A stretch of 64,000 bases of DNA, taken from an uncultured Pelagibacteraceae bacterium (GTDB lineage: Bacteria; Pseudomonadota; Alphaproteobacteria; Pelagibacterales; Pelagibacteraceae). Where the stretch lies: the NCBI GenBank assembly GCA_902524535.1, contig CABZDR010000001.1, forward strand, positions 1 through 64,000, in the 5' to 3' direction. The translations under genes and the position numbers were made by a program. The first letter of the stretch is position 1, and each line of letters opens with the position of its first letter. Under the pieces are notes generated by a model that saw only the letters and a list, made by a program, of their open reading frames with translations, searched no databases and had not been told where the DNA came from. Below, piece by piece: positions 1 through 64,000 of this stretch.

Positions 1-860
1 AAGTCTTCCGATTTTGATCTGTCAAAAGATAATTTAGCTGTTGGAGCTAAATCGGATCTAGCACTAATCGTATCTTTTTTTGATTGCTCATAATCAAGTT
101 TTGCGATGATTAAATCAGGATTATTTTTTTTTGACATACTAATTGCATCATTCAATTGATTTGGTAAGTTTAAATCAAAAATTGAATTTTTATCTAAACT
201 TTCAATATCATTTAATTCTCCAATTATATTTTCATAATTTAACCTACTAGTTAAGAGTTCATTCTCTGCTTGAATTAATTTAGCTTGAGCTCCTGCCAAT
301 GACGACTCTGACTGAGCGACATCAGATAAAGATATATTTCCTCTTTCTAGTCTTATTCTGTCAGTCTCGACTTGTCTTTCTAACAAATTTACATTTGATG
401 AATTGATAACAAATTTTTCTTTAGAGGAAATTAGTCCTGTGTAGGCCTCTACAGCTTTATATAAGATATCTTGTTCTTTTCTCTTAAGTTTTGCTTTAGC
501 TAAATCAATTCCAATTTTACTTTTTGATAATTCAGCACCCCTTCCGAAATCAATAAGAGTTTGTGTTACTTTAATAGATTTTGTTTCAGGGTCGACATCA
601 GTAATAGTAGCATTTGAACCATCTCTATTAGTAAGTTTTTCTGTATCCTCCTCACTTTTACTACCCTCTAAAGTAATTGATGGAAGATAGGAGCTTATCG
701 AAATTTTGTACTCTTCCTCAGAAATATTAATACTTTCTCTTTCTGCATTTAATTCTGGATTATTTTCATAAGCTCTTTTCAAAGCAGAATTAAAAGTTTC
801 TGCGAGAGCAGGACTACAAGAAAAAATAAAGATCAAAATAAATTTAAAAAAAAATTTCAT
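1..860 (-). CDS. tolC: TolC-family outer membrane efflux protein (partial, C-terminus outside window)
   Basis: Trimeric outer-membrane channel of type I secretion and RND efflux systems. Translating the minus strand from the ATG at 860 gives a signal peptide (MKFFFKFILIFIFSCSPALA, cleaved before ETFN) and then the typical start of the mature protein, with a conserved ALKRAYENNPEL stretch and long alpha-helical barrel segments (VEAYTGLISSKE, QVETDRIRLERGNIS). The gene runs off the window at base 1, so about 286 codons are visible of a usual 420-480. Its ATG shares one base with the stop codon of the upstream kinase gene (TAATG), suggesting translational coupling. The family assignment is firm; the partner pump cannot be told from this window. 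Confidence 0.85.
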   Translation of the reverse strand, partial: MKFFFKFILIFIFSCSPALAETFNSALKRAYENNPELNAERESINISEEEYKISISSYLPSITLEGSKSEEDTEKLTNRDGSNATITDVDPETKSIKVTQTLIDFGRGAELSKSKIGIDLAKAKLKRKEQDILYKAVEAYTGLISSKEKFVINSSNVNLLERQVETDRIRLERGNISLSDVAQSESSLAGAQAKLIQAENELLTSRLNYENIIGELNDIESLDKNSIFDLNLPNQLNDAISMSKKNNPDLIIAKLDYEQSKKDTISARSDLAPTAKLSFDRSKSED

Positions 861-1780
861 TATTTTTTATATACAGCAGATTTAATTTGATGGTTACTAT
901 TTAAATTGAATATTACTGATGCATATTTAGGCATATTTCTAAACATATTTTGAGTAATTCTTTGATAAGTTTGCATAAAATTTAATACATCTCCTCTACT
1001 CATTATTTTTGATTTTACTTTGCTTTGAACCCAAAGTTTCCTCTCTTGTTTTAATCTCCATTTTTGTAACAAACTAAAATTTTTTGCTTTTAGATAAACT
1101 AAGCAATTTAATTGTGAATATAAATTTTTATATTTTGATTTTAATTGGTTGTTAACATATTTTCTCCAAATCTGTTTTTGGTCTTTTGCCTTTTCCAATG
1201 AATTAATTGTTTTCTTTAAAGTATTATTTTTTTCTGATTTTGCACCAACACACCATCCCTCAAAAATAATTACATCTGGTCTCTTTTTTAAATCGTACCA
1301 TTTCTTTTTATTATACCTGTCGTCAATAGCTTTATTAAATGTTGGTAATTTTAATCTTTTAAATTTCTTACTTTTTGACTTTCTAAAGAAATTCAGCATC
1401 ATATTAATGTCATGTGTTCCAGGTACACCTCTAGTTAAAAGCATAGGATGCACTTTTTTTGATAAATTTATTCGCTCTTTTCTTGTTTTATAGAAGTCAT
1501 CTATTGAAATTCTAAAAACATTTAATTTAAAGTATTTTGTTAATATAATTCTGATTAAAGAACTAATTGTGGTTTTACCAGTTCCTTGTCCTCCTGCTAA
1601 TCCTACAAAATATGGTCTTTTATTTTTAGCTTTTTCACTGATCCAAAAACATAGAGGAATTAAGAAAGATTTAATCATCCTTTCTTTATTTTTGAATTTA
1701 TCAGCTTTTGTCTCTTGAGATTTAATGAACTTTAAACAGTCTTTTTTTACCCTACCAAAGCATAAGCTGAATTGTTGCAT
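860..1780 (-). CDS. P-loop kinase of the PRK/uridine kinase fold, D-glycerate 3-kinase (GLYK)-like
   Basis: A 306-residue cytosolic kinase with a clear Walker A loop (GQGTGKTT, residues 64-71) preceded by the beta-strand YFVGLAG. Further motifs are ISIDDFYKTR (probable Walker B/catalytic Asp region), RGVPGTHD and VIIFEGWCVGA. This combination matches the plant/cyanobacterial-type glycerate 3-kinase family, which phosphorylates D-glycerate to 3-phosphoglycerate, and also resembles uridine and pantothenate kinases. Glycerate kinase is therefore the best guess but the substrate is inferred. The gene follows the GFA-family gene by 5 bp and its stop overlaps the tolC start by one base. Initiation at Met35 (MIKSFL) is a possible alternative. 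Confidence 0.7.
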   Translation of the reverse strand: MQQFSLCFGRVKKDCLKFIKSQETKADKFKNKERMIKSFLIPLCFWISEKAKNKRPYFVGLAGGQGTGKTTISSLIRIILTKYFKLNVFRISIDDFYKTRKERINLSKKVHPMLLTRGVPGTHDINMMLNFFRKSKSKKFKRLKLPTFNKAIDDRYNKKKWYDLKKRPDVIIFEGWCVGAKSEKNNTLKKTINSLEKAKDQKQIWRKYVNNQLKSKYKNLYSQLNCLVYLKAKNFSLLQKWRLKQERKLWVQSKVKSKIMSRGDVLNFMQTYQRITQNMFRNMPKYASVIFNLNSNHQIKSAVYKK

Positions 1781-1785
1781 GAGAA

Positions 1786-2148
1786 TTATTTTTTATCTAA
1801 AGGATGATTTTGACCATCATTTACTGGAACTTCTTTCATATCAAAAGTATCTATTTCATCAATACACCCAACATTAAATCCTGTCATCGCTGGATTTATT
1901 CTTGGGTTGTGATGAGTATAAATTCCACAGTCTGAGCAAAAGTAATGTTTGGCAACTTTTGAATGAAATTGATAAAGTTTTAATTTTTCTTCACCTTTAA
2001 CAATTTTAAAATCTTCATTTTTTACCATAGACATAATTGCTCCTTTTCTTTTACAAATAGAACAATTGCATTTTATTACTTTAGCTAAATCTCCATCTAA
2101 GTTAATTTCTGCTTCAACCGCTCCGCAATGACAAACTAATTTTTTCAT
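1786..2148 (-). CDS. GFA/CENP-V family zinc protein
   Basis: A 120-residue protein of the glutathione-dependent formaldehyde-activating enzyme-like (GFA) family, a small beta-tent fold with two zinc sites. Visible ligands are C6-H-C8 (CHCG), C27-N-C29-SI-C32 and C71-SD-C74 (FCSDCG), followed by YTHHNPR, the standard family pattern. Most members have no proven activity; some bind glutathione and handle S-hydroxymethylglutathione, but that is not demonstrable here. It lies 3 bp after the small secreted-protein gene and 5 bp before the kinase gene, so it probably shares their transcript. Confidence 0.85.
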   Translation of the reverse strand: MKKLVCHCGAVEAEINLDGDLAKVIKCNCSICKRKGAIMSMVKNEDFKIVKGEEKLKLYQFHSKVAKHYFCSDCGIYTHHNPRINPAMTGFNVGCIDEIDTFDMKEVPVNDGQNHPLDKK

Positions 2149-2151
2149 AAT

Positions 2152-2451
2152 CTAAATTTTTTTCTTTGTAAGCTTTTTACAAGCTCCTGGATAGGCTCTA
2201 TTTCCATAGTAATGATTAAATCTTAACGTATATCTATTTATTTCGTAAGATTTTTGATCAAGAATTATAAAATTCTCATTTACCTGCATATCAACGTTAA
2301 AATTATCTATTTTTGCTTTACCAGCTTTTATATGAACAAAAAAATGTTCACCTGACTCATACTTGCAATCTAAAATTATATTAATCTTTTTGGCAAAAGC
2401 ATTTCCACTTACTAGTAAGCTCAGAAGAATTATCCCTAATAATTTTCTCAT
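2152..2451 (-). CDS. small secreted/periplasmic protein of unknown function
   Basis: A 99-residue protein starting at the ATG at 2451. A longer reading up to 2493 lacks a proper signal sequence and runs into the umuD promoter region. From 2451 the N-terminus is a good Sec signal peptide (MRKLLGIILLSLLVSGNAFA, cleavage before KKIN). The mature part is about 79 residues, beta-rich in appearance, with two cysteines (LDCKYES and PGACKKL) that could form one disulfide. I do not recognise a family. It is divergent from umuD and upstream of the GFA-like gene. Confidence 0.65.
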   Translation of the reverse strand: MRKLLGIILLSLLVSGNAFAKKINIILDCKYESGEHFFVHIKAGKAKIDNFNVDMQVNENFIILDQKSYEINRYTLRFNHYYGNRAYPGACKKLTKKKI

Positions 2452-2508
2452 TGTAATAGCAAATAAACTATCCTTGGTTGAAGTTATCCACAAGCATACA
2501 AAATATAG

Positions 2509-2543
2509 TTTTGATGTTCACGTTTTGATTCACTTTTGATTCA
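2509..2543. repeat. three tandem TTTTGAT(G)TTCA-like repeats upstream of umuD
   Basis: ttttgatgttca (2509-2520), ttttgattca (2523-2532) and ttttgattca (2534-2543) follow one another at 11-14 bp spacing in the gap between the divergent secreted-protein gene and umuD. The last two copies are identical over 10 bp. They lie about 25-60 bp upstream of the predicted -35 element, a place where an activator or second repressor could bind. No function is known to me. Confidence 0.45.
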
Positions 2544-2567
2544 ATTACGGACTCAAAATACAACTTC

Positions 2568-2614
2568 TTGCGTGCATTGTATAAATAGGCTATAAATTAG
2601 AACAAAACAAGAAC
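2568..2614 (+). promoter_or_regulatory. umuDC promoter with LexA (SOS) box abutting the start codon
   Basis: A sigma-70-like promoter is visible: ttgcgt (2568-2573), 17 bp spacer, tataaa (2591-2596). Immediately downstream, gaac-N7-gaac at 2600-2614 is the reverse complement of the GTTC-N7-GTTC direct repeat that LexA binds in alphaproteobacteria. The predicted start of transcription falls inside this box, and the box's last base is the one before the umuD ATG at 2615. Bound LexA would cover the +1 site, and the mRNA would be almost leaderless. Confidence 0.7.
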
Positions 2615-3010
2615 ATGAAACTAACTATTCCCTATTATCTGCATAAAGCTGGTGCTGGTTTCCCGTCACCTGCCACTGATTATATCGAAGAAGATATCGA
2701 TCTGAACATGCATTTAATCAAAAATGTTCCAGCTACTTTCATCATCAGAGTTCAGGGTAAATCCATGGTCGATGTTGGGATTAATGATGGAGATTTATTG
2801 GTTGTCGATAAAAGTTTAAAACCAAAAAATTTTTCAACGGTTATTGCAAATGTTCATGATGAGCTTGTAGTTAAAACTTTAGTTCAAGAAAGAGATAAAA
2901 AATTTCTATCGTCTGGGTCTAAAGATTTTTCTAATAGAATTTTAATTAATGAAGAAGAAGATGTTTTTATTTGGGGGGTTGTGACTTATGTCATCCATTC
3001 TACGTACTAA
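2615..3010 (+). CDS. umuD: UmuD-like S24 peptidase (Pol V accessory subunit)
   Basis: A 131-residue LexA/UmuD-superfamily protein. On RecA filaments UmuD cleaves itself, and UmuD' then joins UmuC to make the translesion polymerase Pol V. The self-cleavage site is seen as A14-G15 in AGAGFPSPA (Ala-Gly instead of the Cys-Gly of E. coli). The catalytic dyad is S50 (GKSM) and K87 (VVKTL), with the same 37-residue spacing as E. coli Ser60/Lys97. It overlaps umuC by 23 bp, so the two are translated together. The LexA box on its start codon fits SOS control. Confidence 0.93.
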   Translation: MKLTIPYYLHKAGAGFPSPATDYIEEDIDLNMHLIKNVPATFIIRVQGKSMVDVGINDGDLLVVDKSLKPKNFSTVIANVHDELVVKTLVQERDKKFLSSGSKDFSNRILINEEEDVFIWGVVTYVIHSTY

Positions 3011-4268
3011 AAAAATAGGCTTAGTTGATTGTAATTCTTTCTATGTTTCATGTGAAAGATTATTTAATCCAAAAATAAGAAGAAAACCTGTGGTTGTTTT
3101 ATCCAATAATGATGGTTGTATCATTTCTAGATCCAATGAAGCAAAAGCGCTGGGGATCAAGATGGGTGAGCCTTACTTTAAAGCAAAAGATATTATTGTA
3201 AAAAATAAAGTTGAAGTTTTTTCATCAAATTACTCTTTGTATGGAGATTTATCTAGAAGGGTAATGAGAACTCTGAAAAGATTTAATACTGAAATAGAAG
3301 TGTATTCAATTGACGAAGCATTCATAGATTTATCTAATTTTCCAGACTCTGAAGTTGAAAAAGTTGGAAGAGAAATTAGAGAGACAGTTTTACAATGGAC
3401 TGGGATTCCAACTAGTATTGGTATCGCTAAAACCAAAACTTTAAGTAAAGTTGCAAATCACATTGCAAAGAAAAAACAATCAGGAGTAACAAGCTTAATT
3501 GGTATTGAGAATTTAGATCCTATCTTAGAAAAAGTTGAAATTAATGATGTTTGGGGCGTTGGTAGACAACTTACGAAGTTTTACCAAAAGAATGGAATTT
3601 ACAATGCAAAACAACTTAAGAATAAATCTAATACATGGATCAAAAAATGTTCCAATGTTTTAAGTTCAAGAACTGCAATGGAACTTAGAGGAGTTCCATG
3701 TATTGATTTAGAGACCACACAAACAAAAAGAAAAAGCTGTGTAGTTTCAAGATCATTTGGTAAAAGAATAGAAAGTTTTCAAGAACTAAAAGAAGCAGTT
3801 GCTAATTATTGTTTAAATGCCTCTGAAAAAATTAGATCAGAGTCTTTAGTTGCAAAAGCAATTACAGTTTTTGTTAGGACTAGCCCATTTCAAAGAAATT
3901 ATGGTTATTATTCAAATGCTAAAACAATTGATTTTCCTATTGCAACAAACAATAGTATTGAAACTGTTAAAACTGCGATTGCGATATTAGAAAATATTTT
4001 TAAAAACGGCTGTCGTTATCAAAAAGCAGGTGTCATGCTTACAGGATTACGTAATGACGATGGAAGAAAAAATTTATTTTCGTCCAAAAAAGACGAAAAA
4101 ATAAAAAGTTTAATGCAATCAATTGATAATACTAATTATAAATATGGTAGATCCACTTTAAGCCTTGCAAGTGCTGGCGTTCACAAAAAATGGAATATGA
4201 GAAGACAATATTCATCTAAAATAGATACAGCTGATTTTTATTGTTTACCAACAATTAAGGTTAGATAG
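2988..4268 (+). CDS. umuC: UmuC-like Y-family DNA polymerase (Pol V catalytic subunit)
   Basis: A 426-residue error-prone translesion polymerase subunit. Palm-domain catalytic residues are visible: D14 in GLVDCNSFYVSCE and D109-E110 in YSIDEAFIDL. The thumb and HhH region (GIAKTKTLSKVANHIAKK, VWGVGRQL) follow, and then the little-finger domain and a UmuC-specific C-terminus. Length is the same as E. coli UmuC (422). It starts inside umuD and forms a two-gene SOS operon. It is a notable gene to keep in a small genome. Confidence 0.95.
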   Translation: MSSILRTKKIGLVDCNSFYVSCERLFNPKIRRKPVVVLSNNDGCIISRSNEAKALGIKMGEPYFKAKDIIVKNKVEVFSSNYSLYGDLSRRVMRTLKRFNTEIEVYSIDEAFIDLSNFPDSEVEKVGREIRETVLQWTGIPTSIGIAKTKTLSKVANHIAKKKQSGVTSLIGIENLDPILEKVEINDVWGVGRQLTKFYQKNGIYNAKQLKNKSNTWIKKCSNVLSSRTAMELRGVPCIDLETTQTKRKSCVVSRSFGKRIESFQELKEAVANYCLNASEKIRSESLVAKAITVFVRTSPFQRNYGYYSNAKTIDFPIATNNSIETVKTAIAILENIFKNGCRYQKAGVMLTGLRNDDGRKNLFSSKKDEKIKSLMQSIDNTNYKYGRSTLSLASAGVHKKWNMRRQYSSKIDTADFYCLPTIKVR

Positions 4269-4292
4269 TTTGGAATTAAAAGATTTTAAAAA

Positions 4293-6980
4293 TTAACCAG
4301 TATTTTTCATTGCAGCAGAAATTCCAGCTATAGAGGTCAATAAAGCATCATTTAAGAAATCTTTATCTTTTTTATTTTTACACCTCTTAAGCTTTTTAAT
4401 AACTATTGGCTGAATAATATTTAAAACCTCCGAGTAAATACTTCTAATAATAATGGATGTCCTAAATTGTCTTCTAGAAGTAATTATTTCTCTCGGTGTA
4501 ATTTTCTTATTCAGCTTTTTAATTACATCAAATTGAAACCTTAGTTTTTTTCCAACTCTCTTTAAGCTTGAGTCAGCTAAATACTCCTCATAAATCTTAG
4601 ATATTTCAGGATCAGCTTTTGAAATTACCATGTCTAAAATATCAAGCATTGAATTGAAAAATGGCCAATTTCTCTCCATATCAAACAATGTTCTTCTAAA
4701 TTGACTTATGTATGAATATCTTAGAGCCTCAGCACTTCCCAACCATGCTGGGAGCATAAGTCGAATTTGAGTCCATGCAAAAACCCAGGGAATTGCTCTT
4801 AAACTTTTGATATTGTCGTTGTTTTTTCTTTTTGAAGGTCGTGAACCAATAGATAGTTTACCAAGTGCTTTGTGAGGAGTAACTGTTCTAAAATATTTAA
4901 TAAAATCAGAATTTTGATTAATATTTTTTCTGTAAGAATTTTTTGATATATCTGACATTTTTTCGATTAATGATCTCCAATTCTTTTTTGGAATTGGGGG
5001 AGGATTTAAAGTAGCCTCTGTAACAGCGCCTATATAGCTACATAGATTATATTTAGCTAAAGGCTCATACCCATATTTTTGCTGAATCACCTCGCCTTGA
5101 TCTGTGATTCTAATTTTTCCATTAACAGAGCTTGGAGGTTGAGATCTTAATGTTGCTTGAATTGGACCACCCCCTCTTCCAGGAGACCCTCCTCTTCCGT
5201 GAAAAAAGGTAACATTAATTTTAAATTTTTTTCCTAAATTAATAATTTGCTCTTGTGCTTTATACTGATGCCAACTTGCACAAATTTTACCAGCATCTTT
5301 GCTAGAGTCAGAGTAACCAATCATTACTTCTTGATCATTTTTTATAATTTTTCTATACCATGATTGTGAAAACAACCTCTCCATAACTTTCTTAGCATTA
5401 ATTAAGTCATCTAGAGTTTCGAACAGTGGAACAACTCTTAGCTTATTCTTAATATTTGCTTCCTTTTGCAAAAATAACACTGATAATAAATCAGAGGCAG
5501 ATGTTGTCATAGATATTACGTAAGCACCTAAGCATTCACTAGGTTCATTTGCTAAAATTTTAAAAGTCGACCAAACTTCATTATTTTCTTTATTTGTAAA
5601 TTTAAAATTTCTAATTTCATTTTTTTTTGAAAAAATCATTTTTTTTAAAAAAGTTATCTTTTCGTTTTCACTTAATTTTGAATAATCTTTATTAAATCTT
5701 TTTTTTGCAAATTCCTTGATGAGTTGACTATGCCTAGATGACTCTTGTCTAATATCCAATCTAGCTAGATTTATTCCAAAACACTTTGCCCTTCTCATTA
5801 AATCTAATAATTCGCCACTTGCAATATTTTCATTTTGATTTTGCTCTAAAGATTCTCTTACCACTCTTAATGGTTTTAATATTTCTTCTCGAGAAGATAA
5901 TAGTTTTTTATGATTTAATGGTTTTTTATTTACTAAATGTTGTTCGATTGATCTATGAGTTATCCTCATTTTATCTCGTAAAGGTCTTAAAAAAACTCGA
6001 TATGGTTCAAATGATTTACCAACTTTTTTTTGGATTTTTTTTGAACATTTTTCCATGGAATAAGATCTTATAATTTTAGTAAGAGCCTTCTCATATAATT
6101 TTGCTGCTTCCCATCTGGATAATAAAATTACTTGTTTTGTAACATTTGCAGTAACATTTGGATTACCATCTCGATCTCCACCCATCCATGATCCAAATTC
6201 AATTGGGTTAAAATTTTTAGGTAATCCTTTTTTCATATTCTGGACAAATATTGAATTTAATCTTCTATAAACCTTTGGAATTGTATCCCACAAACTATCC
6301 TCAATAATTGCAAGACCCCACCTTGCTTCATCAAACGGAGAGGGCTTAAATCTTTTCAAATCGTCTGTGTTCCAAATAATGGTCAATTCATCTAAAAGTT
6401 TTTTTTCTAAAACTTTTAACTTTGATGGAAAATGTTTTAAAAGGTCTCTTTGTTCAAGAATTTGAATTATATTGTGATATTTTTGAATTAGGGTTCTTCT
6501 TTTTACCTCGGTAGGATGTGCTGTTAAAACAATTCCTATTCTTAAATTTTTGGCAGTATTGTAAATTTTTGTTTTTGAAAGTTTTTTGTTTTTGAAAAGA
6601 TCTTCAAAAATTTGCTCTATAAATAAATTATTATTTGATATTTTCTTTTTGCTATTTTCATACTCGTCCAGTTTTCTAGAAGCATCAATTTGATCAGCTA
6701 AATTAATAAAATTCATAAAATGTGTAAATGCTCTGGTTAATTTAAAAGAATTTTTTGGGCTCAAGTTTTTAACCGCATTTATAACTTTTTGATTAGTTTG
6801 ACGCGAATTTGAATTAATTTTATTGGCTTTTGATAACTTCCTTACTTTTTCAACTATTTCAAAAAATTTTTGACCCTCTTGTTCTTTGATTACTTTTCCT
6901 AATATAAATCCCAGATATTTTACATTTTCTCTAAAAAATTTAGTAGGAATACGCTCGTAGTAAAGATCTCTTTTTTTCAT
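4293..6980 (-). CDS. ppc: phosphoenolpyruvate carboxylase
   Basis: Cytosolic anaplerotic enzyme converting PEP and bicarbonate to oxaloacetate. At 895 residues it has normal length. Hallmarks in order are the catalytic-His motif VLTAHPTEVKRRT (H155), GSWMGGDRDGNPNVT, MIGYSDSSKDAG, the mobile glycine-rich loop FHGRGGSPGRGGGP, and the invariant C-terminal MKNTG. The 5' end follows a GT2 gene with a 4-bp ATGA overlap. The 3' end is convergent with umuC, 24 bp apart with no obvious hairpin between them. Confidence 0.97.
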   Translation of the reverse strand: MKKRDLYYERIPTKFFRENVKYLGFILGKVIKEQEGQKFFEIVEKVRKLSKANKINSNSRQTNQKVINAVKNLSPKNSFKLTRAFTHFMNFINLADQIDASRKLDEYENSKKKISNNNLFIEQIFEDLFKNKKLSKTKIYNTAKNLRIGIVLTAHPTEVKRRTLIQKYHNIIQILEQRDLLKHFPSKLKVLEKKLLDELTIIWNTDDLKRFKPSPFDEARWGLAIIEDSLWDTIPKVYRRLNSIFVQNMKKGLPKNFNPIEFGSWMGGDRDGNPNVTANVTKQVILLSRWEAAKLYEKALTKIIRSYSMEKCSKKIQKKVGKSFEPYRVFLRPLRDKMRITHRSIEQHLVNKKPLNHKKLLSSREEILKPLRVVRESLEQNQNENIASGELLDLMRRAKCFGINLARLDIRQESSRHSQLIKEFAKKRFNKDYSKLSENEKITFLKKMIFSKKNEIRNFKFTNKENNEVWSTFKILANEPSECLGAYVISMTTSASDLLSVLFLQKEANIKNKLRVVPLFETLDDLINAKKVMERLFSQSWYRKIIKNDQEVMIGYSDSSKDAGKICASWHQYKAQEQIINLGKKFKINVTFFHGRGGSPGRGGGPIQATLRSQPPSSVNGKIRITDQGEVIQQKYGYEPLAKYNLCSYIGAVTEATLNPPPIPKKNWRSLIEKMSDISKNSYRKNINQNSDFIKYFRTVTPHKALGKLSIGSRPSKRKNNDNIKSLRAIPWVFAWTQIRLMLPAWLGSAEALRYSYISQFRRTLFDMERNWPFFNSMLDILDMVISKADPEISKIYEEYLADSSLKRVGKKLRFQFDVIKKLNKKITPREIITSRRQFRTSIIIRSIYSEVLNIIQPIVIKKLKRCKNKKDKDFLNDALLTSIAGISAAMKNTG

Positions 6981-7846
6981 TGAATAATATCTATGTTCTT
7001 AATTTGTTTTAAACATTTTTTGAATTCATCTAAGTTTTCTCTTAATGACAGATTTGAAACTAAATAAACAGCAACTAGCAAAAATATGATTGGTATTGCA
7101 GTTATTATGGAGGCATTACTCTTAATTAATAAGATATAAAGAATAATAAATAATGCTGATCGAATTAAAAAAGTTTTCCGAAAGACACTAATTATTGAAA
7201 GAGAATGTTTGATCAAATTGTAAAAACTCATTTTTGATGGACCGAAATATCTTTTTCCTCTTATCGAGGGTATCGTTAATAAATCTTTTTCTATTTTCTT
7301 TAATGATCCTGAAAAGCTGTTCCATGTAGCTTTTTCATTTATCATTTTCCCGACAATTAATTTAGGTAAACATGTAAAATTACCAAATTTAATTAATTGA
7401 CCAGTAAAAGCAAAAGTAAATAACTTGTGTAGGAAGTAACAAACTTTAAATTTCAAGTTTTCTGACCTCTTAATTCTTTCACCAACTATAGGTTTATTAT
7501 TTGAATTTTTAATTTTGTTTAAAAAATCTTTTATTTCCTCTGGTCTATCTTCACCATCTCCGTCCATAGGTATAATGTAATCAAAATTATTCTTTTCAAA
7601 TAAATATTTTAAGCCTGTTGCAATACATCTTGCGTGTCCTTGGTTTTTGCTCATATTTAAAATTTTTATTGATTGAATATTTCCAAATTTTTTTTCTTCG
7701 GTGGAACGATCATGGTTAGAAGCATCATTAACAATTAAAATTGAAATTTGAAATTTTTCGCTGATTTGAAGTTGATCAATTTCTTCTATCAATTTAAATA
7801 CGGACTGCCAATCATTATATACAGGTATCAAAATTTTAATTTTCAT
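6977..7846 (-). CDS. membrane-anchored family 2 glycosyltransferase (polyprenyl-phosphate glycosyltransferase type)
   Basis: A 289-residue GT-A glycosyltransferase. The N-terminal half has KILIPVYNDW, the SILIVNDAS motif and the metal-binding PMDGDGED (DxD type). The C-terminal half has two hydrophobic segments (FLIRSALFIILYILLI and ASIITAIPIIFLLVAVYLVS). This resembles the DPM1/ArnC-like enzymes that load a sugar onto a lipid carrier. The downstream overlap with ppc and the upstream ArnT-like gene 17 bp away suggest that this enzyme makes the lipid-linked sugar donor used by its neighbour. The sugar is unknown. Confidence 0.85.
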   Translation of the reverse strand: MKIKILIPVYNDWQSVFKLIEEIDQLQISEKFQISILIVNDASNHDRSTEEKKFGNIQSIKILNMSKNQGHARCIATGLKYLFEKNNFDYIIPMDGDGEDRPEEIKDFLNKIKNSNNKPIVGERIKRSENLKFKVCYFLHKLFTFAFTGQLIKFGNFTCLPKLIVGKMINEKATWNSFSGSLKKIEKDLLTIPSIRGKRYFGPSKMSFYNLIKHSLSIISVFRKTFLIRSALFIILYILLIKSNASIITAIPIIFLLVAVYLVSNLSLRENLDEFKKCLKQIKNIDIIQ

Positions 7847-7863
7847 TTAACTAATCTTATATT

Positions 7864-9186
7864 CTAATATCTTCCCAAACAAACTTCCTCTAAACAAATA
7901 AATTGTGAAGATTTGTTTAATTTTTCATTATCGGTTGGCCCTTCCCATTTCGGTCGTGATTTTAAATGATATGAGAGATTACCAGCTTTCCACTCATCTC
8001 CAGTGACAAACTCAATTTCTTTATCAAAATCTTGATCCCATAAAAATTGAACTTTATTAGCAATATCTTTCCCTGGATAATCAGTTCTCTTGTCAGTTTG
8101 AGAAACTGAAATATAGTAATAAATAATTGGTGATAAGAAAAATAAAAATAAAAAACTATATATAAATACTTTGATCCTTTTTATATCAATTTGAGATCGC
8201 AACATATATACGAACAATACTCCAAAAAATAAATAAAAAGGTGTCATCCACATCGTTCTTATTTTTGATCCTGTTATAAAGGCAGTAATTAAAATTAAAA
8301 AAATAGGTAAAATATTTATTGAATATAAAAAAATTAATTTTTTATTTTTCAGGTTTATTCTAAGCTTAATTTTTTTTGTCAAAACCCAGATTAAAAAGAA
8401 AAATGGAATGAGTATGCCAATTTGTTTTATCAAAAAAATGATTGGGTTTTTTATATGATCAATCAAATTAGTTTCTTCAATACCCGTTCTCTTTAAACCA
8501 TACGCAATTGTTGCAAATTCATTGTTATAAAGCCATATTATATGTGGCACTAATAGTACAAGAAATACCTCTATGGTTATCAAATATTTAAAGTCAAACT
8601 TTTTTATTTTTTTGATGAAAATTAAATAAATGAATAATAAATCAATAGATATTAATAAATAAATAAATAAGTATTTGGATAAAAAACCAATAGCCGCAAA
8701 CAATCCAACTAAAAAACAGTCAATAAATTCAATTTCTTTTGATTTGTAAATTTTCCATGAATAGTAAACAACTAAAGACCAAAATGGTAATTGGCAAATA
8801 TTTACGTTAAATTCTGGTGTAGTAAAATTATAGAAATATATCGACTCTAATAATAATACAGAAATTAAACTTAATTTAATATCTTCTAAAATTTCATAAG
8901 CAAATTTAAAAACAAAATAAAAAGCTATTAATACAAATGCTTGACTTAGTAAATAAAACACCCAATCTTGGGCACCAAATATTTGATATAATAATTCTGT
9001 AAAAAAAGCACTCATTGGCGGATGCTTATCAAATCCCCAATCTAAATTACTTCCCCAAGCAAGAGCTTCGATTGTATCTAGAGGTAAATTCTTGTTCGTT
9101 AAGGAAGGGACTAAAGTCCAAATTATTAAATGAGATAAAGCAAAAATAAAAAAAATATTATTAATATTTCTATTTAAAACATTCAT
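7864..9186 (-). CDS. ArnT/PMT-like integral membrane glycosyltransferase (GT39/GT83 superfamily)
   Basis: A polytopic membrane protein with about ten or more hydrophobic segments. A first periplasmic loop holds ALAWGSNLDWGFDKHPPM, typical of the GT-C family that transfers sugars from polyprenyl phosphate to lipids or proteins. I chose the ATG at 9186 (440 residues, MNVLNRNINN). A GTG at 9222 would add 12 residues, but it overlaps the strong dksA promoter on the other strand. It ends with a periplasmic domain (TGDEWKAGNLSYHL). Together with the adjacent GT2 gene it forms a likely two-step system that decorates a cell-surface component. Confidence 0.8.
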   Translation of the reverse strand: MNVLNRNINNIFFIFALSHLIIWTLVPSLTNKNLPLDTIEALAWGSNLDWGFDKHPPMSAFFTELLYQIFGAQDWVFYLLSQAFVLIAFYFVFKFAYEILEDIKLSLISVLLLESIYFYNFTTPEFNVNICQLPFWSLVVYYSWKIYKSKEIEFIDCFLVGLFAAIGFLSKYLFIYLLISIDLLFIYLIFIKKIKKFDFKYLITIEVFLVLLVPHIIWLYNNEFATIAYGLKRTGIEETNLIDHIKNPIIFLIKQIGILIPFFFLIWVLTKKIKLRINLKNKKLIFLYSINILPIFLILITAFITGSKIRTMWMTPFYLFFGVLFVYMLRSQIDIKRIKVFIYSFLFLFFLSPIIYYYISVSQTDKRTDYPGKDIANKVQFLWDQDFDKEIEFVTGDEWKAGNLSYHLKSRPKWEGPTDNEKLNKSSQFICLEEVCLGRY

Positions 9187-9215
9187 TAATAAATATTTAC
9201 AATAATTAAGCTTAC

Positions 9216-9243
9216 TTGACACCCCTAATTTGCTGAATATACT
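9216..9243 (+). promoter_or_regulatory. sigma-70 promoter of dksA
   Basis: ttgaca (9216-9221, perfect -35), 16-bp spacer and tatact (9238-9243, 5 of 6 bases of the -10 consensus). Transcription would start near 9250, about 16 bases before the dksA ATG at 9266. This excludes the upstream in-frame TTG at 9230 as the start codon. Confidence 0.7.
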
Positions 9244-9265
9244 CCCTCGAATTCAAAATATAAAA

Positions 9266-9787
9266 ATGCCCAAAACTGCTAAAAGAAAAAAAACAAAAAC
9301 AATCAAGCCAAAAGTTAATAAAAAAGTTAAAACTAAAGTATCTACTAAATCAAAAGAGACTAATAAAGGTCCAATTAAAATTTCTAAAACTTATATTCCT
9401 AAAGAAAATGAAAAATATATGTGCGAAAAACACAAAGTTTTTTTTAGAATAAAGTTACAAGAGTGGAGAAAAGAACTTGTAAGAGCTAATAATGAAGCTT
9501 TGTACAACGGAAGTTTGGATGATAATAGCATTTCAGCAGATATTGTTGATCAAGCAAGTTCTTATACAGATAAAAATGTTGAAATGAAAGCAATTAATAG
9601 ACAGATCAAGCTAATTTCCGAAATTGATAAAGCTTTGATAAGAATAAAAGATGAAACTTATGGTTTTTGTTTGGACACAGCTGAGCCTATTGGATTAAAA
9701 AGGCTTATGGCAAGACCAGTAGCAAAATACACAATAGCAGCTCAAGAAAAACATGAAAAGAATGAAAAAGTTCACGCAGATGACTAA
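9266..9787 (+). CDS. dksA: DksA-like RNA polymerase secondary-channel regulator with a degenerate zinc finger
   Basis: A 173-residue DksA/TraR family protein that, with ppGpp, would modulate rRNA and amino-acid promoters. A Lys/Thr-rich tail (residues 1-45) precedes the coiled coil. The coiled-coil tip motif D92-IV-D95-Q-A97 matches the essential DxxDxA of E. coli DksA. Of the four zinc-ligand positions only C135 remains; the others read T138, T156 and A159 (YGFCLDT, YTIAA), so a Cys4 zinc site cannot form. From memory, other alphaproteobacterial DksA proteins also keep only one cysteine. Two tiny membrane ORFs follow with overlaps. Confidence 0.9.
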   Translation: MPKTAKRKKTKTIKPKVNKKVKTKVSTKSKETNKGPIKISKTYIPKENEKYMCEKHKVFFRIKLQEWRKELVRANNEALYNGSLDDNSISADIVDQASSYTDKNVEMKAINRQIKLISEIDKALIRIKDETYGFCLDTAEPIGLKRLMARPVAKYTIAAQEKHEKNEKVHADD

Positions 9788-9902
9788 AAAAAAGAGAAAA
9801 AAAATTCATAATCCAATTACTTATAATTTTACCAAAAAATATATTTACTTTTATTATGCTTTTTTTTGGATACTTCTATTGTTATTTGTATTTACGCGAT
9901 GA
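9780..9902 (+). CDS. 40-residue single-pass membrane micropeptide overlapping dksA
   Basis: The ATG at 9780 lies inside the last codons of dksA (8-bp overlap). The ORF encodes a very basic N-terminus (MTKKKRKKIHNP) followed by an aromatic/aliphatic segment (YIYFYYAFFWILLLLFVF) ending in TR, the layout of a positive-inside single transmembrane peptide. Its stop codon overlaps the next micro-ORF by ATGA. There is no recognisable family. The overlapping arrangement and the good membrane topology argue that it is translated, but with 40 codons in AT-rich DNA chance remains possible. Confidence 0.45.
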   Translation: MTKKKRKKIHNPITYNFTKKYIYFYYAFFWILLLLFVFTR

Positions 9903-9997
9903 ATAAAAATATTATCTTTATAATTATAATAGTTCTTGCAATAGAACTATCTGGTCACGGAATTATTGTATCATTGATGAGATTGCTAAATTCCTAA
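9899..9997 (+). CDS. 32-residue hydrophobic micropeptide coupled to the previous micro-ORF
   Basis: It starts at the ATG at 9899 within the ATGA of the preceding 40-codon ORF. It encodes MNKNIIFIIIIVLAIEL followed by SGHGIIVSLMRLLNS, a short hydrophobic helix with one acidic residue in the middle. It ends 10 bp before the stop codon of the convergent GST gene. There is no SD sequence separate from the overlap, which suggests coupling. Function unknown; low to moderate confidence that it is a gene. Confidence 0.4.
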   Translation: MNKNIIFIIIIVLAIELSGHGIIVSLMRLLNS

Positions 9998-10007
9998 GTT
10001 AAGACTA

Positions 10008-10634
10008 TTAAGCTTTTGGTGGTATCTCATTTTTGTTCATAAATGAAAACCCTTTTTTAACAGCATCACGTTTAGAAATTTCATTATACCATCTAGTAAG
10101 ATTTTTATAATTTTTAAGACCTATATCATGCCATTCGTGTCTCGCTATCCAAGGGAATGTCCCGATATCTGCAATTGTGTAATTATCACCTGATAAATAT
10201 TTTGATATTGATAATCTTTCGTCTAACTCTTTGTATATTCGTTTAGAAATTTTAAAATATCTTTCCTCACCAAATTTACTTTTTCCAGGATTGTAATGAT
10301 GAAACTGATGGTGTTGGCCTAACATTGGACCAACATAACCCATTTGAGCCATAAGCCATTGGTTAATTTCTAATCTTTCTTCAGAATTATAAAATTTTCC
10401 ACTTAACTCAGCTAAATAAATCAAGATTGCTCCAGACTCAAAGACAGTTTTTTTATTTTTATGATCAATAATCACTGGAATTTTGCTTAAAGGACTTATT
10501 TTCTTAAATTCATCCTTAAATTGCTCATCATTATTTATGTCAACTTTGATTACTTTGTAGTCAAAACCAATTTCCTCAAGCATAATACTAATTTTTTTAC
10601 CGTTTGGTGTATTAGCTGAGTAAAGATCTATCAC
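10008..10634 (-). CDS. glutathione S-transferase family protein (YfcG/YghU-like)
   Basis: A 208-residue cytosolic GST. The N-terminal thioredoxin-like domain carries LYSANTPNGKKI, the TPNG signature of the Nu-class/YfcG group, and the cis-Pro/glutathione-binding region KIPVIID...VFESGAIL. The C-terminal helical domain includes YTIADIGTFPW, the conserved N-cap motif. YfcG-type enzymes have disulfide-bond reductase activity toward glutathionylated substrates, and a redox role fits the neighbours. Its 5' end overlaps the ferredoxin reductase gene by 4 bp, so it is last in the ferredoxin-reductase-GST transcript. Confidence 0.88.
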   Translation of the reverse strand: MIDLYSANTPNGKKISIMLEEIGFDYKVIKVDINNDEQFKDEFKKISPLSKIPVIIDHKNKKTVFESGAILIYLAELSGKFYNSEERLEINQWLMAQMGYVGPMLGQHHQFHHYNPGKSKFGEERYFKISKRIYKELDERLSISKYLSGDNYTIADIGTFPWIARHEWHDIGLKNYKNLTRWYNEISKRDAVKKGFSFMNKNEIPPKA

Positions 10635-11647
10635 TCTTTTTTTCCAAGTCTTTTCAATAAGTTTTTTGAAGTTGTAGTGAATTCAAATCTATATTTTTCA
10701 TTAGGTCTTGCTAATTTAAAACATGCTCTAGCTGCTAAAGCGCCTTCATGAAATCCAGATAAAATTAGTTTTAATTTACCAGGATAACTACAAATATCAC
10801 CCACTGCATAAATTCCTTTTTGATTTGTTTCAAATTTTTCTGTGTCAACTTCTATAGTTTTTTTATCTAAATTAAGTCCCCAATTAGCGATTGGCCCTAG
10901 TTGCATGATTAAACCAAAAAAACCCAATGCATAGTCGGCTTTTATGTTCCTTTTCTCATCATCATCATTTTTTAAATCTATACTTTCTAATTGACCATTG
11001 CCTTTGACTGATGTCATTTGATATTTTGTAAAAAGATTTATTTTACCTTCTTTTGCTAGCGCATGCACTTTATCAACAGTAGCTTGTGCTCCTCTAAATT
11101 CTTCTCTTCTATGTATCAAATTTACTTTAGAGTGTTTCGATAATTCTACTGCCCAATCTAATGCACTATCTCCTCCACCAAAAATTGCTACTGTTTTTCC
11201 ATCAAAAATTTTTTTATCTTTTACTGAATAAAATATAGATTTATTTTCAAACTTTTCACATTCCTTTACAGGAAATTTTCTTGGTTCAAAAGAACCAACT
11301 CCTCCGGCTATAATTACATTTGGAGTTGAAAATATTTTTCCATTGTTTGTCTTTACGATCCAATTAATATTATCTTTTTTTACTTCCTCTACTCTTTCAC
11401 TTAAATGAAATTTGATATCAAAAGGTTTTAACTGATTAATTAAATTTTTTGTTAATTCTTCTCCTGTGCATTCAGGCACAGCAGGAATATCATAAATTGG
11501 TTTATGCGGATAAAGCTCAATACATTGACCACCTATTTTATCTAGATTATCAACTACCTCGCAATCAAGACCTATTAATTTTAATTGATGAGCTGTAAAT
11601 AAACCTGTTGGTCCTGCGCCTATTATGAGTGCATCTGTTTTAATCAT
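10631..11647 (-). CDS. ferredoxin/flavodoxin-NADP+ reductase, thioredoxin-reductase-like type
   Basis: A 338-residue FAD- and NADPH-binding flavoprotein. The FAD motif is GAGPTG (10-15), with the following IGGQCIELYPHKPIYDIPA typical of the YumC-type ferredoxin reductases. The NADPH motif is GGGDSA (157-162), and the C-terminal FAD contact is GIYAVGDICSYPGK. It lacks the CxxC redox pair of true thioredoxin reductase (compare trxB at 62908), so electrons should pass to a ferredoxin. The 2Fe-2S ferredoxin gene lies directly upstream with zero spacing, the natural partner. Confidence 0.9.
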   Translation of the reverse strand: MIKTDALIIGAGPTGLFTAHQLKLIGLDCEVVDNLDKIGGQCIELYPHKPIYDIPAVPECTGEELTKNLINQLKPFDIKFHLSERVEEVKKDNINWIVKTNNGKIFSTPNVIIAGGVGSFEPRKFPVKECEKFENKSIFYSVKDKKIFDGKTVAIFGGGDSALDWAVELSKHSKVNLIHRREEFRGAQATVDKVHALAKEGKINLFTKYQMTSVKGNGQLESIDLKNDDDEKRNIKADYALGFFGLIMQLGPIANWGLNLDKKTIEVDTEKFETNQKGIYAVGDICSYPGKLKLILSGFHEGALAARACFKLARPNEKYRFEFTTTSKNLLKRLGKKE

Positions 11648-11968
11648 TTATGCCTGTTTAGACGGGATATTAACTGTTAAACCGTCTAAATCATCTGAAA
11701 CGATAAGTTGACAACTTAGTCTACTATTTTTTTTTGGCTCATATGCCATATCAATCATATCCTCTTCCCCATCCTCTTTTTTTGGAAGCTTATCAAACCA
11801 ATCTTCTGTGACATAAACATGGCAGGTCGCACAAGCCATACCTCCACCACAGTCAGCATCAATTCCAGGAATATCATTTTGAACAGCACCTTCCATGACT
11901 GTTAGACCGTTCTCAACATCAACCTCATGAACTTTTGCATCTGAAGTTATATAAGTTATTTTAGGCAT
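11648..11968 (-). CDS. 2Fe-2S ferredoxin (adrenodoxin-like)
   Basis: A 106-residue [2Fe-2S] electron carrier. Cluster ligands are C40, C46, C49 ([15 protein letters not shown]) and C86 (SRLSCQLIV), the C-x5-C-x2-C...C pattern of the vertebrate/Isc-type family. It is rich in acidic residues. It is directly followed by the ferredoxin reductase gene. Only 78 bp separate it from the proteorhodopsin gene upstream, and most of that is a terminator hairpin, so transcription probably comes by read-through from proteorhodopsin or from a promoter inside that gene. Confidence 0.93.
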
Positions 11969-11984
11969 AAATCTTTATAAGGGA

Positions 11985-12026
11985 TAAAAAAAATAGGGCA
12001 AGTATGCAAAAACATACTCGCCCTAT
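11985..12026 (-). terminator. Rho-independent terminator/attenuator of proteorhodopsin
   Basis: Two arms, atagggc-a-agtatg (11993-12006) and catact-c-gccctat (12013-12026), form a 13-pair stem with one A-C mismatch around a caaaaa loop. On the minus strand it is followed by a run of seven U. It ends about 17 bases before the ferredoxin start codon. Confidence 0.88.
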
Positions 12027-12046
12027 AAATTTAATTTAAAAAGCTA

Positions 12047-12820
12047 TTATCTAGCTCTTGATCCAGCTCCAGAACTTACTGCAGCAGCCCATATTACTAG
12101 ACCGAATGCAATTTTGTTAATGAAGTCAGCTAAATTGTAAACGACGTTAAGCGAATTAGCATCTACACCACCTGTTAAGTAACCAAATACATAACCTAAT
12201 GGGTAAATTGCCCAACCTACAGTAACGATCATTCTCATTGCACCGAAAGCAGTTACAAGTGCTTTGTTACCACTTTTAGATGCAGCTTTTCCAGCTTCAC
12301 CTGAGAATATTTCATATAGAATGTATACCCAACCAGCCATACCGATTATGAAACCAAGTGTAGCGTTGATGTATCCAGCTTCTCCTAAATATCCACCGAT
12401 TAACATTACTAATGAACCAATTAACAATCTCCAGAAAATTCCAGAGTTTGCTTTTCTTACAGCTACTAGAATTAAATAGAATTCTATCATCTGTAATGGC
12501 ACAGTAATTAACCAGTCAATATATCTGTATACTGTTGGTGAATCACCTGTAGATACCCACACATCTCTCATGTACATGTAATGGATAAAAGCGATACCAG
12601 TTACAAGACCTGCTACTGTTACAGATGTTTTCCATGCTGGGTTAACTGTGCTTCTCTCCATAAAGAAAAAAGCTGTTGAAGCCAACATACCCATTGAAAT
12701 TATCCAAAAAGATATTCCAACGAAATCATCTTGAGCTAACATAGCGGTCGCAGCGTTTGCAACTGTTGTTACACCCATTAGGGCAACAACTGTAAGAGCA
12801 AACAATTTAAGTTTTTTCAT
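12047..12820 (-). CDS. proteorhodopsin, blue-tuned light-driven proton pump
   Basis: A 257-residue seven-helix retinal protein in the inner membrane. A signal peptide (cleaved near ANA-A) precedes the helices. Key residues: Schiff-base counter-ion D102 and proton donor E113 in RYIDWLITVPLQMIEFYLIL, H80 near the counter-ion, and the retinal lysine K236 in DFINKIAFG. Position 110, equivalent to the spectral-tuning residue 105, is Gln, which gives blue absorption in characterised proteins. A good SD (gagggag, 6 bases upstream) and base composition less AT-biased than the neighbours suggest high expression. A strong terminator follows the gene, then ferredoxin. Confidence 0.97.
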   Translation of the reverse strand: MKKLKLFALTVVALMGVTTVANAATAMLAQDDFVGISFWIISMGMLASTAFFFMERSTVNPAWKTSVTVAGLVTGIAFIHYMYMRDVWVSTGDSPTVYRYIDWLITVPLQMIEFYLILVAVRKANSGIFWRLLIGSLVMLIGGYLGEAGYINATLGFIIGMAGWVYILYEIFSGEAGKAASKSGNKALVTAFGAMRMIVTVGWAIYPLGYVFGYLTGGVDANSLNVVYNLADFINKIAFGLVIWAAAVSSGAGSRAR

Positions 12821-13034
12821 AAAAAACTCCCTCTTTAGTTAGTTTTTACTTTGTTAGTTTATATAAACTAGGCTTAAGCTTCCCTAAGCCAAAGTTGGGG
12901 GTTAATACCAAATTAAAACAGTAAATTGAAGACAAAATTACCATTAATAAGCATTGATTTTACTGACTTTTTAAAATTAAATACAATTTATACTATAATT
13001 ATCTATTAAATGTACAAACTCGAATCAAATTTTA
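12821..13034. promoter_or_regulatory. divergent control region between proteorhodopsin and the prpE-like gene
   Basis: A 214-bp gap. On the proteorhodopsin side it holds a perfect 16-bp palindrome, tagtttatataaacta (12855-12870), and a hairpin ggctta-8-taagcc (12871-12890) next to it. No convincing -35/-10 pair was found there; the palindrome's centre could itself be a -10-like element. On the prpE side a tatactataat stretch (12989-12999) is a plausible -10. No known riboswitch was recognised. Confidence 0.5.
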
Positions 13035-14936
13035 ATGTCCAATAAATTTAACGACTTATATAAGAAATCTATAGAAAATCCTGAAATTTTTTGGCAAGAG
13101 GCCTCTAAAGATATATTTTGGTTTAAAGAGCCAACTAAAATCCTGAACAAATCAAACGCGCCTTTTTATAAATGGTTTGAAGATGGAGTAACAAACACCT
13201 GTTATAATGCGTTAGATATTCACATTGAACAAGGCAATGGGGAAAGAACAGCTCTCATATATGATAGTCCTATTACAGGCAATAAAAGTAAGTTCACTTA
13301 CAAGGAATTAAAATTAAAAGTTTCCAGATTTGCAGGAGCTCTTGAAAATCAGGGAGTTAAAAAAGGAGATAGAGTAATCATTTACATGCCAATGATACCT
13401 GAGGCAGTGATTGCTATGCTTGCTTGTGCACGGATAGGAGCCATACACTCTGTTGTATTTGGTGGTTTTGCCTCAAACGAACTTGCTAGTAGAATTGATG
13501 ACAGTAAAGCAAAAGTATTAATTACTGCCTCATGTGGTTTTGAACCTGGAAGAACTGTAGAATACAAACCTTTAGTTGATGAAGCTGTTAAGCAGGCAAC
13601 TCACAAGATTGATAAAATGATTTTATTTCAAAGACCAAGTCATGAAGTCAAATTAAATGCTCCTAAAGAAGTTAGTTGGGACGAAGTTGTTGCAGATGCA
13701 AAAGAAATTGATTGCGTTGAAATGAATTCAAATGATTTTGCTTACATTCTTTATACCTCAGGTACAACAGGAACTCCAAAAGGAATAGTAAGAGATGTTG
13801 GTGGTCACATAGTAGCTTTAAAATGGACTATGAAAAATATCTACAATATTAACGAGGGAGATATTTGGTGGTCTGCAAGTGATATAGGCTGGATTGTAGG
13901 TCACTCATATATTGTTTACGCACCACTATTCAAAGGATGCACTACAGTTTTATTTGAGGGTAAACCTGTAGGCACTCCAGACGCTGGGGCTTTTTGGAAG
14001 ATTATTTCTGATTATAAAGTCAAATCTTTATTCACTGCACCTACAGCTTTTAGAGCAATCAAAAAAGAAGATCCAGAAGGTAAGTTCTTCTCAAAATATG
14101 ATCTTTCAAAATTTGAAAGTCTATTTCTTGCAGGAGAGAGAGCTGATCCAGATACAATTAAATGGGCTGAAAATTTATTAAAAGTTCCAGTGATTGATCA
14201 CTGGTGGCAAACTGAAACCAGCTGGGCAATCAGCTCTAATTGTACAGGAATTGAAATGATGAAAACTAAATATGGTTCTGCTTGTAAAGCAGTACCTGGT
14301 TATGATGTAAAAATTATAAAATCAGATAAAACTATTGCTAAACCAAACGAAATGGGGGACATAGTTGTAAAACTTCCTTTGCCACCAGGAACCTTTCCCA
14401 CTCTTTGGAATGCTGACGAGAGATATAAAGAAAACTATATGTCAAATTATGAAGGTTATTATCAAACCTATGATGCCGGGCATATAGATGAAGATGGTTA
14501 TATATGGATTATGTCAAGAACAGATGATATTATAAACGTTGCTGGTCACAGACTGTCTACTGGAGCAATAGAGGAGGTTTTATCTGAGCATCAATCTGTT
14601 GCCGAATGTGCAGTTTTAGGTATTGCTGATAAATTAAAAGGCCAGTTACCTATTGGTCTAATTGTATTAAAAGCAGGTGTAGAAAAAGATAATGAGACAA
14701 TTTCTAAAGAATGCATTCAAATGGTTAGAAATAAAATTGGTCCAGTAGCAGCTTTTAAGATTGCTATAGTCATTAAAAGACTTCCAAAAACGAGATCAGG
14801 TAAAATCCTAAGAGGAACAATAAGAAAGATTGCAGATAATGTTGAATATAAAATGCCTCCAACAATTGATGACCCTTTGATTTTAGACGAAATTAAGGAA
14901 GATCTTATCAAAAATAATATTTTAAAAAGTGTTTAA
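13035..14936 (+). CDS. prpE: propionyl-CoA synthetase-like acyl-CoA ligase
   Basis: A 633-residue AMP-forming acyl-CoA synthetase. The adenylation P-loop is ILYTSGTTGTPKGIV, followed by WWSASDIGWIVGHSY, HWWQTETSW and the hinge/A8 region YDAGHIDEDGYIWIMSRTDD. The catalytic lysine lies in TRSGKILRG near the C-terminus. GFEPGRTVEYKPLVDEA, TPDAGAFW and LAGERADPDT point to the PrpE/ACSS3 subgroup rather than acetyl-CoA synthetase, so propionate is the likely substrate. It ends with an 8-bp overlap into the SMR transporter gene. It is divergent from proteorhodopsin. Confidence 0.88.
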   Translation: MSNKFNDLYKKSIENPEIFWQEASKDIFWFKEPTKILNKSNAPFYKWFEDGVTNTCYNALDIHIEQGNGERTALIYDSPITGNKSKFTYKELKLKVSRFAGALENQGVKKGDRVIIYMPMIPEAVIAMLACARIGAIHSVVFGGFASNELASRIDDSKAKVLITASCGFEPGRTVEYKPLVDEAVKQATHKIDKMILFQRPSHEVKLNAPKEVSWDEVVADAKEIDCVEMNSNDFAYILYTSGTTGTPKGIVRDVGGHIVALKWTMKNIYNINEGDIWWSASDIGWIVGHSYIVYAPLFKGCTTVLFEGKPVGTPDAGAFWKIISDYKVKSLFTAPTAFRAIKKEDPEGKFFSKYDLSKFESLFLAGERADPDTIKWAENLLKVPVIDHWWQTETSWAISSNCTGIEMMKTKYGSACKAVPGYDVKIIKSDKTIAKPNEMGDIVVKLPLPPGTFPTLWNADERYKENYMSNYEGYYQTYDAGHIDEDGYIWIMSRTDDIINVAGHRLSTGAIEEVLSEHQSVAECAVLGIADKLKGQLPIGLIVLKAGVEKDNETISKECIQMVRNKIGPVAAFKIAIVIKRLPKTRSGKILRGTIRKIADNVEYKMPPTIDDPLILDEIKEDLIKNNILKSV

Positions 14937-15246
14937 AACCTATCTGATTTTGGTTGGGGCAATTTTTTGCGAGGTTGCCGGGACAATGCTATTACCTGTT
15001 TCACAAAATTTCACTAGAATAATACCAACCACTCTGCTAGCGATTTTATATATCACAGCACTTTTTCTTCTCACATTTGTTGTTAATAAACTTCCGATTG
15101 CAATTGTGTATGCAACATGGAGCGGTTTGGGGATATTTACCGTAGCTATTTTAGGTTATCTTTTTTTTAATCAAACTTTAAGTTGGCTGTCTATAATTGG
15201 ATTGTTTTTAATTGTAACAGGTGTAATTCTTGTAAACTCATTTTAA
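14929..15246 (+). CDS. small multidrug resistance (SMR/EmrE-like) transporter
   Basis: A 105-residue protein with four transmembrane helices, the size of EmrE. The essential membrane-embedded glutamate is E15 in AIFCEVAGT. Helix 3 carries the YATWSGLG signature and the C-terminal helix is LIVTGVILVNSF. SMR dimers exchange protons for cationic compounds; whether this one exports toxic cations, guanidinium or polyamines is not decidable here. It overlaps the prpE-like gene by 8 bp and ends flush with the convergent glycosyltransferase gene. Confidence 0.92.
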   Translation: MFKTYLILVGAIFCEVAGTMLLPVSQNFTRIIPTTLLAILYITALFLLTFVVNKLPIAIVYATWSGLGIFTVAILGYLFFNQTLSWLSIIGLFLIVTGVILVNSF

Positions 15247-15256
15247 TTAAATGAGT
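15236..15256. terminator. inverted repeat between convergent genes (possible two-way terminator)
   Basis: actcattt-taatt-aaatgagt is a perfect 8-bp stem with a 5-base loop, spanning the stop codons of both the SMR gene and the convergent glycosyltransferase gene. No strong U-run follows on either strand, so its terminator function is uncertain. Confidence 0.45.
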
Positions 15257-16341
15257 GAATTGATTATTTCAAAATAATTCTTTAGATTTTGCTCAAAGTC
15301 AAATCTTTTTAAATTCTTATAACCAAAATCAATTTTTTTTGATAATAATTTTTTATTTTTAGAGTAATATATAATAAGTTCTGATAGTTTTTTATAATCT
15401 TTAATATTAAATAGAAAACCTGCTTTTCCATCTAAAAGAATTTCTCTTGGTCCCGTGGGACAATTTGAGGAAATGATAAATCTTTTAAGTACTTGCGTTT
15501 CAAGTAACACATTTGGCAATCCTTCATATAATGATGTTAAGCAAAAAATATCAGATGATTTAATTAAGTTGAATGGATTAGGCTGATAATCGATAAGTTG
15601 AACTTGGTTAGATAAATTATTTTTTTTTATATAGTCCTGTAAGTTTTCTTTCTCTATTCCTCTTCCAACGATCAGCAAATTAAAATTAACTTTATTTTTA
15701 ATCAGATTTACAGCTTTAAGAAGTGTAATCTGGTCTTTTTGGTCTGTATATCTACCAACATTTATTAGATTAAGTTTTTTTTTATCAAATTTAATCTTAT
15801 TTTTGATTTTTGATTTTCCAATTATTTCTTTTTTATTTAGTGGATTATAAATACATTCTGTATGAATGTTAAATTTTGATTTAAATTTTTTTTTAAAATC
15901 TAAGCTGTTAACAATTATTTTATCTGCATTTCTAAAAACATATTTAAAAACCAAATGTTTAAATTTATTCTGAGACCATCCATCTGGAGCAGAATTAGAT
16001 CTCACAATAATTTTAATACCTAATAATTTACACAATAATGTACAGTATACATTTCCTTGAAAACAAAAAACTAGAATATTTCTATTCTTTAAAATCTCCA
16101 AAAAAAGTAGAAACAAACCTACAAAAAATTTTTTTCTTCTGCCTATTGTGTCCCAAAAATTTGCTTTAGGTGAAATAAACTTAATTTTCTTATTAAATTT
16201 ATTCCTAAATTTTTTTGAAACTGTAATAACAGATATGTCATTTATTTTTTCTTTTAAATAATTAGATATAATAAACAAATTCTTTTCTACCCCACCACCC
16301 TCAATAGAAGGTATAAAAATGATTAGTCTTTTTTGTTTCAT
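15247..16341 (-). CDS. family 4 (GT-B) glycosyltransferase
   Basis: Starting at the ATG at 16341 gives 364 residues beginning MKQKRLIIFIPSIEGGGVEKN, the classic GT4 N-terminus. The longer reading to 16407 adds a poor leader and overlaps the divergent gene. The C-terminal nucleotide-sugar domain shows LINVGRYTDQKDQITLLKA, LLIVGRGIEKENL and the E-x7-E signature region LTSLYEGLPNVLLE. It probably adds a sugar to a lipid-linked glycan or LPS core. It is divergent from a GT2 gene 38 bp away and opens a short surface-polysaccharide cluster. Confidence 0.87.
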   Translation of the reverse strand: MKQKRLIIFIPSIEGGGVEKNLFIISNYLKEKINDISVITVSKKFRNKFNKKIKFISPKANFWDTIGRRKKFFVGLFLLFLEILKNRNILVFCFQGNVYCTLLCKLLGIKIIVRSNSAPDGWSQNKFKHLVFKYVFRNADKIIVNSLDFKKKFKSKFNIHTECIYNPLNKKEIIGKSKIKNKIKFDKKKLNLINVGRYTDQKDQITLLKAVNLIKNKVNFNLLIVGRGIEKENLQDYIKKNNLSNQVQLIDYQPNPFNLIKSSDIFCLTSLYEGLPNVLLETQVLKRFIISSNCPTGPREILLDGKAGFLFNIKDYKKLSELIIYYSKNKKLLSKKIDFGYKNLKRFDFEQNLKNYFEIINSLI

Positions 16342-16379
16342 TGTTCTATAAATATTTTTATTCATATAAACCTTATTTG

Positions 16380-17174
16380 ATGAAAAAACAAAAAACTTTA
16401 ATTTCAATACTCATTATAAATTATAATAATGGTAAATTATTGACCAGGGCAATAAATTCTTGCCTAAATCAAAAATATAGTAATGTAGAAATTTTAGTTT
16501 TCGATGATAAATCTTCAGACGATTCAAAAATTACTTTAAAAAAATTTGAAAATAATAAAAAAGTTAAAATATTTTTTAATAAAGGAAAAAAAAAGAGAAT
16601 TGCAGCTTTAGATGCTATGAATGGATATATGAGCCTATTTAAAAAATCAAAAGGTTCTATAATATGCTTATTAGATAGTGATGATTATTTTCATGAGGAT
16701 AAAGTTGAAAAAATCAGGCAATTTTTTCTAAAAAGAAAAGATATTGATTTTGTGCAAAATTTACCTTTCATTAAAAATGATTTTGCTATGCAAAAGAAAA
16801 AAAATAAAAACAATCCACTAAGTTTTTGGCCTTATTTGGCTCCAGAAAGCTGCATAAGTTTTAGAAAGAAATTTATGAACAAATTTATAAAGGTTAATCA
16901 AAAATATACTAACAATTTTGATAATATCTGGCTAGGTTTTAGGATGGGTGTTTATGCCTTTTTTTGTTTAAAAAAATTTAATACTATAAATTTAAATTTA
17001 ACTTATTATGAGAGCTTAGGCCAATCTAAGAAATATAAATTGCTAAACAAAAATTGGATAAGAAGAAGAAGAAATTCTTTTGAATACTTGAGACTTATTT
17101 CAAGAGGTAAGATTTCTCTTAAAAACAATATAGACTATCTATTAACTAATTTAATAACAAAATTTTATAAATAG
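16380..17174 (+). CDS. family 2 glycosyltransferase
   Basis: The ATG at 16380 (MKKQKTLISILIINYNNG) is chosen over an upstream in-frame codon because it begins at the conserved first strand. The protein has 264 residues. Motifs are ISILIINYNNGKLL, LVFDDKSSDDS and the metal-binding LLDSDDYFHEDK. There are no membrane segments, so it is a cytosolic or peripheral GT-A enzyme. It lies directly before the aminotransferase gene with zero spacing (stop at 17174, ATG at 17175). Very high Lys/Asn content matches its neighbours. Confidence 0.85.
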   Translation: MKKQKTLISILIINYNNGKLLTRAINSCLNQKYSNVEILVFDDKSSDDSKITLKKFENNKKVKIFFNKGKKKRIAALDAMNGYMSLFKKSKGSIICLLDSDDYFHEDKVEKIRQFFLKRKDIDFVQNLPFIKNDFAMQKKKNKNNPLSFWPYLAPESCISFRKKFMNKFIKVNQKYTNNFDNIWLGFRMGVYAFFCLKKFNTINLNLTYYESLGQSKKYKLLNKNWIRRRRNSFEYLRLISRGKISLKNNIDYLLTNLITKFYK

Positions 17175-18305
17175 ATGGCCAAAAAAATTGAATTCAATAA
17201 ACCTTTTACCTCAAATAACGACAGTAAATATATCAATATTGTTTTAAAAAACAAAAAATTTGCTGATGGTTATTTTCAAAAAAAATGTGAGCAAATTATA
17301 AAAACTAAAATTAATTCCAAGTTTGTTGCTCTAACTCAAAATTGTACAAGTGCGCTTGAAATTTCTATGATTTTAATAAATTTACAGAAAGGTGATGAGG
17401 TTATAATGCCATCTTACACTTTTACATCAACTGCTAACGCTGTTTTGTTGAGGGGGGCAAAACCTGTATTTGCTGATGTGAATTTATATGATGCAAACTT
17501 AAGCTATCAGTCTGTAAAAAAAAAAATAAATAAAAAAACAAAAGCAATCATAGTTGTTCACTACGCTGGTAACTCATGTGATATGAGTAGGTTTCTTGAA
17601 TTGAAAAAAAAATATAATTTATTCTTAATCGAAGATTGTGCGCATAGTTTTATGGGCAAATATAAAAATTCTCATCTTGGGACTATCGGAGACTTTGGTG
17701 CTTTTAGCTTTCATGAGACAAAAAATTTAGTAGGCGGACAGTGTGGGGCGATTTCGATTAATAATCATAATTTTATAAAAAGAGCTAAGATTATACTTGA
17801 TAAAGGAACTGATAGAGCATTTATAGGTAACAAAAAAAGATATTATTCCTGGAAAGATATCGGTTCAGAATTCAGATCAGCAGAACTACCCGCAGCATTA
17901 CTTTATTCCCAATTAATAAAATTTAACGAAATTAATAAAAAAAGGGAAAATATTTACAAAATATATAAGAAAAATATTGACCTAATTGAAAATAAAAAAT
18001 TTGATGTAATTAAAAATGATCCTAAAAATAAAAGCGCTTACCATGTATTTGCTCTTTTATTTAAAAATATCAAAATTAGGGAAAAATTTATTTATCACAT
18101 GAAAAAGAAACATATTTCATGTTTTTTTCACTATTATCCTTTACACATCTCATCTTTTGGCAAAAAGTTTAGCAGAACAAACATGAAAAATACAAATAGA
18201 ATTTATAATGGTTTGGTTAGACTTCCTATATACCCTAGTCTCAAAAAGACAGAAATTATTAGAGTTATTAAAGAAGTTGAAAGATTCAATTTAATGAAAA
18301 TTTAG
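17175..18305 (+). CDS. DegT/DnrJ/EryC1 aminotransferase, WecE/RffA-like (dTDP-4-amino-4,6-dideoxygalactose synthesis)
   Basis: A 376-residue PLP-dependent sugar aminotransferase. Visible motifs are TQNCTSALEISM (phosphate-binding), DEVIMPSYTFTSTANAVLLRGA, LIEDCAHSFMGKY (Asp contacting PLP) and the Schiff-base lysine in FSFHETKNLVGG. The FHETKN form is characteristic of the WecE/RffA branch, which converts dTDP-4-keto-6-deoxyglucose to the 4-amino-galactose sugar. It is probably co-transcribed with the GT2 gene and supplies an amino sugar for a surface glycan. It overlaps the convergent dihydroorotase-like gene by 15 bp. Confidence 0.9.
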   Translation: MAKKIEFNKPFTSNNDSKYINIVLKNKKFADGYFQKKCEQIIKTKINSKFVALTQNCTSALEISMILINLQKGDEVIMPSYTFTSTANAVLLRGAKPVFADVNLYDANLSYQSVKKKINKKTKAIIVVHYAGNSCDMSRFLELKKKYNLFLIEDCAHSFMGKYKNSHLGTIGDFGAFSFHETKNLVGGQCGAISINNHNFIKRAKIILDKGTDRAFIGNKKRYYSWKDIGSEFRSAELPAALLYSQLIKFNEINKKRENIYKIYKKNIDLIENKKFDVIKNDPKNKSAYHVFALLFKNIKIREKFIYHMKKKHISCFFHYYPLHISSFGKKFSRTNMKNTNRIYNGLVRLPIYPSLKKTEIIRVIKEVERFNLMKI

Positions 18306-19598
18306 AGGTTGTCCGTCAGGATCTCCAATTATTTTACCATTTTTCATCTTTGTTCTACCATGAATAATTGTCATTACAGGTGTACCTTTGAATTCAACCC
18401 CATCAAAGGGCGACCAACCACATTTACTCTCAATATTGATATTTTGAATTTTAATTTTTTTGTTCATATCAACAATTGTAAAATCAGCATCATAACCCTT
18501 TTTAATGAATCCCTTGTTTTTAATTCCAAAAATTTTGATAGGATTCTCACAAACTAAATTTATTAATTGACTTAATGATAATTTCCCATCATTTACATGA
18601 TTTAACATTACTGGCATCAATGTTTGTACTCCGGGCATACCTGATGGCGAATCTGGATATTCTTTTTCTTTATTCACCTTTAAATGTGGTGCATGATCTG
18701 AACCAATTGTATCATTGAAATTATTTTTAACTGCATACCATAATCTATCGTAATGGGATTTATCTCTAATAGGGGGGTTCATTTGTGCATATGTACCTAA
18801 TTTATCGTAACAATTAGGGGCATAAATTGTTAAATGCTGAGGAGTAATCTCGAATGTAATATTACCTTTATGTTGAGATAAAAAATCTATCTCTTGTTTA
18901 GTTGTAACATGTAGGATGTGAGCTTTTTTATTATAGCGTTCAGCAATCTTGACTATCCTTCTTGTTGAAGAAATTGCACATTCTTCACTTCTCCATACAG
19001 GATGAGAATGCACATCACCTTTTTTAATCAATTTTTTATTAATATTTAAAATTTCTTCATCTTCAGAGTGAACTGCAACAACTTTTGAACTATTTTGAAA
19101 TACAGTTTCAATATCTTTTTCTTTAGCAACTAAAAGATTTCCTGTGGAAGAGCCTGCGAAAAGTTTTATTCCACAACATCCATTTAAATTTTTTAGATCT
19201 GCTAGTTCATTTGAATTATCAGCTGTAGCTCCAAAATAAAAAGCATAATTACAGTACATTCTATTTTTCGCTAAGTCTAATTTTCTTTGAAATTCTTTTT
19301 TACTCGATGTTGGTGGATTTGTATTTGGCATTTCAAATACCGCAGTAATTCCTCCTGCAATAGCTGCTCTGCTGCCAGAGTTAAGATCTTCTGTATCTGT
19401 TGATCCAGGCTCCCTGAAATGAGTTTGAGTATCTATACAGCCTGGTAAAATTATTAATCCCTCAGCATCTATAATTTCTTTAGTTTTTTCAGAAATTTTA
19501 CCAATCCCATGAATTTTTCCATCCTTGACAGATACATCCAAGTTTTTTAACTCACCATTAATATAGCATTGTCCATTTTTGATTATTAAATCTAACAT
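18291..19598 (-). CDS. pyrC: dihydroorotase-type cyclic amidohydrolase
   Basis: A 435-residue metal-dependent amidohydrolase of the type I dihydroorotase/allantoinase group. It would catalyse carbamoyl-aspartate to dihydroorotate in pyrimidine synthesis. Seen are LPGCIDTQTHFREPGS (55-66), MPNTNPPT, CGIKLFAGSSTG (the lysine expected to be carbamylated), VHSEDE, the distal HVTTKQE and GSDHAPH. The first His of the usual HxH is Gln58 (QTH), which I recall in other alphaproteobacterial dihydroorotases, so it may be a lineage trait. Allantoinase cannot be excluded. carAB at 57-61 kb belong to the same pathway. Confidence 0.82.
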   Translation of the reverse strand: MLDLIIKNGQCYINGELKNLDVSVKDGKIHGIGKISEKTKEIIDAEGLIILPGCIDTQTHFREPGSTDTEDLNSGSRAAIAGGITAVFEMPNTNPPTSSKKEFQRKLDLAKNRMYCNYAFYFGATADNSNELADLKNLNGCCGIKLFAGSSTGNLLVAKEKDIETVFQNSSKVVAVHSEDEEILNINKKLIKKGDVHSHPVWRSEECAISSTRRIVKIAERYNKKAHILHVTTKQEIDFLSQHKGNITFEITPQHLTIYAPNCYDKLGTYAQMNPPIRDKSHYDRLWYAVKNNFNDTIGSDHAPHLKVNKEKEYPDSPSGMPGVQTLMPVMLNHVNDGKLSLSQLINLVCENPIKIFGIKNKGFIKKGYDADFTIVDMNKKIKIQNINIESKCGWSPFDGVEFKGTPVMTIIHGRTKMKNGKIIGDPDGQPLNFH

Positions 19599-19643
19599 TT
19601 ATGAAAAAAATAATTATATTAAAAGGGTATATATCAATATAAT

Positions 19644-20540
19644 ATGAAAAAAAACGTTTTTATCTTAGAAGATCGTTCAATTCTCTACGTTAACGGTAAG
19701 GATTGCAAAGATTTTCTACAAAACCTTATTAGCAACGACATTAACAAGGTAACAGATCAAACTAGTTGTTTTGCATCATTATTATCACCTCAGGGTAAAT
19801 TTCTTTTTGAATTTATAATTGTAAAACATAAATCAGGATACTTTATAGATTGTGAAAAAAGTCAGTCTGAAGATATATTTAAGCAACTTAATCTTTATAA
19901 GATAAGATCAAAAATCGAAATTTTAAATTTGAGTAATGAATTTGTTGTAGCTTGTTTTGAATACGAAAAATATTTATCTATGAAAGATGCAAAAGATATT
20001 AATGGGTATACATTTAAATATCGAGAAGACCCAATTATTCTAGATCCAAGAAATGAGAAATTGGGAGCAAGATTAATAATAAATTTAGAAAAACTCTATC
20101 TTTCATTGAAAAAATTAGATTTAAAAAATGATAAAATTGAAAACTACTATTCTAAAAGTCATAAATTAGGGATTGTACCAAAAGACTTAAATAAATTACA
20201 AAACAAGTTATTTGGTATTGAATGTAACTATGAGGAATTAAACGGAATTGATTTTAAAAAAGGGTGTTATATTGGTCAAGAGAATACTGCGAGAATCAAA
20301 TTAAAAAATAAACTTTCAAAAAGACTTTTACCAATAGAAATTGTTGATGGGTCAATATCTGAGGGGGATAAAGTTATAAATAATAATGTTGAAATTGGAA
20401 AAGTTTTGATTAGTGGCAAATATCCATTTGCTCTAATTAAGTTTTTAGATAAAAATTTTGTTAAAGATCATATTTATAAAAGCAAAAATGGGTTATTTAA
20501 AATTTCAATTCCTAATTGGCTCCATTCAAGTTTTAATTAA
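19644..20540 (+). CDS. ygfZ: YgfZ/GcvT-like folate-binding protein (Fe-S maintenance)
   Basis: A 298-residue protein of the aminomethyltransferase-like fold. The diagnostic motif KGCYIGQE is present, with the cysteine that marks YgfZ (IBA57) proteins, as is the N-terminal FLQNLISNDIN region. These tetrahydrofolate-dependent proteins support assembly or repair of certain 4Fe-4S enzymes. It is divergent from the dihydroorotase-like gene (45 bp gap) and overlaps the convergent MazG-like gene by 8 bp. Confidence 0.9.
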   Translation: MKKNVFILEDRSILYVNGKDCKDFLQNLISNDINKVTDQTSCFASLLSPQGKFLFEFIIVKHKSGYFIDCEKSQSEDIFKQLNLYKIRSKIEILNLSNEFVVACFEYEKYLSMKDAKDINGYTFKYREDPIILDPRNEKLGARLIINLEKLYLSLKKLDLKNDKIENYYSKSHKLGIVPKDLNKLQNKLFGIECNYEELNGIDFKKGCYIGQENTARIKLKNKLSKRLLPIEIVDGSISEGDKVINNNVEIGKVLISGKYPFALIKFLDKNFVKDHIYKSKNGLFKISIPNWLHSSFN

Positions 20541-20904
20541 CAAATTTTGATAGATCAGGTTTAAAATAGTTTGGTCCTTTCATAACTTTGCCTTTTTCAT
20601 TATAAATAGGTTCTCCATTCTGATCCAATTTACTCATATTCGAATTTTGCACTTCCTCGAAACATTTATCTAAATCAATTCCAAATGCATGGCCAGCGCC
20701 ATAGGTTACATATAAAATATCGGTAAGAGCATCTGCTACCTCTAATAAATCTTTATTTTTCATAGCTTCAGTCAATTCTTCAAGTTCCTCTTTAATGAGA
20801 TCTAGCCTTAGTTTGTTTATTTTATCTGTGCTAAATGAGGGTTTATTTTTAACATCTTGTCCAAAAGTTTTCATAAAAATTCCAACCTTACTAAAATTTG
20901 ACAT
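20533..20904 (-). CDS. MazG/phosphoribosyl-ATP pyrophosphohydrolase-like NTP-PPase
   Basis: A 123-residue all-alpha NTP pyrophosphatase-superfamily protein. The metal-binding signature is EELEELTEA (ExxE-type) followed by LLEVADALTDILYVTYG (ExxD-type), and then a conserved tail KVMKGPNYFKPDL. It probably hydrolyses a nucleoside triphosphate, possibly a damaged or non-canonical one. A clear SD (aggagc, 5 bases before the ATG) supports the start at 20904. It is divergent from fumC. Confidence 0.82.
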   Translation of the reverse strand: MSNFSKVGIFMKTFGQDVKNKPSFSTDKINKLRLDLIKEELEELTEAMKNKDLLEVADALTDILYVTYGAGHAFGIDLDKCFEEVQNSNMSKLDQNGEPIYNEKGKVMKGPNYFKPDLSKFVN

Positions 20905-20970
20905 ATTGCTCCTGTAAGTTTTTTAAAATTAATGTATGATCATAATAATTTAATATTTACTTATTAATCA

Positions 20971-22359
20971 ATGAAATTAAGAAAAGAATTTGATAGTATC
21001 GGATCTATAAATGTCCCAAAAGATAAGTACTGGGGTGCATCAACACAAAGATCAAAAAAATATTTTGATATAGGAGAATTTTTAGTAAGACCAATTCTTA
21101 TCAAGTCCATAGCAATTATAAAAAAAGCTGCAGCAGTTGTTCACGGTAAAGAAAAGCAAATTTTGCCAAACATTTCTAAAGCGATTGTAAAAGCTTCAAA
21201 TGAAGTAATTTCTGGAAAGTTAGATGACCATTTTCCACTCAAAGTTTGGCAAACTGGTTCGGGTACTCAAACAAATATGAATGTAAATGAGGTTATAGCT
21301 AACAGGGCTATAGAAATTTTAGGTGGAAAAAAAGGAACGAAAAAACCTGTGCATCCAAACGATCATGTAAATAAATCTCAATCAACAAATGACGTATTTC
21401 CTACCGCTATGCATATAGCAATAGCAATTGAGACAAAAAATAAATTAATTCCTTCACTAGAAATGTTAAATAAAGAATTAAAAAAAAAAGTTAGTAAGTT
21501 CAAAAATATAATTAAAGTTGGCAGGACACATTTACAAGACGCAACCCCTTTATCTTTAGGTCAAGAATTTTCTGGATATCAGTCTCAGTTGGAAGATTGC
21601 ATTTTTAGAATTAAAAATGCTTTAAATGAAATCTATTTTTTAGCACAAGGAGGAACTGCAGTTGGAACAGGAATTAATACTAAGAAAGGTTTCGACAAAA
21701 AAATTATTAGAGAAATCAAGAAAATTACTAAGCTTCCCTTTAAACCAACTAAAAATAAATTTTCTGCATTAGCAGCTCATGATGAAATTGTAAATTTTTC
21801 AGGAACACTAAATACTGCAGCTGTTTGTTTAATGAAAATTGCTAATGATATAAGATTCTTAGGCTCTGGGCCAAGAGCAGGATATGGAGAAATTGTTTTA
21901 CCAGCAAACGAGCCAGGATCTTCAATCATGCCTGGTAAAGTTAACCCTACCCAATCAGAGGCTGTAACAATGGTTTGTGTAAAAGTTATTGGAAATCACA
22001 ATGGAATTACAATGGCAGGATCACATGGTCATTTTGAATTAAATGTTTTTAAACCCTTAATTGCTCATAACATTTTACAATCAATTGATTTGTTGGCAGA
22101 CAGTACTAAAAACTTCTCACTTTTCTGCATAAAGGGATTAAAGGCTGATAAAGTCAAAATTAAAGAATATTTAGATAATTCACTGATGTTAGTCACTTCT
22201 TTAGCGCCGCATATTGGATATGACAACGCAGCAAAAATAGCCAAAACTGCATTGAAGAATAAAACCACTCTAAAGGTAGAGGCGTTAAAATCAGGATTAA
22301 TTAATGAAAAAAAATATAATAAAATAGTCAATCCCAAAAAAATGATTAAGCCTTTATAG
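20971..22359 (+). CDS. fumC: fumarate hydratase class II
   Basis: A 462-residue TCA-cycle enzyme interconverting fumarate and malate, iron-free type. Motifs are WQTGSGTQTNMNVNEV, HPNDHVNKSQSTNDVFPTA, KVGRTHLQDATP and the superfamily signature GSSIMPGKVNPTQ near residue 320, and HFELNVFKP. Length equals E. coli FumC. It overlaps the convergent AsmA-like gene by 6 bp. Confidence 0.97.
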   Translation: MKLRKEFDSIGSINVPKDKYWGASTQRSKKYFDIGEFLVRPILIKSIAIIKKAAAVVHGKEKQILPNISKAIVKASNEVISGKLDDHFPLKVWQTGSGTQTNMNVNEVIANRAIEILGGKKGTKKPVHPNDHVNKSQSTNDVFPTAMHIAIAIETKNKLIPSLEMLNKELKKKVSKFKNIIKVGRTHLQDATPLSLGQEFSGYQSQLEDCIFRIKNALNEIYFLAQGGTAVGTGINTKKGFDKKIIREIKKITKLPFKPTKNKFSALAAHDEIVNFSGTLNTAAVCLMKIANDIRFLGSGPRAGYGEIVLPANEPGSSIMPGKVNPTQSEAVTMVCVKVIGNHNGITMAGSHGHFELNVFKPLIAHNILQSIDLLADSTKNFSLFCIKGLKADKVKIKEYLDNSLMLVTSLAPHIGYDNAAKIAKTALKNKTTLKVEALKSGLINEKKYNKIVNPKKMIKPL

Positions 22360-23847
22360 TTCTACAATAAAAGAATTAAAAAAATTTCTTAAATCCACTT
22401 TGTTTTCTATAACTTCATTATCTTGATTAAATCTTTTTATAAAATTCAGAATATTGTCATTTTTTTTGTCATCAATAATTAATTCTTCTAATATTAGATC
22501 ATTTTTTATAAAATCATATTTAATAGTTATAAAAATTGAGCTTATTTCCCTTCTATACTTTTTTTTGGTTTGAAAAAACTTATATAACTTAGAGTGATCA
22601 TCTATTAATATCTCAAAACTACCTAGAAAATATTGCTTTTTTTTATTTAGAAACTTGCTATCAATTAAATTTATTTTCAAAATATCTTCGAGTATAAAAT
22701 TACTTTGATTAAAGTTAAGTGATTGATTTTCATAATTTATATTTAAATTCAAATTCTTTAATTTTCTATGATTTGAAATATTTTTTGATTTAACTTCTAT
22801 ATTAAAGTTTAAATTTTCATTATCAAATATATTAGATTTTAAAATTTCAAGAAATAAAGAGTCGTTTCCTAAAAGTTTCTTTAGATTTATAGTTTTAAGA
22901 TTTACTTTTATATATGAAGAAAAAGGTGAAAATTTTAAATTCCCATTATAAAAAAAATTATCATTAATTTTTTCTTCGGAATTAAAACTTAAAACATCTT
23001 TATCAAAAGAATAAAATGTGTCATATCTTTTACGAGAATTTAAATAACTAAGTTTGCCTTCTTTTTTTTCTTTTTTAAAATTAATTGTATTAATGTAACG
23101 CTTGTTAAGCTTATCAAACACTAAATCTAAATCGGATTTTTTTTCAACGAAATTATTTTTTAACTTTAGCTTAAAGGAATTATTGAATATCTCTCCATCA
23201 ACAATTAGGTTATTCATAACTTCAAAATTGTCATAAAAAGATTGGCTTTTATCTATTGAAATAATTGAATATGTGTCATCAACATCGTCTAGTAAGAAGA
23301 TCTTACTATCAAATATTGTAATTTTTTTTTCATTTATTTTTTTATTAAAAAAATTAACCAAATTTTTTAGGTCATTCTTATAAAAATTGAATTTTGCTTT
23401 TTTAATTGTTACATTTTGAATATTCATTTTATTTTTATCTAAAAATTTACTAAATGTTAGGTATACCTTGATTAATTCAATTTCTGCTAAATCTCGTTCG
23501 CCAGAAGTAAATTTTACATTTTTAAACCTAAAATGTGGAATTGGGAAAATCGCGTAATTTAACTTATCACTAAATTCCATTTCAAAGTTAAATTCTTTCT
23601 CAAATTGATTCTTAACAATTCCCTTAACCCAACTATCTTTATAAAAGGCAGGAGTAGATAAATGAACAAATACCGAAAAAAAAATGATTATTAATGTAAA
23701 TATGACCCGTTTATCAATAAAAAATAATTTAGTAAGCCTTTTTAAGTTGCTAAATTTTAAATTATTAAAAATATTAATTAATATAAAATTAACATTTTTT
23801 AAAAAACTCAAAAAGCTTTTTTTTGATATAAGAGTAAAATTAAACAT
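22354..23847 (-). CDS. AsmA-like envelope protein
   Basis: A 497-residue protein with a Lys-rich cytoplasmic tail, one N-terminal transmembrane helix (residues about 48-64, VIFTLIIIFFSVFVHLS) and a long beta-rich periplasmic part. Just after the helix it has the AsmA-type motif pattern (KNQFEKEFNFEMEFSDKLNYAIFPIPHFRFKNVKF as read at residues 77-112, given only by its key features: FPxPxFxFxNVxF). AsmA/TamB-like proteins span the periplasm and help lipid transport or outer-membrane assembly. It is short for the family. The call rests on this N-terminal region. Confidence 0.68.
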   Translation of the reverse strand: MFNFTLISKKSFLSFLKNVNFILINIFNNLKFSNLKRLTKLFFIDKRVIFTLIIIFFSVFVHLSTPAFYKDSWVKGIVKNQFEKEFNFEMEFSDKLNYAIFPIPHFRFKNVKFTSGERDLAEIELIKVYLTFSKFLDKNKMNIQNVTIKKAKFNFYKNDLKNLVNFFNKKINEKKITIFDSKIFLLDDVDDTYSIISIDKSQSFYDNFEVMNNLIVDGEIFNNSFKLKLKNNFVEKKSDLDLVFDKLNKRYINTINFKKEKKEGKLSYLNSRKRYDTFYSFDKDVLSFNSEEKINDNFFYNGNLKFSPFSSYIKVNLKTINLKKLLGNDSLFLEILKSNIFDNENLNFNIEVKSKNISNHRKLKNLNLNINYENQSLNFNQSNFILEDILKINLIDSKFLNKKKQYFLGSFEILIDDHSKLYKFFQTKKKYRREISSIFITIKYDFIKNDLILEELIIDDKKNDNILNFIKRFNQDNEVIENKVDLRNFFNSFIVEL

Positions 23848-23877
23848 TTAAAGTAAAGTTATATAAAATAATTAAAA

Positions 23878-25914
23878 ATGATAAACTCTGAATTTATAAA
23901 ATCTCTTAACTCTGCCCAAAAAGAGGCCGTAACTCACATAGATGGCCCATTATTAATTGTGGCTGGTGCTGGTTCAGGCAAGACTAAAGTGCTTACATCA
24001 AGAATCGCAAATCTGATAAAAGAGAAAAAAGCTTTTCCAAACCAGATATTGGCTGTTACATTTACAAATAAAGCGGCTAAAGAGATGCAGAGCAGAGTAA
24101 GCTCAATCCTAAAGACTGATGCCACAGGTCTGCCGTGGTTAGGAACTTTTCATTCTATTTGCGCTAAACTGTTAAGAAGACATTCGCCCGCAGTAAATTT
24201 AAAATCTAATTTTACTATTATTGATACAGATGATCAATCTAGATTAATTAAAAGTATCTGTAAGTCTGAAAATATTGACACTAAACAATTATCTCCAAAA
24301 TTTATTTTATCTGTAATCGATAAATGGAAGAATAGAGGACTTTATCCCGATGATGTTATTTTAAAAAAACAAGATACTTACGAAAAAAATATATTAACTC
24401 TATATAAAATTTATCAGCAAAAACTTATTGATTTAAACTCTTGTGATTTTGGAGACCTAATCTTACATACTGTTAAAATCTTTGAAAAAAATAATGATAT
24501 TAAAGCAATTTATTCCAAAAATTTTAAATATATATTAGTTGATGAATATCAGGACACAAATTTTATACAAAGTAGATGGTTAAATATTTTAGCTGAAAAA
24601 AATAGAAATATTTGCTGTGTTGGTGATGATGATCAGTCTATTTATAGTTGGAGAGGTGCAGAAATAAAAAATTTTTTAGAATTTGATAAAATTTATAAAG
24701 AAACTAAGATAATTAAATTAGAGGAAAACTATAGATCTACCCAAAATATTTTATCTGTTGCTTCAGAATTAATATCAAATAATCAAAATAGAGTAGGTAA
24801 AGTACTAAAATCAACAAAAAATAAAGGTGATTTAGTGAAATTAAATTGCTTTAAAAATGGAAAAGAAGAGGCAATAGGCATATCTGATGAGTTAGAAAAA
24901 AATTTAAAAAAAAAAATTTCTTTTAACAACGTGGCTATTTTAGTTAGAGCAATATTTCAAACGCGAGAATTTGAAGAGAGATTTCTTAAAGTTGGTATTC
25001 CATATAGAATAATTGGGGGCACCAAGTTTTATGAGAGAGCAGAAATTAAAGACTGTATTGCTTATTTAAGAATAATATTCCAAGAAAAAGATGATTTGGC
25101 ATTTGAGAGAATTGTAAATATTCCTAAGAGATCTATAGGTGATAGCACTCTAAAGCAAATATATGAATATGCGAAAACAAATTCACTCAGCTTAGAAAAA
25201 TCCTCAAAAAAACTAATTGAATTAAATTTAATTAAGCCAAAAACAAAAATAGGTTTATTGTCATTCTTAAATTTATTAAATAAATGGAGATATGAACTTA
25301 ATATAAAAAAATTAAGTCATGTCAAACTTTTGCAAATAATTTTAGATGAGTCTGGTTATTCTTCGATGTTAAAAAATAAAAAAGATTTAGAAAATGAAAA
25401 TAGGCTTGAAAATATTAAAGAACTTTTAAGTGCTATGAAAGAATTCGATAATTTAGAAAGTTTTTTAGAACATGTATCATTAGCAACATCTATTGATCAA
25501 GAGTGGGATGGAGAAAAAATTAATATGATGACAATGCACGCAGCAAAAGGTTTAGAATTTGAGGTAGTTTTTTTACCTGGTTGGGAGGAAGGACTATTTC
25601 CTCATCAAAAATCAATAGAGGAAAAAGGCCAGTACGGATTAGAAGAAGAGAGAAGACTTGCATACGTAGGTATAACTAGAGCAAAAAAACAAGCCATTAT
25701 TTCTTTTTCAATGAACAGATTTTATCAAGGTGATTGGATTGATAGCATGGCTTCAAGATTTATTGAAGAATTACCTGAAAAATACGTTGAAAAAAATTCA
25801 TCTTTTAGTGAGGAAAAGAAGGACATAGAGGATTTTGAATTTAATCAAGATTTAGAGGACAACGATAATATTAGAAGTCCCGGTTGGATTCGATATCAAA
25901 AAAGACTTAAATGA
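23878..25914 (+). CDS. uvrD: UvrD/PcrA-type superfamily 1 DNA helicase
   Basis: A 678-residue 3'-5' helicase for nucleotide-excision and mismatch repair. Motifs in order: Q-motif LNSAQKEAV, Walker A GAGSGKTKV (30-38), Ia VTFTNKAAKEM, II VDEYQDTN, III GDDDQSIYSWRGA, IV ENYRST, V MTMHAAKGLEFEVVFLPG and VI RRLAYVGITRAKK. It is slightly shorter than E. coli UvrD (720), with an abbreviated C-terminal tail. It overlaps the peptidase gene by 4 bp (ATGA), an operon of two. Confidence 0.95.
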   Translation: MINSEFIKSLNSAQKEAVTHIDGPLLIVAGAGSGKTKVLTSRIANLIKEKKAFPNQILAVTFTNKAAKEMQSRVSSILKTDATGLPWLGTFHSICAKLLRRHSPAVNLKSNFTIIDTDDQSRLIKSICKSENIDTKQLSPKFILSVIDKWKNRGLYPDDVILKKQDTYEKNILTLYKIYQQKLIDLNSCDFGDLILHTVKIFEKNNDIKAIYSKNFKYILVDEYQDTNFIQSRWLNILAEKNRNICCVGDDDQSIYSWRGAEIKNFLEFDKIYKETKIIKLEENYRSTQNILSVASELISNNQNRVGKVLKSTKNKGDLVKLNCFKNGKEEAIGISDELEKNLKKKISFNNVAILVRAIFQTREFEERFLKVGIPYRIIGGTKFYERAEIKDCIAYLRIIFQEKDDLAFERIVNIPKRSIGDSTLKQIYEYAKTNSLSLEKSSKKLIELNLIKPKTKIGLLSFLNLLNKWRYELNIKKLSHVKLLQIILDESGYSSMLKNKKDLENENRLENIKELLSAMKEFDNLESFLEHVSLATSIDQEWDGEKINMMTMHAAKGLEFEVVFLPGWEEGLFPHQKSIEEKGQYGLEEERRLAYVGITRAKKQAIISFSMNRFYQGDWIDSMASRFIEELPEKYVEKNSSFSEEKKDIEDFEFNQDLEDNDNIRSPGWIRYQKRLK

Positions 25915-27608
25915 TAAAAAAAAGAATATTTGAGTTAAGAAATAAATTTAAAAAATTTAATATAGATGGATACATTATTCCAAAAAATGATGAATTTTTT
26001 TCAGAGTATTCCCAAAAAGATAGATTAAAAATTATTTCTAATTTTTCTGGTTCTGCAGGTTTTGCAGTTATTCTTAAGCGAAAAAATTATTTATTTGTTG
26101 ATGACAGGTATACAATCCAAGCACAAATAGAGTCTGGTAAAGAATTTAAAGTAACGAATTTAAACAAAATTATAAATTGTAAAATGTTTAAAAATCTTAC
26201 ACTTGGATTAGATCCAAAACTTTTTACATCAAATCAAATTAATAATTTTTTTCTAAGGTACAACAAAATAAAAGTGATTAAGACAAATTTAATAGATGAT
26301 ATTTTTAACAATTATCGAATTAAATCAAAACCCTTTTTTTCTCTTAGTAAAAAAATTACTGGAGAAAGTCATTTAATCAAAATTAAAAGAATTGCAAATT
26401 TTATAAAAAAAAAAAAATCAAATTATCTTTTTATAAGCGCTCCAGAGAATGTTGCTTGGTTATTAAATATTAGAGGGCACGATAACCCCAGTAGTCCGAT
26501 ACCAAACTGTAGACTTATAATTGATAGTAATAAAAAAATTTTTTTAATCTGTGAGAAAATAAAAGCAAAAAATTTGATTAAAGAAAAAAAAATTAAAAAA
26601 ATTAATTTAGTCTCACCTAAAGATTTTAAATTATTAATAAAAAAATTAAAAAAAAATAAAATTATAATAGATGATAAAAGCTGCTCGTTATTTTATAAAA
26701 ATATTATTAAAAAAAGACATACTATATCGAGTACAACTGATCCTGTCTATTTGATGAAATCAATTAAAAATAAAGTAGAAATTAATAATATGATAAATTG
26801 TCATATTGCAGACGGAGTTGCTCTCACAAAATTTTTGTATTGGATTAAAAACAAAAATCAGAAAAATATTAATGAATATCAAGCCCAATTAAAATTGGAG
26901 AATTTTAGAAAAAAAAATAAAAATTATTTATATCCTAGCTTTAATACCATTGCTGGTGCAGGAAAAAATGGTGCTATTGTTCACTATAAAGCAGATAAAT
27001 ATAACTCTAAAAGATTAAAAAAGAATGATATTTTCTTATGTGACTCTGGTGGACAATATCGTTATGGAACAACAGATGTAACAAGAACAATTTGTTTTTC
27101 AAAGCCAAAAAAATATATTAAAGAAATTTTTACAAAAGTTTTAAAAGGTCACATTTCTATTGCAACTGCGAATCTGAATAAGAAATTTAATGGAAAATTG
27201 TTAGATCCTTTAGCTAGAAAATATCTTATTAAAAGTAGATTAGATTATAAACATGGAACTGGACATGGCGTGGGCTTTTATCTAAATGTGCACGAGGGTC
27301 CTCAATCAATATCAAAGTTTAATACTATTAAATTTCAAGAAGGAATGATTTTAAGTAATGAACCTGGATTTTACAAAAAAGGTTTATTTGGAATAAGAAT
27401 TGAAAATCTAGTTTATATAAAAAAAATTGATAAGAAATTATTTTTTGAAAATTTGACTCTAGCACCGATAGATAAAGAATTAATCAATGTAAAAAATTTG
27501 GTGAAAAAAGAAAAGGATTATTTGTTTAATTATCACTTAAATGTTTATCTGAAACTCTCACCTTTTTTAAAAAAAGATGAGAAAAAATGGTTGGCTTCAT
27601 TTATTTAA
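25911..27608 (+). CDS. pepP: Xaa-Pro aminopeptidase (M24B, PepP/APP1-like)
   Basis: A 565-residue dinuclear metallopeptidase removing an N-terminal residue before proline. Two creatinase-like N-terminal domains precede the pita-bread catalytic domain, the three-domain form also found in eukaryotic XPNPEP1. Metal ligands are visible in DSGGQYRYGTTDVTRT (two Asp), GTGHGVG (His), NEPGFY (Glu) and IRIENL (Glu). A C-terminal extension (LTLAPIDKELI... WLASFI) is typical of this subfamily. It overlaps uvrD by 4 bp and the convergent ligA by 12 bp. Confidence 0.92.
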   Translation: MIKKRIFELRNKFKKFNIDGYIIPKNDEFFSEYSQKDRLKIISNFSGSAGFAVILKRKNYLFVDDRYTIQAQIESGKEFKVTNLNKIINCKMFKNLTLGLDPKLFTSNQINNFFLRYNKIKVIKTNLIDDIFNNYRIKSKPFFSLSKKITGESHLIKIKRIANFIKKKKSNYLFISAPENVAWLLNIRGHDNPSSPIPNCRLIIDSNKKIFLICEKIKAKNLIKEKKIKKINLVSPKDFKLLIKKLKKNKIIIDDKSCSLFYKNIIKKRHTISSTTDPVYLMKSIKNKVEINNMINCHIADGVALTKFLYWIKNKNQKNINEYQAQLKLENFRKKNKNYLYPSFNTIAGAGKNGAIVHYKADKYNSKRLKKNDIFLCDSGGQYRYGTTDVTRTICFSKPKKYIKEIFTKVLKGHISIATANLNKKFNGKLLDPLARKYLIKSRLDYKHGTGHGVGFYLNVHEGPQSISKFNTIKFQEGMILSNEPGFYKKGLFGIRIENLVYIKKIDKKLFFENLTLAPIDKELINVKNLVKKEKDYLFNYHLNVYLKLSPFLKKDEKKWLASFI

Positions 27609-29621
27609 CATTTTTAGCCAATCTGCTTGATTGAGAATTTTAATTTCAAGTTTACTAGCCAAGTCAATTTTTCTTTTAGTTGGTTTCTCGCCCGCTATAA
27701 GATAATTAAGTTTTTTTGAAACGTTGCTAATTATTGAACCAGAATTTTTTTCTATCAAAGATTTAGCTTCAGCTCTACTAATTCCGTTAAGTTTTCCTGT
27801 AAACATAAACGTTTTATTTTTTAAAAGTCCATTTTTTTCAATTCCCTTATCATCTATTATCGATAAAACTTTATTAAGTTCTTTAACAACATTTAAATTG
27901 GTTTTATTACAGAAGAAATTTTTAATAGATTTGATTTGAGTTTCTCCTATACCATCAAGGTTTAATAATTCATCAATTTTATCAGCTTTTGCTAAACCTA
28001 AGAAATTATTCATGTTTTTTAAGTGTTTTGACAAAAGTTTTGCATTTTCTAGTCCTATATGCCTAATTCCTAGAGAATATACAAAACGCTCTAAAGAAAT
28101 TTTTTTTCTCGAATTTATCGAGTACTTTAAGTTTGCAACGGACTGTGATCCCCATCCATCTAGGTCTTTTATCTTGTCGTAGTTTAACTTAAAAATATCT
28201 TGAGGAAACTTTATTAAGTTTAAATTCCAAAAATTTTCCACTATCTTTTTACCGAAACCTTCAATATTAAATGCCTCTTTGGAAACAAAATGTTTAATTT
28301 TTTCTATAGAAATTTTTTCACATTCATATCCTTCACTGGAACATCTTCTCACAGCATCTTTTTTTTTTGTTACTAGGTTAAAATCTTTAATCGTTGGAGA
28401 TCCACACGATGGACATTTAATTGGAAATATAAATTTTTTTGAATTTTTATCCCTTTTTTTAATTTCAATAGAGGTTATGTGAGGTATTACATCTCCCGCC
28501 CTTTCAATAGTAGCAATATCTCCTATCCTGATATCTTTTCTTTTAATTTCATCCTCATTATGTAGGGTTGCGTTGGAAACAACTACTCCACCAATGTTAA
28601 TCGGTCTTATCTTAGCTACAGGTGTTAGTGCTCCAGTTCTCCCTATTTGTATCTCTATATTTAATATTTTTGATACACCGCTATTGGCTGAAAATTTGTG
28701 AGCTACTGCCCAACGGGGTGCATTAGCCACATTTCCTAATCTTTTTTGTAAGTCAAAATCATTTACCTTATAAACTATACCATCGATATCAAAATCTAAT
28801 TCATCCCTTTTCTGTTCTAAAAATTTATAATTTTCTAATAAATTTTTAATGCTAGTAATTTTTTTATTAAATTGATTAACTTTAAAACCCCATTTTTCCA
28901 AATTTTTTAGAAACTCAGTTTGCGACTTAACTTGCATGTTTTTCTGAAAACCAAAGGTATAGGCAATGAATCTTAAAGGGATTTTTTGTGTCTCATCAGG
29001 ATTTTTTTGTCGTAAAGAGCCTGAGGCTGCATTTCTTGGATTAGCAAATTTGTCAGATAGTTTTTTAAAATCAGAATTTTTTATAAAAACTTCTCCTCTT
29101 ATATCTATCTCCTCTGGAAAATTTTTTCCTACAATCTTATCGGGGATATCTTTGATTGTTTTTAAATTTTCTGTAATATCTTCCCCTTCTTTACCATCAC
29201 CTCTAGATAGTCCAGTGACAAATATTCCATTTTTATAGGTTAATGATGCCGATATGCCATCTATTTTTGGCTCAGCACTGTATTCAATTTTATAATCACT
29301 TTTTTTATCAAGGTAATTTATTATCCTTTTTTCAAAATTAATCAAATCTTCCTCGTCAAAGGCATTAGATAAAGAAAGCATCGGGACTTTATGTTTTATC
29401 TTTTCAAAATTTTTTGATGGCTTAAAACCTACAATCGAACTTGGAGAATTAGGACTTTTTAAAAAGTCATACTTTTTCTCAAAATTAATAATTTCTCTCT
29501 TTAATTTATCATAATCTGAGTCAGCAACAATTGGATTACTTTTGTCATAATAAGCCAGATTATATTTTTGAAGTTGAGAAATTTTTTTAAGATATTCCTT
29601 TTTTAAAAGTTTTTCATTCAT
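27597..29621 (-). CDS. ligA: NAD+-dependent DNA ligase
   Basis: A 674-residue replicative and repair ligase. An Ia domain is followed by the adenylation domain with the nucleophilic lysine K119 in AEPKIDGISA, and DIRGEVFI, FANPRNAASGSLRQ and DIDGIVYKV. Then come the OB fold (IQIGRTGALTPVAKI), a complete Cys4 zinc finger (CPSCG ... RCSSEGYEC), HhH repeats and a C-terminal BRCT domain (KTFMFTGKLNGISR). It closes the dcw supercluster, overlapping bamD by 4 bp (ATGA). Confidence 0.97.
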   Translation of the reverse strand: MNEKLLKKEYLKKISQLQKYNLAYYDKSNPIVADSDYDKLKREIINFEKKYDFLKSPNSPSSIVGFKPSKNFEKIKHKVPMLSLSNAFDEEDLINFEKRIINYLDKKSDYKIEYSAEPKIDGISASLTYKNGIFVTGLSRGDGKEGEDITENLKTIKDIPDKIVGKNFPEEIDIRGEVFIKNSDFKKLSDKFANPRNAASGSLRQKNPDETQKIPLRFIAYTFGFQKNMQVKSQTEFLKNLEKWGFKVNQFNKKITSIKNLLENYKFLEQKRDELDFDIDGIVYKVNDFDLQKRLGNVANAPRWAVAHKFSANSGVSKILNIEIQIGRTGALTPVAKIRPINIGGVVVSNATLHNEDEIKRKDIRIGDIATIERAGDVIPHITSIEIKKRDKNSKKFIFPIKCPSCGSPTIKDFNLVTKKKDAVRRCSSEGYECEKISIEKIKHFVSKEAFNIEGFGKKIVENFWNLNLIKFPQDIFKLNYDKIKDLDGWGSQSVANLKYSINSRKKISLERFVYSLGIRHIGLENAKLLSKHLKNMNNFLGLAKADKIDELLNLDGIGETQIKSIKNFFCNKTNLNVVKELNKVLSIIDDKGIEKNGLLKNKTFMFTGKLNGISRAEAKSLIEKNSGSIISNVSKKLNYLIAGEKPTKRKIDLASKLEIKILNQADWLKMLNK

Positions 29622-30481
29622 TTAATTAAAAAGATTTTTAAATCTTTTTTAAATTTTTTAAATATTGATTTTTTGTCTTTTTCTTTAATTGAAAAAATTT
29701 CTTTTTCAGTTAAATCGTAATCTTTATTAAAAATTTTATAGGACGCTTTGTACCAGTCACTTGAACCATAATTATAGCCTAATAAAGTAGCATATTTTTT
29801 TGCCTCCTCATCTAATCCAACAATATAGTGAATTTCGGCTAGTCTATAAATTGCTTCTTCAACATAAACACTAGTTTCATAGTGTTTTACTACATTTTTA
29901 AATCTGTTAATTGCGGCTACCCATTTTTGAGATTTTTCATAATGTCTTCCAATATACATTTCTTTACCAGCCAGACGGTCAGTAATAAGTCCTAATTTAA
30001 ATTTAGCATCTATAGCAAATTCTGTATTAGGATAATCCTTTGTTAATATCTCAAACTCTTTTTTTGCATTTAAAAGTGGCTTTAAATCTCTTCCTTCATC
30101 AATTATATTTTCATAATAACACATTCCCAAAAGATAATGCCCATAATCAATGTTTTTATGTTTTGGATACACTTTCAAATATCTTTCCAAATGATATATT
30201 GCATCTGAATAATAATCATCCGAGTAATACACATAAGCAGTCATCAAAGCTGCAACCGGAGCCCAATCAGATTGGGGGAAAATCAACTCTGCCTCATTAA
30301 ATTTTTTTGCTGCAAAAAGCGTATCTCTATCTAAAAACGCTTCGTAACCTTCAGCATAAAGATCGATCATTTGAGATTTTAAATCTTTATTTTCTAAAAC
30401 AGTTACTTTTTCATCTTTTGAACAGGAAATCTGGGAAAAAACGATAACTAATATTAATAACAATTTTAAAAAAAAATTCAT
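29618..30481 (-). CDS. bamD: BamD (ComL) outer-membrane assembly lipoprotein
   Basis: The ATG at 30481 is used (287 residues); the in-frame codon before it is a TTG. A lipoprotein signal (MNFFLKLLLILVIVFSQISC, lipobox QISC) is followed by TPR-like helices with AEGYEAFLDRDTLFAAKKF and FPQSDWAPVAALM, the BamD hallmark. BamD is the essential scaffold of the BAM complex that inserts beta-barrels. It lies between lpxC and ligA, an order common in alphaproteobacteria. The C-terminus is Lys-rich. Confidence 0.93.
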   Translation of the reverse strand: MNFFLKLLLILVIVFSQISCSKDEKVTVLENKDLKSQMIDLYAEGYEAFLDRDTLFAAKKFNEAELIFPQSDWAPVAALMTAYVYYSDDYYSDAIYHLERYLKVYPKHKNIDYGHYLLGMCYYENIIDEGRDLKPLLNAKKEFEILTKDYPNTEFAIDAKFKLGLITDRLAGKEMYIGRHYEKSQKWVAAINRFKNVVKHYETSVYVEEAIYRLAEIHYIVGLDEEAKKYATLLGYNYGSSDWYKASYKIFNKDYDLTEKEIFSIKEKDKKSIFKKFKKDLKIFLIK

Positions 30482-30519
30482 CAAATAATAATACCAGATT
30501 TTTTTTTAAACTAAATCTT

Positions 30520-31440
30520 TTAAGCAATAGATTTTAGATTCTGCCTGTAAACTAATGAATGAGGAATATTTTTTTCATTTATTTCAAAAATAGAATAATT
30601 GTCTTTATTTTTAAAAACTTTTCTTAATAGATCGTTTGTCAATTTATGACCACCTTGAGAACATTTAATTTTTCCAATTACCTTATAACCCGATAAAAAT
30701 AAATCTCCCATACAATCAAGGATTTTATGATTAACAAATTCTTTTTTATTTCTTAATCCATCTTCGTTCAAGAGTTTTGAGTCTTTTACCACTAAAGCAT
30801 TCTCTAATGAACCTCCCTTAGCAAAACCCATAGATCTTAATTTTTCAATATCCTCATACAAACAAAAAGTTCTTGAACTAAATATGTCCTCTAGATCGTC
30901 CTCGTAAACTTTTAAAGTATTTCTTTGACTCCCGATTAGTTGATTTTTATATTTAATTTCAAAATCTATTTCTAAATTTATTTTACTTGGTTGAATAGAA
31001 ATCGATTTTGCACCCTCTTTAAAGTCAATTAATTTGTTTATTCTTATAACTTTTATGGGGATTTCACTAATTACTATACCTGCCTTTAATATTTCATCTA
31101 CAAATACTTTTGCAGATCCATCTAAAATCGGCACTTCTTCGTTATCAATTTCTATAACCGCATTGTCTATACCAATACCATAGAACGCTCCCATTAGATG
31201 TTCAATAGTGGAGACTTTAACATTAAATTCGTTTGATATTGTAGTGCATAACATTGCACTAGTTACATTGTTAACGTGTGGGTAAATAACATTATTTTTA
31301 TTTAGGTCTTTTCTAATAAATATAATACCTTCGTTTGGTAAAGCAGGTTTAATAGTAAGAGTTACAGACTTGCCTGAATGTAAACCAAAGCCTTTTAGTT
31401 TAATTGGCTTTTTTAAAGTTTTTTGTTTGTGAAAAGACAT
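30520..31440 (-). CDS. lpxC: UDP-3-O-acyl-N-acetylglucosamine deacetylase
   Basis: Zinc deacetylase committing UDP-acyl-GlcNAc to lipid A synthesis. The ATG at 31440 (306 residues, MSFHKQKTLKKPIKLKGFGLHSG) is preferred over an in-frame GTG at 31455. Visible are GLHSG near the start, the zinc ligand in IEHLMGAFYGIGIDN, NHKILDCMGDL with the other zinc His/Asp, and GGHKLTND with the general-acid His. It follows the ftsA-like gene after 65 bp (where ftsZ would normally lie) and precedes bamD. Its presence implies an LPS-containing outer membrane. Confidence 0.95.
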   Translation of the reverse strand: MSFHKQKTLKKPIKLKGFGLHSGKSVTLTIKPALPNEGIIFIRKDLNKNNVIYPHVNNVTSAMLCTTISNEFNVKVSTIEHLMGAFYGIGIDNAVIEIDNEEVPILDGSAKVFVDEILKAGIVISEIPIKVIRINKLIDFKEGAKSISIQPSKINLEIDFEIKYKNQLIGSQRNTLKVYEDDLEDIFSSRTFCLYEDIEKLRSMGFAKGGSLENALVVKDSKLLNEDGLRNKKEFVNHKILDCMGDLFLSGYKVIGKIKCSQGGHKLTNDLLRKVFKNKDNYSIFEINEKNIPHSLVYRQNLKSIA

Positions 31441-31505
31441 TTCAAGGATGTACACTTGTGAATGAAAAATCTGAACTCAAGAAATATTACAAATAAATAC
31501 TTGAA

Positions 31506-32210
31506 TTAATTAAAAAATTTAAAAAATCTCTCAAAAAAACCCTGTTTTTCTGATTTTTTTTTTATTATATGAACTTCATTTTCATCATTTTCGTATTTTA
31601 ATCTTGCAGCGGTGTAAGATACGTCTTCACCATCCTTTTTATAATATTTGCTCAAATAATCAGCTGCAAAAATTTGATCAATTCTGATTTGATATTTTTT
31701 AATCTTATTTGAATATTCTTTTTTTATATGATTTGGTAAACAAACAAAATCTATATCTAAACATAATTCGTCACATTCAAATTCATCCTCTAAAGTTGAT
31801 GATGTTTTTTTATTAAGCATAAAGTTATTAATCTTAATATATGTTATTGTCTTATCAGGATTATTTTCTTTAATTTGTTGTTTCAAATCAAAAAGAATGT
31901 GATTAAGGTCTGCTTTATTTATCTTATCTCCTCTTCCATCTTTTTTTATTGAGGCTTGAATAAGTAAAAAATTTGAGTCATCAATAATTAAATCAATTTC
32001 ATTTATAAATTTATGAATTTTTTTTTCAACTTTTAGAATATTCACACCCAAGAACTCATCATATAATTCATCCAATTCTTTTTTTTTAATATTTTCATTT
32101 ATCAAAATTTTTTTTTCAAAAATTTTATTTTTGATTCCATCAAATACGCATAGGGATAGCTTATCTACCTCTATAGAAAAAAAAGTCTTTAAATATAAAT
32201 TAGAGTTCAT
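31506..32210 (-). CDS. mini-FtsA: short FtsA-like protein lacking the ATP-binding 2A/2B half
   Basis: A 234-residue protein in the ftsA slot after ftsQ. By eye, residues 9-85 follow FtsA domain 1A (but the DxGTxK phosphate motif is IEVDKLS), 85-160 follow domain 1C (NKADLNHILFDLKQQI, TYIKINNFMLN, DIDFVCLPNH), and 165-190 follow the 1A helix before domain 2 (IRIDQIFAADYLSKYY). The sequence then jumps to the FtsA tail, TAARLKY (200-206), and a C-terminal amphipathic helix GFFERFFKFF like the FtsA membrane-targeting sequence. The DIGGGT and adenosine motifs are absent. Usual FtsA length is about 420. It overlaps ftsQ by 11 bp. Likely role: a nucleotide-free membrane tether for FtsZ (inference). 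Confidence 0.65.
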   Translation of the reverse strand: MNSNLYLKTFFSIEVDKLSLCVFDGIKNKIFEKKILINENIKKKELDELYDEFLGVNILKVEKKIHKFINEIDLIIDDSNFLLIQASIKKDGRGDKINKADLNHILFDLKQQIKENNPDKTITYIKINNFMLNKKTSSTLEDEFECDELCLDIDFVCLPNHIKKEYSNKIKKYQIRIDQIFAADYLSKYYKKDGEDVSYTAARLKYENDENEVHIIKKKSEKQGFFERFFKFFN

Positions 32211-32874
32211 TAACTATTATTTGTTTATTCACTCTCATATCAAAAATTTTTACATTATTAAAATATGGTAAATTTTTAATTTTATAAAAATCATTTAATT
32301 CTTTAATAGAGCTATTAATTGGTAATTTTATCAAAATGCCACTATTTAACTCTAGGTCCCATCTTTTTGATGGGAAAAAATATAATTTTTTAATTTCATT
32401 AAATTTAATTGAGGATTTTGATATATTTTCATTAATCAAAAAAAAATCCTCCAAGGAAGGGCTTCCTAAAACTAAAGGTAAATTTGGATAACTCAGTTCA
32501 GATTTAATCAATTTTTTATTAGACCCGATTAGAAAAATTTCATTTTGAATCTTTATAGTTGCTAAAAAAATTGTTTTTTTAATTACAATATTTATATCTG
32601 AGGGATAATTCTTATTAATCTTAAAGGTCTCAATCAAATTATTAGAGTTTAAAGCTGTAATTATTTCTTTTTTAGGTAAGAAAAAAATGTTTTTATTTTT
32701 AATTTGCTCAAGTCTTAATAGTAAATCTAATTTTTCTAACCCACTCAAACCGACTAATTTTAAATTCTTAATTATGAAAAATTTTGTATCAATAAAATAC
32801 TTATTATTAACTGATCCTAACAAAATGAGTAAAAATAAGTAAATTAGAATTTTTTTATCTTTCGATAGAAGCAT
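32200..32874 (-). CDS. ftsQ: cell-division protein FtsQ
   Basis: A 224-residue bitopic inner-membrane protein: short cytoplasmic tail, transmembrane helix (ILIYLFLLILLGSV), then a POTRA domain (FIIKNLKLVGLSGLEKLDLLLRLE) and the FtsQ/DivIB beta domain (SKRWDLELNSGILIKLP). It recruits the FtsBL subcomplex. Identity rests mostly on this architecture and its position between ddl (20-bp overlap) and the ftsA-like gene. It is somewhat shorter than E. coli FtsQ (276). Confidence 0.85.
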   Translation of the reverse strand: MLLSKDKKILIYLFLLILLGSVNNKYFIDTKFFIIKNLKLVGLSGLEKLDLLLRLEQIKNKNIFFLPKKEIITALNSNNLIETFKINKNYPSDINIVIKKTIFLATIKIQNEIFLIGSNKKLIKSELSYPNLPLVLGSPSLEDFFLINENISKSSIKFNEIKKLYFFPSKRWDLELNSGILIKLPINSSIKELNDFYKIKNLPYFNNVKIFDMRVNKQIIVNEL

Positions 32875-33769
32875 CTCTCAACATCCACTTTATTAAATCA
32901 AAAAAACTCATTCCATTATATTCTGCAATTTCTGGGACTAAAGACAGTTTAGTCATTCCTGGTTGGGTATTAATTTCTAAAAGATAAAATTTATTTTTAA
33001 AAAACTTAAAATCTGATCTTGTTATACCTCTGCAGCCAATTAATTTATGTGCTTTCAAAGAAATATTTAAAACTTTTTTTAAGTAATTATTTTTTATGTT
33101 TATTGGTATTATGTGTTTTGTTTTAGCACTTTCTTTATATTTAGCATCATAGTCGTAAAATTTTCTTTTTGGTTTTAGTTCTATCGCACCTAATTTTTTT
33201 TTACCCATAATCGCAACTTGGATTTCCCTTCCAGGAATAAATTCCTCGATAATTATTTTTTTATAATTTTTTAAAAGCTTAAGTTTTGAAAAAATATTTA
33301 ATTTGTTACAGATAAAAACGTTTACACTTGAACCTTCATTAATTGGCTTAATCACGACTGGGAACTTAAGTTTCTTATGGATTAATTTGATTAGGTTAAT
33401 TTTGGACTTATCAAAATGATACATAATATATTTAGGTGTTAAAATATTGTTTTTTATAAAAATTTTTTTTGACAGTTCTTTATCCATCGCTATTGCTGAG
33501 GAAATTACACCAGAGTGAGTATAAGGAATGTTTGTGGTCTCTAAAATTGATTGGATATAACCATCTTCACCGAATTGTCCATGTAAAGCATTAAAAATAA
33601 TATTTGGCTTAAATGATTTAATAACTTTGTAAATCTGAAAATTAGGCTCAGTAATTTTAACAATATAATTATTTTTTTTGAGCTCCTTGGCTACTTGTTT
33701 GCCAGTATCAAGGCTTATAATTCTCTCTTTAGATATGCCACCTGAAATTATTAATATTTTTTTTTTCAA
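32855..33769 (-). CDS. ddl: D-alanine-D-alanine ligase
   Basis: A 304-residue ATP-grasp enzyme making the D-Ala-D-Ala dipeptide for peptidoglycan. Seen are SGGISKERIISL at the N-terminus, HGQFGEDGYIQ, PYTHSGVISSAIAMDKELSK, FPVVIKPINEGSSVNV, IIEEFIPGREIQVAI, and the metal-binding LEINTQPGMTKLSLVPE near the C-terminus. It is placed normally between murB (1-bp gap) and ftsQ. Confidence 0.96.
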   Translation of the reverse strand: MKKKILIISGGISKERIISLDTGKQVAKELKKNNYIVKITEPNFQIYKVIKSFKPNIIFNALHGQFGEDGYIQSILETTNIPYTHSGVISSAIAMDKELSKKIFIKNNILTPKYIMYHFDKSKINLIKLIHKKLKFPVVIKPINEGSSVNVFICNKLNIFSKLKLLKNYKKIIIEEFIPGREIQVAIMGKKKLGAIELKPKRKFYDYDAKYKESAKTKHIIPINIKNNYLKKVLNISLKAHKLIGCRGITRSDFKFFKNKFYLLEINTQPGMTKLSLVPEIAEYNGMSFFDLIKWMLRDASIER

Positions 33770-33770
33770 A

Positions 33771-34679
33771 TTATTCCAAAATTTTTATTTCTTTTTCTAA
33801 ACTAATACCAGTCTTTTCCAAAACATTTTCAGCTACAAAATCTATAAGTTTTTTCATATCTTCAAATTTCGCATTACCTTTATTGATAAAAAAATTACAA
33901 TGCTTTTTTGAAATACAAGCATCACCAAAACTTTTGTCTAGAGGCACAGACTCTCTTATAAGCTCCCAAACTTTTTTATCTGTTTGAAATATCGGATTTT
34001 TAAATGTGCTACCACTCGTTTTGATTTTGGTTGGTTGATTTAATTCCTTTTTTATTTTGAAACTATCTATTTTGCTCTTTATTTTTTCTTTATCACTTTT
34101 TATACCTTTGAACGAAGCACTTAAAAAAATTAAATCTTCAGGTATGTTGCTTTTTCTATATTGAAAATTTATGTTTTTTGAAGATAAAGTTTTTACGTTT
34201 CCTGTTTTATCTATAGCTTGAACCGATAATAAGATATCTTTAAATTCATTTTCAAAACAACCCGCATTCATTCTTATTCCACCACCAATAGTTCCTGGGA
34301 TACAAGACAAAAACTCAAAACCACTTATATTATTTTCTGTAGCGAAATCTGATAAAGATTTATCTAAGACAGCACTTCCAGCAATAATTATTTCATCGCG
34401 AAGCAAAGTAATATTATTAAAATTTTTACTAAGTTTTATTACTACACCATCGAAAATTTTATCTGTTATTAAAATATTAGATCCGGCACCAAGAATAAAT
34501 ATTTTTTCTTCATTATTTAATTTTTTCAAGAAATTTACTAACTCTTTTAAATTATCAGCTTTAAAGTAAACTTTTGATTTACCTCCAATGTTAAACCAAT
34601 TTTTTTTCTTTAGATCATAATTAAACTTTACATTATCTCCAAATTCACTGAGTATTTTTTGTAATTTATCAATTTCCAT
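33771..34679 (-). CDS. murB: UDP-N-acetylenolpyruvoylglucosamine reductase
   Basis: A 302-residue FAD enzyme producing UDP-MurNAc. FAD-binding motifs are FILGAGSNILI and LSCIPGTIGGGIRMNAGC; the substrate region is FQYRKSNIP; the catalytic stretch is KTSGSTFKNP (type II MurB Ser), with KHCNFFINKGNAKFEDM near the end. Its ATG shares a base with the murC stop (TAATG). Confidence 0.96.
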   Translation of the reverse strand: MEIDKLQKILSEFGDNVKFNYDLKKKNWFNIGGKSKVYFKADNLKELVNFLKKLNNEEKIFILGAGSNILITDKIFDGVVIKLSKNFNNITLLRDEIIIAGSAVLDKSLSDFATENNISGFEFLSCIPGTIGGGIRMNAGCFENEFKDILLSVQAIDKTGNVKTLSSKNINFQYRKSNIPEDLIFLSASFKGIKSDKEKIKSKIDSFKIKKELNQPTKIKTSGSTFKNPIFQTDKKVWELIRESVPLDKSFGDACISKKHCNFFINKGNAKFEDMKKLIDFVAENVLEKTGISLEKEIKILE

Positions 34680-36073
34680 TACATTAATTGTGGAAGTTTT
34701 TTCATCCAGTTAGAAATAGATCCTGCTCCCATTCCAATCACAATTTTTTTTCCATACATATTTTTTTTAAGAAATTTAGCTAATTGAATATTATTCTTTA
34801 CCAAAAATAAATCTACTTTAGATCTTTTAATAATTTCTTTAGCAAAATTTAAATAATTAAATCCTAATTTAATTTTTTCTCCTGCAGTGTATATGGGGCA
34901 CAAAATAACAGTATCAGCATCTTTAAAAGCAAGAGAAAAATCTCTTTTTAAATCTTTTAATCTCGAAATTCTATGTGGCTGAAATATACAAACCTTATGA
35001 TGACCCTTGTAAACTTTATTTACACCTTCCAATACAACTTTAATTTCAGTGGGATGATGAGCATAGTCATCATAAAAATCTATATTATTAAATGTAAAAA
35101 TTTTATTAAATCTCCTTTGGACACCTTTAAAATTTAGTAATCCATTTTTAATATCTGATGTTGGAATTCCAACAGTTAAAGCAACTGCTGTTGCTGCTAC
35201 CGCGTTTCTTACATTATGAATTCCAAGCAGAGGAATTTGGATATTTTTTATTCGACTTTTTTTTTTATTTGGAACATTTATATGCAAATCAAACTTAGTA
35301 TATTTTTTGCTTTGTTTAATATTCTTTATTAAAAAATTTGAATTAATGTTTATTCCAAAAGTATAAAGGTTTTGATTTTTCAATTCTTTGATTAATTCTT
35401 TATTAACTTTGTCATCTAAGCAAATGAAAGATTTTCCAAATGAAGGGACTTTTTCTATAAATTTTCTGAAATAGTATTTTAAGTCTTTCATGGATTTATA
35501 AAAATCCATATGCTCCCTATCTACGTTTGTTATTATTGAGTAAGTTGGCGGTATGTGAACAAAACTACCATCGGACTCGTCTGCTTCTAGAATGGACCAA
35601 TCACTTTTGCCTAGTTTGGCAGTGCTTTTAATTGAGTTAATGACTCCTCCATTGATAATTGTAGGATCTAATTTCGATCTTTGAAAAATTGAGGATACTA
35701 AAGAAGTAGTTGTTGTTTTTCCGTGAGACCCTACTACAACTATATTTTTTGTTAATGAAACAATATGCGCAAGCATTTCACCTCTTGTAATGATCAGCAA
35801 ATTTTTTCTTTTTGCCTCGACCATTTCAGGATTATTTTTTTTTATAGCCGAAGAAACTACAACAATTGTTACATCTTTTAAATTTTGTTTTTTTTGGCCA
35901 ATAAAAATTTTTATTTTTTCTTGTTTTAATCTTTCTATATTTTTATTAAAAAATAAATCACTGCCTTGAACTCTAAAACCTTTGCCTTTCATTATTAAAG
36001 ACAGCCCGCTCATCCCTATACCTCCAATACCAACAAAATGAATAAGCTCTGTTTTTGCTAATTTAATTTTCAT
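34679..36073 (-). CDS. murC: UDP-N-acetylmuramate-L-alanine ligase
   Basis: A 464-residue Mur ligase adding L-Ala. The ATG at 36073 is used rather than the TTG one codon upstream. It has FVGIGGIGMSGLS, the P-loop VVVGSHGKTTTTSLV, DVEADESDGSFVHIPP-type central motifs (LEADESDGS), VDREHMDFY, LGIHNVRNAVAA and YDDYAHHPTEI. It overlaps murG by 11 bp and murB by one base, inside the tightly packed dcw operon. Confidence 0.96.
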   Translation of the reverse strand: MKIKLAKTELIHFVGIGGIGMSGLSLIMKGKGFRVQGSDLFFNKNIERLKQEKIKIFIGQKKQNLKDVTIVVVSSAIKKNNPEMVEAKRKNLLIITRGEMLAHIVSLTKNIVVVGSHGKTTTTSLVSSIFQRSKLDPTIINGGVINSIKSTAKLGKSDWSILEADESDGSFVHIPPTYSIITNVDREHMDFYKSMKDLKYYFRKFIEKVPSFGKSFICLDDKVNKELIKELKNQNLYTFGININSNFLIKNIKQSKKYTKFDLHINVPNKKKSRIKNIQIPLLGIHNVRNAVAATAVALTVGIPTSDIKNGLLNFKGVQRRFNKIFTFNNIDFYDDYAHHPTEIKVVLEGVNKVYKGHHKVCIFQPHRISRLKDLKRDFSLAFKDADTVILCPIYTAGEKIKLGFNYLNFAKEIIKRSKVDLFLVKNNIQLAKFLKKNMYGKKIVIGMGAGSISNWMKKLPQLM

Positions 36074-37127
36074 CAATGCCTATTAATATTTTTTGGTTAA
36101 CATTTATCCATGAATTATTATAATTTAATTTTTCTAAACTTTCTTTTTTTTTTAAGTAATCTTTCTGATCTTCTATTATATTTTTTAAAAAATCCTCAAT
36201 TTTTTCCTCAAAAACACTTTGTTCAATTATCCAACAACAATCTTTATCTTTATAAAAATTTGCATTAGCCGTTTGGTGATCATCTCTGGCTGTTGGCAAG
36301 GGTACGGCAATAAAAGGAATGCAAAGCGCTGATAATTCTGCCAAACTAGAAGCTCCTGCCCTAGTTATACATAAATCTGATTGCAACATAATAGTTGATA
36401 AATTTTTATCAAAGCTAAAAATTTTATTTTCTAAATTATTTGATAAATAAAAATTTTGTAAATTGGAAATATTATTTTCGCTAGTTTGATGTACTATCCT
36501 AATAGAATGTTTTTTAGAAATATTGACTAAAATATTTTTTAAGTTTTTGTCAAAAATGTTAGCACCTTGACTCCCACCAATTATTAAAATAGTAAATTTG
36601 TCATTTTCCTTACGCAATTTTTTTATTTTATAAATATTTTTTTTTACTAGAGGGTCGATTTGAATTATTTTATTCTTAAATTTATCAGGAAATTTATTAA
36701 TTTTTTTTGTGTAACAAAAAATTTTTTTACATGAACTCAAAAAGTAGTTATTAGCTCTCCCAATTGTTTGATTAGGCTCTATTAAATAAATATCTAGTCT
36801 TAATGATCTAGCGGCTAAAATTAGCGGTAAGGACATATAACCCCCAGTTGAAAAAATTTTTTCTATTTTTTCCTTTTTTAATAGGTAAAAAGATTTCAAA
36901 ATAAGAAACGAAATCTTAATTAAATTTATTGGTAAAAAATAAAAATTATTTAATTTTGGAGTATCGATAATTTTGAAATTATATTTATTTTTATCTAAAT
37001 ATTTTAAACCTCTATTATCTATTGAAACAGTCAGATTTGCAACTTCAATTAAATGATCATAAATAATTGATGCCGGTATTACATGGCCCCCTGATCCACC
37101 TGTTGTTATTAAAAAATTTTTTTTCAT
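36063..37127 (-). CDS. murG: lipid II synthase MurG (GlcNAc transferase)
   Basis: A 354-residue GT-B glycosyltransferase adding GlcNAc to lipid I on the inner-membrane cytoplasmic face. The N-terminal G-loop is TTGGSGGHVIPA. STGGYMSLPLILAA, LIEPNQTIGRANN and the donor-site motifs LIIGGSQGANIFD and ITRAGASSLAELSALCIPFIAVP are all present. It lies 1 bp after ftsW, the usual order. Confidence 0.96.
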   Translation of the reverse strand: MKKNFLITTGGSGGHVIPASIIYDHLIEVANLTVSIDNRGLKYLDKNKYNFKIIDTPKLNNFYFLPINLIKISFLILKSFYLLKKEKIEKIFSTGGYMSLPLILAARSLRLDIYLIEPNQTIGRANNYFLSSCKKIFCYTKKINKFPDKFKNKIIQIDPLVKKNIYKIKKLRKENDKFTILIIGGSQGANIFDKNLKNILVNISKKHSIRIVHQTSENNISNLQNFYLSNNLENKIFSFDKNLSTIMLQSDLCITRAGASSLAELSALCIPFIAVPLPTARDDHQTANANFYKDKDCCWIIEQSVFEEKIEDFLKNIIEDQKDYLKKKESLEKLNYNNSWINVNQKILIGIDEN

Positions 37128-37128
37128 A

Positions 37129-38253
37129 TCAACTAATTTTTCTCCTAGTTAAATTTAAGATTATACCTGATAAAATTGAGATACTGATTATTGACGAACC
37201 ACCATAACTGATGAATGGAAGTGTCATTCCAGTAGTAGGAAATAATCTTATATTAACTCCTATATGTATCATCGCTTGTACTAAAATAAGGCTTATACAA
37301 CCAACCAAAATTAATTTTGTCCTCTTTTCTTGCTCCAAATAAACTTTTTTAAAAACTGAATAAATAAATATTAAGAATAATAATAAAATCAAAATTATAG
37401 CGATTACACCGAATTCTTCAGAGATGACAGATATTATATAATCTGTGTGAGCCTCCGGTACTCTATTCTTTAAAGTTCCTTCCCCTATTCCTTTTCCAAA
37501 AAATCCTCCACTGGTAATTGAGTCAATTGCTTTTTCAGATTGAGCATTATGTGTGCCTGTTTCTGTATTAAAGAAAGATACAATTCTGTTTTTTATGTAA
37601 GCAAATTTTGGGATAAAATTTATAGATAAGTAAAGCATCATAAAAATAATTAGTGATGAGCTTATTAAAAAAATAATATTTATTCCTGAAATAAAAATTA
37701 ATACAGACCAAGTAAAAAAAATTAATAATGTTTGTCCTATATCTGGTTGAGCAGCTAATAATAAAGCTAATAATAAAGTTAATAAAAAAGAAAATAAGTA
37801 CTTTAAATAAATATTATTATATTTCTCATTACTTAAAATTAAGCTTATTAGGATTATCAAAAAGGGTTTAACTAATTCTATTGGTTGAAATCTTGGTAAC
37901 ATGTATAAATCTATCCAACGTTGAGCATTGTTAACTTCCACACCAATAATAGGAACCAGCATCAGAGAAAATAATGATAATATAAAAATTGTTGGTGAGA
38001 TTTTTATAAGTTTTTCCTCATTAATAGATGATAAGACAAAAATGATAACTAATCCTAAAATAACGAAAGTCAGATGTTTGAAAAAAAACGTATAATCGTT
38101 TGTTTCAAGTTTATCAGAGACTAATAAAGATGTTGAAACTAATGAGAAGAATAGACCAATAATAAATAAAAAAATTATTAAAAAAAGAAGAAATTTGTCT
38201 ATATTCTTCCACCATTTATAATAAAAATCAAAAATTGTTTTTTTATTTTCCAT
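37129..38253 (-). CDS. ftsW: FtsW, SEDS-family septal peptidoglycan polymerase
   Basis: A 374-residue protein with about ten transmembrane segments. SEDS signatures are AQRWIDLYMLPRFQPIELVKPF, AAQPDIGQTLLIF, HNAQSEKAIDSITSGGFFGKGIGEGTLKNRVPEAHTDYI (only key parts noted: the catalytic Asp loop AHTDYIISVISEE) and the terminal FISYGGSS. It partners with FtsI encoded earlier in the same operon. It overlaps murD by 11 bp. Confidence 0.95.
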   Translation of the reverse strand: MENKKTIFDFYYKWWKNIDKFLLFLIIFLFIIGLFFSLVSTSLLVSDKLETNDYTFFFKHLTFVILGLVIIFVLSSINEEKLIKISPTIFILSLFSLMLVPIIGVEVNNAQRWIDLYMLPRFQPIELVKPFLIILISLILSNEKYNNIYLKYLFSFLLTLLLALLLAAQPDIGQTLLIFFTWSVLIFISGINIIFLISSSLIIFMMLYLSINFIPKFAYIKNRIVSFFNTETGTHNAQSEKAIDSITSGGFFGKGIGEGTLKNRVPEAHTDYIISVISEEFGVIAIILILLLFLIFIYSVFKKVYLEQEKRTKLILVGCISLILVQAMIHIGVNIRLFPTTGMTLPFISYGGSSIISISILSGIILNLTRRKIS

Positions 38254-39544
38254 ACAAAAGTTTTTTAACTAATTTGTTAAAATAATATCCTCTATCCTCA
38301 AAATTCATAAATGTATCAAATGATGCGGCGCTTGGACTAAAAAGAATAGTTTGATTAATTAGTCTATTTTTCTTTGTTATTTCTAAAACTTTTTTTGTAG
38401 CGTCTTTGAGATTTTCAAAAATTTCGTATTTTATTTTACCTTTAAGATTTGTAGTAAAAAAATCTTTATTACTTCCGTAAATATATGCATTGATCTTATT
38501 AAAATATTTTTTAGATAAAATTAATTTATCTTCTTTTTTGTGGATTCCACCTAATATCCAATGTACATTTTGATATTTCTTCAATAGACCTGACGATGAC
38601 GAAAAACTTGTAGATTTTGAATCGTTAATAATTGTTAAATTTTTTTTTTCAAATATTATTTGTTGGCGAAATTTCAATCCTTTAAACTTCCGAATAGTCT
38701 TTAATAATAAATTTTTTTTTATCTTAAGTTTTTTTAAAATTTCAAGAACAAAAAGTAAATTTTCTTTATTTGCCTCAGTTGAAAAATATTTATTATCAAC
38801 TTTATTTAAAAAGATACTTTTTTTTTTAGTATCAACTTTAATTATTTTACCAGGGAACTTGTTGCTTCTAAGTTCTTTTGAGATTAAAAAGTCATCTTTT
38901 TTTAAAAAAGCCACACTTCCATTTGATTGATTTTTCAATAATTTAAATTTTGATTTTACATACTTATTTAAAGTTTCATGCCTTTCAATATGGTCTGGTG
39001 ACAAATTCAATATTGCTGCATATTTTGACTTAAAAATTTTACTATATTGTAACTGATAAGATGACGCTTCGACGATTAAAATTGTTTTTTTTCTTATATT
39101 CTTTGATAACAGAATAGGATTTCCAATATTCCCAACTAATCTTACATCAAAATTTTGATCACGCAAAACTTCATATAAAAGTTGGCAAGTAGTGGATTTG
39201 CCATTCGTTCCTGTTATTGTAATACAAACATTATTAAAATGCATATAAAATACATCTAAGTCTGAGTAAATTTTTTCATAATTTTTTTTTAAAAATTTTG
39301 ACAGTTTGCATTTTTTCATATCAATACCAGGACTTAAAATGATAAAATCAAAAGTTGAATTTAAAAGTTTTTTGTAATTAATGATTTTTTTTTTTACATT
39401 CAGGTTTTTTATTTTTAATTTAAAATCATCAAATAGTGATACTTCGTTTTTTTTTTTCAAAAATTGAAAGGCTGATAAGCCACTTTTTCCTAATCCATAA
39501 ATTAAGATTTTCTTTTTAGAAAAAAAATTCAATTTTGTATTCAT
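38243..39544 (-). CDS. murD: UDP-N-acetylmuramoylalanine-D-glutamate ligase
   Basis: The ATG at 39544 is taken as start (433 residues, MNTKLNFFSKKKILIYGLGKSGLS). A longer reading to 39631 would run 87 bp into mraY. Motifs are the N-terminal Rossmann-like YGLGKSGLSA, P-loop TITGTNGKSTTCQLL, VEASSYQL, LNLSPDHIERH and INDSKSTSFSS. It adds D-Glu to UDP-MurNAc-L-Ala. Start and mraY stop share one base (TGATG), indicating coupled translation. Confidence 0.94.
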   Translation of the reverse strand: MNTKLNFFSKKKILIYGLGKSGLSAFQFLKKKNEVSLFDDFKLKIKNLNVKKKIINYKKLLNSTFDFIILSPGIDMKKCKLSKFLKKNYEKIYSDLDVFYMHFNNVCITITGTNGKSTTCQLLYEVLRDQNFDVRLVGNIGNPILLSKNIRKKTILIVEASSYQLQYSKIFKSKYAAILNLSPDHIERHETLNKYVKSKFKLLKNQSNGSVAFLKKDDFLISKELRSNKFPGKIIKVDTKKKSIFLNKVDNKYFSTEANKENLLFVLEILKKLKIKKNLLLKTIRKFKGLKFRQQIIFEKKNLTIINDSKSTSFSSSSGLLKKYQNVHWILGGIHKKEDKLILSKKYFNKINAYIYGSNKDFFTTNLKGKIKYEIFENLKDATKKVLEITKKNRLINQTILFSPSAASFDTFMNFEDRGYYFNKLVKKLLYGK

Positions 39545-40629
39545 CACCTTAATTTCAATGTAGCCAAGCCAATTACAGCTAATATTATTGAAATAATCCA
39601 AAACCTGATTACTACTGTTGACTCTGGCCAACCTTTCTTCTCGAAATGGTGATGTACTGGAGCCATTTTGAATATTCTTCTTCCAGTTAGTTTAAATGAA
39701 ATTACTTGAACTAATACAGACAGAGCTTCAAGAACAAATAAGCCTCCGGTTATTGCTAATACAATTTCATGTTTAGTTATAATACTCATTGCTCCCAGCG
39801 AACCTCCTAAAGAAAGTGATCCTGTGTCACCCATGAAAATTTTTGCTGGAGGGGCGTTAAACCACAAAAAACCTAAACACGCACCTATTATAGCGGCACA
39901 AAAAATAGATATTTCACCCGTTCCCTCGATATATAATATTTGAAGATATTCTGAAAAAAAAATATTGCCCGTTACATAACTAATAAAAGCAAAACATCCT
40001 GCAACTAAAATAACTGGCACTGTTGCCAACCCATCTAAACCATCGGTTAAATTTACTGCATTAGAAGAACCTACAATTACAAAAATCGAAAATGGTATGA
40101 AAAACCAGCCAAGGTTTATAACCAAATTTTTAAAAAATGGGAAATATAAGTTTTTAAATTCCTCGTATTCTACAAAATACGTTAATACTACTAAACCTGT
40201 CAAAGCTAAAACAATTTGCATCATTATTTTAAACTTAGATGAAATTCCCTCTGAGCTAATATTTTTAATTTTTTTATAATCGTCATACGCGCCTAGAATT
40301 CCAAATGACACAACAATGTATAGACAAAATAGAATATAAACATTTTTTAAATCTGCCCAAAGTAACACGGAGACTATTAAACCAAGTAAAATTACGACCC
40401 CACCCATTGTTGGAGTTCCTATCTTTTTGATAATATGATCTGACGGACCATCATTTCTTATTGGATTAAAAATTTTTCTATTTGAAAATAACTTGATAAA
40501 AGGACCACCAATCAAAAGTGCTATTAAAAGTGATGTGAAAAAAGCTAATCCAGTTCTAAAAGTAATATACTTAAAAACATTTAAAAATGAAAAGCTCTCA
40601 ACATAGTTGAGTAATAATTCATATAACAT
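39544..40629 (-). CDS. mraY: phospho-MurNAc-pentapeptide transferase (lipid I synthase)
   Basis: A 361-residue polytopic membrane enzyme loading MurNAc-pentapeptide on undecaprenyl phosphate. Signatures are GPSDHIIKKIGTPTMGG, the double-Asp GAYDDYKK, NLTDGLDGLA, MGDTGSLSLGG and the cytoplasmic RRIFKMAPVHHHFEKKGWPE. It overlaps the murEF fusion by 11 bp upstream and murD by one base downstream. Confidence 0.97.
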   Translation of the reverse strand: MLYELLLNYVESFSFLNVFKYITFRTGLAFFTSLLIALLIGGPFIKLFSNRKIFNPIRNDGPSDHIIKKIGTPTMGGVVILLGLIVSVLLWADLKNVYILFCLYIVVSFGILGAYDDYKKIKNISSEGISSKFKIMMQIVLALTGLVVLTYFVEYEEFKNLYFPFFKNLVINLGWFFIPFSIFVIVGSSNAVNLTDGLDGLATVPVILVAGCFAFISYVTGNIFFSEYLQILYIEGTGEISIFCAAIIGACLGFLWFNAPPAKIFMGDTGSLSLGGSLGAMSIITKHEIVLAITGGLFVLEALSVLVQVISFKLTGRRIFKMAPVHHHFEKKGWPESTVVIRFWIISIILAVIGLATLKLR

Positions 40630-43471
40630 TTTGCCTTCTTTGTTTTAGATCAAAGATAAATTTATTTAAACCAGTGGAATTTGATCCTTTTACCATTAAA
40701 TAATCACCAGTTTTAAAATCATTTTTAATTATTTTAAGCATATCCAATTTGTTTGTTAATATTTTTGCTTTTTTGTTTGGATCTAAACCTTTATATGTCT
40801 CTTTAATATATTTTCCAATTACATAAACCTTATCGATTTTTGTTTTATTAATTATTTTACTAATTAATTTGTGTTGTTTGATAGAGTGCTTACCCAACTC
40901 TAGCATATCACCCAAAAACATATATTTTTTTGATCTTTTTGATTCTATTTTTTCAAAATTTTCAATTGAACTTTTAAGCGAAAGTGGATTTGAATTATAA
41001 GATTCATCTACCAAATAAATTTTTTTGTTTCCAAAATTAACATTAAATATATCACCTCTGCCTTTAGGTATATTAATATTAAAAAACACATCTTTTTTAA
41101 AATTTTCAATATTAGCAAATGTATATATAGAAGCTATAGCAGCTAGTATATTGTACAAATTATTTTTATAATTATTTTTAGCGTAGAAAGAAAATTTATT
41201 ATTGTTTATATTTATTAATAATTCATACTTATTTTTTATTTTTTTTACACTTAACAAATTAATTTCTGAAGACTTATTTTTGATTGCAAACGATATAACT
41301 TTTAATTTTTTCTTAAGCGCTAAGCCTTTTAGATAATGATAAAAATGATCGTCTCCATTTAAGACAATTATCCCATCTTTTTTAATATTATTCATTATCT
41401 CAGCTTTAGCATCCGCAATCTGTTTAATATTTTTAAAATTCTTTGAATGTGCGTAACTTATATTGGTAATAACTCCTAGATCAGGCTTAATTATTTTTGA
41501 CAAATTATTAATTTCACCCTTTTTATCCATTCCGATTTCAAATACACCAAAATCATCGCTTTGTTTCATATTAAACAAACTTAATGGCACACCATACTTA
41601 TTATTAAAAGACTTTGGTGAAAATGATGTTCTTGAAATATTTTTTAAAACTAAACCAATCATTTCTTTTAAAGTCGTCTTTCCACAGCTACCAGTTATTG
41701 AAATGATCTTTGCATCGATGTTTTCTCTTAAAATTGATGAACATGTAGTCAAAAATCTAAGGGTATTTTTGACTTTAATTTGTTTAAAAAGTGAATGATT
41801 TTTATTTAATCGATTTACAACTACAAAACTTGATTTTTTTTTAAAAGCTTCCGATACATATTCGTTACCATCTAAATTTTTTCCTTTTATGGCAAAAAAG
41901 ATATCATTTTTTTTGATTGATTTAGAGTTAATAGAAATATCTTTGATTAGTGTTTTATTTGGTAAATTAACTTTTGACTGTTCTTGGATTATGTTGAGTT
42001 TTATATTTTTTGATAAAAACTTGTTTTTTAGTCTAATTGACTCAAGAATTACTTTTTGATCAGAAAAAAAAGTTCTTTTTTTTCCATAATCTTGGGTCTT
42101 TTCGTGTCCTTTACCTGCTACCAGCAAAATATCTCCAGTCTTGAGATTTTTTACAGCTTCATGAATCGCTTTTTTTCGATCAGGTATTTCATAAATTTTT
42201 TTATTCTTAATCCCTTTTTTTATTTCATCTCTTATTTTAAGAGGTTTTTCATTCCTTGGGTTATCATCTGTTAAGTAAATTTCATTAGAGTATTTTGCTG
42301 CAATTTTTCCCATCAAGGGTCTTTTCTTTAAATCTCTATTACCTCCACATCCGAATATTAGATTGATTTTATTAAAGGGAAATTGCTCTTTAAGATTTGA
42401 TAAAGCTAATTCAAGCGCCGCAGGGGTATGTGCATAATCTAAAATTACTTTACTGTTATTATGTATTTTTCCAATTTTTTCTAATCTTCCTTCTACAGGT
42501 TTAATTTTTGGAAGTATCTTTAAAATTTTTTTAAATTTAATGCCACTTTTATAAGCAGCTATAATCGCCATTAATAAATTCTTTACTTGTATTTTTCCTA
42601 TTAGGTTTAAGTAAATTTTATACTTAATCTTTTTAAATTTAATTTCCAATATTTGTTTTTCTTTTTCAAATCTATGTGAAATCAATTTTATTCCGTTAAA
42701 TTCATTATGTATAAGACTTAAATTGATATCTTTTTTAATTGATATTTTTATAATTTTTTGTACCTCTGGAATATTTCCATCAGTTATTATATGCCCCCTC
42801 TTTTTGATCAAATGCTTAAATAAATATAATTTTGAATTTAAATAATTTTTCATATTTTTATGGTAATCTAAGTGGTCATGAGATAAGTTCGTGAATATAC
42901 CTATATCGAACTTTAATCCATCTAATCTATTTTGATCTAAACCATGACTAGATGCTTCCATAATTACAAATTCAATTTTTTTTCTTCTCAAGTCTTTAAG
43001 TATTGAACCAATTTGAATTGGATCTGATGTAGTATTTTTAAGATTTTTTGTTTTAGATTTATATTTAAGTCCAAGCGTTCCAATTGATGCAACTCTTTTT
43101 GAATTTAATTTTAAAATTTGTAAGTAAAAATCAGCGATTGATGATTTTCCATTGGTTCCAGTCACAGCAACCAATTTTTTAACTCTTTTATGATAAATTT
43201 TATAAGATACTTCTGCTAATAATTTTCTTGGATTTGAGGAATACAAAAAAATTACTTCAGGATTTTTTTTTTGATTTTTTTTTTCAGATACAATTACTTT
43301 GGCTCCTTTTTTAATAGCGTGTGATATAAAATTATTCCCATCAAATTTTTTTCCTTTAATTGCAAAAAAAATATCATTTTTTTTTACTCTTAAACTGTCA
43401 AATGCGATACCAGAAAAATTTATTTGGTAAAATCGCCTAGGAAGTTTTGGAATATAATCTTTAAGAAGCAT
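40619..43471 (-). CDS. murE/murF: MurE-MurF fusion: meso-DAP-adding and D-Ala-D-Ala-adding ligases in one polypeptide
   Basis: A single 950-residue reading frame holds two complete Mur ligases. Residues 1-480 are MurE: P-loop VTGTNGKSS (103-111), STxxEASSHGLDQ-type centre, LSHDHLDYH, DYAHTPAAL, and TDDNPRNE with DNPR at 403-406, the signature for meso-diaminopimelate. A short linker (about 480-505) leads to MurF with P-loop SITGSCGKTT (591-600), GVFEIGMDKKGEI, ITNISYAHS, DESYNSNPLS and LGDMLELG. There is no internal stop or frameshift, so the fusion is real in this sequence. The enzymes catalyse consecutive steps. It overlaps mraY by 11 bp. Confidence 0.96.
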   Translation of the reverse strand: MLLKDYIPKLPRRFYQINFSGIAFDSLRVKKNDIFFAIKGKKFDGNNFISHAIKKGAKVIVSEKKNQKKNPEVIFLYSSNPRKLLAEVSYKIYHKRVKKLVAVTGTNGKSSIADFYLQILKLNSKRVASIGTLGLKYKSKTKNLKNTTSDPIQIGSILKDLRRKKIEFVIMEASSHGLDQNRLDGLKFDIGIFTNLSHDHLDYHKNMKNYLNSKLYLFKHLIKKRGHIITDGNIPEVQKIIKISIKKDINLSLIHNEFNGIKLISHRFEKEKQILEIKFKKIKYKIYLNLIGKIQVKNLLMAIIAAYKSGIKFKKILKILPKIKPVEGRLEKIGKIHNNSKVILDYAHTPAALELALSNLKEQFPFNKINLIFGCGGNRDLKKRPLMGKIAAKYSNEIYLTDDNPRNEKPLKIRDEIKKGIKNKKIYEIPDRKKAIHEAVKNLKTGDILLVAGKGHEKTQDYGKKRTFFSDQKVILESIRLKNKFLSKNIKLNIIQEQSKVNLPNKTLIKDISINSKSIKKNDIFFAIKGKNLDGNEYVSEAFKKKSSFVVVNRLNKNHSLFKQIKVKNTLRFLTTCSSILRENIDAKIISITGSCGKTTLKEMIGLVLKNISRTSFSPKSFNNKYGVPLSLFNMKQSDDFGVFEIGMDKKGEINNLSKIIKPDLGVITNISYAHSKNFKNIKQIADAKAEIMNNIKKDGIIVLNGDDHFYHYLKGLALKKKLKVISFAIKNKSSEINLLSVKKIKNKYELLININNNKFSFYAKNNYKNNLYNILAAIASIYTFANIENFKKDVFFNINIPKGRGDIFNVNFGNKKIYLVDESYNSNPLSLKSSIENFEKIESKRSKKYMFLGDMLELGKHSIKQHKLISKIINKTKIDKVYVIGKYIKETYKGLDPNKKAKILTNKLDMLKIIKNDFKTGDYLMVKGSNSTGLNKFIFDLKQRRQNVI

Positions 43472-43474
43472 AAA

Positions 43475-45157
43475 TTATTTTTCACTATATTTTGTGGCTA
43501 AAATAGGCCCAATTTTTTCTATGATTTGTCCTGTAACTTCTACTGTAGTCCAACCTGAAGTATTGAATGGAGTGCCTTTATATTTGATATTAGATCCATC
43601 TCTATAATGATAAATGTAATCTTCATTTAATTTAGGCTCATCTAACATTACTGCTAAAACAAATTTTGGCTTTGATGTAGGAAAAACCGATATAAATGAA
43701 TTTATTTTTTTTTTTGTATAAACACCGCTGACACTTTTTTGAGCAGTTCCTGTTTTGCCTCCTATTTCATAACCAGAAACATTAGCTAAAGAGGCTGTCC
43801 CCTCTTTTTTAGTTACAATTTTTCTTAAAATAGGTAAAATTTTTTCTGATACTTTTTGATCTAAGATTTTTTCTTTTTTAATTTTTTTTGTATCTTTAAT
43901 CAATTTAGGCTGAATATTGTATCCACCATTAACTAGTATTGAGTAAGCTTTTGCTAATTGTAATAATGTGGTTGTAATACCATGCCCAAATGATGCGGTA
44001 GCGAGAGGACATTTTCCCCAATTAAATTTAATTGGTTTTCCTATTTCCTCTATATCAAAATCAATTTTTTGAAGAACATCAACTTTTGACAAAAACAACT
44101 TAAATTTTTCCTCACCAATCATTTGACCAATTTTTACAGAGCCTATATTTCCTGAACGAATTAAAATTTGCTCAGCGGTTAGAGTTGAAGGAATATTATT
44201 GTCATATTCTCTGATTGGGAATCCTGCACATGTTAAACTTTTTGGCAAATGCTCAAATTTGGTTTCTGGTTCAATAATTTTATTATCAAATGCAGCTGCT
44301 AAAGTTAAAGTTTTGAACACCGATCCAAATTCGTACACGCCTTTAGTTGCTCTATTTATAAAAATTTTATCTGTAATTTTTTTTCTTTGATTTGGATCAA
44401 AATCAGGTAAGGATACTAATGAAATAATCTCACCGTTATTTACATCCATTAATATTGCCGCACTACCCAAAACTTGGAAAATTTGATTAAATTTATTTAA
44501 TTCTTCTCTAATTAAGAACTGTATGTCCGAGTCGACAGATAGCTTGATTGAGTCATTTTTTTTTTTTAGTTTTTCATCTAAGGATTTTTCTAATCCTGAA
44601 ATTCCATTATTATCCTCATCGATTTGACCGATTATATGACTGAATAAGTTTTTTTGTGGATAAAGTCTAATTAAACTCTCGTTTGATATTATTGCCTTAT
44701 CCCCAAGCCTCATTATTTTTTCGTATTTCTCATTAGATATCTTTTTTTCTAACCAGAAGAATTTTCCATTGTCTAATTTTTTTTCAATTCCAGTAAAATT
44801 TTTTTCTGGGAAGATAAATCTCAAATTTATCAATAATTTTTTTTTATCAATTACCTGAGAAGGATTAATTCCAACATTAATAGAACTAACGGTTTTGACA
44901 ATATATTTTCCATTTCTGTCAATTATATCAGCTCTAAATAACTTGTTTGATGACAAGCTATTTTCTAAGATTTTAATTGATCCATTATTTCTAGATCCTA
45001 AATGTATTAAATGGATAGAAAAAATTAATGAGATTACAAAAAAAATAAAAAAAATAAATGAGACTCTATTAAAATCTATCTTTAAATTTGAATTATTTTT
45101 TTGATACTCAAACCTGAATTCTGTATCTTCTATTTCAAATTTTTTTTTTTTGTTCAT
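43475..45157 (-). CDS. ftsI: FtsI/PBP3, septal peptidoglycan transpeptidase
   Basis: A 560-residue class B penicillin-binding protein. A cytoplasmic tail and transmembrane helix (FIFFIFFVISLIFSIHL) precede the pedestal domain (FRADIIDRNGKYIV) and the transpeptidase domain with active-site SVFK (FGSVFKTLTL), the SxN motif in IRSGNIGSVK and KTG in IGGKTGTAQK. It works with FtsW. It follows the ftsL-like gene and precedes murEF by 3 bp. Confidence 0.95.
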   Translation of the reverse strand: MNKKKKFEIEDTEFRFEYQKNNSNLKIDFNRVSFIFFIFFVISLIFSIHLIHLGSRNNGSIKILENSLSSNKLFRADIIDRNGKYIVKTVSSINVGINPSQVIDKKKLLINLRFIFPEKNFTGIEKKLDNGKFFWLEKKISNEKYEKIMRLGDKAIISNESLIRLYPQKNLFSHIIGQIDEDNNGISGLEKSLDEKLKKKNDSIKLSVDSDIQFLIREELNKFNQIFQVLGSAAILMDVNNGEIISLVSLPDFDPNQRKKITDKIFINRATKGVYEFGSVFKTLTLAAAFDNKIIEPETKFEHLPKSLTCAGFPIREYDNNIPSTLTAEQILIRSGNIGSVKIGQMIGEEKFKLFLSKVDVLQKIDFDIEEIGKPIKFNWGKCPLATASFGHGITTTLLQLAKAYSILVNGGYNIQPKLIKDTKKIKKEKILDQKVSEKILPILRKIVTKKEGTASLANVSGYEIGGKTGTAQKSVSGVYTKKKINSFISVFPTSKPKFVLAVMLDEPKLNEDYIYHYRDGSNIKYKGTPFNTSGWTTVEVTGQIIEKIGPILATKYSEK

Positions 45158-45186
45158 TCTTAAATCTGCTTAAGGACAACTTCATC

Positions 45187-45453
45187 TTAATTGTTATTTT
45201 GTATAATTTTAATTTCATTTCTTTTTTTTGCGTTTAAGTCCTCATCAAAAAATCTAGCTTTAAGGTTCATTAATTTTTCACCAGAACTCAAATAATTGTA
45301 TTCTAATTTCAAATCTCCAATTTCCTTTTTTAAAAATCTAATATTTTCCTTAACAATAAAAATTTCGTCATCTATCCTTTTTGTTGAATTTTTGATTAAA
45401 GCAGTGAATAAGACCAGAAAAATAATTAAGAAAATCGCAAAAAACTTTTTCAT
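45187..45453 (-). CDS. ftsL: FtsL-like small division protein
   Basis: An 88-residue bitopic protein: a short N-terminus, transmembrane helix ([17 protein letters not shown]), then a coiled coil with heptad-like spacing ([27 protein letters not shown]). The sequence is too short to identify by motif alone. Its place between rsmH (4-bp ATGA overlap) and ftsI is the standard ftsL slot, and the topology matches. FtsL forms the FtsQLB activator of FtsWI. Confidence 0.8.
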
Positions 45454-46460
45454 AATTTGTAATCTAAATTTTCTATTTCAATTAAATTGTTAAATTTTTC
45501 AAAAATATCTGTTTTAAAGTTATAAAAATCACTTTTTTTGATTGCGTACCTTAGCTTAGCTGATCTTGAAGGTGGATTTTCTTCTAACTCTTTTTTGGTT
45601 GGAGTTTTTGGCTTTTTTTCAATTAATTTTAATAATGGTTCTGGTTGATCTATTTTAGGAAAATATCGAGAAACACTTTTATTTTCTGATAAGCTCTTGA
45701 AGAAATATTTAACAATTTTATCCTCTATAGAATGAAAGGTTACTACTGCTAATACACCATCTTTTTCTAATATCTTTGTAGCAGCTACTAATCCATTAAT
45801 TAGTTCACTTATTTCTTTGTTAACAAATATTCTTAATGCTTGAAAAACTTTTGTAGCACTATGAGTTTTAAAATTTTTTTTTTTCTTCGTTTTTTCAATA
45901 AGCTCAGCTAGTCCCTTTGTATCAATTTTTTTAATTTTTCTTTCTTGAATTATTTTTAGCGCAATTTTTTTTGCCTCTTTTTCTTCACCAAAAAATTTAA
46001 AAATCTTCTCTAATTCTTTAGCGTCTAGTTTATTTATGACATCTTTAGCTGAAAAATTATTTAAACCCATTTGCATGTTTAGATCGCCGGCTGAATTAAA
46101 TGATAAACCTTTTTCTGTATCTTTTATTTGATTATACGAAAAACCTAAATCAAAAACTATAGCTTTAATATTTTCATTTTTAATTTTAAAGTCATTTAAT
46201 TGACTAAATTTTTTATTCTTAAATAAAAATCTGCCTTGATAATTCTTTATAATTTTATCAGCGATTTTTTTAGTTTTGAAGTCTCTATCAAGTGCAATTA
46301 CTTTAGTATTTTCAAAACTTAATATTTTTTTGGTATATCCTCCTTGACCAAATGTACAGTCAATAAATGTGCCACCATGTTGAGGGGTAATAATGCTTAT
46401 TAATTCATTAAGCAGCACCGGATAATGTTTTACAATATCCGCTACCATGATGGCATTCAT
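45450..46460 (-). CDS. rsmH: 16S rRNA (cytosine1402-N4)-methyltransferase
   Basis: A SAM-dependent methyltransferase of about 336 residues. [10 protein letters not shown] at the N-terminus, [16 protein letters not shown] (SAM site), [28 protein letters not shown] and the C-terminal [15 protein letters not shown] are all family hallmarks. Met5 (46448) is an equally possible start. It sits after ftsZ here instead of directly after mraZ. Confidence 0.95.
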
Positions 46461-46478
46461 TTATTTTTTTGAAGACCA

Positions 46479-47945
46479 TTAATTTTTTTGTCTTCTTAAA
46501 AATGCTGGTATTTCAAGATCGTCATCTTGATCTTCTTCTCTAGACCCTAGCAAATTTTCTGGCGATGTATCTTTATCTTCTGAACTAAAAAGATCAGGTC
46601 CCTCAGCTTCAACTCCAAATTCTCTAAGATCATTTGTTGAATTATGATCCATTTCAGATGTTTCTAAAGCTTCTTGAGAAAAAGATTTTTCACCTTCATT
46701 TGAAACATTTTCAATTATGCTTTTAGCTTCCTGATTTTTTAATAACTCCTCATTATATTGATTATTTAAATCATCAATTGACTCACTTGACTCATTAAAG
46801 TTTTCAGTGGTGACTTCATTCTCAAGTTTAAGAGCGTTGGCACCATGAGATACGGGTGTTTGATTATTGCTTGAAAAATTAAAAGAGGTAGTTGTGCCTA
46901 AATTAGAAAAATCAGAGTAACCTGGATTTCTATTTTGAATACGATGTACCATATTAATTACAGATTTTGTTTCAGGTTGTTGTCCATCTAATGAAGTAGC
47001 TACGATTGAAACTCTTATCTTACCCTCTAATGTAGGATCAGTTATTGCTCCAATTATTACCTCTGCATCAGCTTCAACTTCTGATCTTATTTTGTTAACT
47101 ACTTCATCGACTTCAAATAATTTAAGATCTTTACCACCAGTAATATTAACTAATAAGCCTTTAGCACCTTTTAAAGTATAATCATCAATTAATGGATTAC
47201 TTATAGCCATCTCTGTAGCTTGCATTGCTCTACCATCACCTTCTGCCTCTCCTGTTCCCATCATCGCTTTACCCATAGATGCCATTACAGTTTCAACATC
47301 AGCAAAATCAAGATTAATTATTCCTGGTCTTACCATTAGATCTGTAACACTTTGAACTCCATGCATTAGAACATTATTTGATAAATTGAAAGACTCCTCA
47401 AAAGTAGTTTGTTCATTTGCAATTTTAAATAGATTTTGATTTGGGATTACTATAATCGTATCAACATGTTTTCTAAGTTCTTCAAGACCAATCTGGGCTC
47501 TTCTCATTCTAGATGGGCCTTCATATAAAAAAGGAAGCGTTACAACACCAACAGTTAATATATTTAACTCTTTAGCTGCTCTTGCTATAACATGAGCTGC
47601 ACCAGTACCAGTGCCACCACCCATTCCAGCAGCGATAAAAACCATATTTGCACCCTGTAAAATATTTATAATTTCATTTAAAGACTCATCTGCAGCAGCT
47701 TGACCAATATCAATTTTAGCACCTGCTCCTAAACCTTTAGTTAAATTCAGTCCAATTTGTACTTTTGACTTAGCTTTACTGTGTTTTAAATCTTGCGCAT
47801 CAGTATTTACTGCAATAAATTCAACACCCTGCATTCCATTATCTATCATTTCATTTATGGCATTACCTCCAGCGCCACCTACTCCCATAACCAAAAGACG
47901 TGGCTGTAATTCTCTTATTTCTGGTGTTTTAAAGTTAATCGTCAT
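46479..47945 (-). CDS. ftsZ: FtsZ tubulin-like division GTPase
   Basis: A 488-residue protein. The GTPase domain shows VMGVGGAGGNAINEM, VNTDAQDL, the tubulin signature GGGTGTG (109-115), LPFLYEGPSR and the T7 loop region NLDFADVETVM. It continues with a long acidic disordered linker (about residues 340-470) and the conserved C-terminal peptide DLEIPAFLRRQ, the docking site for FtsA and other partners. It is placed between mraZ (25-bp gap) and rsmH, not in its usual place behind ftsA. Confidence 0.97.
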   Translation of the reverse strand: MTINFKTPEIRELQPRLLVMGVGGAGGNAINEMIDNGMQGVEFIAVNTDAQDLKHSKAKSKVQIGLNLTKGLGAGAKIDIGQAAADESLNEIINILQGANMVFIAAGMGGGTGTGAAHVIARAAKELNILTVGVVTLPFLYEGPSRMRRAQIGLEELRKHVDTIIVIPNQNLFKIANEQTTFEESFNLSNNVLMHGVQSVTDLMVRPGIINLDFADVETVMASMGKAMMGTGEAEGDGRAMQATEMAISNPLIDDYTLKGAKGLLVNITGGKDLKLFEVDEVVNKIRSEVEADAEVIIGAITDPTLEGKIRVSIVATSLDGQQPETKSVINMVHRIQNRNPGYSDFSNLGTTTSFNFSSNNQTPVSHGANALKLENEVTTENFNESSESIDDLNNQYNEELLKNQEAKSIIENVSNEGEKSFSQEALETSEMDHNSTNDLREFGVEAEGPDLFSSEDKDTSPENLLGSREEDQDDDLEIPAFLRRQKN

Positions 47946-47970
47946 TTTTATCCCCCCCTAATTGTTTAAT

Positions 47971-48414
47971 TTATTCTCCCCATTTAAGACTTGCTCGATT
48001 TAAATTTGATTTTTTTCTTGCAGTGACCTTAAATTTTTCAAATATTATTGGTTCCCAAATTTGGAATGTTTTTCCTTGACCAACAAATATCATTCTATTT
48101 TTAATTTTCGCATGTTTTAATAATTTTGGTGTAAGTGTGACTCTTCCTTCGTTATCAAATTGTAAATTAATACTTTCTGATAATATAGAAGTTGCAAAAA
48201 AATCTCGTTTTTCTTCAAAAGGGTTTAGTGTGTCAATTGAATTTGAAATTTTTTCTATTCTATCTTGTGGCCATGCCTCTATTGATTGATTATTAAATGA
48301 TGGATAACAAATTACTCCATTATAACCCAAATTTGATAGGTAAGATCTAAAACTAGCAGGCACTGATACCCTTCCTTTTTTGTCCAATCTGTTCTCGTAC
48401 GTCGATAAAAACAT
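47971..48414 (-). CDS. mraZ: MraZ, AbrB-fold transcriptional regulator of the dcw cluster
   Basis: A 147-residue protein with two SpoVT/AbrB-like halves. The DNA-binding repeats are visible as YENRLDKKGRVSVPASFRSYL near the N-terminus and LQFDNEGRVTLTPKLLKHAKI in the middle, each with the conserved D/N-x-x-GRV(S/T)(V/L) core. It is the first gene of the division operon. Three TGGGN repeats in its promoter are the expected binding site, so autoregulation is likely. Confidence 0.95.
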   Translation of the reverse strand: MFLSTYENRLDKKGRVSVPASFRSYLSNLGYNGVICYPSFNNQSIEAWPQDRIEKISNSIDTLNPFEEKRDFFATSILSESINLQFDNEGRVTLTPKLLKHAKIKNRMIFVGQGKTFQIWEPIIFEKFKVTARKKSNLNRASLKWGE

Positions 48415-48442
48415 AAAACATAAATTTCTATATACCCTTTTA

Positions 48443-48484
48443 TGGGAATATTTGGGATATTATGGGTTTTTTAAAAATAGTCAA
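48443..48484 (-). promoter_or_regulatory. mraZ/dcw promoter overlapped by a triple MraZ operator
   Basis: On the minus strand, ttgact (48484-48479), 16-bp spacer and taatat (48462-48457) form a good sigma-70 promoter. On the plus strand, tggga (48443-48447), tggga (48453-48457) and tgggt (48463-48467) repeat with exact 10-bp phasing and 5-bp spacers. This matches the known MraZ target of TGGGN repeats spaced by 5. The repeats cover the -10 element and the start site. Confidence 0.78.
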
Positions 48485-48566
48485 TACCTGCGTTAATGCA
48501 CGAATATTGAAAAAATTATTCTAAAACTTAGTCAAAACAGGAATTTTTTAATAAATATCAAGATAA

Positions 48567-48927
48567 GTGCCAGATGAACTATAAGCCGGGTTCTGTCATT
48601 TAAACTTATCATTTGTCTAGGCTTAAGATCACTCTTAAGCTCAAGCAACTAACCCAGATGACTAGCCAAGGATGGCTTTTAGTTTTAAAAAAACAATGTC
48701 ATCTCTATTTAGTCTTGCTCCCAGTGGGGTTTTCCAGCGTTCATTGTTACCAATAGAACCGGTGTGCTCTTACCACACCTTTTCACCCTTGCCATGTTAT
48801 GGCGGTTTATTTTCTGTGGCACTATCCCTAGGGTTTCCCCCGCCAGGTATTACCTGGCACTGTATCCTTGTAGAGCCCGGACTTTCCTCTTTAATAAAAT
48901 TAAAGCGATAAGTCGTTCATCTGACAA
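48567..48927 (-). ncRNA. rnpB: RNase P RNA (bacterial type A)
   Basis: The minus strand carries the conserved RNase P RNA core: GAGGAAAGUCCGGGCUC (near 48890-48873), ACAGUGCCAGGUAAUACCUGGC and GGGGGAAACCC, and the 3' ACAGAACCCGGCUUAUAG (near 48590). The ends pair as helix P1 (gttcatctg 48915-48923 with cagatgaac 48571-48579), which fixes the limits to within a few bases. This catalytic RNA matures tRNA 5' ends. No hairpin terminator was evident downstream. Confidence 0.95.
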
Positions 48928-48931
48928 ATAC

Positions 48932-48959
48932 AATCTATTATTTAATATTCAAATTTCAA
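48932..48959 (-). promoter_or_regulatory. rnpB promoter
   Basis: On the minus strand, ttgaaa (48959-48954), 16-bp spacer, tagatt (48937-48932). Predicted transcription start is about 48925, which agrees with the 5' end of helix P1. Confidence 0.55.
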
Positions 48960-48974
48960 GTAGAATTTTTATAT

Positions 48975-49712
48975 TTAAACAAGATTTTTGCTTATTAGAA
49001 GACATTCTTGATCAATTTTTCCATTTATTAAATTTTGTCTAAATTTTCTTTGAAAAGCTTTTACAACATTAATCTCATAACTATTTTTGTTAATTTTGCC
49101 AATCTTCGAATAACCTATCTTTTTTAAGTTTCTTAAAAAAATTTTTTTTTCAAAAAAACTAACTTTTACGTTTCTTTTTTTTTTCATTTTCGCACTAGAT
49201 AAATTATGCCACTTACATAAATTTTTGTCTGCTAGCTTTCTCCAGGGAAATTTTTCCCCAGGATCTTTTTTACGATCTGGCGCAATATCTGAATGACCTA
49301 AAATATTTTCACTCTTTATACCATATTTTTTTCGTAAATATTTAAGCACTCTTATTAGCGAAGAAATTTGACTTGCATTAAATTCTCTATAACCATGTTC
49401 ATGCCCAGGATTACTAATTTCAATACCAATCGAAAATTTATTTAAGAACTTATACTGCTTCCAACTAGATTTACCTGCATGCCAGGCTACATATAAATCA
49501 GGTACTAAATTTAAGATTTCACCATTATTTTTAATAAAATAATGTGAGCTTACATTTGATCTATAATCGCACAACTTTCTAATTGCCTCTACTTCATTTT
49601 TCATACCTGTGTAATGAATTATTATAAAAATTATCTTTTTTTTTGATCTTTTAGGTAAATTGAAGTTTATTGAATAATTAGTGGTCAAATTTAAGGCTAA
49701 TTTTGATCTCAT
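48975..49712 (-). CDS. N-acetylmuramoyl-L-alanine amidase (AmpD/AmiD-like)
   Basis: A 245-residue amidase_2 zinc enzyme. Zinc and catalytic features are FIIIHYTGM (first His), SSHYFIKNNGEI, YVAWHAGKSSW, IGIEISNPGH and ILGHSDIAPDRKKDPGEKFPW (second His, Asp and catalytic Lys region). A C-terminal segment (NSYEINVVKAFQRKFRQ) resembles a peptidoglycan-binding_1 domain, as in AmiD. No signal peptide is obvious, so a cytosolic, AmpD-like wall-recycling role is possible. It is divergent from mlaA. Confidence 0.88.
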   Translation of the reverse strand: MRSKLALNLTTNYSINFNLPKRSKKKIIFIIIHYTGMKNEVEAIRKLCDYRSNVSSHYFIKNNGEILNLVPDLYVAWHAGKSSWKQYKFLNKFSIGIEISNPGHEHGYREFNASQISSLIRVLKYLRKKYGIKSENILGHSDIAPDRKKDPGEKFPWRKLADKNLCKWHNLSSAKMKKKRNVKVSFFEKKIFLRNLKKIGYSKIGKINKNSYEINVVKAFQRKFRQNLINGKIDQECLLISKNLV

Positions 49713-49764
49713 TTCTGATAAATAGTTAATTTACTTTAATAATTTATACATTATAAGAACTAAA

Positions 49765-50553
49765 ATGATAAAGAAGTTAGCTATAATCTTAATTACAACT
49801 TTAGCGCTAACCGTGAATACTAACGCAGGTTCAGATGGTGAACTCTTAATGAAAAAGAATGATCCATCGAATGTTAAAGATTGTTTTGAGGGGTTTAATA
49901 GAGCAACGTTTGCTTTTAATCAGGCATTAGATGGCATTTTATTTGAACCAGTTGCCAAAGCGTATCGAATTCTACCTTCGCCAGTGAGAACAGGAGTTGG
50001 AAATAGTCTAAACAATTTATCTCATCTAGTGACCATACCTAATAATATCCTTCAAGGAGATTTTAAACAGGCCGGCATAAACACTGGAAGATTTGTAGTC
50101 AATACTACTGTGGGAATTTTGGGAATTTTTGATGTAGCAACGATGATGGGTTTTTCAGAATATGTAAAGGAAGACTATGGACAATCTTTAGGTACAGCTG
50201 GGGTTGGTCCAGGGTGTTATTTGGTTTTACCAGTTTTAGGTCCATCTACTGTTAGAGATACCGCCGGTTCAGTAATGAACATTTTTGGGGGAGATCCGTG
50301 GTATAATGTTAGTGTTAAAAACGATACAAGATATTTTAATGAAAAAGACTATTATGTAAGTCGAGGTACTGACGGCATAAACTTTAGAGCCAAAAATATT
50401 GAGTCTTTTGATAATTTAGAGGAAAATGCTATTGATTTTTATGCTTCTGTTAAGAGTTTGTATCTACAAGACAGAAAACAAAAAATTTTAAATTCAAAAG
50501 GAGTTGTTGATACAATGAATGACTCTGATTGGGAAGAAATTGAAGACAAATAA
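49765..50553 (+). CDS. mlaA: MlaA (VacJ)-like phospholipid-transport outer-membrane protein
   Basis: A 262-residue MlaA family member. Hallmarks are DCFEGFNRATFAFNQALDGILFEPVAKAYR, LNNLSHLVTIPNNILQGDFKQAG (each under the family pattern NPxxxFN...Y) and YGQSLGTAGVGPGCYLVLPVLGPSTVRD. The signal peptide ends NTNA-G with no lipobox cysteine, so unlike E. coli MlaA it should not be lipidated. MlaA removes misplaced phospholipids from the outer leaflet. mlaC follows after 10 bp. The other mla genes are not in the window. Confidence 0.93.
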   Translation: MIKKLAIILITTLALTVNTNAGSDGELLMKKNDPSNVKDCFEGFNRATFAFNQALDGILFEPVAKAYRILPSPVRTGVGNSLNNLSHLVTIPNNILQGDFKQAGINTGRFVVNTTVGILGIFDVATMMGFSEYVKEDYGQSLGTAGVGPGCYLVLPVLGPSTVRDTAGSVMNIFGGDPWYNVSVKNDTRYFNEKDYYVSRGTDGINFRAKNIESFDNLEENAIDFYASVKSLYLQDRKQKILNSKGVVDTMNDSDWEEIEDK

Positions 50554-50563
50554 TTTTTTTAAA

Positions 50564-51154
50564 ATGGTTAAAAAATTAATTGTTTTTAATTTCATCGTCT
50601 TTTTGATCTCCTTAAATGCAGTACATTCAATAGAACCAGATATTTTCGTTCAATCTACAGTAAATAGGGCATCTGATACACTAAGTGGAAATAAAACAAA
50701 AGAGGAGAGAATTGAAGAATTGAAGCAAATAGCTTTGGATACCGTTGATATAAAAGGCATAGGATTTTACTCTTTAGGAAAACATAGAAAAAATTTAACA
50801 AGTGATAAAAAAAAAGAATACTCAAAAGTTTTTAAAGATTATTTTCTAAACAGTTTTTCAAGCAGACTCGCAGAGTACTCAAACCCAGTAATAGAAGTAA
50901 ATTCTAAAGAAAAAATTAATGATAATTATACTATAGTTTCTAGCACATTAGCAGCAACTGACAAAAGACCAGCTATAAAAATTGATTGGAGAATTTACAC
51001 GAAAAATCCAGACAAACCTTTAATTAGGGATTTAATCATAGAAGGTTTGAGTCTTGCAAGAACCCAAAAAGAAGAATTTAATTCAATTATTCAAGGTGCT
51101 GATGGAGATGTAGAAGTGCTATTTGTAAGCTTAAGAAATTTTTCAAAAAAGTAA
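50564..51154 (+). CDS. mlaC: MlaC (Ttg2D)-like periplasmic phospholipid shuttle
   Basis: The ATG at 50564 gives 196 residues beginning with a signal peptide (MVKKLIVFNFIVFLISLNAVHS); an upstream in-frame ATG inside mlaA would spoil it. Family features include DTVDIKGIGFYSLGKHRKNL, KKEYSKVFKDYFLNSFSSRL and KIDWRIYTKNPDKPLIRDLIIEGLSLARTQKEEF (noted by its core WRIY...I.DL.IEG.S). It carries lipids between MlaA and the inner membrane. Confidence 0.9.
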   Translation: MVKKLIVFNFIVFLISLNAVHSIEPDIFVQSTVNRASDTLSGNKTKEERIEELKQIALDTVDIKGIGFYSLGKHRKNLTSDKKKEYSKVFKDYFLNSFSSRLAEYSNPVIEVNSKEKINDNYTIVSSTLAATDKRPAIKIDWRIYTKNPDKPLIRDLIIEGLSLARTQKEEFNSIIQGADGDVEVLFVSLRNFSKK

Positions 51155-51168
51155 AAAACTTTAGTTTG

Positions 51169-51245
51169 TGGTGGGCCCGCCAGGACTCGAACCTGGGACC
51201 AATACATTATGAGTGTACTGCTCTAACCAACTGAGCTACAGGCCC
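51169..51245 (-). tRNA. tRNA with CAT anticodon (probably Ile2, possibly elongator Met)
   Basis: The minus strand folds as a canonical cloverleaf: acceptor GGGCCTG/CGGGCCC, D-arm GCTC-AGTTGGTTA-GAGC, anticodon arm GTACA-CTCATAA-TGTAT, T-arm CCAGG-TTCGAGT-CCTGG, A73 and an encoded CCA. The anticodon is CAT. The TTGGTC around the variable loop resembles tRNA-Ile2, whose C34 becomes lysidine, more than initiator or elongator Met, but I cannot settle it by eye. Confidence 0.93.
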
Positions 51246-51303
51246 AAAATAAAAAGTATTTATATCAAATTTAAGTTTTTTTCAAGTTAAGCAATAAATC
51301 ATA

Positions 51304-51378
51304 TGGTGGGCCGTGTTGGTTACGCTCCAACTACCCCTGCAATGTCAATGCAGTACTCTACTATTGAGCTAACGGCCC
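51304..51378 (-). tRNA. tRNA-Val(GAC) with atypical D- and T-loops
   Basis: Acceptor GGGCCGT/ACGGCCC (7 perfect pairs), D-arm GCTC-AATAGTA-GAGT, anticodon arm CTGCA-TTGACAT-TGCAG, variable GGGTA, T-arm GTTGG-AGCGTAA-CCAAC, A73 and encoded CCA. All stems are intact, so it is unlikely to be a decayed pseudogene. But the T-loop is AGCGTAA instead of TTCGANN and the D-loop has one G instead of GG. It lies 58 bp upstream of the CAT tRNA on the same strand. Confidence 0.85.
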
Positions 51379-51404
51379 TAAAAAAAAGTGACTCGAGCAT
51401 ATAT

Positions 51405-52637
51405 TTAAACTTTGTCTTTTGCAAAAATATTCGTTTTTTTATTACAAGCAAACATAATAGAAAAATTTATCCAAAACAAAGTGATATTAAAATCACTAAA
51501 AAAGGAGCCACTAGGTAATATTGGTATAAAATTAATTAGAACAAATATAAAAGCTCCAATTTGAACGTAGTTTCTAGATAATAAAATGGACTTAAATATT
51601 TTAAACATTAAATAGAAAAAAATGCTTAATATTATAATAAATCCAAATAATCCATGTTCAGATAAGAGCTCTAAATAAAGTTGATGAGGGTGGGTTAGAC
51701 ATACATAATCAGATTTTTGTTTATCAAAATTACTTTTACATGTTTCAACTCTATAATTTTTATTACCAACTCCAAAAAAAGGGTAATTTTTAAAAACAGA
51801 ATATCCAGATTTGTATAATCTTATATATTGATTATCATCTTTAAACTTTTCATAATTTTTTTTATCAATGAGCACATTATAAAATTGACCAATATATCGT
51901 ACTTTTAAATAATTTGACTGATTAAGGATTAAACCAAAACATACTAAAAATAATACAAAAATAATAAATTTTACCTTGAGTTTTAAAAAATCTAAAAAAA
52001 ATAAACTAGTAACAATTCCTGCAAATACTTTAATTGTATTGGATCTCTCTCCAGTGCAAATCAAGGCCACAAAAGCAAGTAAAAGAAATATAAATGCAAA
52101 TGTTTTGTTATTATATTTATTTAAAAGATGTCCAAATATTAAAAAAATAAACCCGGCCAAATAAGCTCCAACAATTGGCTCATCTTTAAAAAAACTTGTT
52201 ATTCTATTTCTATATGATTCGCCCCAACCAAATAGGTTTTTCCCAAAAATATATTCTATAAAAACATCGGTAATTAAAACTAATAAAATTAAACTCCAAG
52301 CATCAAAAATTTTTTTTTCATTTTCGTGATAGAAAAAAAAATAGTTTATAAATACAAAAAGAATAATTAATCTTATAAAACCAATATTTCTTGATAAACC
52401 TATTTCATAATTTAGTGAAATTAATGAGTTAAAGATTAAATATAGATACAAAATCAACATTAATTTTATAGAAATATTTTTAATAAATTCAAATTTTCTT
52501 TGAGATATTAAAAATATTAGAAAGCATAAGTTTAAAAATATTACATTAATCAGTGAAATAGTTGACCCTAAAATTATTGAGATTGGTAAAAACAAATATA
52601 ATAAAAAGAAAATATTTTCTCTAATTACTATGTTCAT
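51405..52637 (-). CDS. O-antigen ligase/polymerase-like membrane protein (WaaL/Wzy family)
   Basis: A 410-residue polytopic protein with about eleven hydrophobic segments. A large periplasmic loop towards the C-terminus (about residues 240-310) contains FKNYPFFGVGNKNYR and CLTHPHQLYLELLSEHGLFGFI; the G-x-G-N and HPH-x-x-x-LE-LL-SE-x-G patterns are typical of the Wzy_C/O-antigen ligase family. GERSNTIKVFAG is the usual cytoplasmic or TM arginine motif. It would attach or polymerise a surface glycan. It lies between tRNA-Val and rpoD. Confidence 0.85.
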   Translation of the reverse strand: MNIVIRENIFFLLYLFLPISIILGSTISLINVIFLNLCFLIFLISQRKFEFIKNISIKLMLILYLYLIFNSLISLNYEIGLSRNIGFIRLIILFVFINYFFFYHENEKKIFDAWSLILLVLITDVFIEYIFGKNLFGWGESYRNRITSFFKDEPIVGAYLAGFIFLIFGHLLNKYNNKTFAFIFLLLAFVALICTGERSNTIKVFAGIVTSLFFLDFLKLKVKFIIFVLFLVCFGLILNQSNYLKVRYIGQFYNVLIDKKNYEKFKDDNQYIRLYKSGYSVFKNYPFFGVGNKNYRVETCKSNFDKQKSDYVCLTHPHQLYLELLSEHGLFGFIIILSIFFYLMFKIFKSILLSRNYVQIGAFIFVLINFIPILPSGSFFSDFNITLFWINFSIMFACNKKTNIFAKDKV

Positions 52638-52647
52638 TCAAAAAGCA

Positions 52648-54465
52648 TCAACTCTCTAAAAAACTTTTTAGTTGTTTTGATCTGCTTGGATGTTTTAATT
52701 TTCTCAAAGCCTTGGCTTCTATTTGTCTTATACGTTCTCTGGTTACAGAAAACTGAAGTCCTACTTCCTCTAATGTATGATCAGTATTCATACCCACACC
52801 AAATCTCATTCTTAAAACTCTCTCCTCTCTCGGTGTAAGAGTTGATAAAATTTTTGTTGTAGCTTCTCCGAGATTTGATTTAATCGCTTGCTCTAAAGGA
52901 GCTAACGCTTTAGTATCTTCAATAAAGTCACCTAAACTACTATCTTCTTCATCGCCTACTGGTTTTTCTAATGAAACAGGTTCTTTTGAGATTTTCAGAA
53001 CTTTTCTTACTTTATCAAGAGGCATTCTAAGTTTTTTTGCTAGTTCTTCTGGTGTAGCTTCTCTTCCAAACTCACTTAAAATTAGTCTTTGTGTTCTAAC
53101 GATTTTATTTATTGTTTCAATCATATGCACAGGAATTCTAATAGTTCTTGCCTGATCTGCTATTGATCTAGTTATTGCTTGTCTGATCCACCAGGTGGCA
53201 TAAGTAGAAAATTTATACCCTCTACGGTATTCGAACTTATCAACTGCTTTCATTAATCCTATATTGCCTTCTTGTATTAAATCTAAAAATTGTAAGCCTC
53301 TATTAGTATATTTTTTTGCTATAGAAATGACTAACCTTAGGTTTGCCTCTACCATTTCTTTTTTTGCTATACGAGATTCTTTTTCACCTTTTTGTATTCT
53401 ACTTACTAACTTTTTAAAGTCTGTTACAGAAATACCAAGTTTATGACTTATTTCTATCAATCTCTCTCTAATATTTTTAAACTCATCTTTATTTTTTGAA
53501 AAAAATTTTTTCCATTCTTGGTTTGTATCTAAAAATTTTTTTAAATTTGGATTTATTTCATTGCCTATATAAAATTTAATAAATTCATTTCTTGAGATTT
53601 TTTGGTCCATTGCCAATCTTAATAAATTTCCCTCTAAAGAAATAATTTTTTTATTTTCTGAGTAATGTCTTTGTACAAGCTCCTCTAAAACAGAGGGTGA
53701 AAGTTGAAGAGTTTTTATGTTCTCCAATATATCATTTATAATTTTTTCATAAGTTTTTTCTTTTGATGGAGAAAATATTTTAGATTTTAACAAACATTCT
53801 AATTTCTCTTTTTGATATTTTATTAACTTATTATATTCTTTTGTTAGTGTGTTTACAGTCTTGAGAACTTTAGGCTTAATCTCTGTTTCCATTGCTGCAA
53901 GAGTAGGATTGAAATCTTCATCAATTTCCTCGCTAGAGTTTTCTTCATCACCTGAATTTTTTTGTTTTGCGCTTTGTCCTGTGGATTCATCTTCCATATA
54001 ATTGGTATCAATATCAATTATTTCTCTCACTAAAATTTCATCTTTTTGTAATTTGTCATTCCACTCGAAAAATTGTTGAGCTGTTATTGGACTTTGAGAT
54101 AATGCTATTAACATAATATCTTTTCCAGCTTCAATTCTTTTTGCAATTGCTATTTCACCTTCTCGTGACAATAGTTCAACTCCACCCATCTCTCTCAAAT
54201 ACATTCTAATAGGATCATCACTTTTATCGATTGTTTTACCTTCTTCTTTTGTGGAGTTATCTTTTTTTCTTAAAGCTTTAAAATCAGATTTTTTTTCAAC
54301 TAATGTTACTTTTTCATCTAGAATATGAATGAAAGCCTGAGCCAAATTTTCATCAGATAGGTTTCTTTTTCCTAAAGATTTGCTTAACTCCTCATAGGTA
54401 ATAAAACCTCTATGAGTTCCACGGCCCATTAATCTAGCGAATGATTTTGTAATTATTCTTTCCAC
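52648..54465 (-). CDS. rpoD: RNA polymerase primary sigma factor RpoD (sigma-70)
   Basis: A 605-residue housekeeping sigma factor. Region 1.1 ([13 protein letters not shown]) is followed by region 1.2 ([29 protein letters not shown]), a non-conserved acidic insert, region 2 ([57 protein letters not shown], noted by position about 365-425), region 3 and region 4 ([35 protein letters not shown]). The start is a GTG at 54465; an ATG 12 codons later is possible but would cut region 1.1. It is last in the yqeY-dnaG-rpoD operon. Confidence 0.96.
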
Positions 54466-54532
54466 AGCAATATAAATTAGGAAGTCTTATATAATATCAA
54501 ATGTAAAAAAATCCATTGTTTATTTTAGGAAA

Positions 54533-56308
54533 TTAATTAACATTTTTCTCTTTTTTAAGCTCTTTTAGCTCATTAAATGTAGCTTCACTCATATCTTTTG
54601 AAAACTTTGATTCTAATTCTTGTATTCTAAACTCTAAATCATAATTGACTAGGTCTCTTTTAATATCCTCTAATAACTCTATTATTTGATGGTCTTTACC
54701 AGACTTATTTTTAATAATATGTTTAATTGGAGCAAATTTATTTATCTTATCTACTAGCTGCTCATCTAAATCTAATAGTTCAAGGGTTATTTTTTCTTTA
54801 GATTTTAATTTAGAAATAATTGCGCTCATTATTTTTTTGTTTATCTCGGTAAAAAATTTAACATTTTCAATCAAATGAATATTTGCTTGAATTAATGGCA
54901 AATTATTAATAATCACATAAATTAAAGAGTATTCCTTGAGCTCTACTCCCGTTAAAGATTGACTCTCTTTAAAATATTTTTTTGTGGTTTCTAATGATTT
55001 TGTTTTTTTTACAAAAAGCTTTTTTTTATTGAAATTAGAATGTGGGGTTAATTCAGAAATTTTTTCAAAAAAAAACTCAAAAACGTATTTTTTTATGAAT
55101 TCATCTTTAATAGTGTTGCCTATAGATCGAAGTTTCTTTTCAAATATTGCCATTGAGGAAGGGTCACTTCTAGTTTGTTTTTTATAGTGACTAAAAATAA
55201 ATTGATGAATTGGTAATTTATTTTTTTTAGTAAAGTCTAAAAAGTAATTTTTACCATTTTTATTCACAAAACTATCTGGATCTTCTTTACTGGGTAAAAA
55301 TAAAAAAGATATTTGTTTTTCAGGTCTCAATTCTTTAATAGAGTTTTCAGCAGCTCGTAAAGCAGCTTTATACCCGCTTTCATCACCGTCAAAACAAATA
55401 ATTATGTCATCAAAAAACTGATTTAAAGTCAAAATTTGTTTATCCGTCAAAGATGTTCCAAGATTTGCAACAACATTTTCAATTCCATTTTTACTCAACC
55501 CAACAACATCCATATATCCTTCAACTAAATAAATATTACTTAATTGGTTAGACAATTTTCTTGCAAGATCTAGATTATATAAATTTGAACCTTTTTTGAA
55601 AAAATTTGTCTCTGGAGAGTTAATATATTTTGCCAGGTAATCTAAATCTTCAATTATTCTTCCTCCTAACGCAATTGGTTGGCCAGAAATATTGTTTATT
55701 GGAAATATTAATCTGCCTCTAAACCTTTCAACATATGCTTTCTTTTTTTCATCTAAATAAAATAGACCACTGTCAACCAGAGCTTGTTCACTAAATTTAT
55801 CTTTTAATTTGTCATAAAATTTAGGGTTTCTTTCTATGTATCCAATTTTAAATTTCTTAACTTCTTCCCTGCCTAACGATCTATTTTTTAAATAATCTCT
55901 TGCATAAACATAAGACTCATTTTTTAACAACTCGTTATGATAAAATTCAACATACTGGCTATAAATTGATAGATACTCTTTCCATTTTTTTTCTCTTTCC
56001 TCATCTTGTTTTGAAAACATATAAGGTCGCATTCCTGCTAGTTGAGCTAAATATTTAACAGCCTCTCCAAATTTAAAATTTTGAGTTTTCATTACAAAAT
56101 CAAAAATATTCCCATGTTCTGACGTAGCAAAACAATGATAAAATTCTTTCTCATCATTCACAGTAAATGATGGAGTTTTTTCGTTTTTGAAAGGAGATAA
56201 TCCAACATATTCTTTCCCCCTTTTTTTTAAAGCTACTACTTTTGAAACAACACTTGAAACTTTAAGACGTGTTTTAATTTCATCTAAATATTCTTTAGGG
56301 TATTTCAT
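54533..56308 (-). CDS. dnaG: DNA primase DnaG with a degenerate zinc-binding domain
   Basis: A 591-residue primase: an N-terminal CHC2-type domain, a TOPRIM catalytic core (YLVEGYMDVVGL, ICFDGDESGYKAALRA) and a C-terminal helicase-binding region. In the zinc domain the positions of E. coli C40, H43, C61 and C64 read S38, K41, C59 and T62 (GLSPFKNEKTPSF, FYHCFATSEHG). Three of four ligands are missing, although the fold around them is conserved. I recall similar SPF forms in other alphaproteobacteria. It overlaps yqeY by 4 bp and precedes rpoD. Confidence 0.95.
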   Translation of the reverse strand: MKYPKEYLDEIKTRLKVSSVVSKVVALKKRGKEYVGLSPFKNEKTPSFTVNDEKEFYHCFATSEHGNIFDFVMKTQNFKFGEAVKYLAQLAGMRPYMFSKQDEEREKKWKEYLSIYSQYVEFYHNELLKNESYVYARDYLKNRSLGREEVKKFKIGYIERNPKFYDKLKDKFSEQALVDSGLFYLDEKKKAYVERFRGRLIFPINNISGQPIALGGRIIEDLDYLAKYINSPETNFFKKGSNLYNLDLARKLSNQLSNIYLVEGYMDVVGLSKNGIENVVANLGTSLTDKQILTLNQFFDDIIICFDGDESGYKAALRAAENSIKELRPEKQISFLFLPSKEDPDSFVNKNGKNYFLDFTKKNKLPIHQFIFSHYKKQTRSDPSSMAIFEKKLRSIGNTIKDEFIKKYVFEFFFEKISELTPHSNFNKKKLFVKKTKSLETTKKYFKESQSLTGVELKEYSLIYVIINNLPLIQANIHLIENVKFFTEINKKIMSAIISKLKSKEKITLELLDLDEQLVDKINKFAPIKHIIKNKSGKDHQIIELLEDIKRDLVNYDLEFRIQELESKFSKDMSEATFNELKELKKEKNVN

Positions 56309-56769
56309 TGTTTATTTAATAATTGTTTTAATAAAGCCCCAGCTTTAGAAAAATCAATTTCATCAGCATGTTGTTTTTTTAATTCTCCCATTACCTTTCC
56401 CATATCTTTGATCGAGTTTGCACCCAATTTAGAAATAATTTTCTCACATATTTTTTTAGTCTCTTCCTCATTAAGTTGTTTAGGAAGAAAACTTGATAGA
56501 ATATTAAATTCATTTTGCTCAATTTCTAATAGATCGGATCTATTATTTTTTTTGTAAATATCGATTGATTCGGCTCTTTGTTTCATCATTTTTTTTAATA
56601 ATTTTTTTATGTCCTCGTCATCTGTCTCTTTTTTGTTAGGACCAGATCGATTTATTATATCAAGATCTTTGATTGATGATAAAATTAACCTATAAGTTGA
56701 TATTTTATTCTTATCTTTAGATTTAAGCGCATTTTTATATTCTGTTTCTATCTTTACTTTTAATGACAT
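56305..56769 (-). CDS. yqeY: YqeY/GatB-like domain protein
   Basis: A 154-residue protein of the YqeY family, related to the tRNA-binding tail domain of GatB. Seen are YKNALKSKDKNKISTYRLILSSIKD-type start, LLKKMMKQRAESIDIYKKNNRSDLLEIEQNEFNIL and KDMGKVMGELKKQHADEIDFSKA (each given by family core MxxQR.ES...Y...R.DL...E and MGKVM). The exact role is unknown. It lies upstream of dnaG with an ATGA overlap, the common alphaproteobacterial order, and is divergent from carA. Confidence 0.9.
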   Translation of the reverse strand: MSLKVKIETEYKNALKSKDKNKISTYRLILSSIKDLDIINRSGPNKKETDDEDIKKLLKKMMKQRAESIDIYKKNNRSDLLEIEQNEFNILSSFLPKQLNEEETKKICEKIISKLGANSIKDMGKVMGELKKQHADEIDFSKAGALLKQLLNKQ

Positions 56770-56808
56770 AATTTTAAATCTACTTTAAAGATAAAATTCT
56801 TCAAAAGA

Positions 56809-56830
56809 AAAATTGTTTTTTTACAATTTT
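56809..56830. repeat. inverted repeat in the yqeY-carA divergent region
   Basis: aaaattg (56809-56815) and caatttt (56824-56830) form a perfect 7-bp inverted repeat around an 8-base T-rich loop. It lies in the probable 5' leader of yqeY. It could be an operator or a weak hairpin, or chance in AT-rich DNA. Confidence 0.35.
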
Positions 56831-56844
56831 ATAATACATCTCTG

Positions 56845-56873
56845 TTGCGATAATAAATCAATTATTGTATAGA
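56845..56873 (+). promoter_or_regulatory. candidate carAB promoter
   Basis: ttgcga (56845-56850), 17-bp spacer and tataga (56868-56873). Transcription would start near 56880, leaving a leader of only about 15 bases before the carA TTG codon and just upstream of a four-codon ATG reading frame (56884-56898). Confidence 0.5.
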
Positions 56874-56894
56874 CCTTTAACTTATGAGTTGTAA

Positions 56895-58088
56895 TTGATC
56901 AAAAAAGTAAAAAAAACTCACTTAAAAAATCCACAAAATTATACGGGTATTTTAGTTCTTGAAAATAAAAGAATATTTAAGGGAATTGGTATTGGATACC
57001 AAGGAGAAGCAACTGGGGAAGTTTGCTTTAATACTTCGTTAACAGGATACCAGGAAATAATATCTGATCCTTCATATGCAGGGCAAATAATAAACTTCAC
57101 CTTTCCTCATATTGGAAATGTGGGAACCAACAAAGAAGATTTTGAAGCAGATAAAATATGGACAAAAGGAGTGATTTTTAATTCTGAGATAACCTCACCA
57201 TCAAATTATAGGTCCTTTCAACACTTAGATGCTTGGTTAAAAAAGAACAAGATAGTTGGAATTACTGGACTTGATACAAGAAGTTTAACGAATTTCATCA
57301 GAGATAAAGGTGCTCCAAAAGGAACCATTGGTTATTCAAAAAAAGGCAAATTTAATATTAATAAACTTATTAACTCTACAATAAAATGGAGCGGATTAAA
57401 AAATTTAGATCTTGCAGAAAAAGTCACTACACAAAAAGATTATATTTGGAAGGGACTTAAAACTTGGAAAAAAGAACACGGTTATAAAAAAAATAATAAA
57501 AATTCCTTTCATGTAGTTGCAATAGACTATGGGATTAAAAAAAATATTTTAAGATATTTTTCTGATTTTAATTGTAAAGTTACAGTAGTTCCTTGTAAAA
57601 CTTCTGCAGAAAGAATTTTAGCTCTTAAACCTAATGGTGTCTTTTTATCTAATGGACCAGGAGATCCAGCAGCAACAGGAAAATATGCTATTCAAATAAT
57701 TCAAAATCTTATTGAAAAGAAAATGCCATTGTTTGGTATTTGTCTAGGTCATCAAATACTTGCACTTTCATTAGGGGGCAAAACAAAGAAAATGAAATTA
57801 GGACACAGAGGAGCAAATCATCCTGTAAAAAATTTAATCAATGATAATGTAGAAATTACTAGTCAAAATCACGGCTTTGAAGTTGTTAGAGAAAATTTAC
57901 CAAAAAATATTAAAATTACACATAAGTCTTTGTTCGATAACAGTATAGAGGGAATAAAATTAAAGAATAAACCTGTGTTCTCAGTTCAGTATCATCCTGA
58001 GTCAAACCCAGGACCACAAGATAGCGTTTATTTATTTCAAGAATTTATTAACAACATGAGAAATAATGCCAAAAAGAAAAGATCTTAA
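56895..58088 (+). CDS. carA: carbamoyl-phosphate synthase small subunit (glutamine amidotransferase)
   Basis: A 397-residue subunit that hydrolyses glutamine and channels ammonia to CarB. The N-terminal domain is [17 protein letters not shown] and [16 protein letters not shown]. The class I amidotransferase domain has the nucleophile in [10 protein letters not shown] and the His/Glu in [10 protein letters not shown]. The best start is a TTG (56895); no ATG or GTG lies before the conserved first strand. A tiny ATG-initiated frame (MSCN-stop) overlaps this TTG. It overlaps carB by 23 bp. Confidence 0.94.
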
Positions 58089-61000
58089 GAAAATATTAGT
58101 TGTAGGTGCTGGACCAATTATTATTGGTCAAGCCTGCGAATTTGATTATTCTGGCACTCAGGCTTGTAAAGCTTTAAAAGATGAAGGTTATAAAGTTGTT
58201 TTAATTAACTCAAATCCAGCAACAATTATGACAGATCCAGATGTTGCTGATAAAACCTATATTGAGCCTATTACTCTAGAGGTTTTAGAAAAAATTCTAA
58301 AAAAAGAAAAACCGAATGCAATTCTTCCAACAATGGGTGGTCAAACTGCTCTTAACCTTGCAATGGAGGCTGAGAAAAAAGGAATTTTAAAAAAATATAA
58401 AATTGAATTAATTGGTGCAAATTCAAGTGCTATTGCAAATGCAGAAGATAGAAAGAGGTTTAGGAAAAATATGATTGATATTGGTTTAGATCTTCCTAAA
58501 TCTGAAATTGTAAACAATATAAAACAAGCGTCAAAAGTTTTAAAGAAAATAGGTTTACCCACAATAATCAGACCAGCTTTTACACTTGGGGGTCTCGGAG
58601 GAGGAATAGCAAAAAATAAAAAGGACTACTTTAAAATTATCAAAAACGGTTTGCATGAGTCTCCAGTGAGCCAAGTTCTTGTAGAAGAGTGTTTAGAGGG
58701 TTGGAAAGAATTTGAAATGGAAGTTGTAAGGGATAAAAAAAATAATTGTATAATTATCTGTTCAATAGAAAATGTGGATCCAATGGGAATACATACTGGA
58801 GACTCGGTGACAGTCGCTCCTGCACTCACCTTAACTGATAAAGAATATCAAGTAATGCGAAATGCCTCTATTGCGTGTTTAAGAAAAATTGGAGTCGAGA
58901 CAGGTGGTTCAAATGTTCAATTTGCAATTAATCCTAAAAATGGACGAATGGTTATAATCGAGATGAATCCCAGAGTATCAAGGTCATCTGCTCTTGCATC
59001 AAAAGCAACTGGTTTTCCTATTGCAAAAGTTGCTGCAAAACTTGCTATTGGTTATACATTAGATGAATTAAAAAATGAAATTACTAAATTTACTCCAGCA
59101 TCATTTGAACCAACTATAGATTATGTTGTAACAAAAATTCCAAGATTTACTTTTGAAAAATTTTCAACTTCTCCTGAAGTTCTGGGAACGTCAATGAAAT
59201 CTGTTGGGGAAGCAATGGCTATTGGAAGAAATTTTAAAGAGTCTCTTCAAAAAGCATTGGTCTCTCTTGAAACTGGTTTCTCAGGATTAGACAGAATATT
59301 TAATTTAAATAAAAAACAAATTGAGAAAAAACTTAAAGATAATATTCCTAATAAAATCATGCTTGTTGCTGAAGCAATAAGAAAAAAAATAAAACTAAAA
59401 AAAATCTATAATTTATCAAAAATTGATCCATGGTTTTTAAACCAAATTAAAGAAATAGTAGAAAATGAAGTTAAGATCAAGAATAATGGATTACCAAAAA
59501 ATTTTGACGATTTTAATCAAATTAAATCAATGGGTTTTTCAGATAAAAAACTTTCTGAGCTTTCAAATTTATCTGAAGATATCGTAAGAAAAAAAAGAAC
59601 TGCACTTAAAATTTTACCAGTATTCAAAAAAGTTGATACTTGTGCAGCAGAATTTAAATCTTTTACACCATATATGTACTCCACATATCAGAGAAATTTC
59701 TCAATAAATTCAGAGTGTGAAGCTAATCCGTCCGCTAAAAAAAAGATTATTATATTAGGAGGAGGGCCTAATAGAATAGGACAAGGAATAGAATTTGATT
59801 ACTGCTGTTGTCAGGCTAGTTTCGCTCTAAAATCGGTAGGTTTTGAGACTATTATGATAAATTGTAATCCTGAAACAGTCTCAACAGATTATGACACTAG
59901 TGATAGATTATATTTTGAACCATTAAAGGAGGAGTATGTTTATAACATTATTAATAGGGAAAAAGATAAAGGCAATTTAATTGGTATTATCACTCAGTTT
60001 GGTGGTCAAACTCCAATCAAATTAGCAAAATTTTTATATGATAATAATCTTCCTATATTAGGAACTCAATACTCATCTATTGATCTAGCAGAGGATAGGG
60101 ACAGATTCAGAAACCTATTAGAAAAATTAAATTTAAATCAGGCAAAAAGTGGAATTGCTAAAACATTTAAACAAGCAATTGAGATATCTGAAAAAATAGG
60201 CTTACCTTTAATGGTAAGGCCTTCTTATGTTCTTGGAGGAAGGGCGATGGAAATTGTTTATGAAAAAAGTCAGTTGAAAAATTTTGTGGAAGAAGCTTTT
60301 AGAGCTGCTGAAAAAAATCCAATTCTTATTGATAAATTCATAGATCATGCAATGGAAGTTGATGTGGATGCTATATCCGATGGTAAACAAGTACACGTTG
60401 CAGGAATCATGCAGCACATCGAGGAAGCGGGAATTCATTCTGGTGACTCTGCTTGTAGCCTGCCTCCTGTTTCCATCAAGCCATTTTTAATTAAAGAAAT
60501 AGAAAGACAAACAAAAAATTTAGCTCTAGCTCTAAAAGTGAGAGGTTTCATGAATGTTCAATTTGCAATTAAAAAAGATAAAATTTTTGTAATAGAAGTA
60601 AACCCAAGAGCAAGCCGTACAGTGCCTTTCGTATCAAAAGCGAGAGGGCTGCCATTAGCAAAAATAGCCTCGAGAGTTATGGCTGGTGATAAACTCTCAA
60701 AATTTAATTTGAAAGATAAATCTAAAGGTATGTTTGCAGTAAAGGAAGCAGTTTTTCCATTTAATAAATTTCCTAACAGTGACTTATTATTAGGTCCAGA
60801 AATGAAATCAACCGGAGAAGTAATGGGATTTGACAAAAATTTTGGAATGGCGTATGCGAAAAGCCAAATAGCATCCTCTAATTCATTGCCTACTAAAGGA
60901 CTAGCTTTTTTATCATTAAAAAATTCTCATAAAGATGAAGGTATTGGACTTGCAAAAGAGCTTATTAAACTAGAATTTACTTTATGTGCAACAAAAGGAA

Positions 61001-61290
61001 CTGCAGAATATATCCAAAAACATGGCATGAAGTGTAAAATTATAAATAAAGTAAGTAGCGGATCACCTCATATAGTTGATGTTCTAGACTCAAAAAAAAT
61101 AGCCTTAGTTATTAATACTGGTGGTGGCAATACTGAGCACAGATTAAATGATGCCATTGCTTTAAGAAGAGCGACACTTAAAAATAAAGTGCCTTACTGC
61201 ACAAATATGTCAACTGCTCTAGCATGTATTGAGGGTATCAAATCACTTAAAACAAAAAAATTAGAAGTTACATCGCTGCAAAATGTTTAG
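58066..61290 (+). CDS. carB: carbamoyl-phosphate synthase large subunit
   Basis: A 1074-residue enzyme, full length. Two homologous ATP-grasp halves: the first starts [21 protein letters not shown], with [13 protein letters not shown] and [23 protein letters not shown]; the second starts [19 protein letters not shown], with [16 protein letters not shown] and [18 protein letters not shown]. The last about 130 residues form the MGS-like allosteric domain ([21 protein letters not shown]). The product feeds pyrimidines and arginine. It is convergent with the oxygenase-like gene, overlapping by 4 bp. Confidence 0.97.
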
Positions 61291-61949
61291 TCAACTTTCC
61301 AATCGGTCTTAAATGTGACATAGTTAATTTGAATACATCTTCTTTCTTTAATAATTTTTTTCTTTTCCATACCATGCCATGTGTTTGGACCGCTTGTAAA
61401 TAAGTAACCGTAATTATGCTTGTAGGGAACAGTCTTAACTTTTTCTAGTTTTTCATTGTAAAAATCAGTCCCTAAATCCTCAGACTCATTTGCATTGTTC
61501 ACAAAAATAAGTCCTGACATTAACTTTTCTTTAATATCGCAATGTGGCTTTAACCAAAAACCTTCACGATCACATATAACTTCAAGTCTTACATATGAAC
61601 CAGATAAATCTTTGTTAATCATTTTTGAAATAGTTTGGCAAGTTTCTTTGGATTGAAGTTCATTAATGAATTTTACTAAATTTGGAAAATGTGATGCATT
61701 TTCTTTTGTAACAAAACATCTAAATTTTATTGCCTTACCACCCGAAGCTATACCTTCTCTAAATTCTGCAGCACCACCGTCTAATGCCCTTGTGCCATCG
61801 TAATTAAGGTTATGCTTACTTACGTCGGGAATATCTGCGCATTCAATTTCCTTAATTGCCGCTTCACTTAAAGCGTTATTATATTCCCAGTGATTGAATG
61901 GAGATTCATACTTTTTTGAATTTTTTAAAATAGAATTAAGAAAAGTCAT
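61287..61949 (-). CDS. 2OG-Fe(II) oxygenase-like protein
   Basis: A 220-residue protein with a plausible iron site: H136-x-D138 in [10 protein letters not shown] and distal H192 in NTWHGM, plus an arginine (R203/R204, [10 protein letters not shown]) for 2-oxoglutarate. That is the facial triad spacing of prolyl-4-hydroxylase-like enzymes. The substrate is unknown. Its start overlaps the end of the ELM1-like gene by 14 bp, so the two are translated together, and a joint role in modifying a surface or glycan component is possible but unproven. Confidence 0.72.
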
Positions 61950-62886
61950 AATTTTTAAATTGTTTCTCTATATATCCCGATATTCTATGAGTTTCATTAA
62001 GTTTTTTATAACTCCACTCTTCTACTTTGTCCTCTAGGTTTTTAATTATATCTAATGATTTAAAAAGCTCAAAAAATTTTTGAAATCGTATATTTTTTTT
62101 TATAGATGGCATTTGAGCCACATATATAGGTCTTCCTGTCATTGCTGCCTCTGATATCATGGAAGTTGAGTCACATGTTACAATAATATGATCAGCTAAA
62201 CTAAGTGCTGACAAATAAGCTTTTTTATCAATATCTGAAATTATAATCTGATCATCATCAAAAAAGTCTTGTGCTTTATCTACTATTCTTCTTGGTGTTC
62301 TCATTGAAGGTATAAAAATTAGTTGATAATCCTGGTTGATAAAATTTTTTTTAGTTTTGATAAAAATTTTTTCAATTATTTTATCGTTAAAATTGTAATA
62401 TTTATTAGGACCTCCAGCAATAAAAACTATTACTTTCTTTTTTTTTATTCGGGGTTTAAGATAATTAATATTTTCTACTAATTCTGCTTCAGTAAGATAA
62501 TGAATTGCACCTTTACTTTTTAAAACATTTATACCCTCAAGACCGTCATGCTCTGGTGCTACGACATAATCAAAATTATTTAATGATACTTTTGGATCCT
62601 GAATATGAATATTCATTATTTTATTTCCAAATTTATTTTTTAAAAAAATTGATGGAACTACACTTTTTCTTCCACATGAAATTACTACATTAAATTTCTT
62701 TGAAATATCATTTTTAAAAACAAAATCTTTTACAGGGGTTAATTTTGGAGGAATCATTTTCCAAAAACTATTTAGCTCAATTTTCTCGTGTATAAATTCA
62801 AGATTAAGAGCTTTCGCAAGCCCCTCAACTTGGCTAATCATGCCATGCATTCCCTCGGTCAATAATAAACCTTTTAATTTAGTCAT
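61936..62886 (-). CDS. ELM1-like GT-B fold protein (Mito_fiss_Elm1 family)
   Basis: A 316-residue protein of the family named after plant mitochondrial fission factor ELM1. Features are LLLTEGMHGMISQVEGLAKAL at the N-terminus, VVISCGRKSVVPSIFLK, NIHIQDPKV, YVVAPEHDGLEG, VFIAGGPNKYY, and VTCDSTSMISEAAMTGRPIYVA near the C-terminus. The layout is that of GT-B glycosyltransferases such as LpxB and MurG. The bacterial role is not established. It overlaps the oxygenase-like gene by 14 bp and is divergent from trxB. Confidence 0.83.
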   Translation of the reverse strand: MTKLKGLLLTEGMHGMISQVEGLAKALNLEFIHEKIELNSFWKMIPPKLTPVKDFVFKNDISKKFNVVISCGRKSVVPSIFLKNKFGNKIMNIHIQDPKVSLNNFDYVVAPEHDGLEGINVLKSKGAIHYLTEAELVENINYLKPRIKKKKVIVFIAGGPNKYYNFNDKIIEKIFIKTKKNFINQDYQLIFIPSMRTPRRIVDKAQDFFDDDQIIISDIDKKAYLSALSLADHIIVTCDSTSMISEAAMTGRPIYVAQMPSIKKNIRFQKFFELFKSLDIIKNLEDKVEEWSYKKLNETHRISGYIEKQFKNYDFS

Positions 62887-62907
62887 TAATCACTATATAG
62901 CTGTCAT

Positions 62908-63852
62908 ATGAGTCAAAATCCAACTAAACACACAAAAGTGTTAATAATTGGATCCGGTCCTGCTGGATATACAGCTGCAGTTTATGCTGCTAGAGCAATG
63001 TTAAATCCAATTTTAGTTTATGGATCGGAACCTGGAGGTCAATTAACCACAACAACGGATGTTGAAAATTTTCCTGGATTTGCTGATGTGATACAAGGTC
63101 CGTGGCTTATGGATCAAATGAAAGAACAAGCAAAAGCAGTTGGAACAGAAATGATTCAAGACCATATAAGTTCAGTAAATTTAAAAACCTCACCTTTTGA
63201 AGCTATCGGTGACACTGGTCAAAAATATACTGCTGATAGTATAATTATTTCTACTGGAGCCCAGGCTAGATGGTTGAATATTAAATCTGAGCAAGATTTT
63301 AGAGGATTCGGTGTATCAGCTTGTGCAACATGTGATGGTTTTTTCTTCAAAGATAAAGAAGTTGCTGTTGTAGGTGGGGGTAATGCTGCTGTTGAGGAAG
63401 CAATGTTTCTTACAAAATTTGCATCGAAAGTAAAATTAATTCATAGAAGAGATAGTTTAAGAGCTGAAAAAATGCTTCAAAAAAAACTTATGGAAAATAA
63501 AAAAATTGAAATTATTTGGGATACTGTTGTTGAGGATGTAATTGGAGACAAAGATCCAAAAAATGTTAAGGGCATTAAAGTTAAAAATGTAAAAACAAAT
63601 AAAATTGACGAAATAAAATTAGATGGTGTATTCATCGCTATTGGCCATGACCCTGCAACCCAGTTATTTAAAGATCAACTTAATATGGACAAAGAAGGTT
63701 ATTTAATAACAAAACCAGACTCTACAGAGACAAATATACCGGGTGTATATGCGGCTGGAGATGTAAAAGATAAAACATTTAGGCAAGCAGTTACCGCTGC
63801 TGGTATGGGATGTATGGCAGCACTAGAGGCTGAGAAGTTTTTATCTCATTAA
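62908..63852 (+). CDS. trxB: thioredoxin reductase
   Basis: A 314-residue NADPH:thioredoxin flavoenzyme. FAD motif GSGPAGYTAAVYAARA (15-30) and GGQLTTTTDVENFPGF; redox pair C139-AT-C142 (SACATCDG); NADPH motif VVGGGNAAVEEA; C-terminal PGVYAAGDVKDKTFRQAVTAAGMGCMAAL (noted by AAGDV). In contrast to the ferredoxin reductase at 10631 it keeps the CxxC. A partial ADP-ribosylglycohydrolase-like gene starts 1 bp after its stop. Confidence 0.97.
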   Translation: MSQNPTKHTKVLIIGSGPAGYTAAVYAARAMLNPILVYGSEPGGQLTTTTDVENFPGFADVIQGPWLMDQMKEQAKAVGTEMIQDHISSVNLKTSPFEAIGDTGQKYTADSIIISTGAQARWLNIKSEQDFRGFGVSACATCDGFFFKDKEVAVVGGGNAAVEEAMFLTKFASKVKLIHRRDSLRAEKMLQKKLMENKKIEIIWDTVVEDVIGDKDPKNVKGIKVKNVKTNKIDEIKLDGVFIAIGHDPATQLFKDQLNMDKEGYLITKPDSTETNIPGVYAAGDVKDKTFRQAVTAAGMGCMAALEAEKFLSH

Positions 63853-63853
63853 A

Positions 63854-64000
63854 GTGAAAAATAATCTCCATGTATTCTTAGGTGCTACAGTAGCGGATGC
63901 AGCAGCAAGACCGTTGCATTGGGTATATAATCAAAAAAAACTCCTAGAGTATATTAGAGGTAAGAAAGACTTTACTTTTTTAAAAAAAAACAAAAGTCCT
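63854..64000 (+). CDS. ADP-ribosylglycohydrolase/crystallin J1-like protein (partial, N-terminus only)
   Basis: A GTG at 63854, 1 bp after the trxB stop, opens a frame that stays open to the window end (49 codons). It reads MKNNLHVFLGATVADAAARP then LHWVYNQKKLLEYI. The G-x-x-V/I-x-D-A start and the LHW-(V/I)-Y segment resemble the N-terminus of the ADP-ribosylglycohydrolase/J1-crystallin family. Too little is visible to be certain; metal-binding Asp motifs would come later. Confidence 0.55.
   Translation, partial: MKNNLHVFLGATVADAAARPLHWVYNQKKLLEYIRGKKDFTFLKKNKSP

Follow-up and report, generated by a model that had tools for sequence, protein, structure and literature searches.

A half-length FtsA, apparently without the 2A/2B module, in the division gene cluster of SAR11 bacteria

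Background

FtsA is treated as a single actin-like machine in which ATP, filament and FtsZ docking belong together. Its longitudinal contacts run between subdomains IIA and IIB and its lateral contacts between IC domains, while FtsN binds in the IA-IC cleft (excerpt of PMC7613929). The FtsZ peptide binds FtsA subdomain 2B (excerpt of PMC5256927), deletion of 2B abolishes the interaction with FtsZ, and 1C recruits FtsQ and FtsN (excerpt of PMC4281207). In E. coli, constriction is thought to start when FtsA goes over from polymers to monomers, the state in which it recruits the downstream proteins (excerpt of PMC9098913). S. pneumoniae FtsA must bind ATP to attach to the membrane, and the changes that inactivate E. 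coli FtsA lie mostly at the ATP site (both from an excerpt of PMC5832921). In Caulobacter, FtsA arrives late, other FtsZ-binding proteins arrive earlier, and there is no ZipA (excerpt of PMC8429850).

The window analyzed here, a whole stretch of 64,000 nucleotides, belongs to a SAR11 genome of 1.11 Mb (7 contigs, 88% complete), and SAR11 bacteria are among the commonest cells in the sea. Its ftsA slot holds a gene that was originally predicted, from the sequence, to encode a mini-FtsA (Table 1). Among the open-licence papers that we searched, we found no description of a SAR11 half-FtsA.

Results

The ftsA slot and its surroundings

The original prediction was correct in its coordinates and in placing the gene in the ftsA slot between ftsQ and lpxC; the first 11 bases of mini-ftsA are also the last 11 of ftsQ (32200-32210). 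The same slot is recognizable elsewhere, in that ftsA immediately precedes lpxC both in the window and in all 60 named loci with a complete ftsA. ftsQ stands beside ftsA in 55 of the 60 loci, and four of the remaining five have little upstream DNA. For neighbours in the window outside the family searches, the gene names used here are presumed. The ftsZ gene sits at the far end of the dcw cluster between mraZ-like and rsmH-like genes (names given by eye). It is not adjacent to ftsA but about 14 kb away, a distance that is also about 14 kb in three relatives (G012, G022 and G033). Elsewhere in the window, the 950-residue protein with duplicated Mur ligase stretches is, judged by its position and ends, probably a MurE-MurF fusion.

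Table 1. Coordinates of mini-ftsA, its predicted parts and other genes of the window
Feature	Position	Strand	Basis
mini-ftsA, 234 aa	31506..32210	-	ORF; orthologues; AlphaFold2 model and PDB matches; ftsQ and lpxC on either side
Domain 1A, first part (residues 1-80)	31971..32210	-	Model elements 7-76; approximate boundaries
Domain 1C / SHS2 (residues 81-160)	31731..31970	-	Model; SHS2_FTSA in orthologues; approximate boundaries
Domain 1A, middle part (residues 161-190)	31641..31730	-	Model helix 160-171, strand 176-182, helix 183-189
Junction where the whole 2A/2B module is absent (residues 191-196)	31623..31640	-	Alignments with long forms
Last 1A helix, kept past the gap (residues 197-210)	31581..31622	-	Model helix 197-206; short and long tails compared
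C-terminal amphipathic helix, presumed membrane-targeting (residues 224-234)	31509..31541	-	Model helix 225-233, low pLDDT; helical moment
ftsQ	32200..32874	-	Pfam FtsQ_DivIB_C 21 bits (cut-off 21); POTRA_1 22.3 (just below its cut-off of 23)
lpxC, downstream of mini-ftsA	30520..31455	-	Named from sequence by eye
ftsZ with conserved LEIPAFLRRQKN tail	46479..47945	-	Pfam Tubulin and FtsZ_C; tails compared
950-residue protein, two Mur ligase middle and two C-terminal stretches	40619..43471	-	Pfam
Bacteriorhodopsin-like protein, presumably proteorhodopsin	12047..12820	-	

Family and fold of the short protein

Family profiles recognize the orthologues of the window's protein as FtsA. At E<=1, the Pfam profile of domain 1C, SHS2_FTSA, picks up 13 of 36 short forms, with 4.7e-7 as the best value (the window's protein is not among the 13), and the NCBIfam FtsA model TIGR01174 matches the short forms L108 (6.5e-13), L115 (1.3e-6) and L116 (0.0036). 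The TIGR01174 cut-off of 175.85 bits is missed by the three short and the three long SAR11 forms given, and the window's protein has no match to this model. A profile built from the 36 short forms and compared with PDB sequences brings up only FtsA below E 0.1 (best 0.002, positions 46-189).

The AlphaFold2 model of the window's protein (pLDDT 84.4, pTM 0.77, from a 61-row alignment) shows the elements of 1A and 1C, the last 1A helix and a C-terminal helix, with confidence below 60 across about the last 24 residues. In a Foldseek comparison with the PDB, the first 19 rows are solved FtsAs (best E 3.1e-12). With VIA-align, residues 4-206 of the model align onto 6-392 of T. maritima FtsA 1e4g (Z 13.8, rmsd 3.2, 195 residues aligned), so that both ends of the 380-residue target are reached and about half of it is covered. 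The corresponding values for 3wt0_A are Z 15.8, rmsd 4.0 and 201 residues, and the best non-FtsA rows have Z 11.1 over 119 residues and, for PilM, Z 11.0 over 175. For the long form L111, the model is that of a complete FtsA (pLDDT 85.3; Foldseek to 1e4g, E 5.4e-21). The model, the PDB matches and the 13 SHS2_FTSA matches all describe a 1A fold with an inserted 1C/SHS2 domain, and the comparison with FtsA structures takes in 1A and 1C and skips 2A/2B. Together with the ends shared with long forms, these results bear out the FtsA identity first proposed for the 234-residue protein.

The missing module and the retained ends

When aligned with L111 (378 aa), the short protein has a gap from residue ~195 to 338 that takes out all of 2A-2B-2A; beyond the gap, the last 1A helix is present again. 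The 2A/2B columns are empty in 36 of 36 short forms, and PF14450, which covers the 2A/2B region, matches none of these 36 at E<=1 as against all 25 of 25 long forms. The model, VIA-align and the alignments with long forms agree with the clean internal loss that had been read from the sequence, and the model and helical moment agree with the retention of 1A, 1C and an amphipathic C-terminal helix. The size of the loss had been put at about 180 residues, a figure that fits only FtsAs of ~420 residues; against L111 it is ~145. The description "actin-fold-less" was overstated as well, since 1C is predicted to be intact and so is half of the actin fold, namely 1A.

The C-terminal helix of the window's protein has a helical moment of 0.68 (shuffle fraction 0.048). 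The mean moment of the C-terminal 11 residues is 0.55 in 46 short forms and 0.59 in 32 long forms, and the shuffle fraction falls below 0.05 in 35 of the 46 and 19 of the 32. As a sequence pattern, the amphipathic C-terminal helix is thus found in short and long forms.

Nucleotide-site and FtsZ-contact residues

The phosphate-1 residues D11 and G13, each present in 25 of 25 long forms, occur in 0 and 3 of 36 short forms, respectively, while E62 (25/25 long, 36/36 short) and H124 (25/25 long, 32/36 short) are kept. Constraint therefore appears to have gone from the 1A face of the nucleotide site, but not from other 1A/1C residues. In the 36 short forms, the phosphate-2 and adenosine-motif columns are empty and phosphate-1 is eroded, in keeping with the diverged and missing nucleotide motifs of the original prediction. 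With the phosphate-1 D and G replaced, short-form FtsA is very likely nucleotide-free. R281 and E284 of L111 are conserved throughout the 25 long forms and missing from all 36 short ones; in the HMMER alignment they align with R301 and E304 of T. maritima FtsA, which we take to contact the FtsZ tail.

The canonical second phosphate motif is DIGGGT. SAR11 long forms (L111, L107 and others) have DIG followed by varied residues, and this loss of GGT suggests that their ATP use may be weakened too.

Distribution among SAR11 and other alphaproteobacteria

Alignment of orthologues showed that the short form recurs much more widely than in one genome. Sixty named SAR11 loci have a complete ftsA, 35 of them short (223-244 aa) and 25 long (368-399 aa), a ratio that is not a frequency because the LpxC search alignment came from short-form genomes only and the loci are the best 80 of 354 LpxC relatives. 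The other 20 of these 80 have no complete ftsA (contig ends), and all 80 records are titled Pelagibacteraceae, Candidatus Pelagibacter or Pelagibacterales. The window's protein is matched in 31 of 81 genomes, its own included, all within one genus. A further orthologue match table takes in at least 278 of 399 genomes. A set of 29 genomes, picked for completeness and ftsA form, comprises 20 with the short form and 9 with the long form, two of the latter from another family of the order. The four one-contig genomes of the genus in this set (G012, G114, G330 and G417) all have the short form, and strain HTCC9565 (L107) has the long form. In G012 (L012 / L226), one of the four, the short frame is interrupted, by either a real loss or a sequencing error.

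In a wider survey, SHS2_FTSA matched 346 of 385 alphaproteobacterial genomes and, among the matches listed, only one frame is shorter than 300 residues and lies near a contig start; the survey is blind to forms as diverged as the window's, for which no match was obtained, and G000, G330 and G726 of the genus gave no match. The 39 of 385 genomes with no SHS2_FTSA match, such as G447 and G579, include two of ~600 kb and three of the SAR11 genus. SHS2_FTSA-negative alphaproteobacteria may be devoid of FtsA, or their FtsA may be short or diverged.

History of the loss

The outgroup family has the long form, thus making loss the likely direction of change. A quick LG+G4 tree of seven neighbouring genes at 73 loci (46 short, 27 long) needs at least four changes between short and long forms, and it rejects both a single mini clade (p 1.8e-5) and a single clade of the genus's long forms (p 1.2e-4); the tree carries long-branch warnings for L165, L195, L196 and L199. 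L181 was left out for having too few genes, L185 (the broken frame of G012) was labelled mini by hand, and L193 and L194 were dropped as duplicates of L106 and L111 on gene lengths and tails. In a tree of FtsA 1A/1C (78 sequences, LG+F+G4, fast search), two changes suffice and a single mini clade is not rejected (p 0.43). In the same tree, a grouping of the group 2 short forms (L108, L109, L112 and L132) with L111, their sister in the neighbour-gene tree, is not rejected (p 0.12), a grouping with L111 and L145 is (p 0.038), and the FtsA columns reject the deep order of the neighbour-gene tree (p 0.009). Compared pairwise, the group 2 short forms give a mean of 38% (best 44%) with group A long forms and a mean of 26% (best 33%) with the window's clade. 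The junction is of nearly equal length in all short groups. Given the conflict between the trees and the near-uniform junction, exchange of alleles or shared fast evolution looks the same as repeated loss. It is possible that 2A/2B was lost repeatedly, that alleles were exchanged, or both, with four losses called for by the neighbouring genes and a single one possible by FtsA.

Discussion

A probable recruiter half of FtsA

Our best explanation, to which we give somewhat better than even credence as a whole, is that the window gene is a true FtsA orthologue reduced to its membrane-bound recruiter half, and that the product serves later division proteins as a membrane adaptor that never polymerises, FtsZ being held on another anchor or at a new site. 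Such a protein would bind no nucleotide and make no actin-like longitudinal filament; because the longitudinal IIA-IIB contact is absent, it would sit at the membrane as a monomer, or paired via 1C. It would behave like an FtsA fixed in the unpolymerised state, and it may be locked in the monomeric, recruiting state. Through the 1A-1C cleft, it would pass the division site to FtsQ and the septal wall-synthesis proteins. FtsZ would then be anchored mainly by another protein, or through an unmapped site, given that the known site for its tail, in 2B, is absent. The late arrival of FtsA in Caulobacter suggests that early tethering in an alphaproteobacterium may do without FtsA. That short and long forms have the slot and the C-terminal helix in common speaks for a true orthologue. 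On the other side, the ATP dependence of S. pneumoniae and E. coli FtsA counts against a nucleotide-free adaptor, no FtsN was found for the cleft and no replacement FtsZ anchor was found among those searched, and the conserved FtsZ tail would also fit a mini-FtsA that still binds it.

A possible tether for FtsZ

This last point leads to a different reading, in which mini-FtsA is a minimal tether that anchors FtsZ via a new tail-binding surface on 1A/1C, again with no nucleotide or filament. We consider it possible, though rather doubtful. It is close to the original interpretation, in which FtsA identity and the loss of 2A/2B and of nucleotide residues have stood up well, while the link to the Z ring is weakened by the missing 2B site. 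The LEIPAFLRRQ tail first noted on the window's FtsZ is indeed there, and EIPAFLRRQK is found in 28 of 28 FtsZs examined from the genus (13 from genomes labelled short-form, G021 on the basis of an ftsA fragment, 10 from long-form genomes and 5 unassigned), being equally conserved whether FtsA is short or long; the two FtsZs of the order's other family have EIPSFLRRQ. The FtsZ tail is therefore kept without its textbook ligand site, and no substitute was found in the 29 genomes among ZipA (Pfam ZipA_C), SepF (Pfam) and FtsE (TIGR02673), all with 0 of 29 over cut-off. SepF gave six weak matches of 13.5-13.8 bits, and 29 of 29 genomes gave many TIGR02673 matches below cut-off, which we infer to be other ABC-type transporters. 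Retention of the membrane helix would also suit a tether. Set against this, the known FtsZ-tail site lies in the lost 2B, deletion of which abolishes the interaction (excerpts of PMC5256927 and PMC4281207), and the FtsZ tail may be conserved for other ligands.

In Caulobacter, the FtsZ-binding proteins include FzlC and FzlA. Besides ZipA, SepF and FtsE, the searches of the 29 genomes covered ZapA, found in 26 of them, and SPOR. A SPOR match was obtained in 22 genomes (14 over cut-off); these matches, often weak, occur in 19 of 20 short-form genomes as against 1 of 7 long-form genomes of the genus, a skew that may follow descent only. The starts of 12 SPOR proteins that we inspected resemble an export signal, so these proteins are not obvious FtsNs, and SPOR was dropped as an FtsN marker. 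By eye the SPOR protein is RlpA-like, with Pfam giving SPOR only. No FtsN to fill the cleft was found via the SPOR search in the 29 genomes.

Weaker alternatives

It is very improbable that the short gene is a decaying remnant heading for loss in cells where FtsA function is no longer needed. The interrupted frame of the one-contig genome G012 points that way, as do the long branches of the fast-evolving short forms in the FtsA tree. But dN/dS of the short ftsA is 0.14-0.34 (nine pairs, two sharing L115; NG86, dS > 1 in some), similar to ftsQ and to the 0.15-0.26 of the long ftsA (six pairs; NG86, dS > 1 in some). Moreover, the 78-sequence FtsA-tree set includes 46 intact short frames, and invariant residues are present across 36 short forms. 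On dN/dS and intact frames we reject decay; these values indicate that purifying selection acts on the short gene in many SAR11 genomes.

A split FtsA, in which another gene supplies the 2A/2B half in trans, would account for the conserved FtsZ tail, but we regard it as more improbable still and reject it. In the window's genome, at 88% completeness, PF14450 has a single match at E<=10, to MreB with an mreC-like gene after it, the four one-contig genomes yield one FtsA-profile match apiece, and the 1A face of the nucleotide site is eroded too. A second full-length ftsA, for which the original prediction had proposed a genome search, is rejected likewise, as profile searches found none in the window's genome, at its 88% completeness, or in the four one-contig genomes. 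In G383, one extra weak match covers 37 residues of a 70-residue frame (E 0.003).

Finally, the window's protein by itself has no meaningful Pfam or NCBIfam match, as would fit a membrane-associated protein that occupies the ftsA slot without being related to FtsA, but the family matches of its orthologues (TIGR01174 among them), its Foldseek and VIA-align fold matches and the ends that it has in common with long forms leave that idea almost no probability.

Conclusions

We see an even chance that division in much of SAR11 relies on a half-FtsA without ATP, filament or FtsZ-tail domain, FtsZ being anchored otherwise, and that this state came about by repeated loss or by spread of the short allele from one SAR11 lineage to another. 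If so, the recruiting function of FtsA is separable from tethering and polymerising. The short form is FtsA by descent and slot, without two of the features that define how FtsA is supposed to work, and it offers a natural test of which half of FtsA does the essential work. It also points to another way of holding FtsZ at the membrane. As many SAR11 bacteria are without the ATP- and FtsZ-holding part of FtsA, attachment of the ring to the membrane becomes a testable question, and paired comparisons are possible because related SAR11 genomes keep the long form.

Among known proteins, the SAR11 long-form FtsA (L111; L107 of HTCC9565) has in common with the short form the slot before lpxC, the 1A/1C arrangement and an FFEK-type C-terminal helix, but differs in that 2A/2B is present, together with R281/E284 and with D and G in phosphate-1. 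Canonical FtsA (T. maritima 1e4f/1e4g/4a2a, E. coli 7q6d, V. maritimus 7q6f/7q6i) shares the predicted 1A and 1C, but its ATP half, the contact that builds longitudinal filaments and the domain for the FtsZ tail are absent from the short form. PilM and the cytoplasmic domain of GspL/EpsL, which come in the next Foldseek rows after FtsA, are adaptors of membrane machines with related folds, and PilM has an IC subdomain (excerpt of PMC7613929); they differ in serving other machines and scoring below FtsA, and several PilM entries are nucleotide-bound. The laboratory deletion of FtsA 2B likewise loses the FtsZ-binding domain, but it causes filamentation (excerpt of PMC4281207), whereas the SAR11 short form is a natural, conserved gene product in which 2A is absent too.
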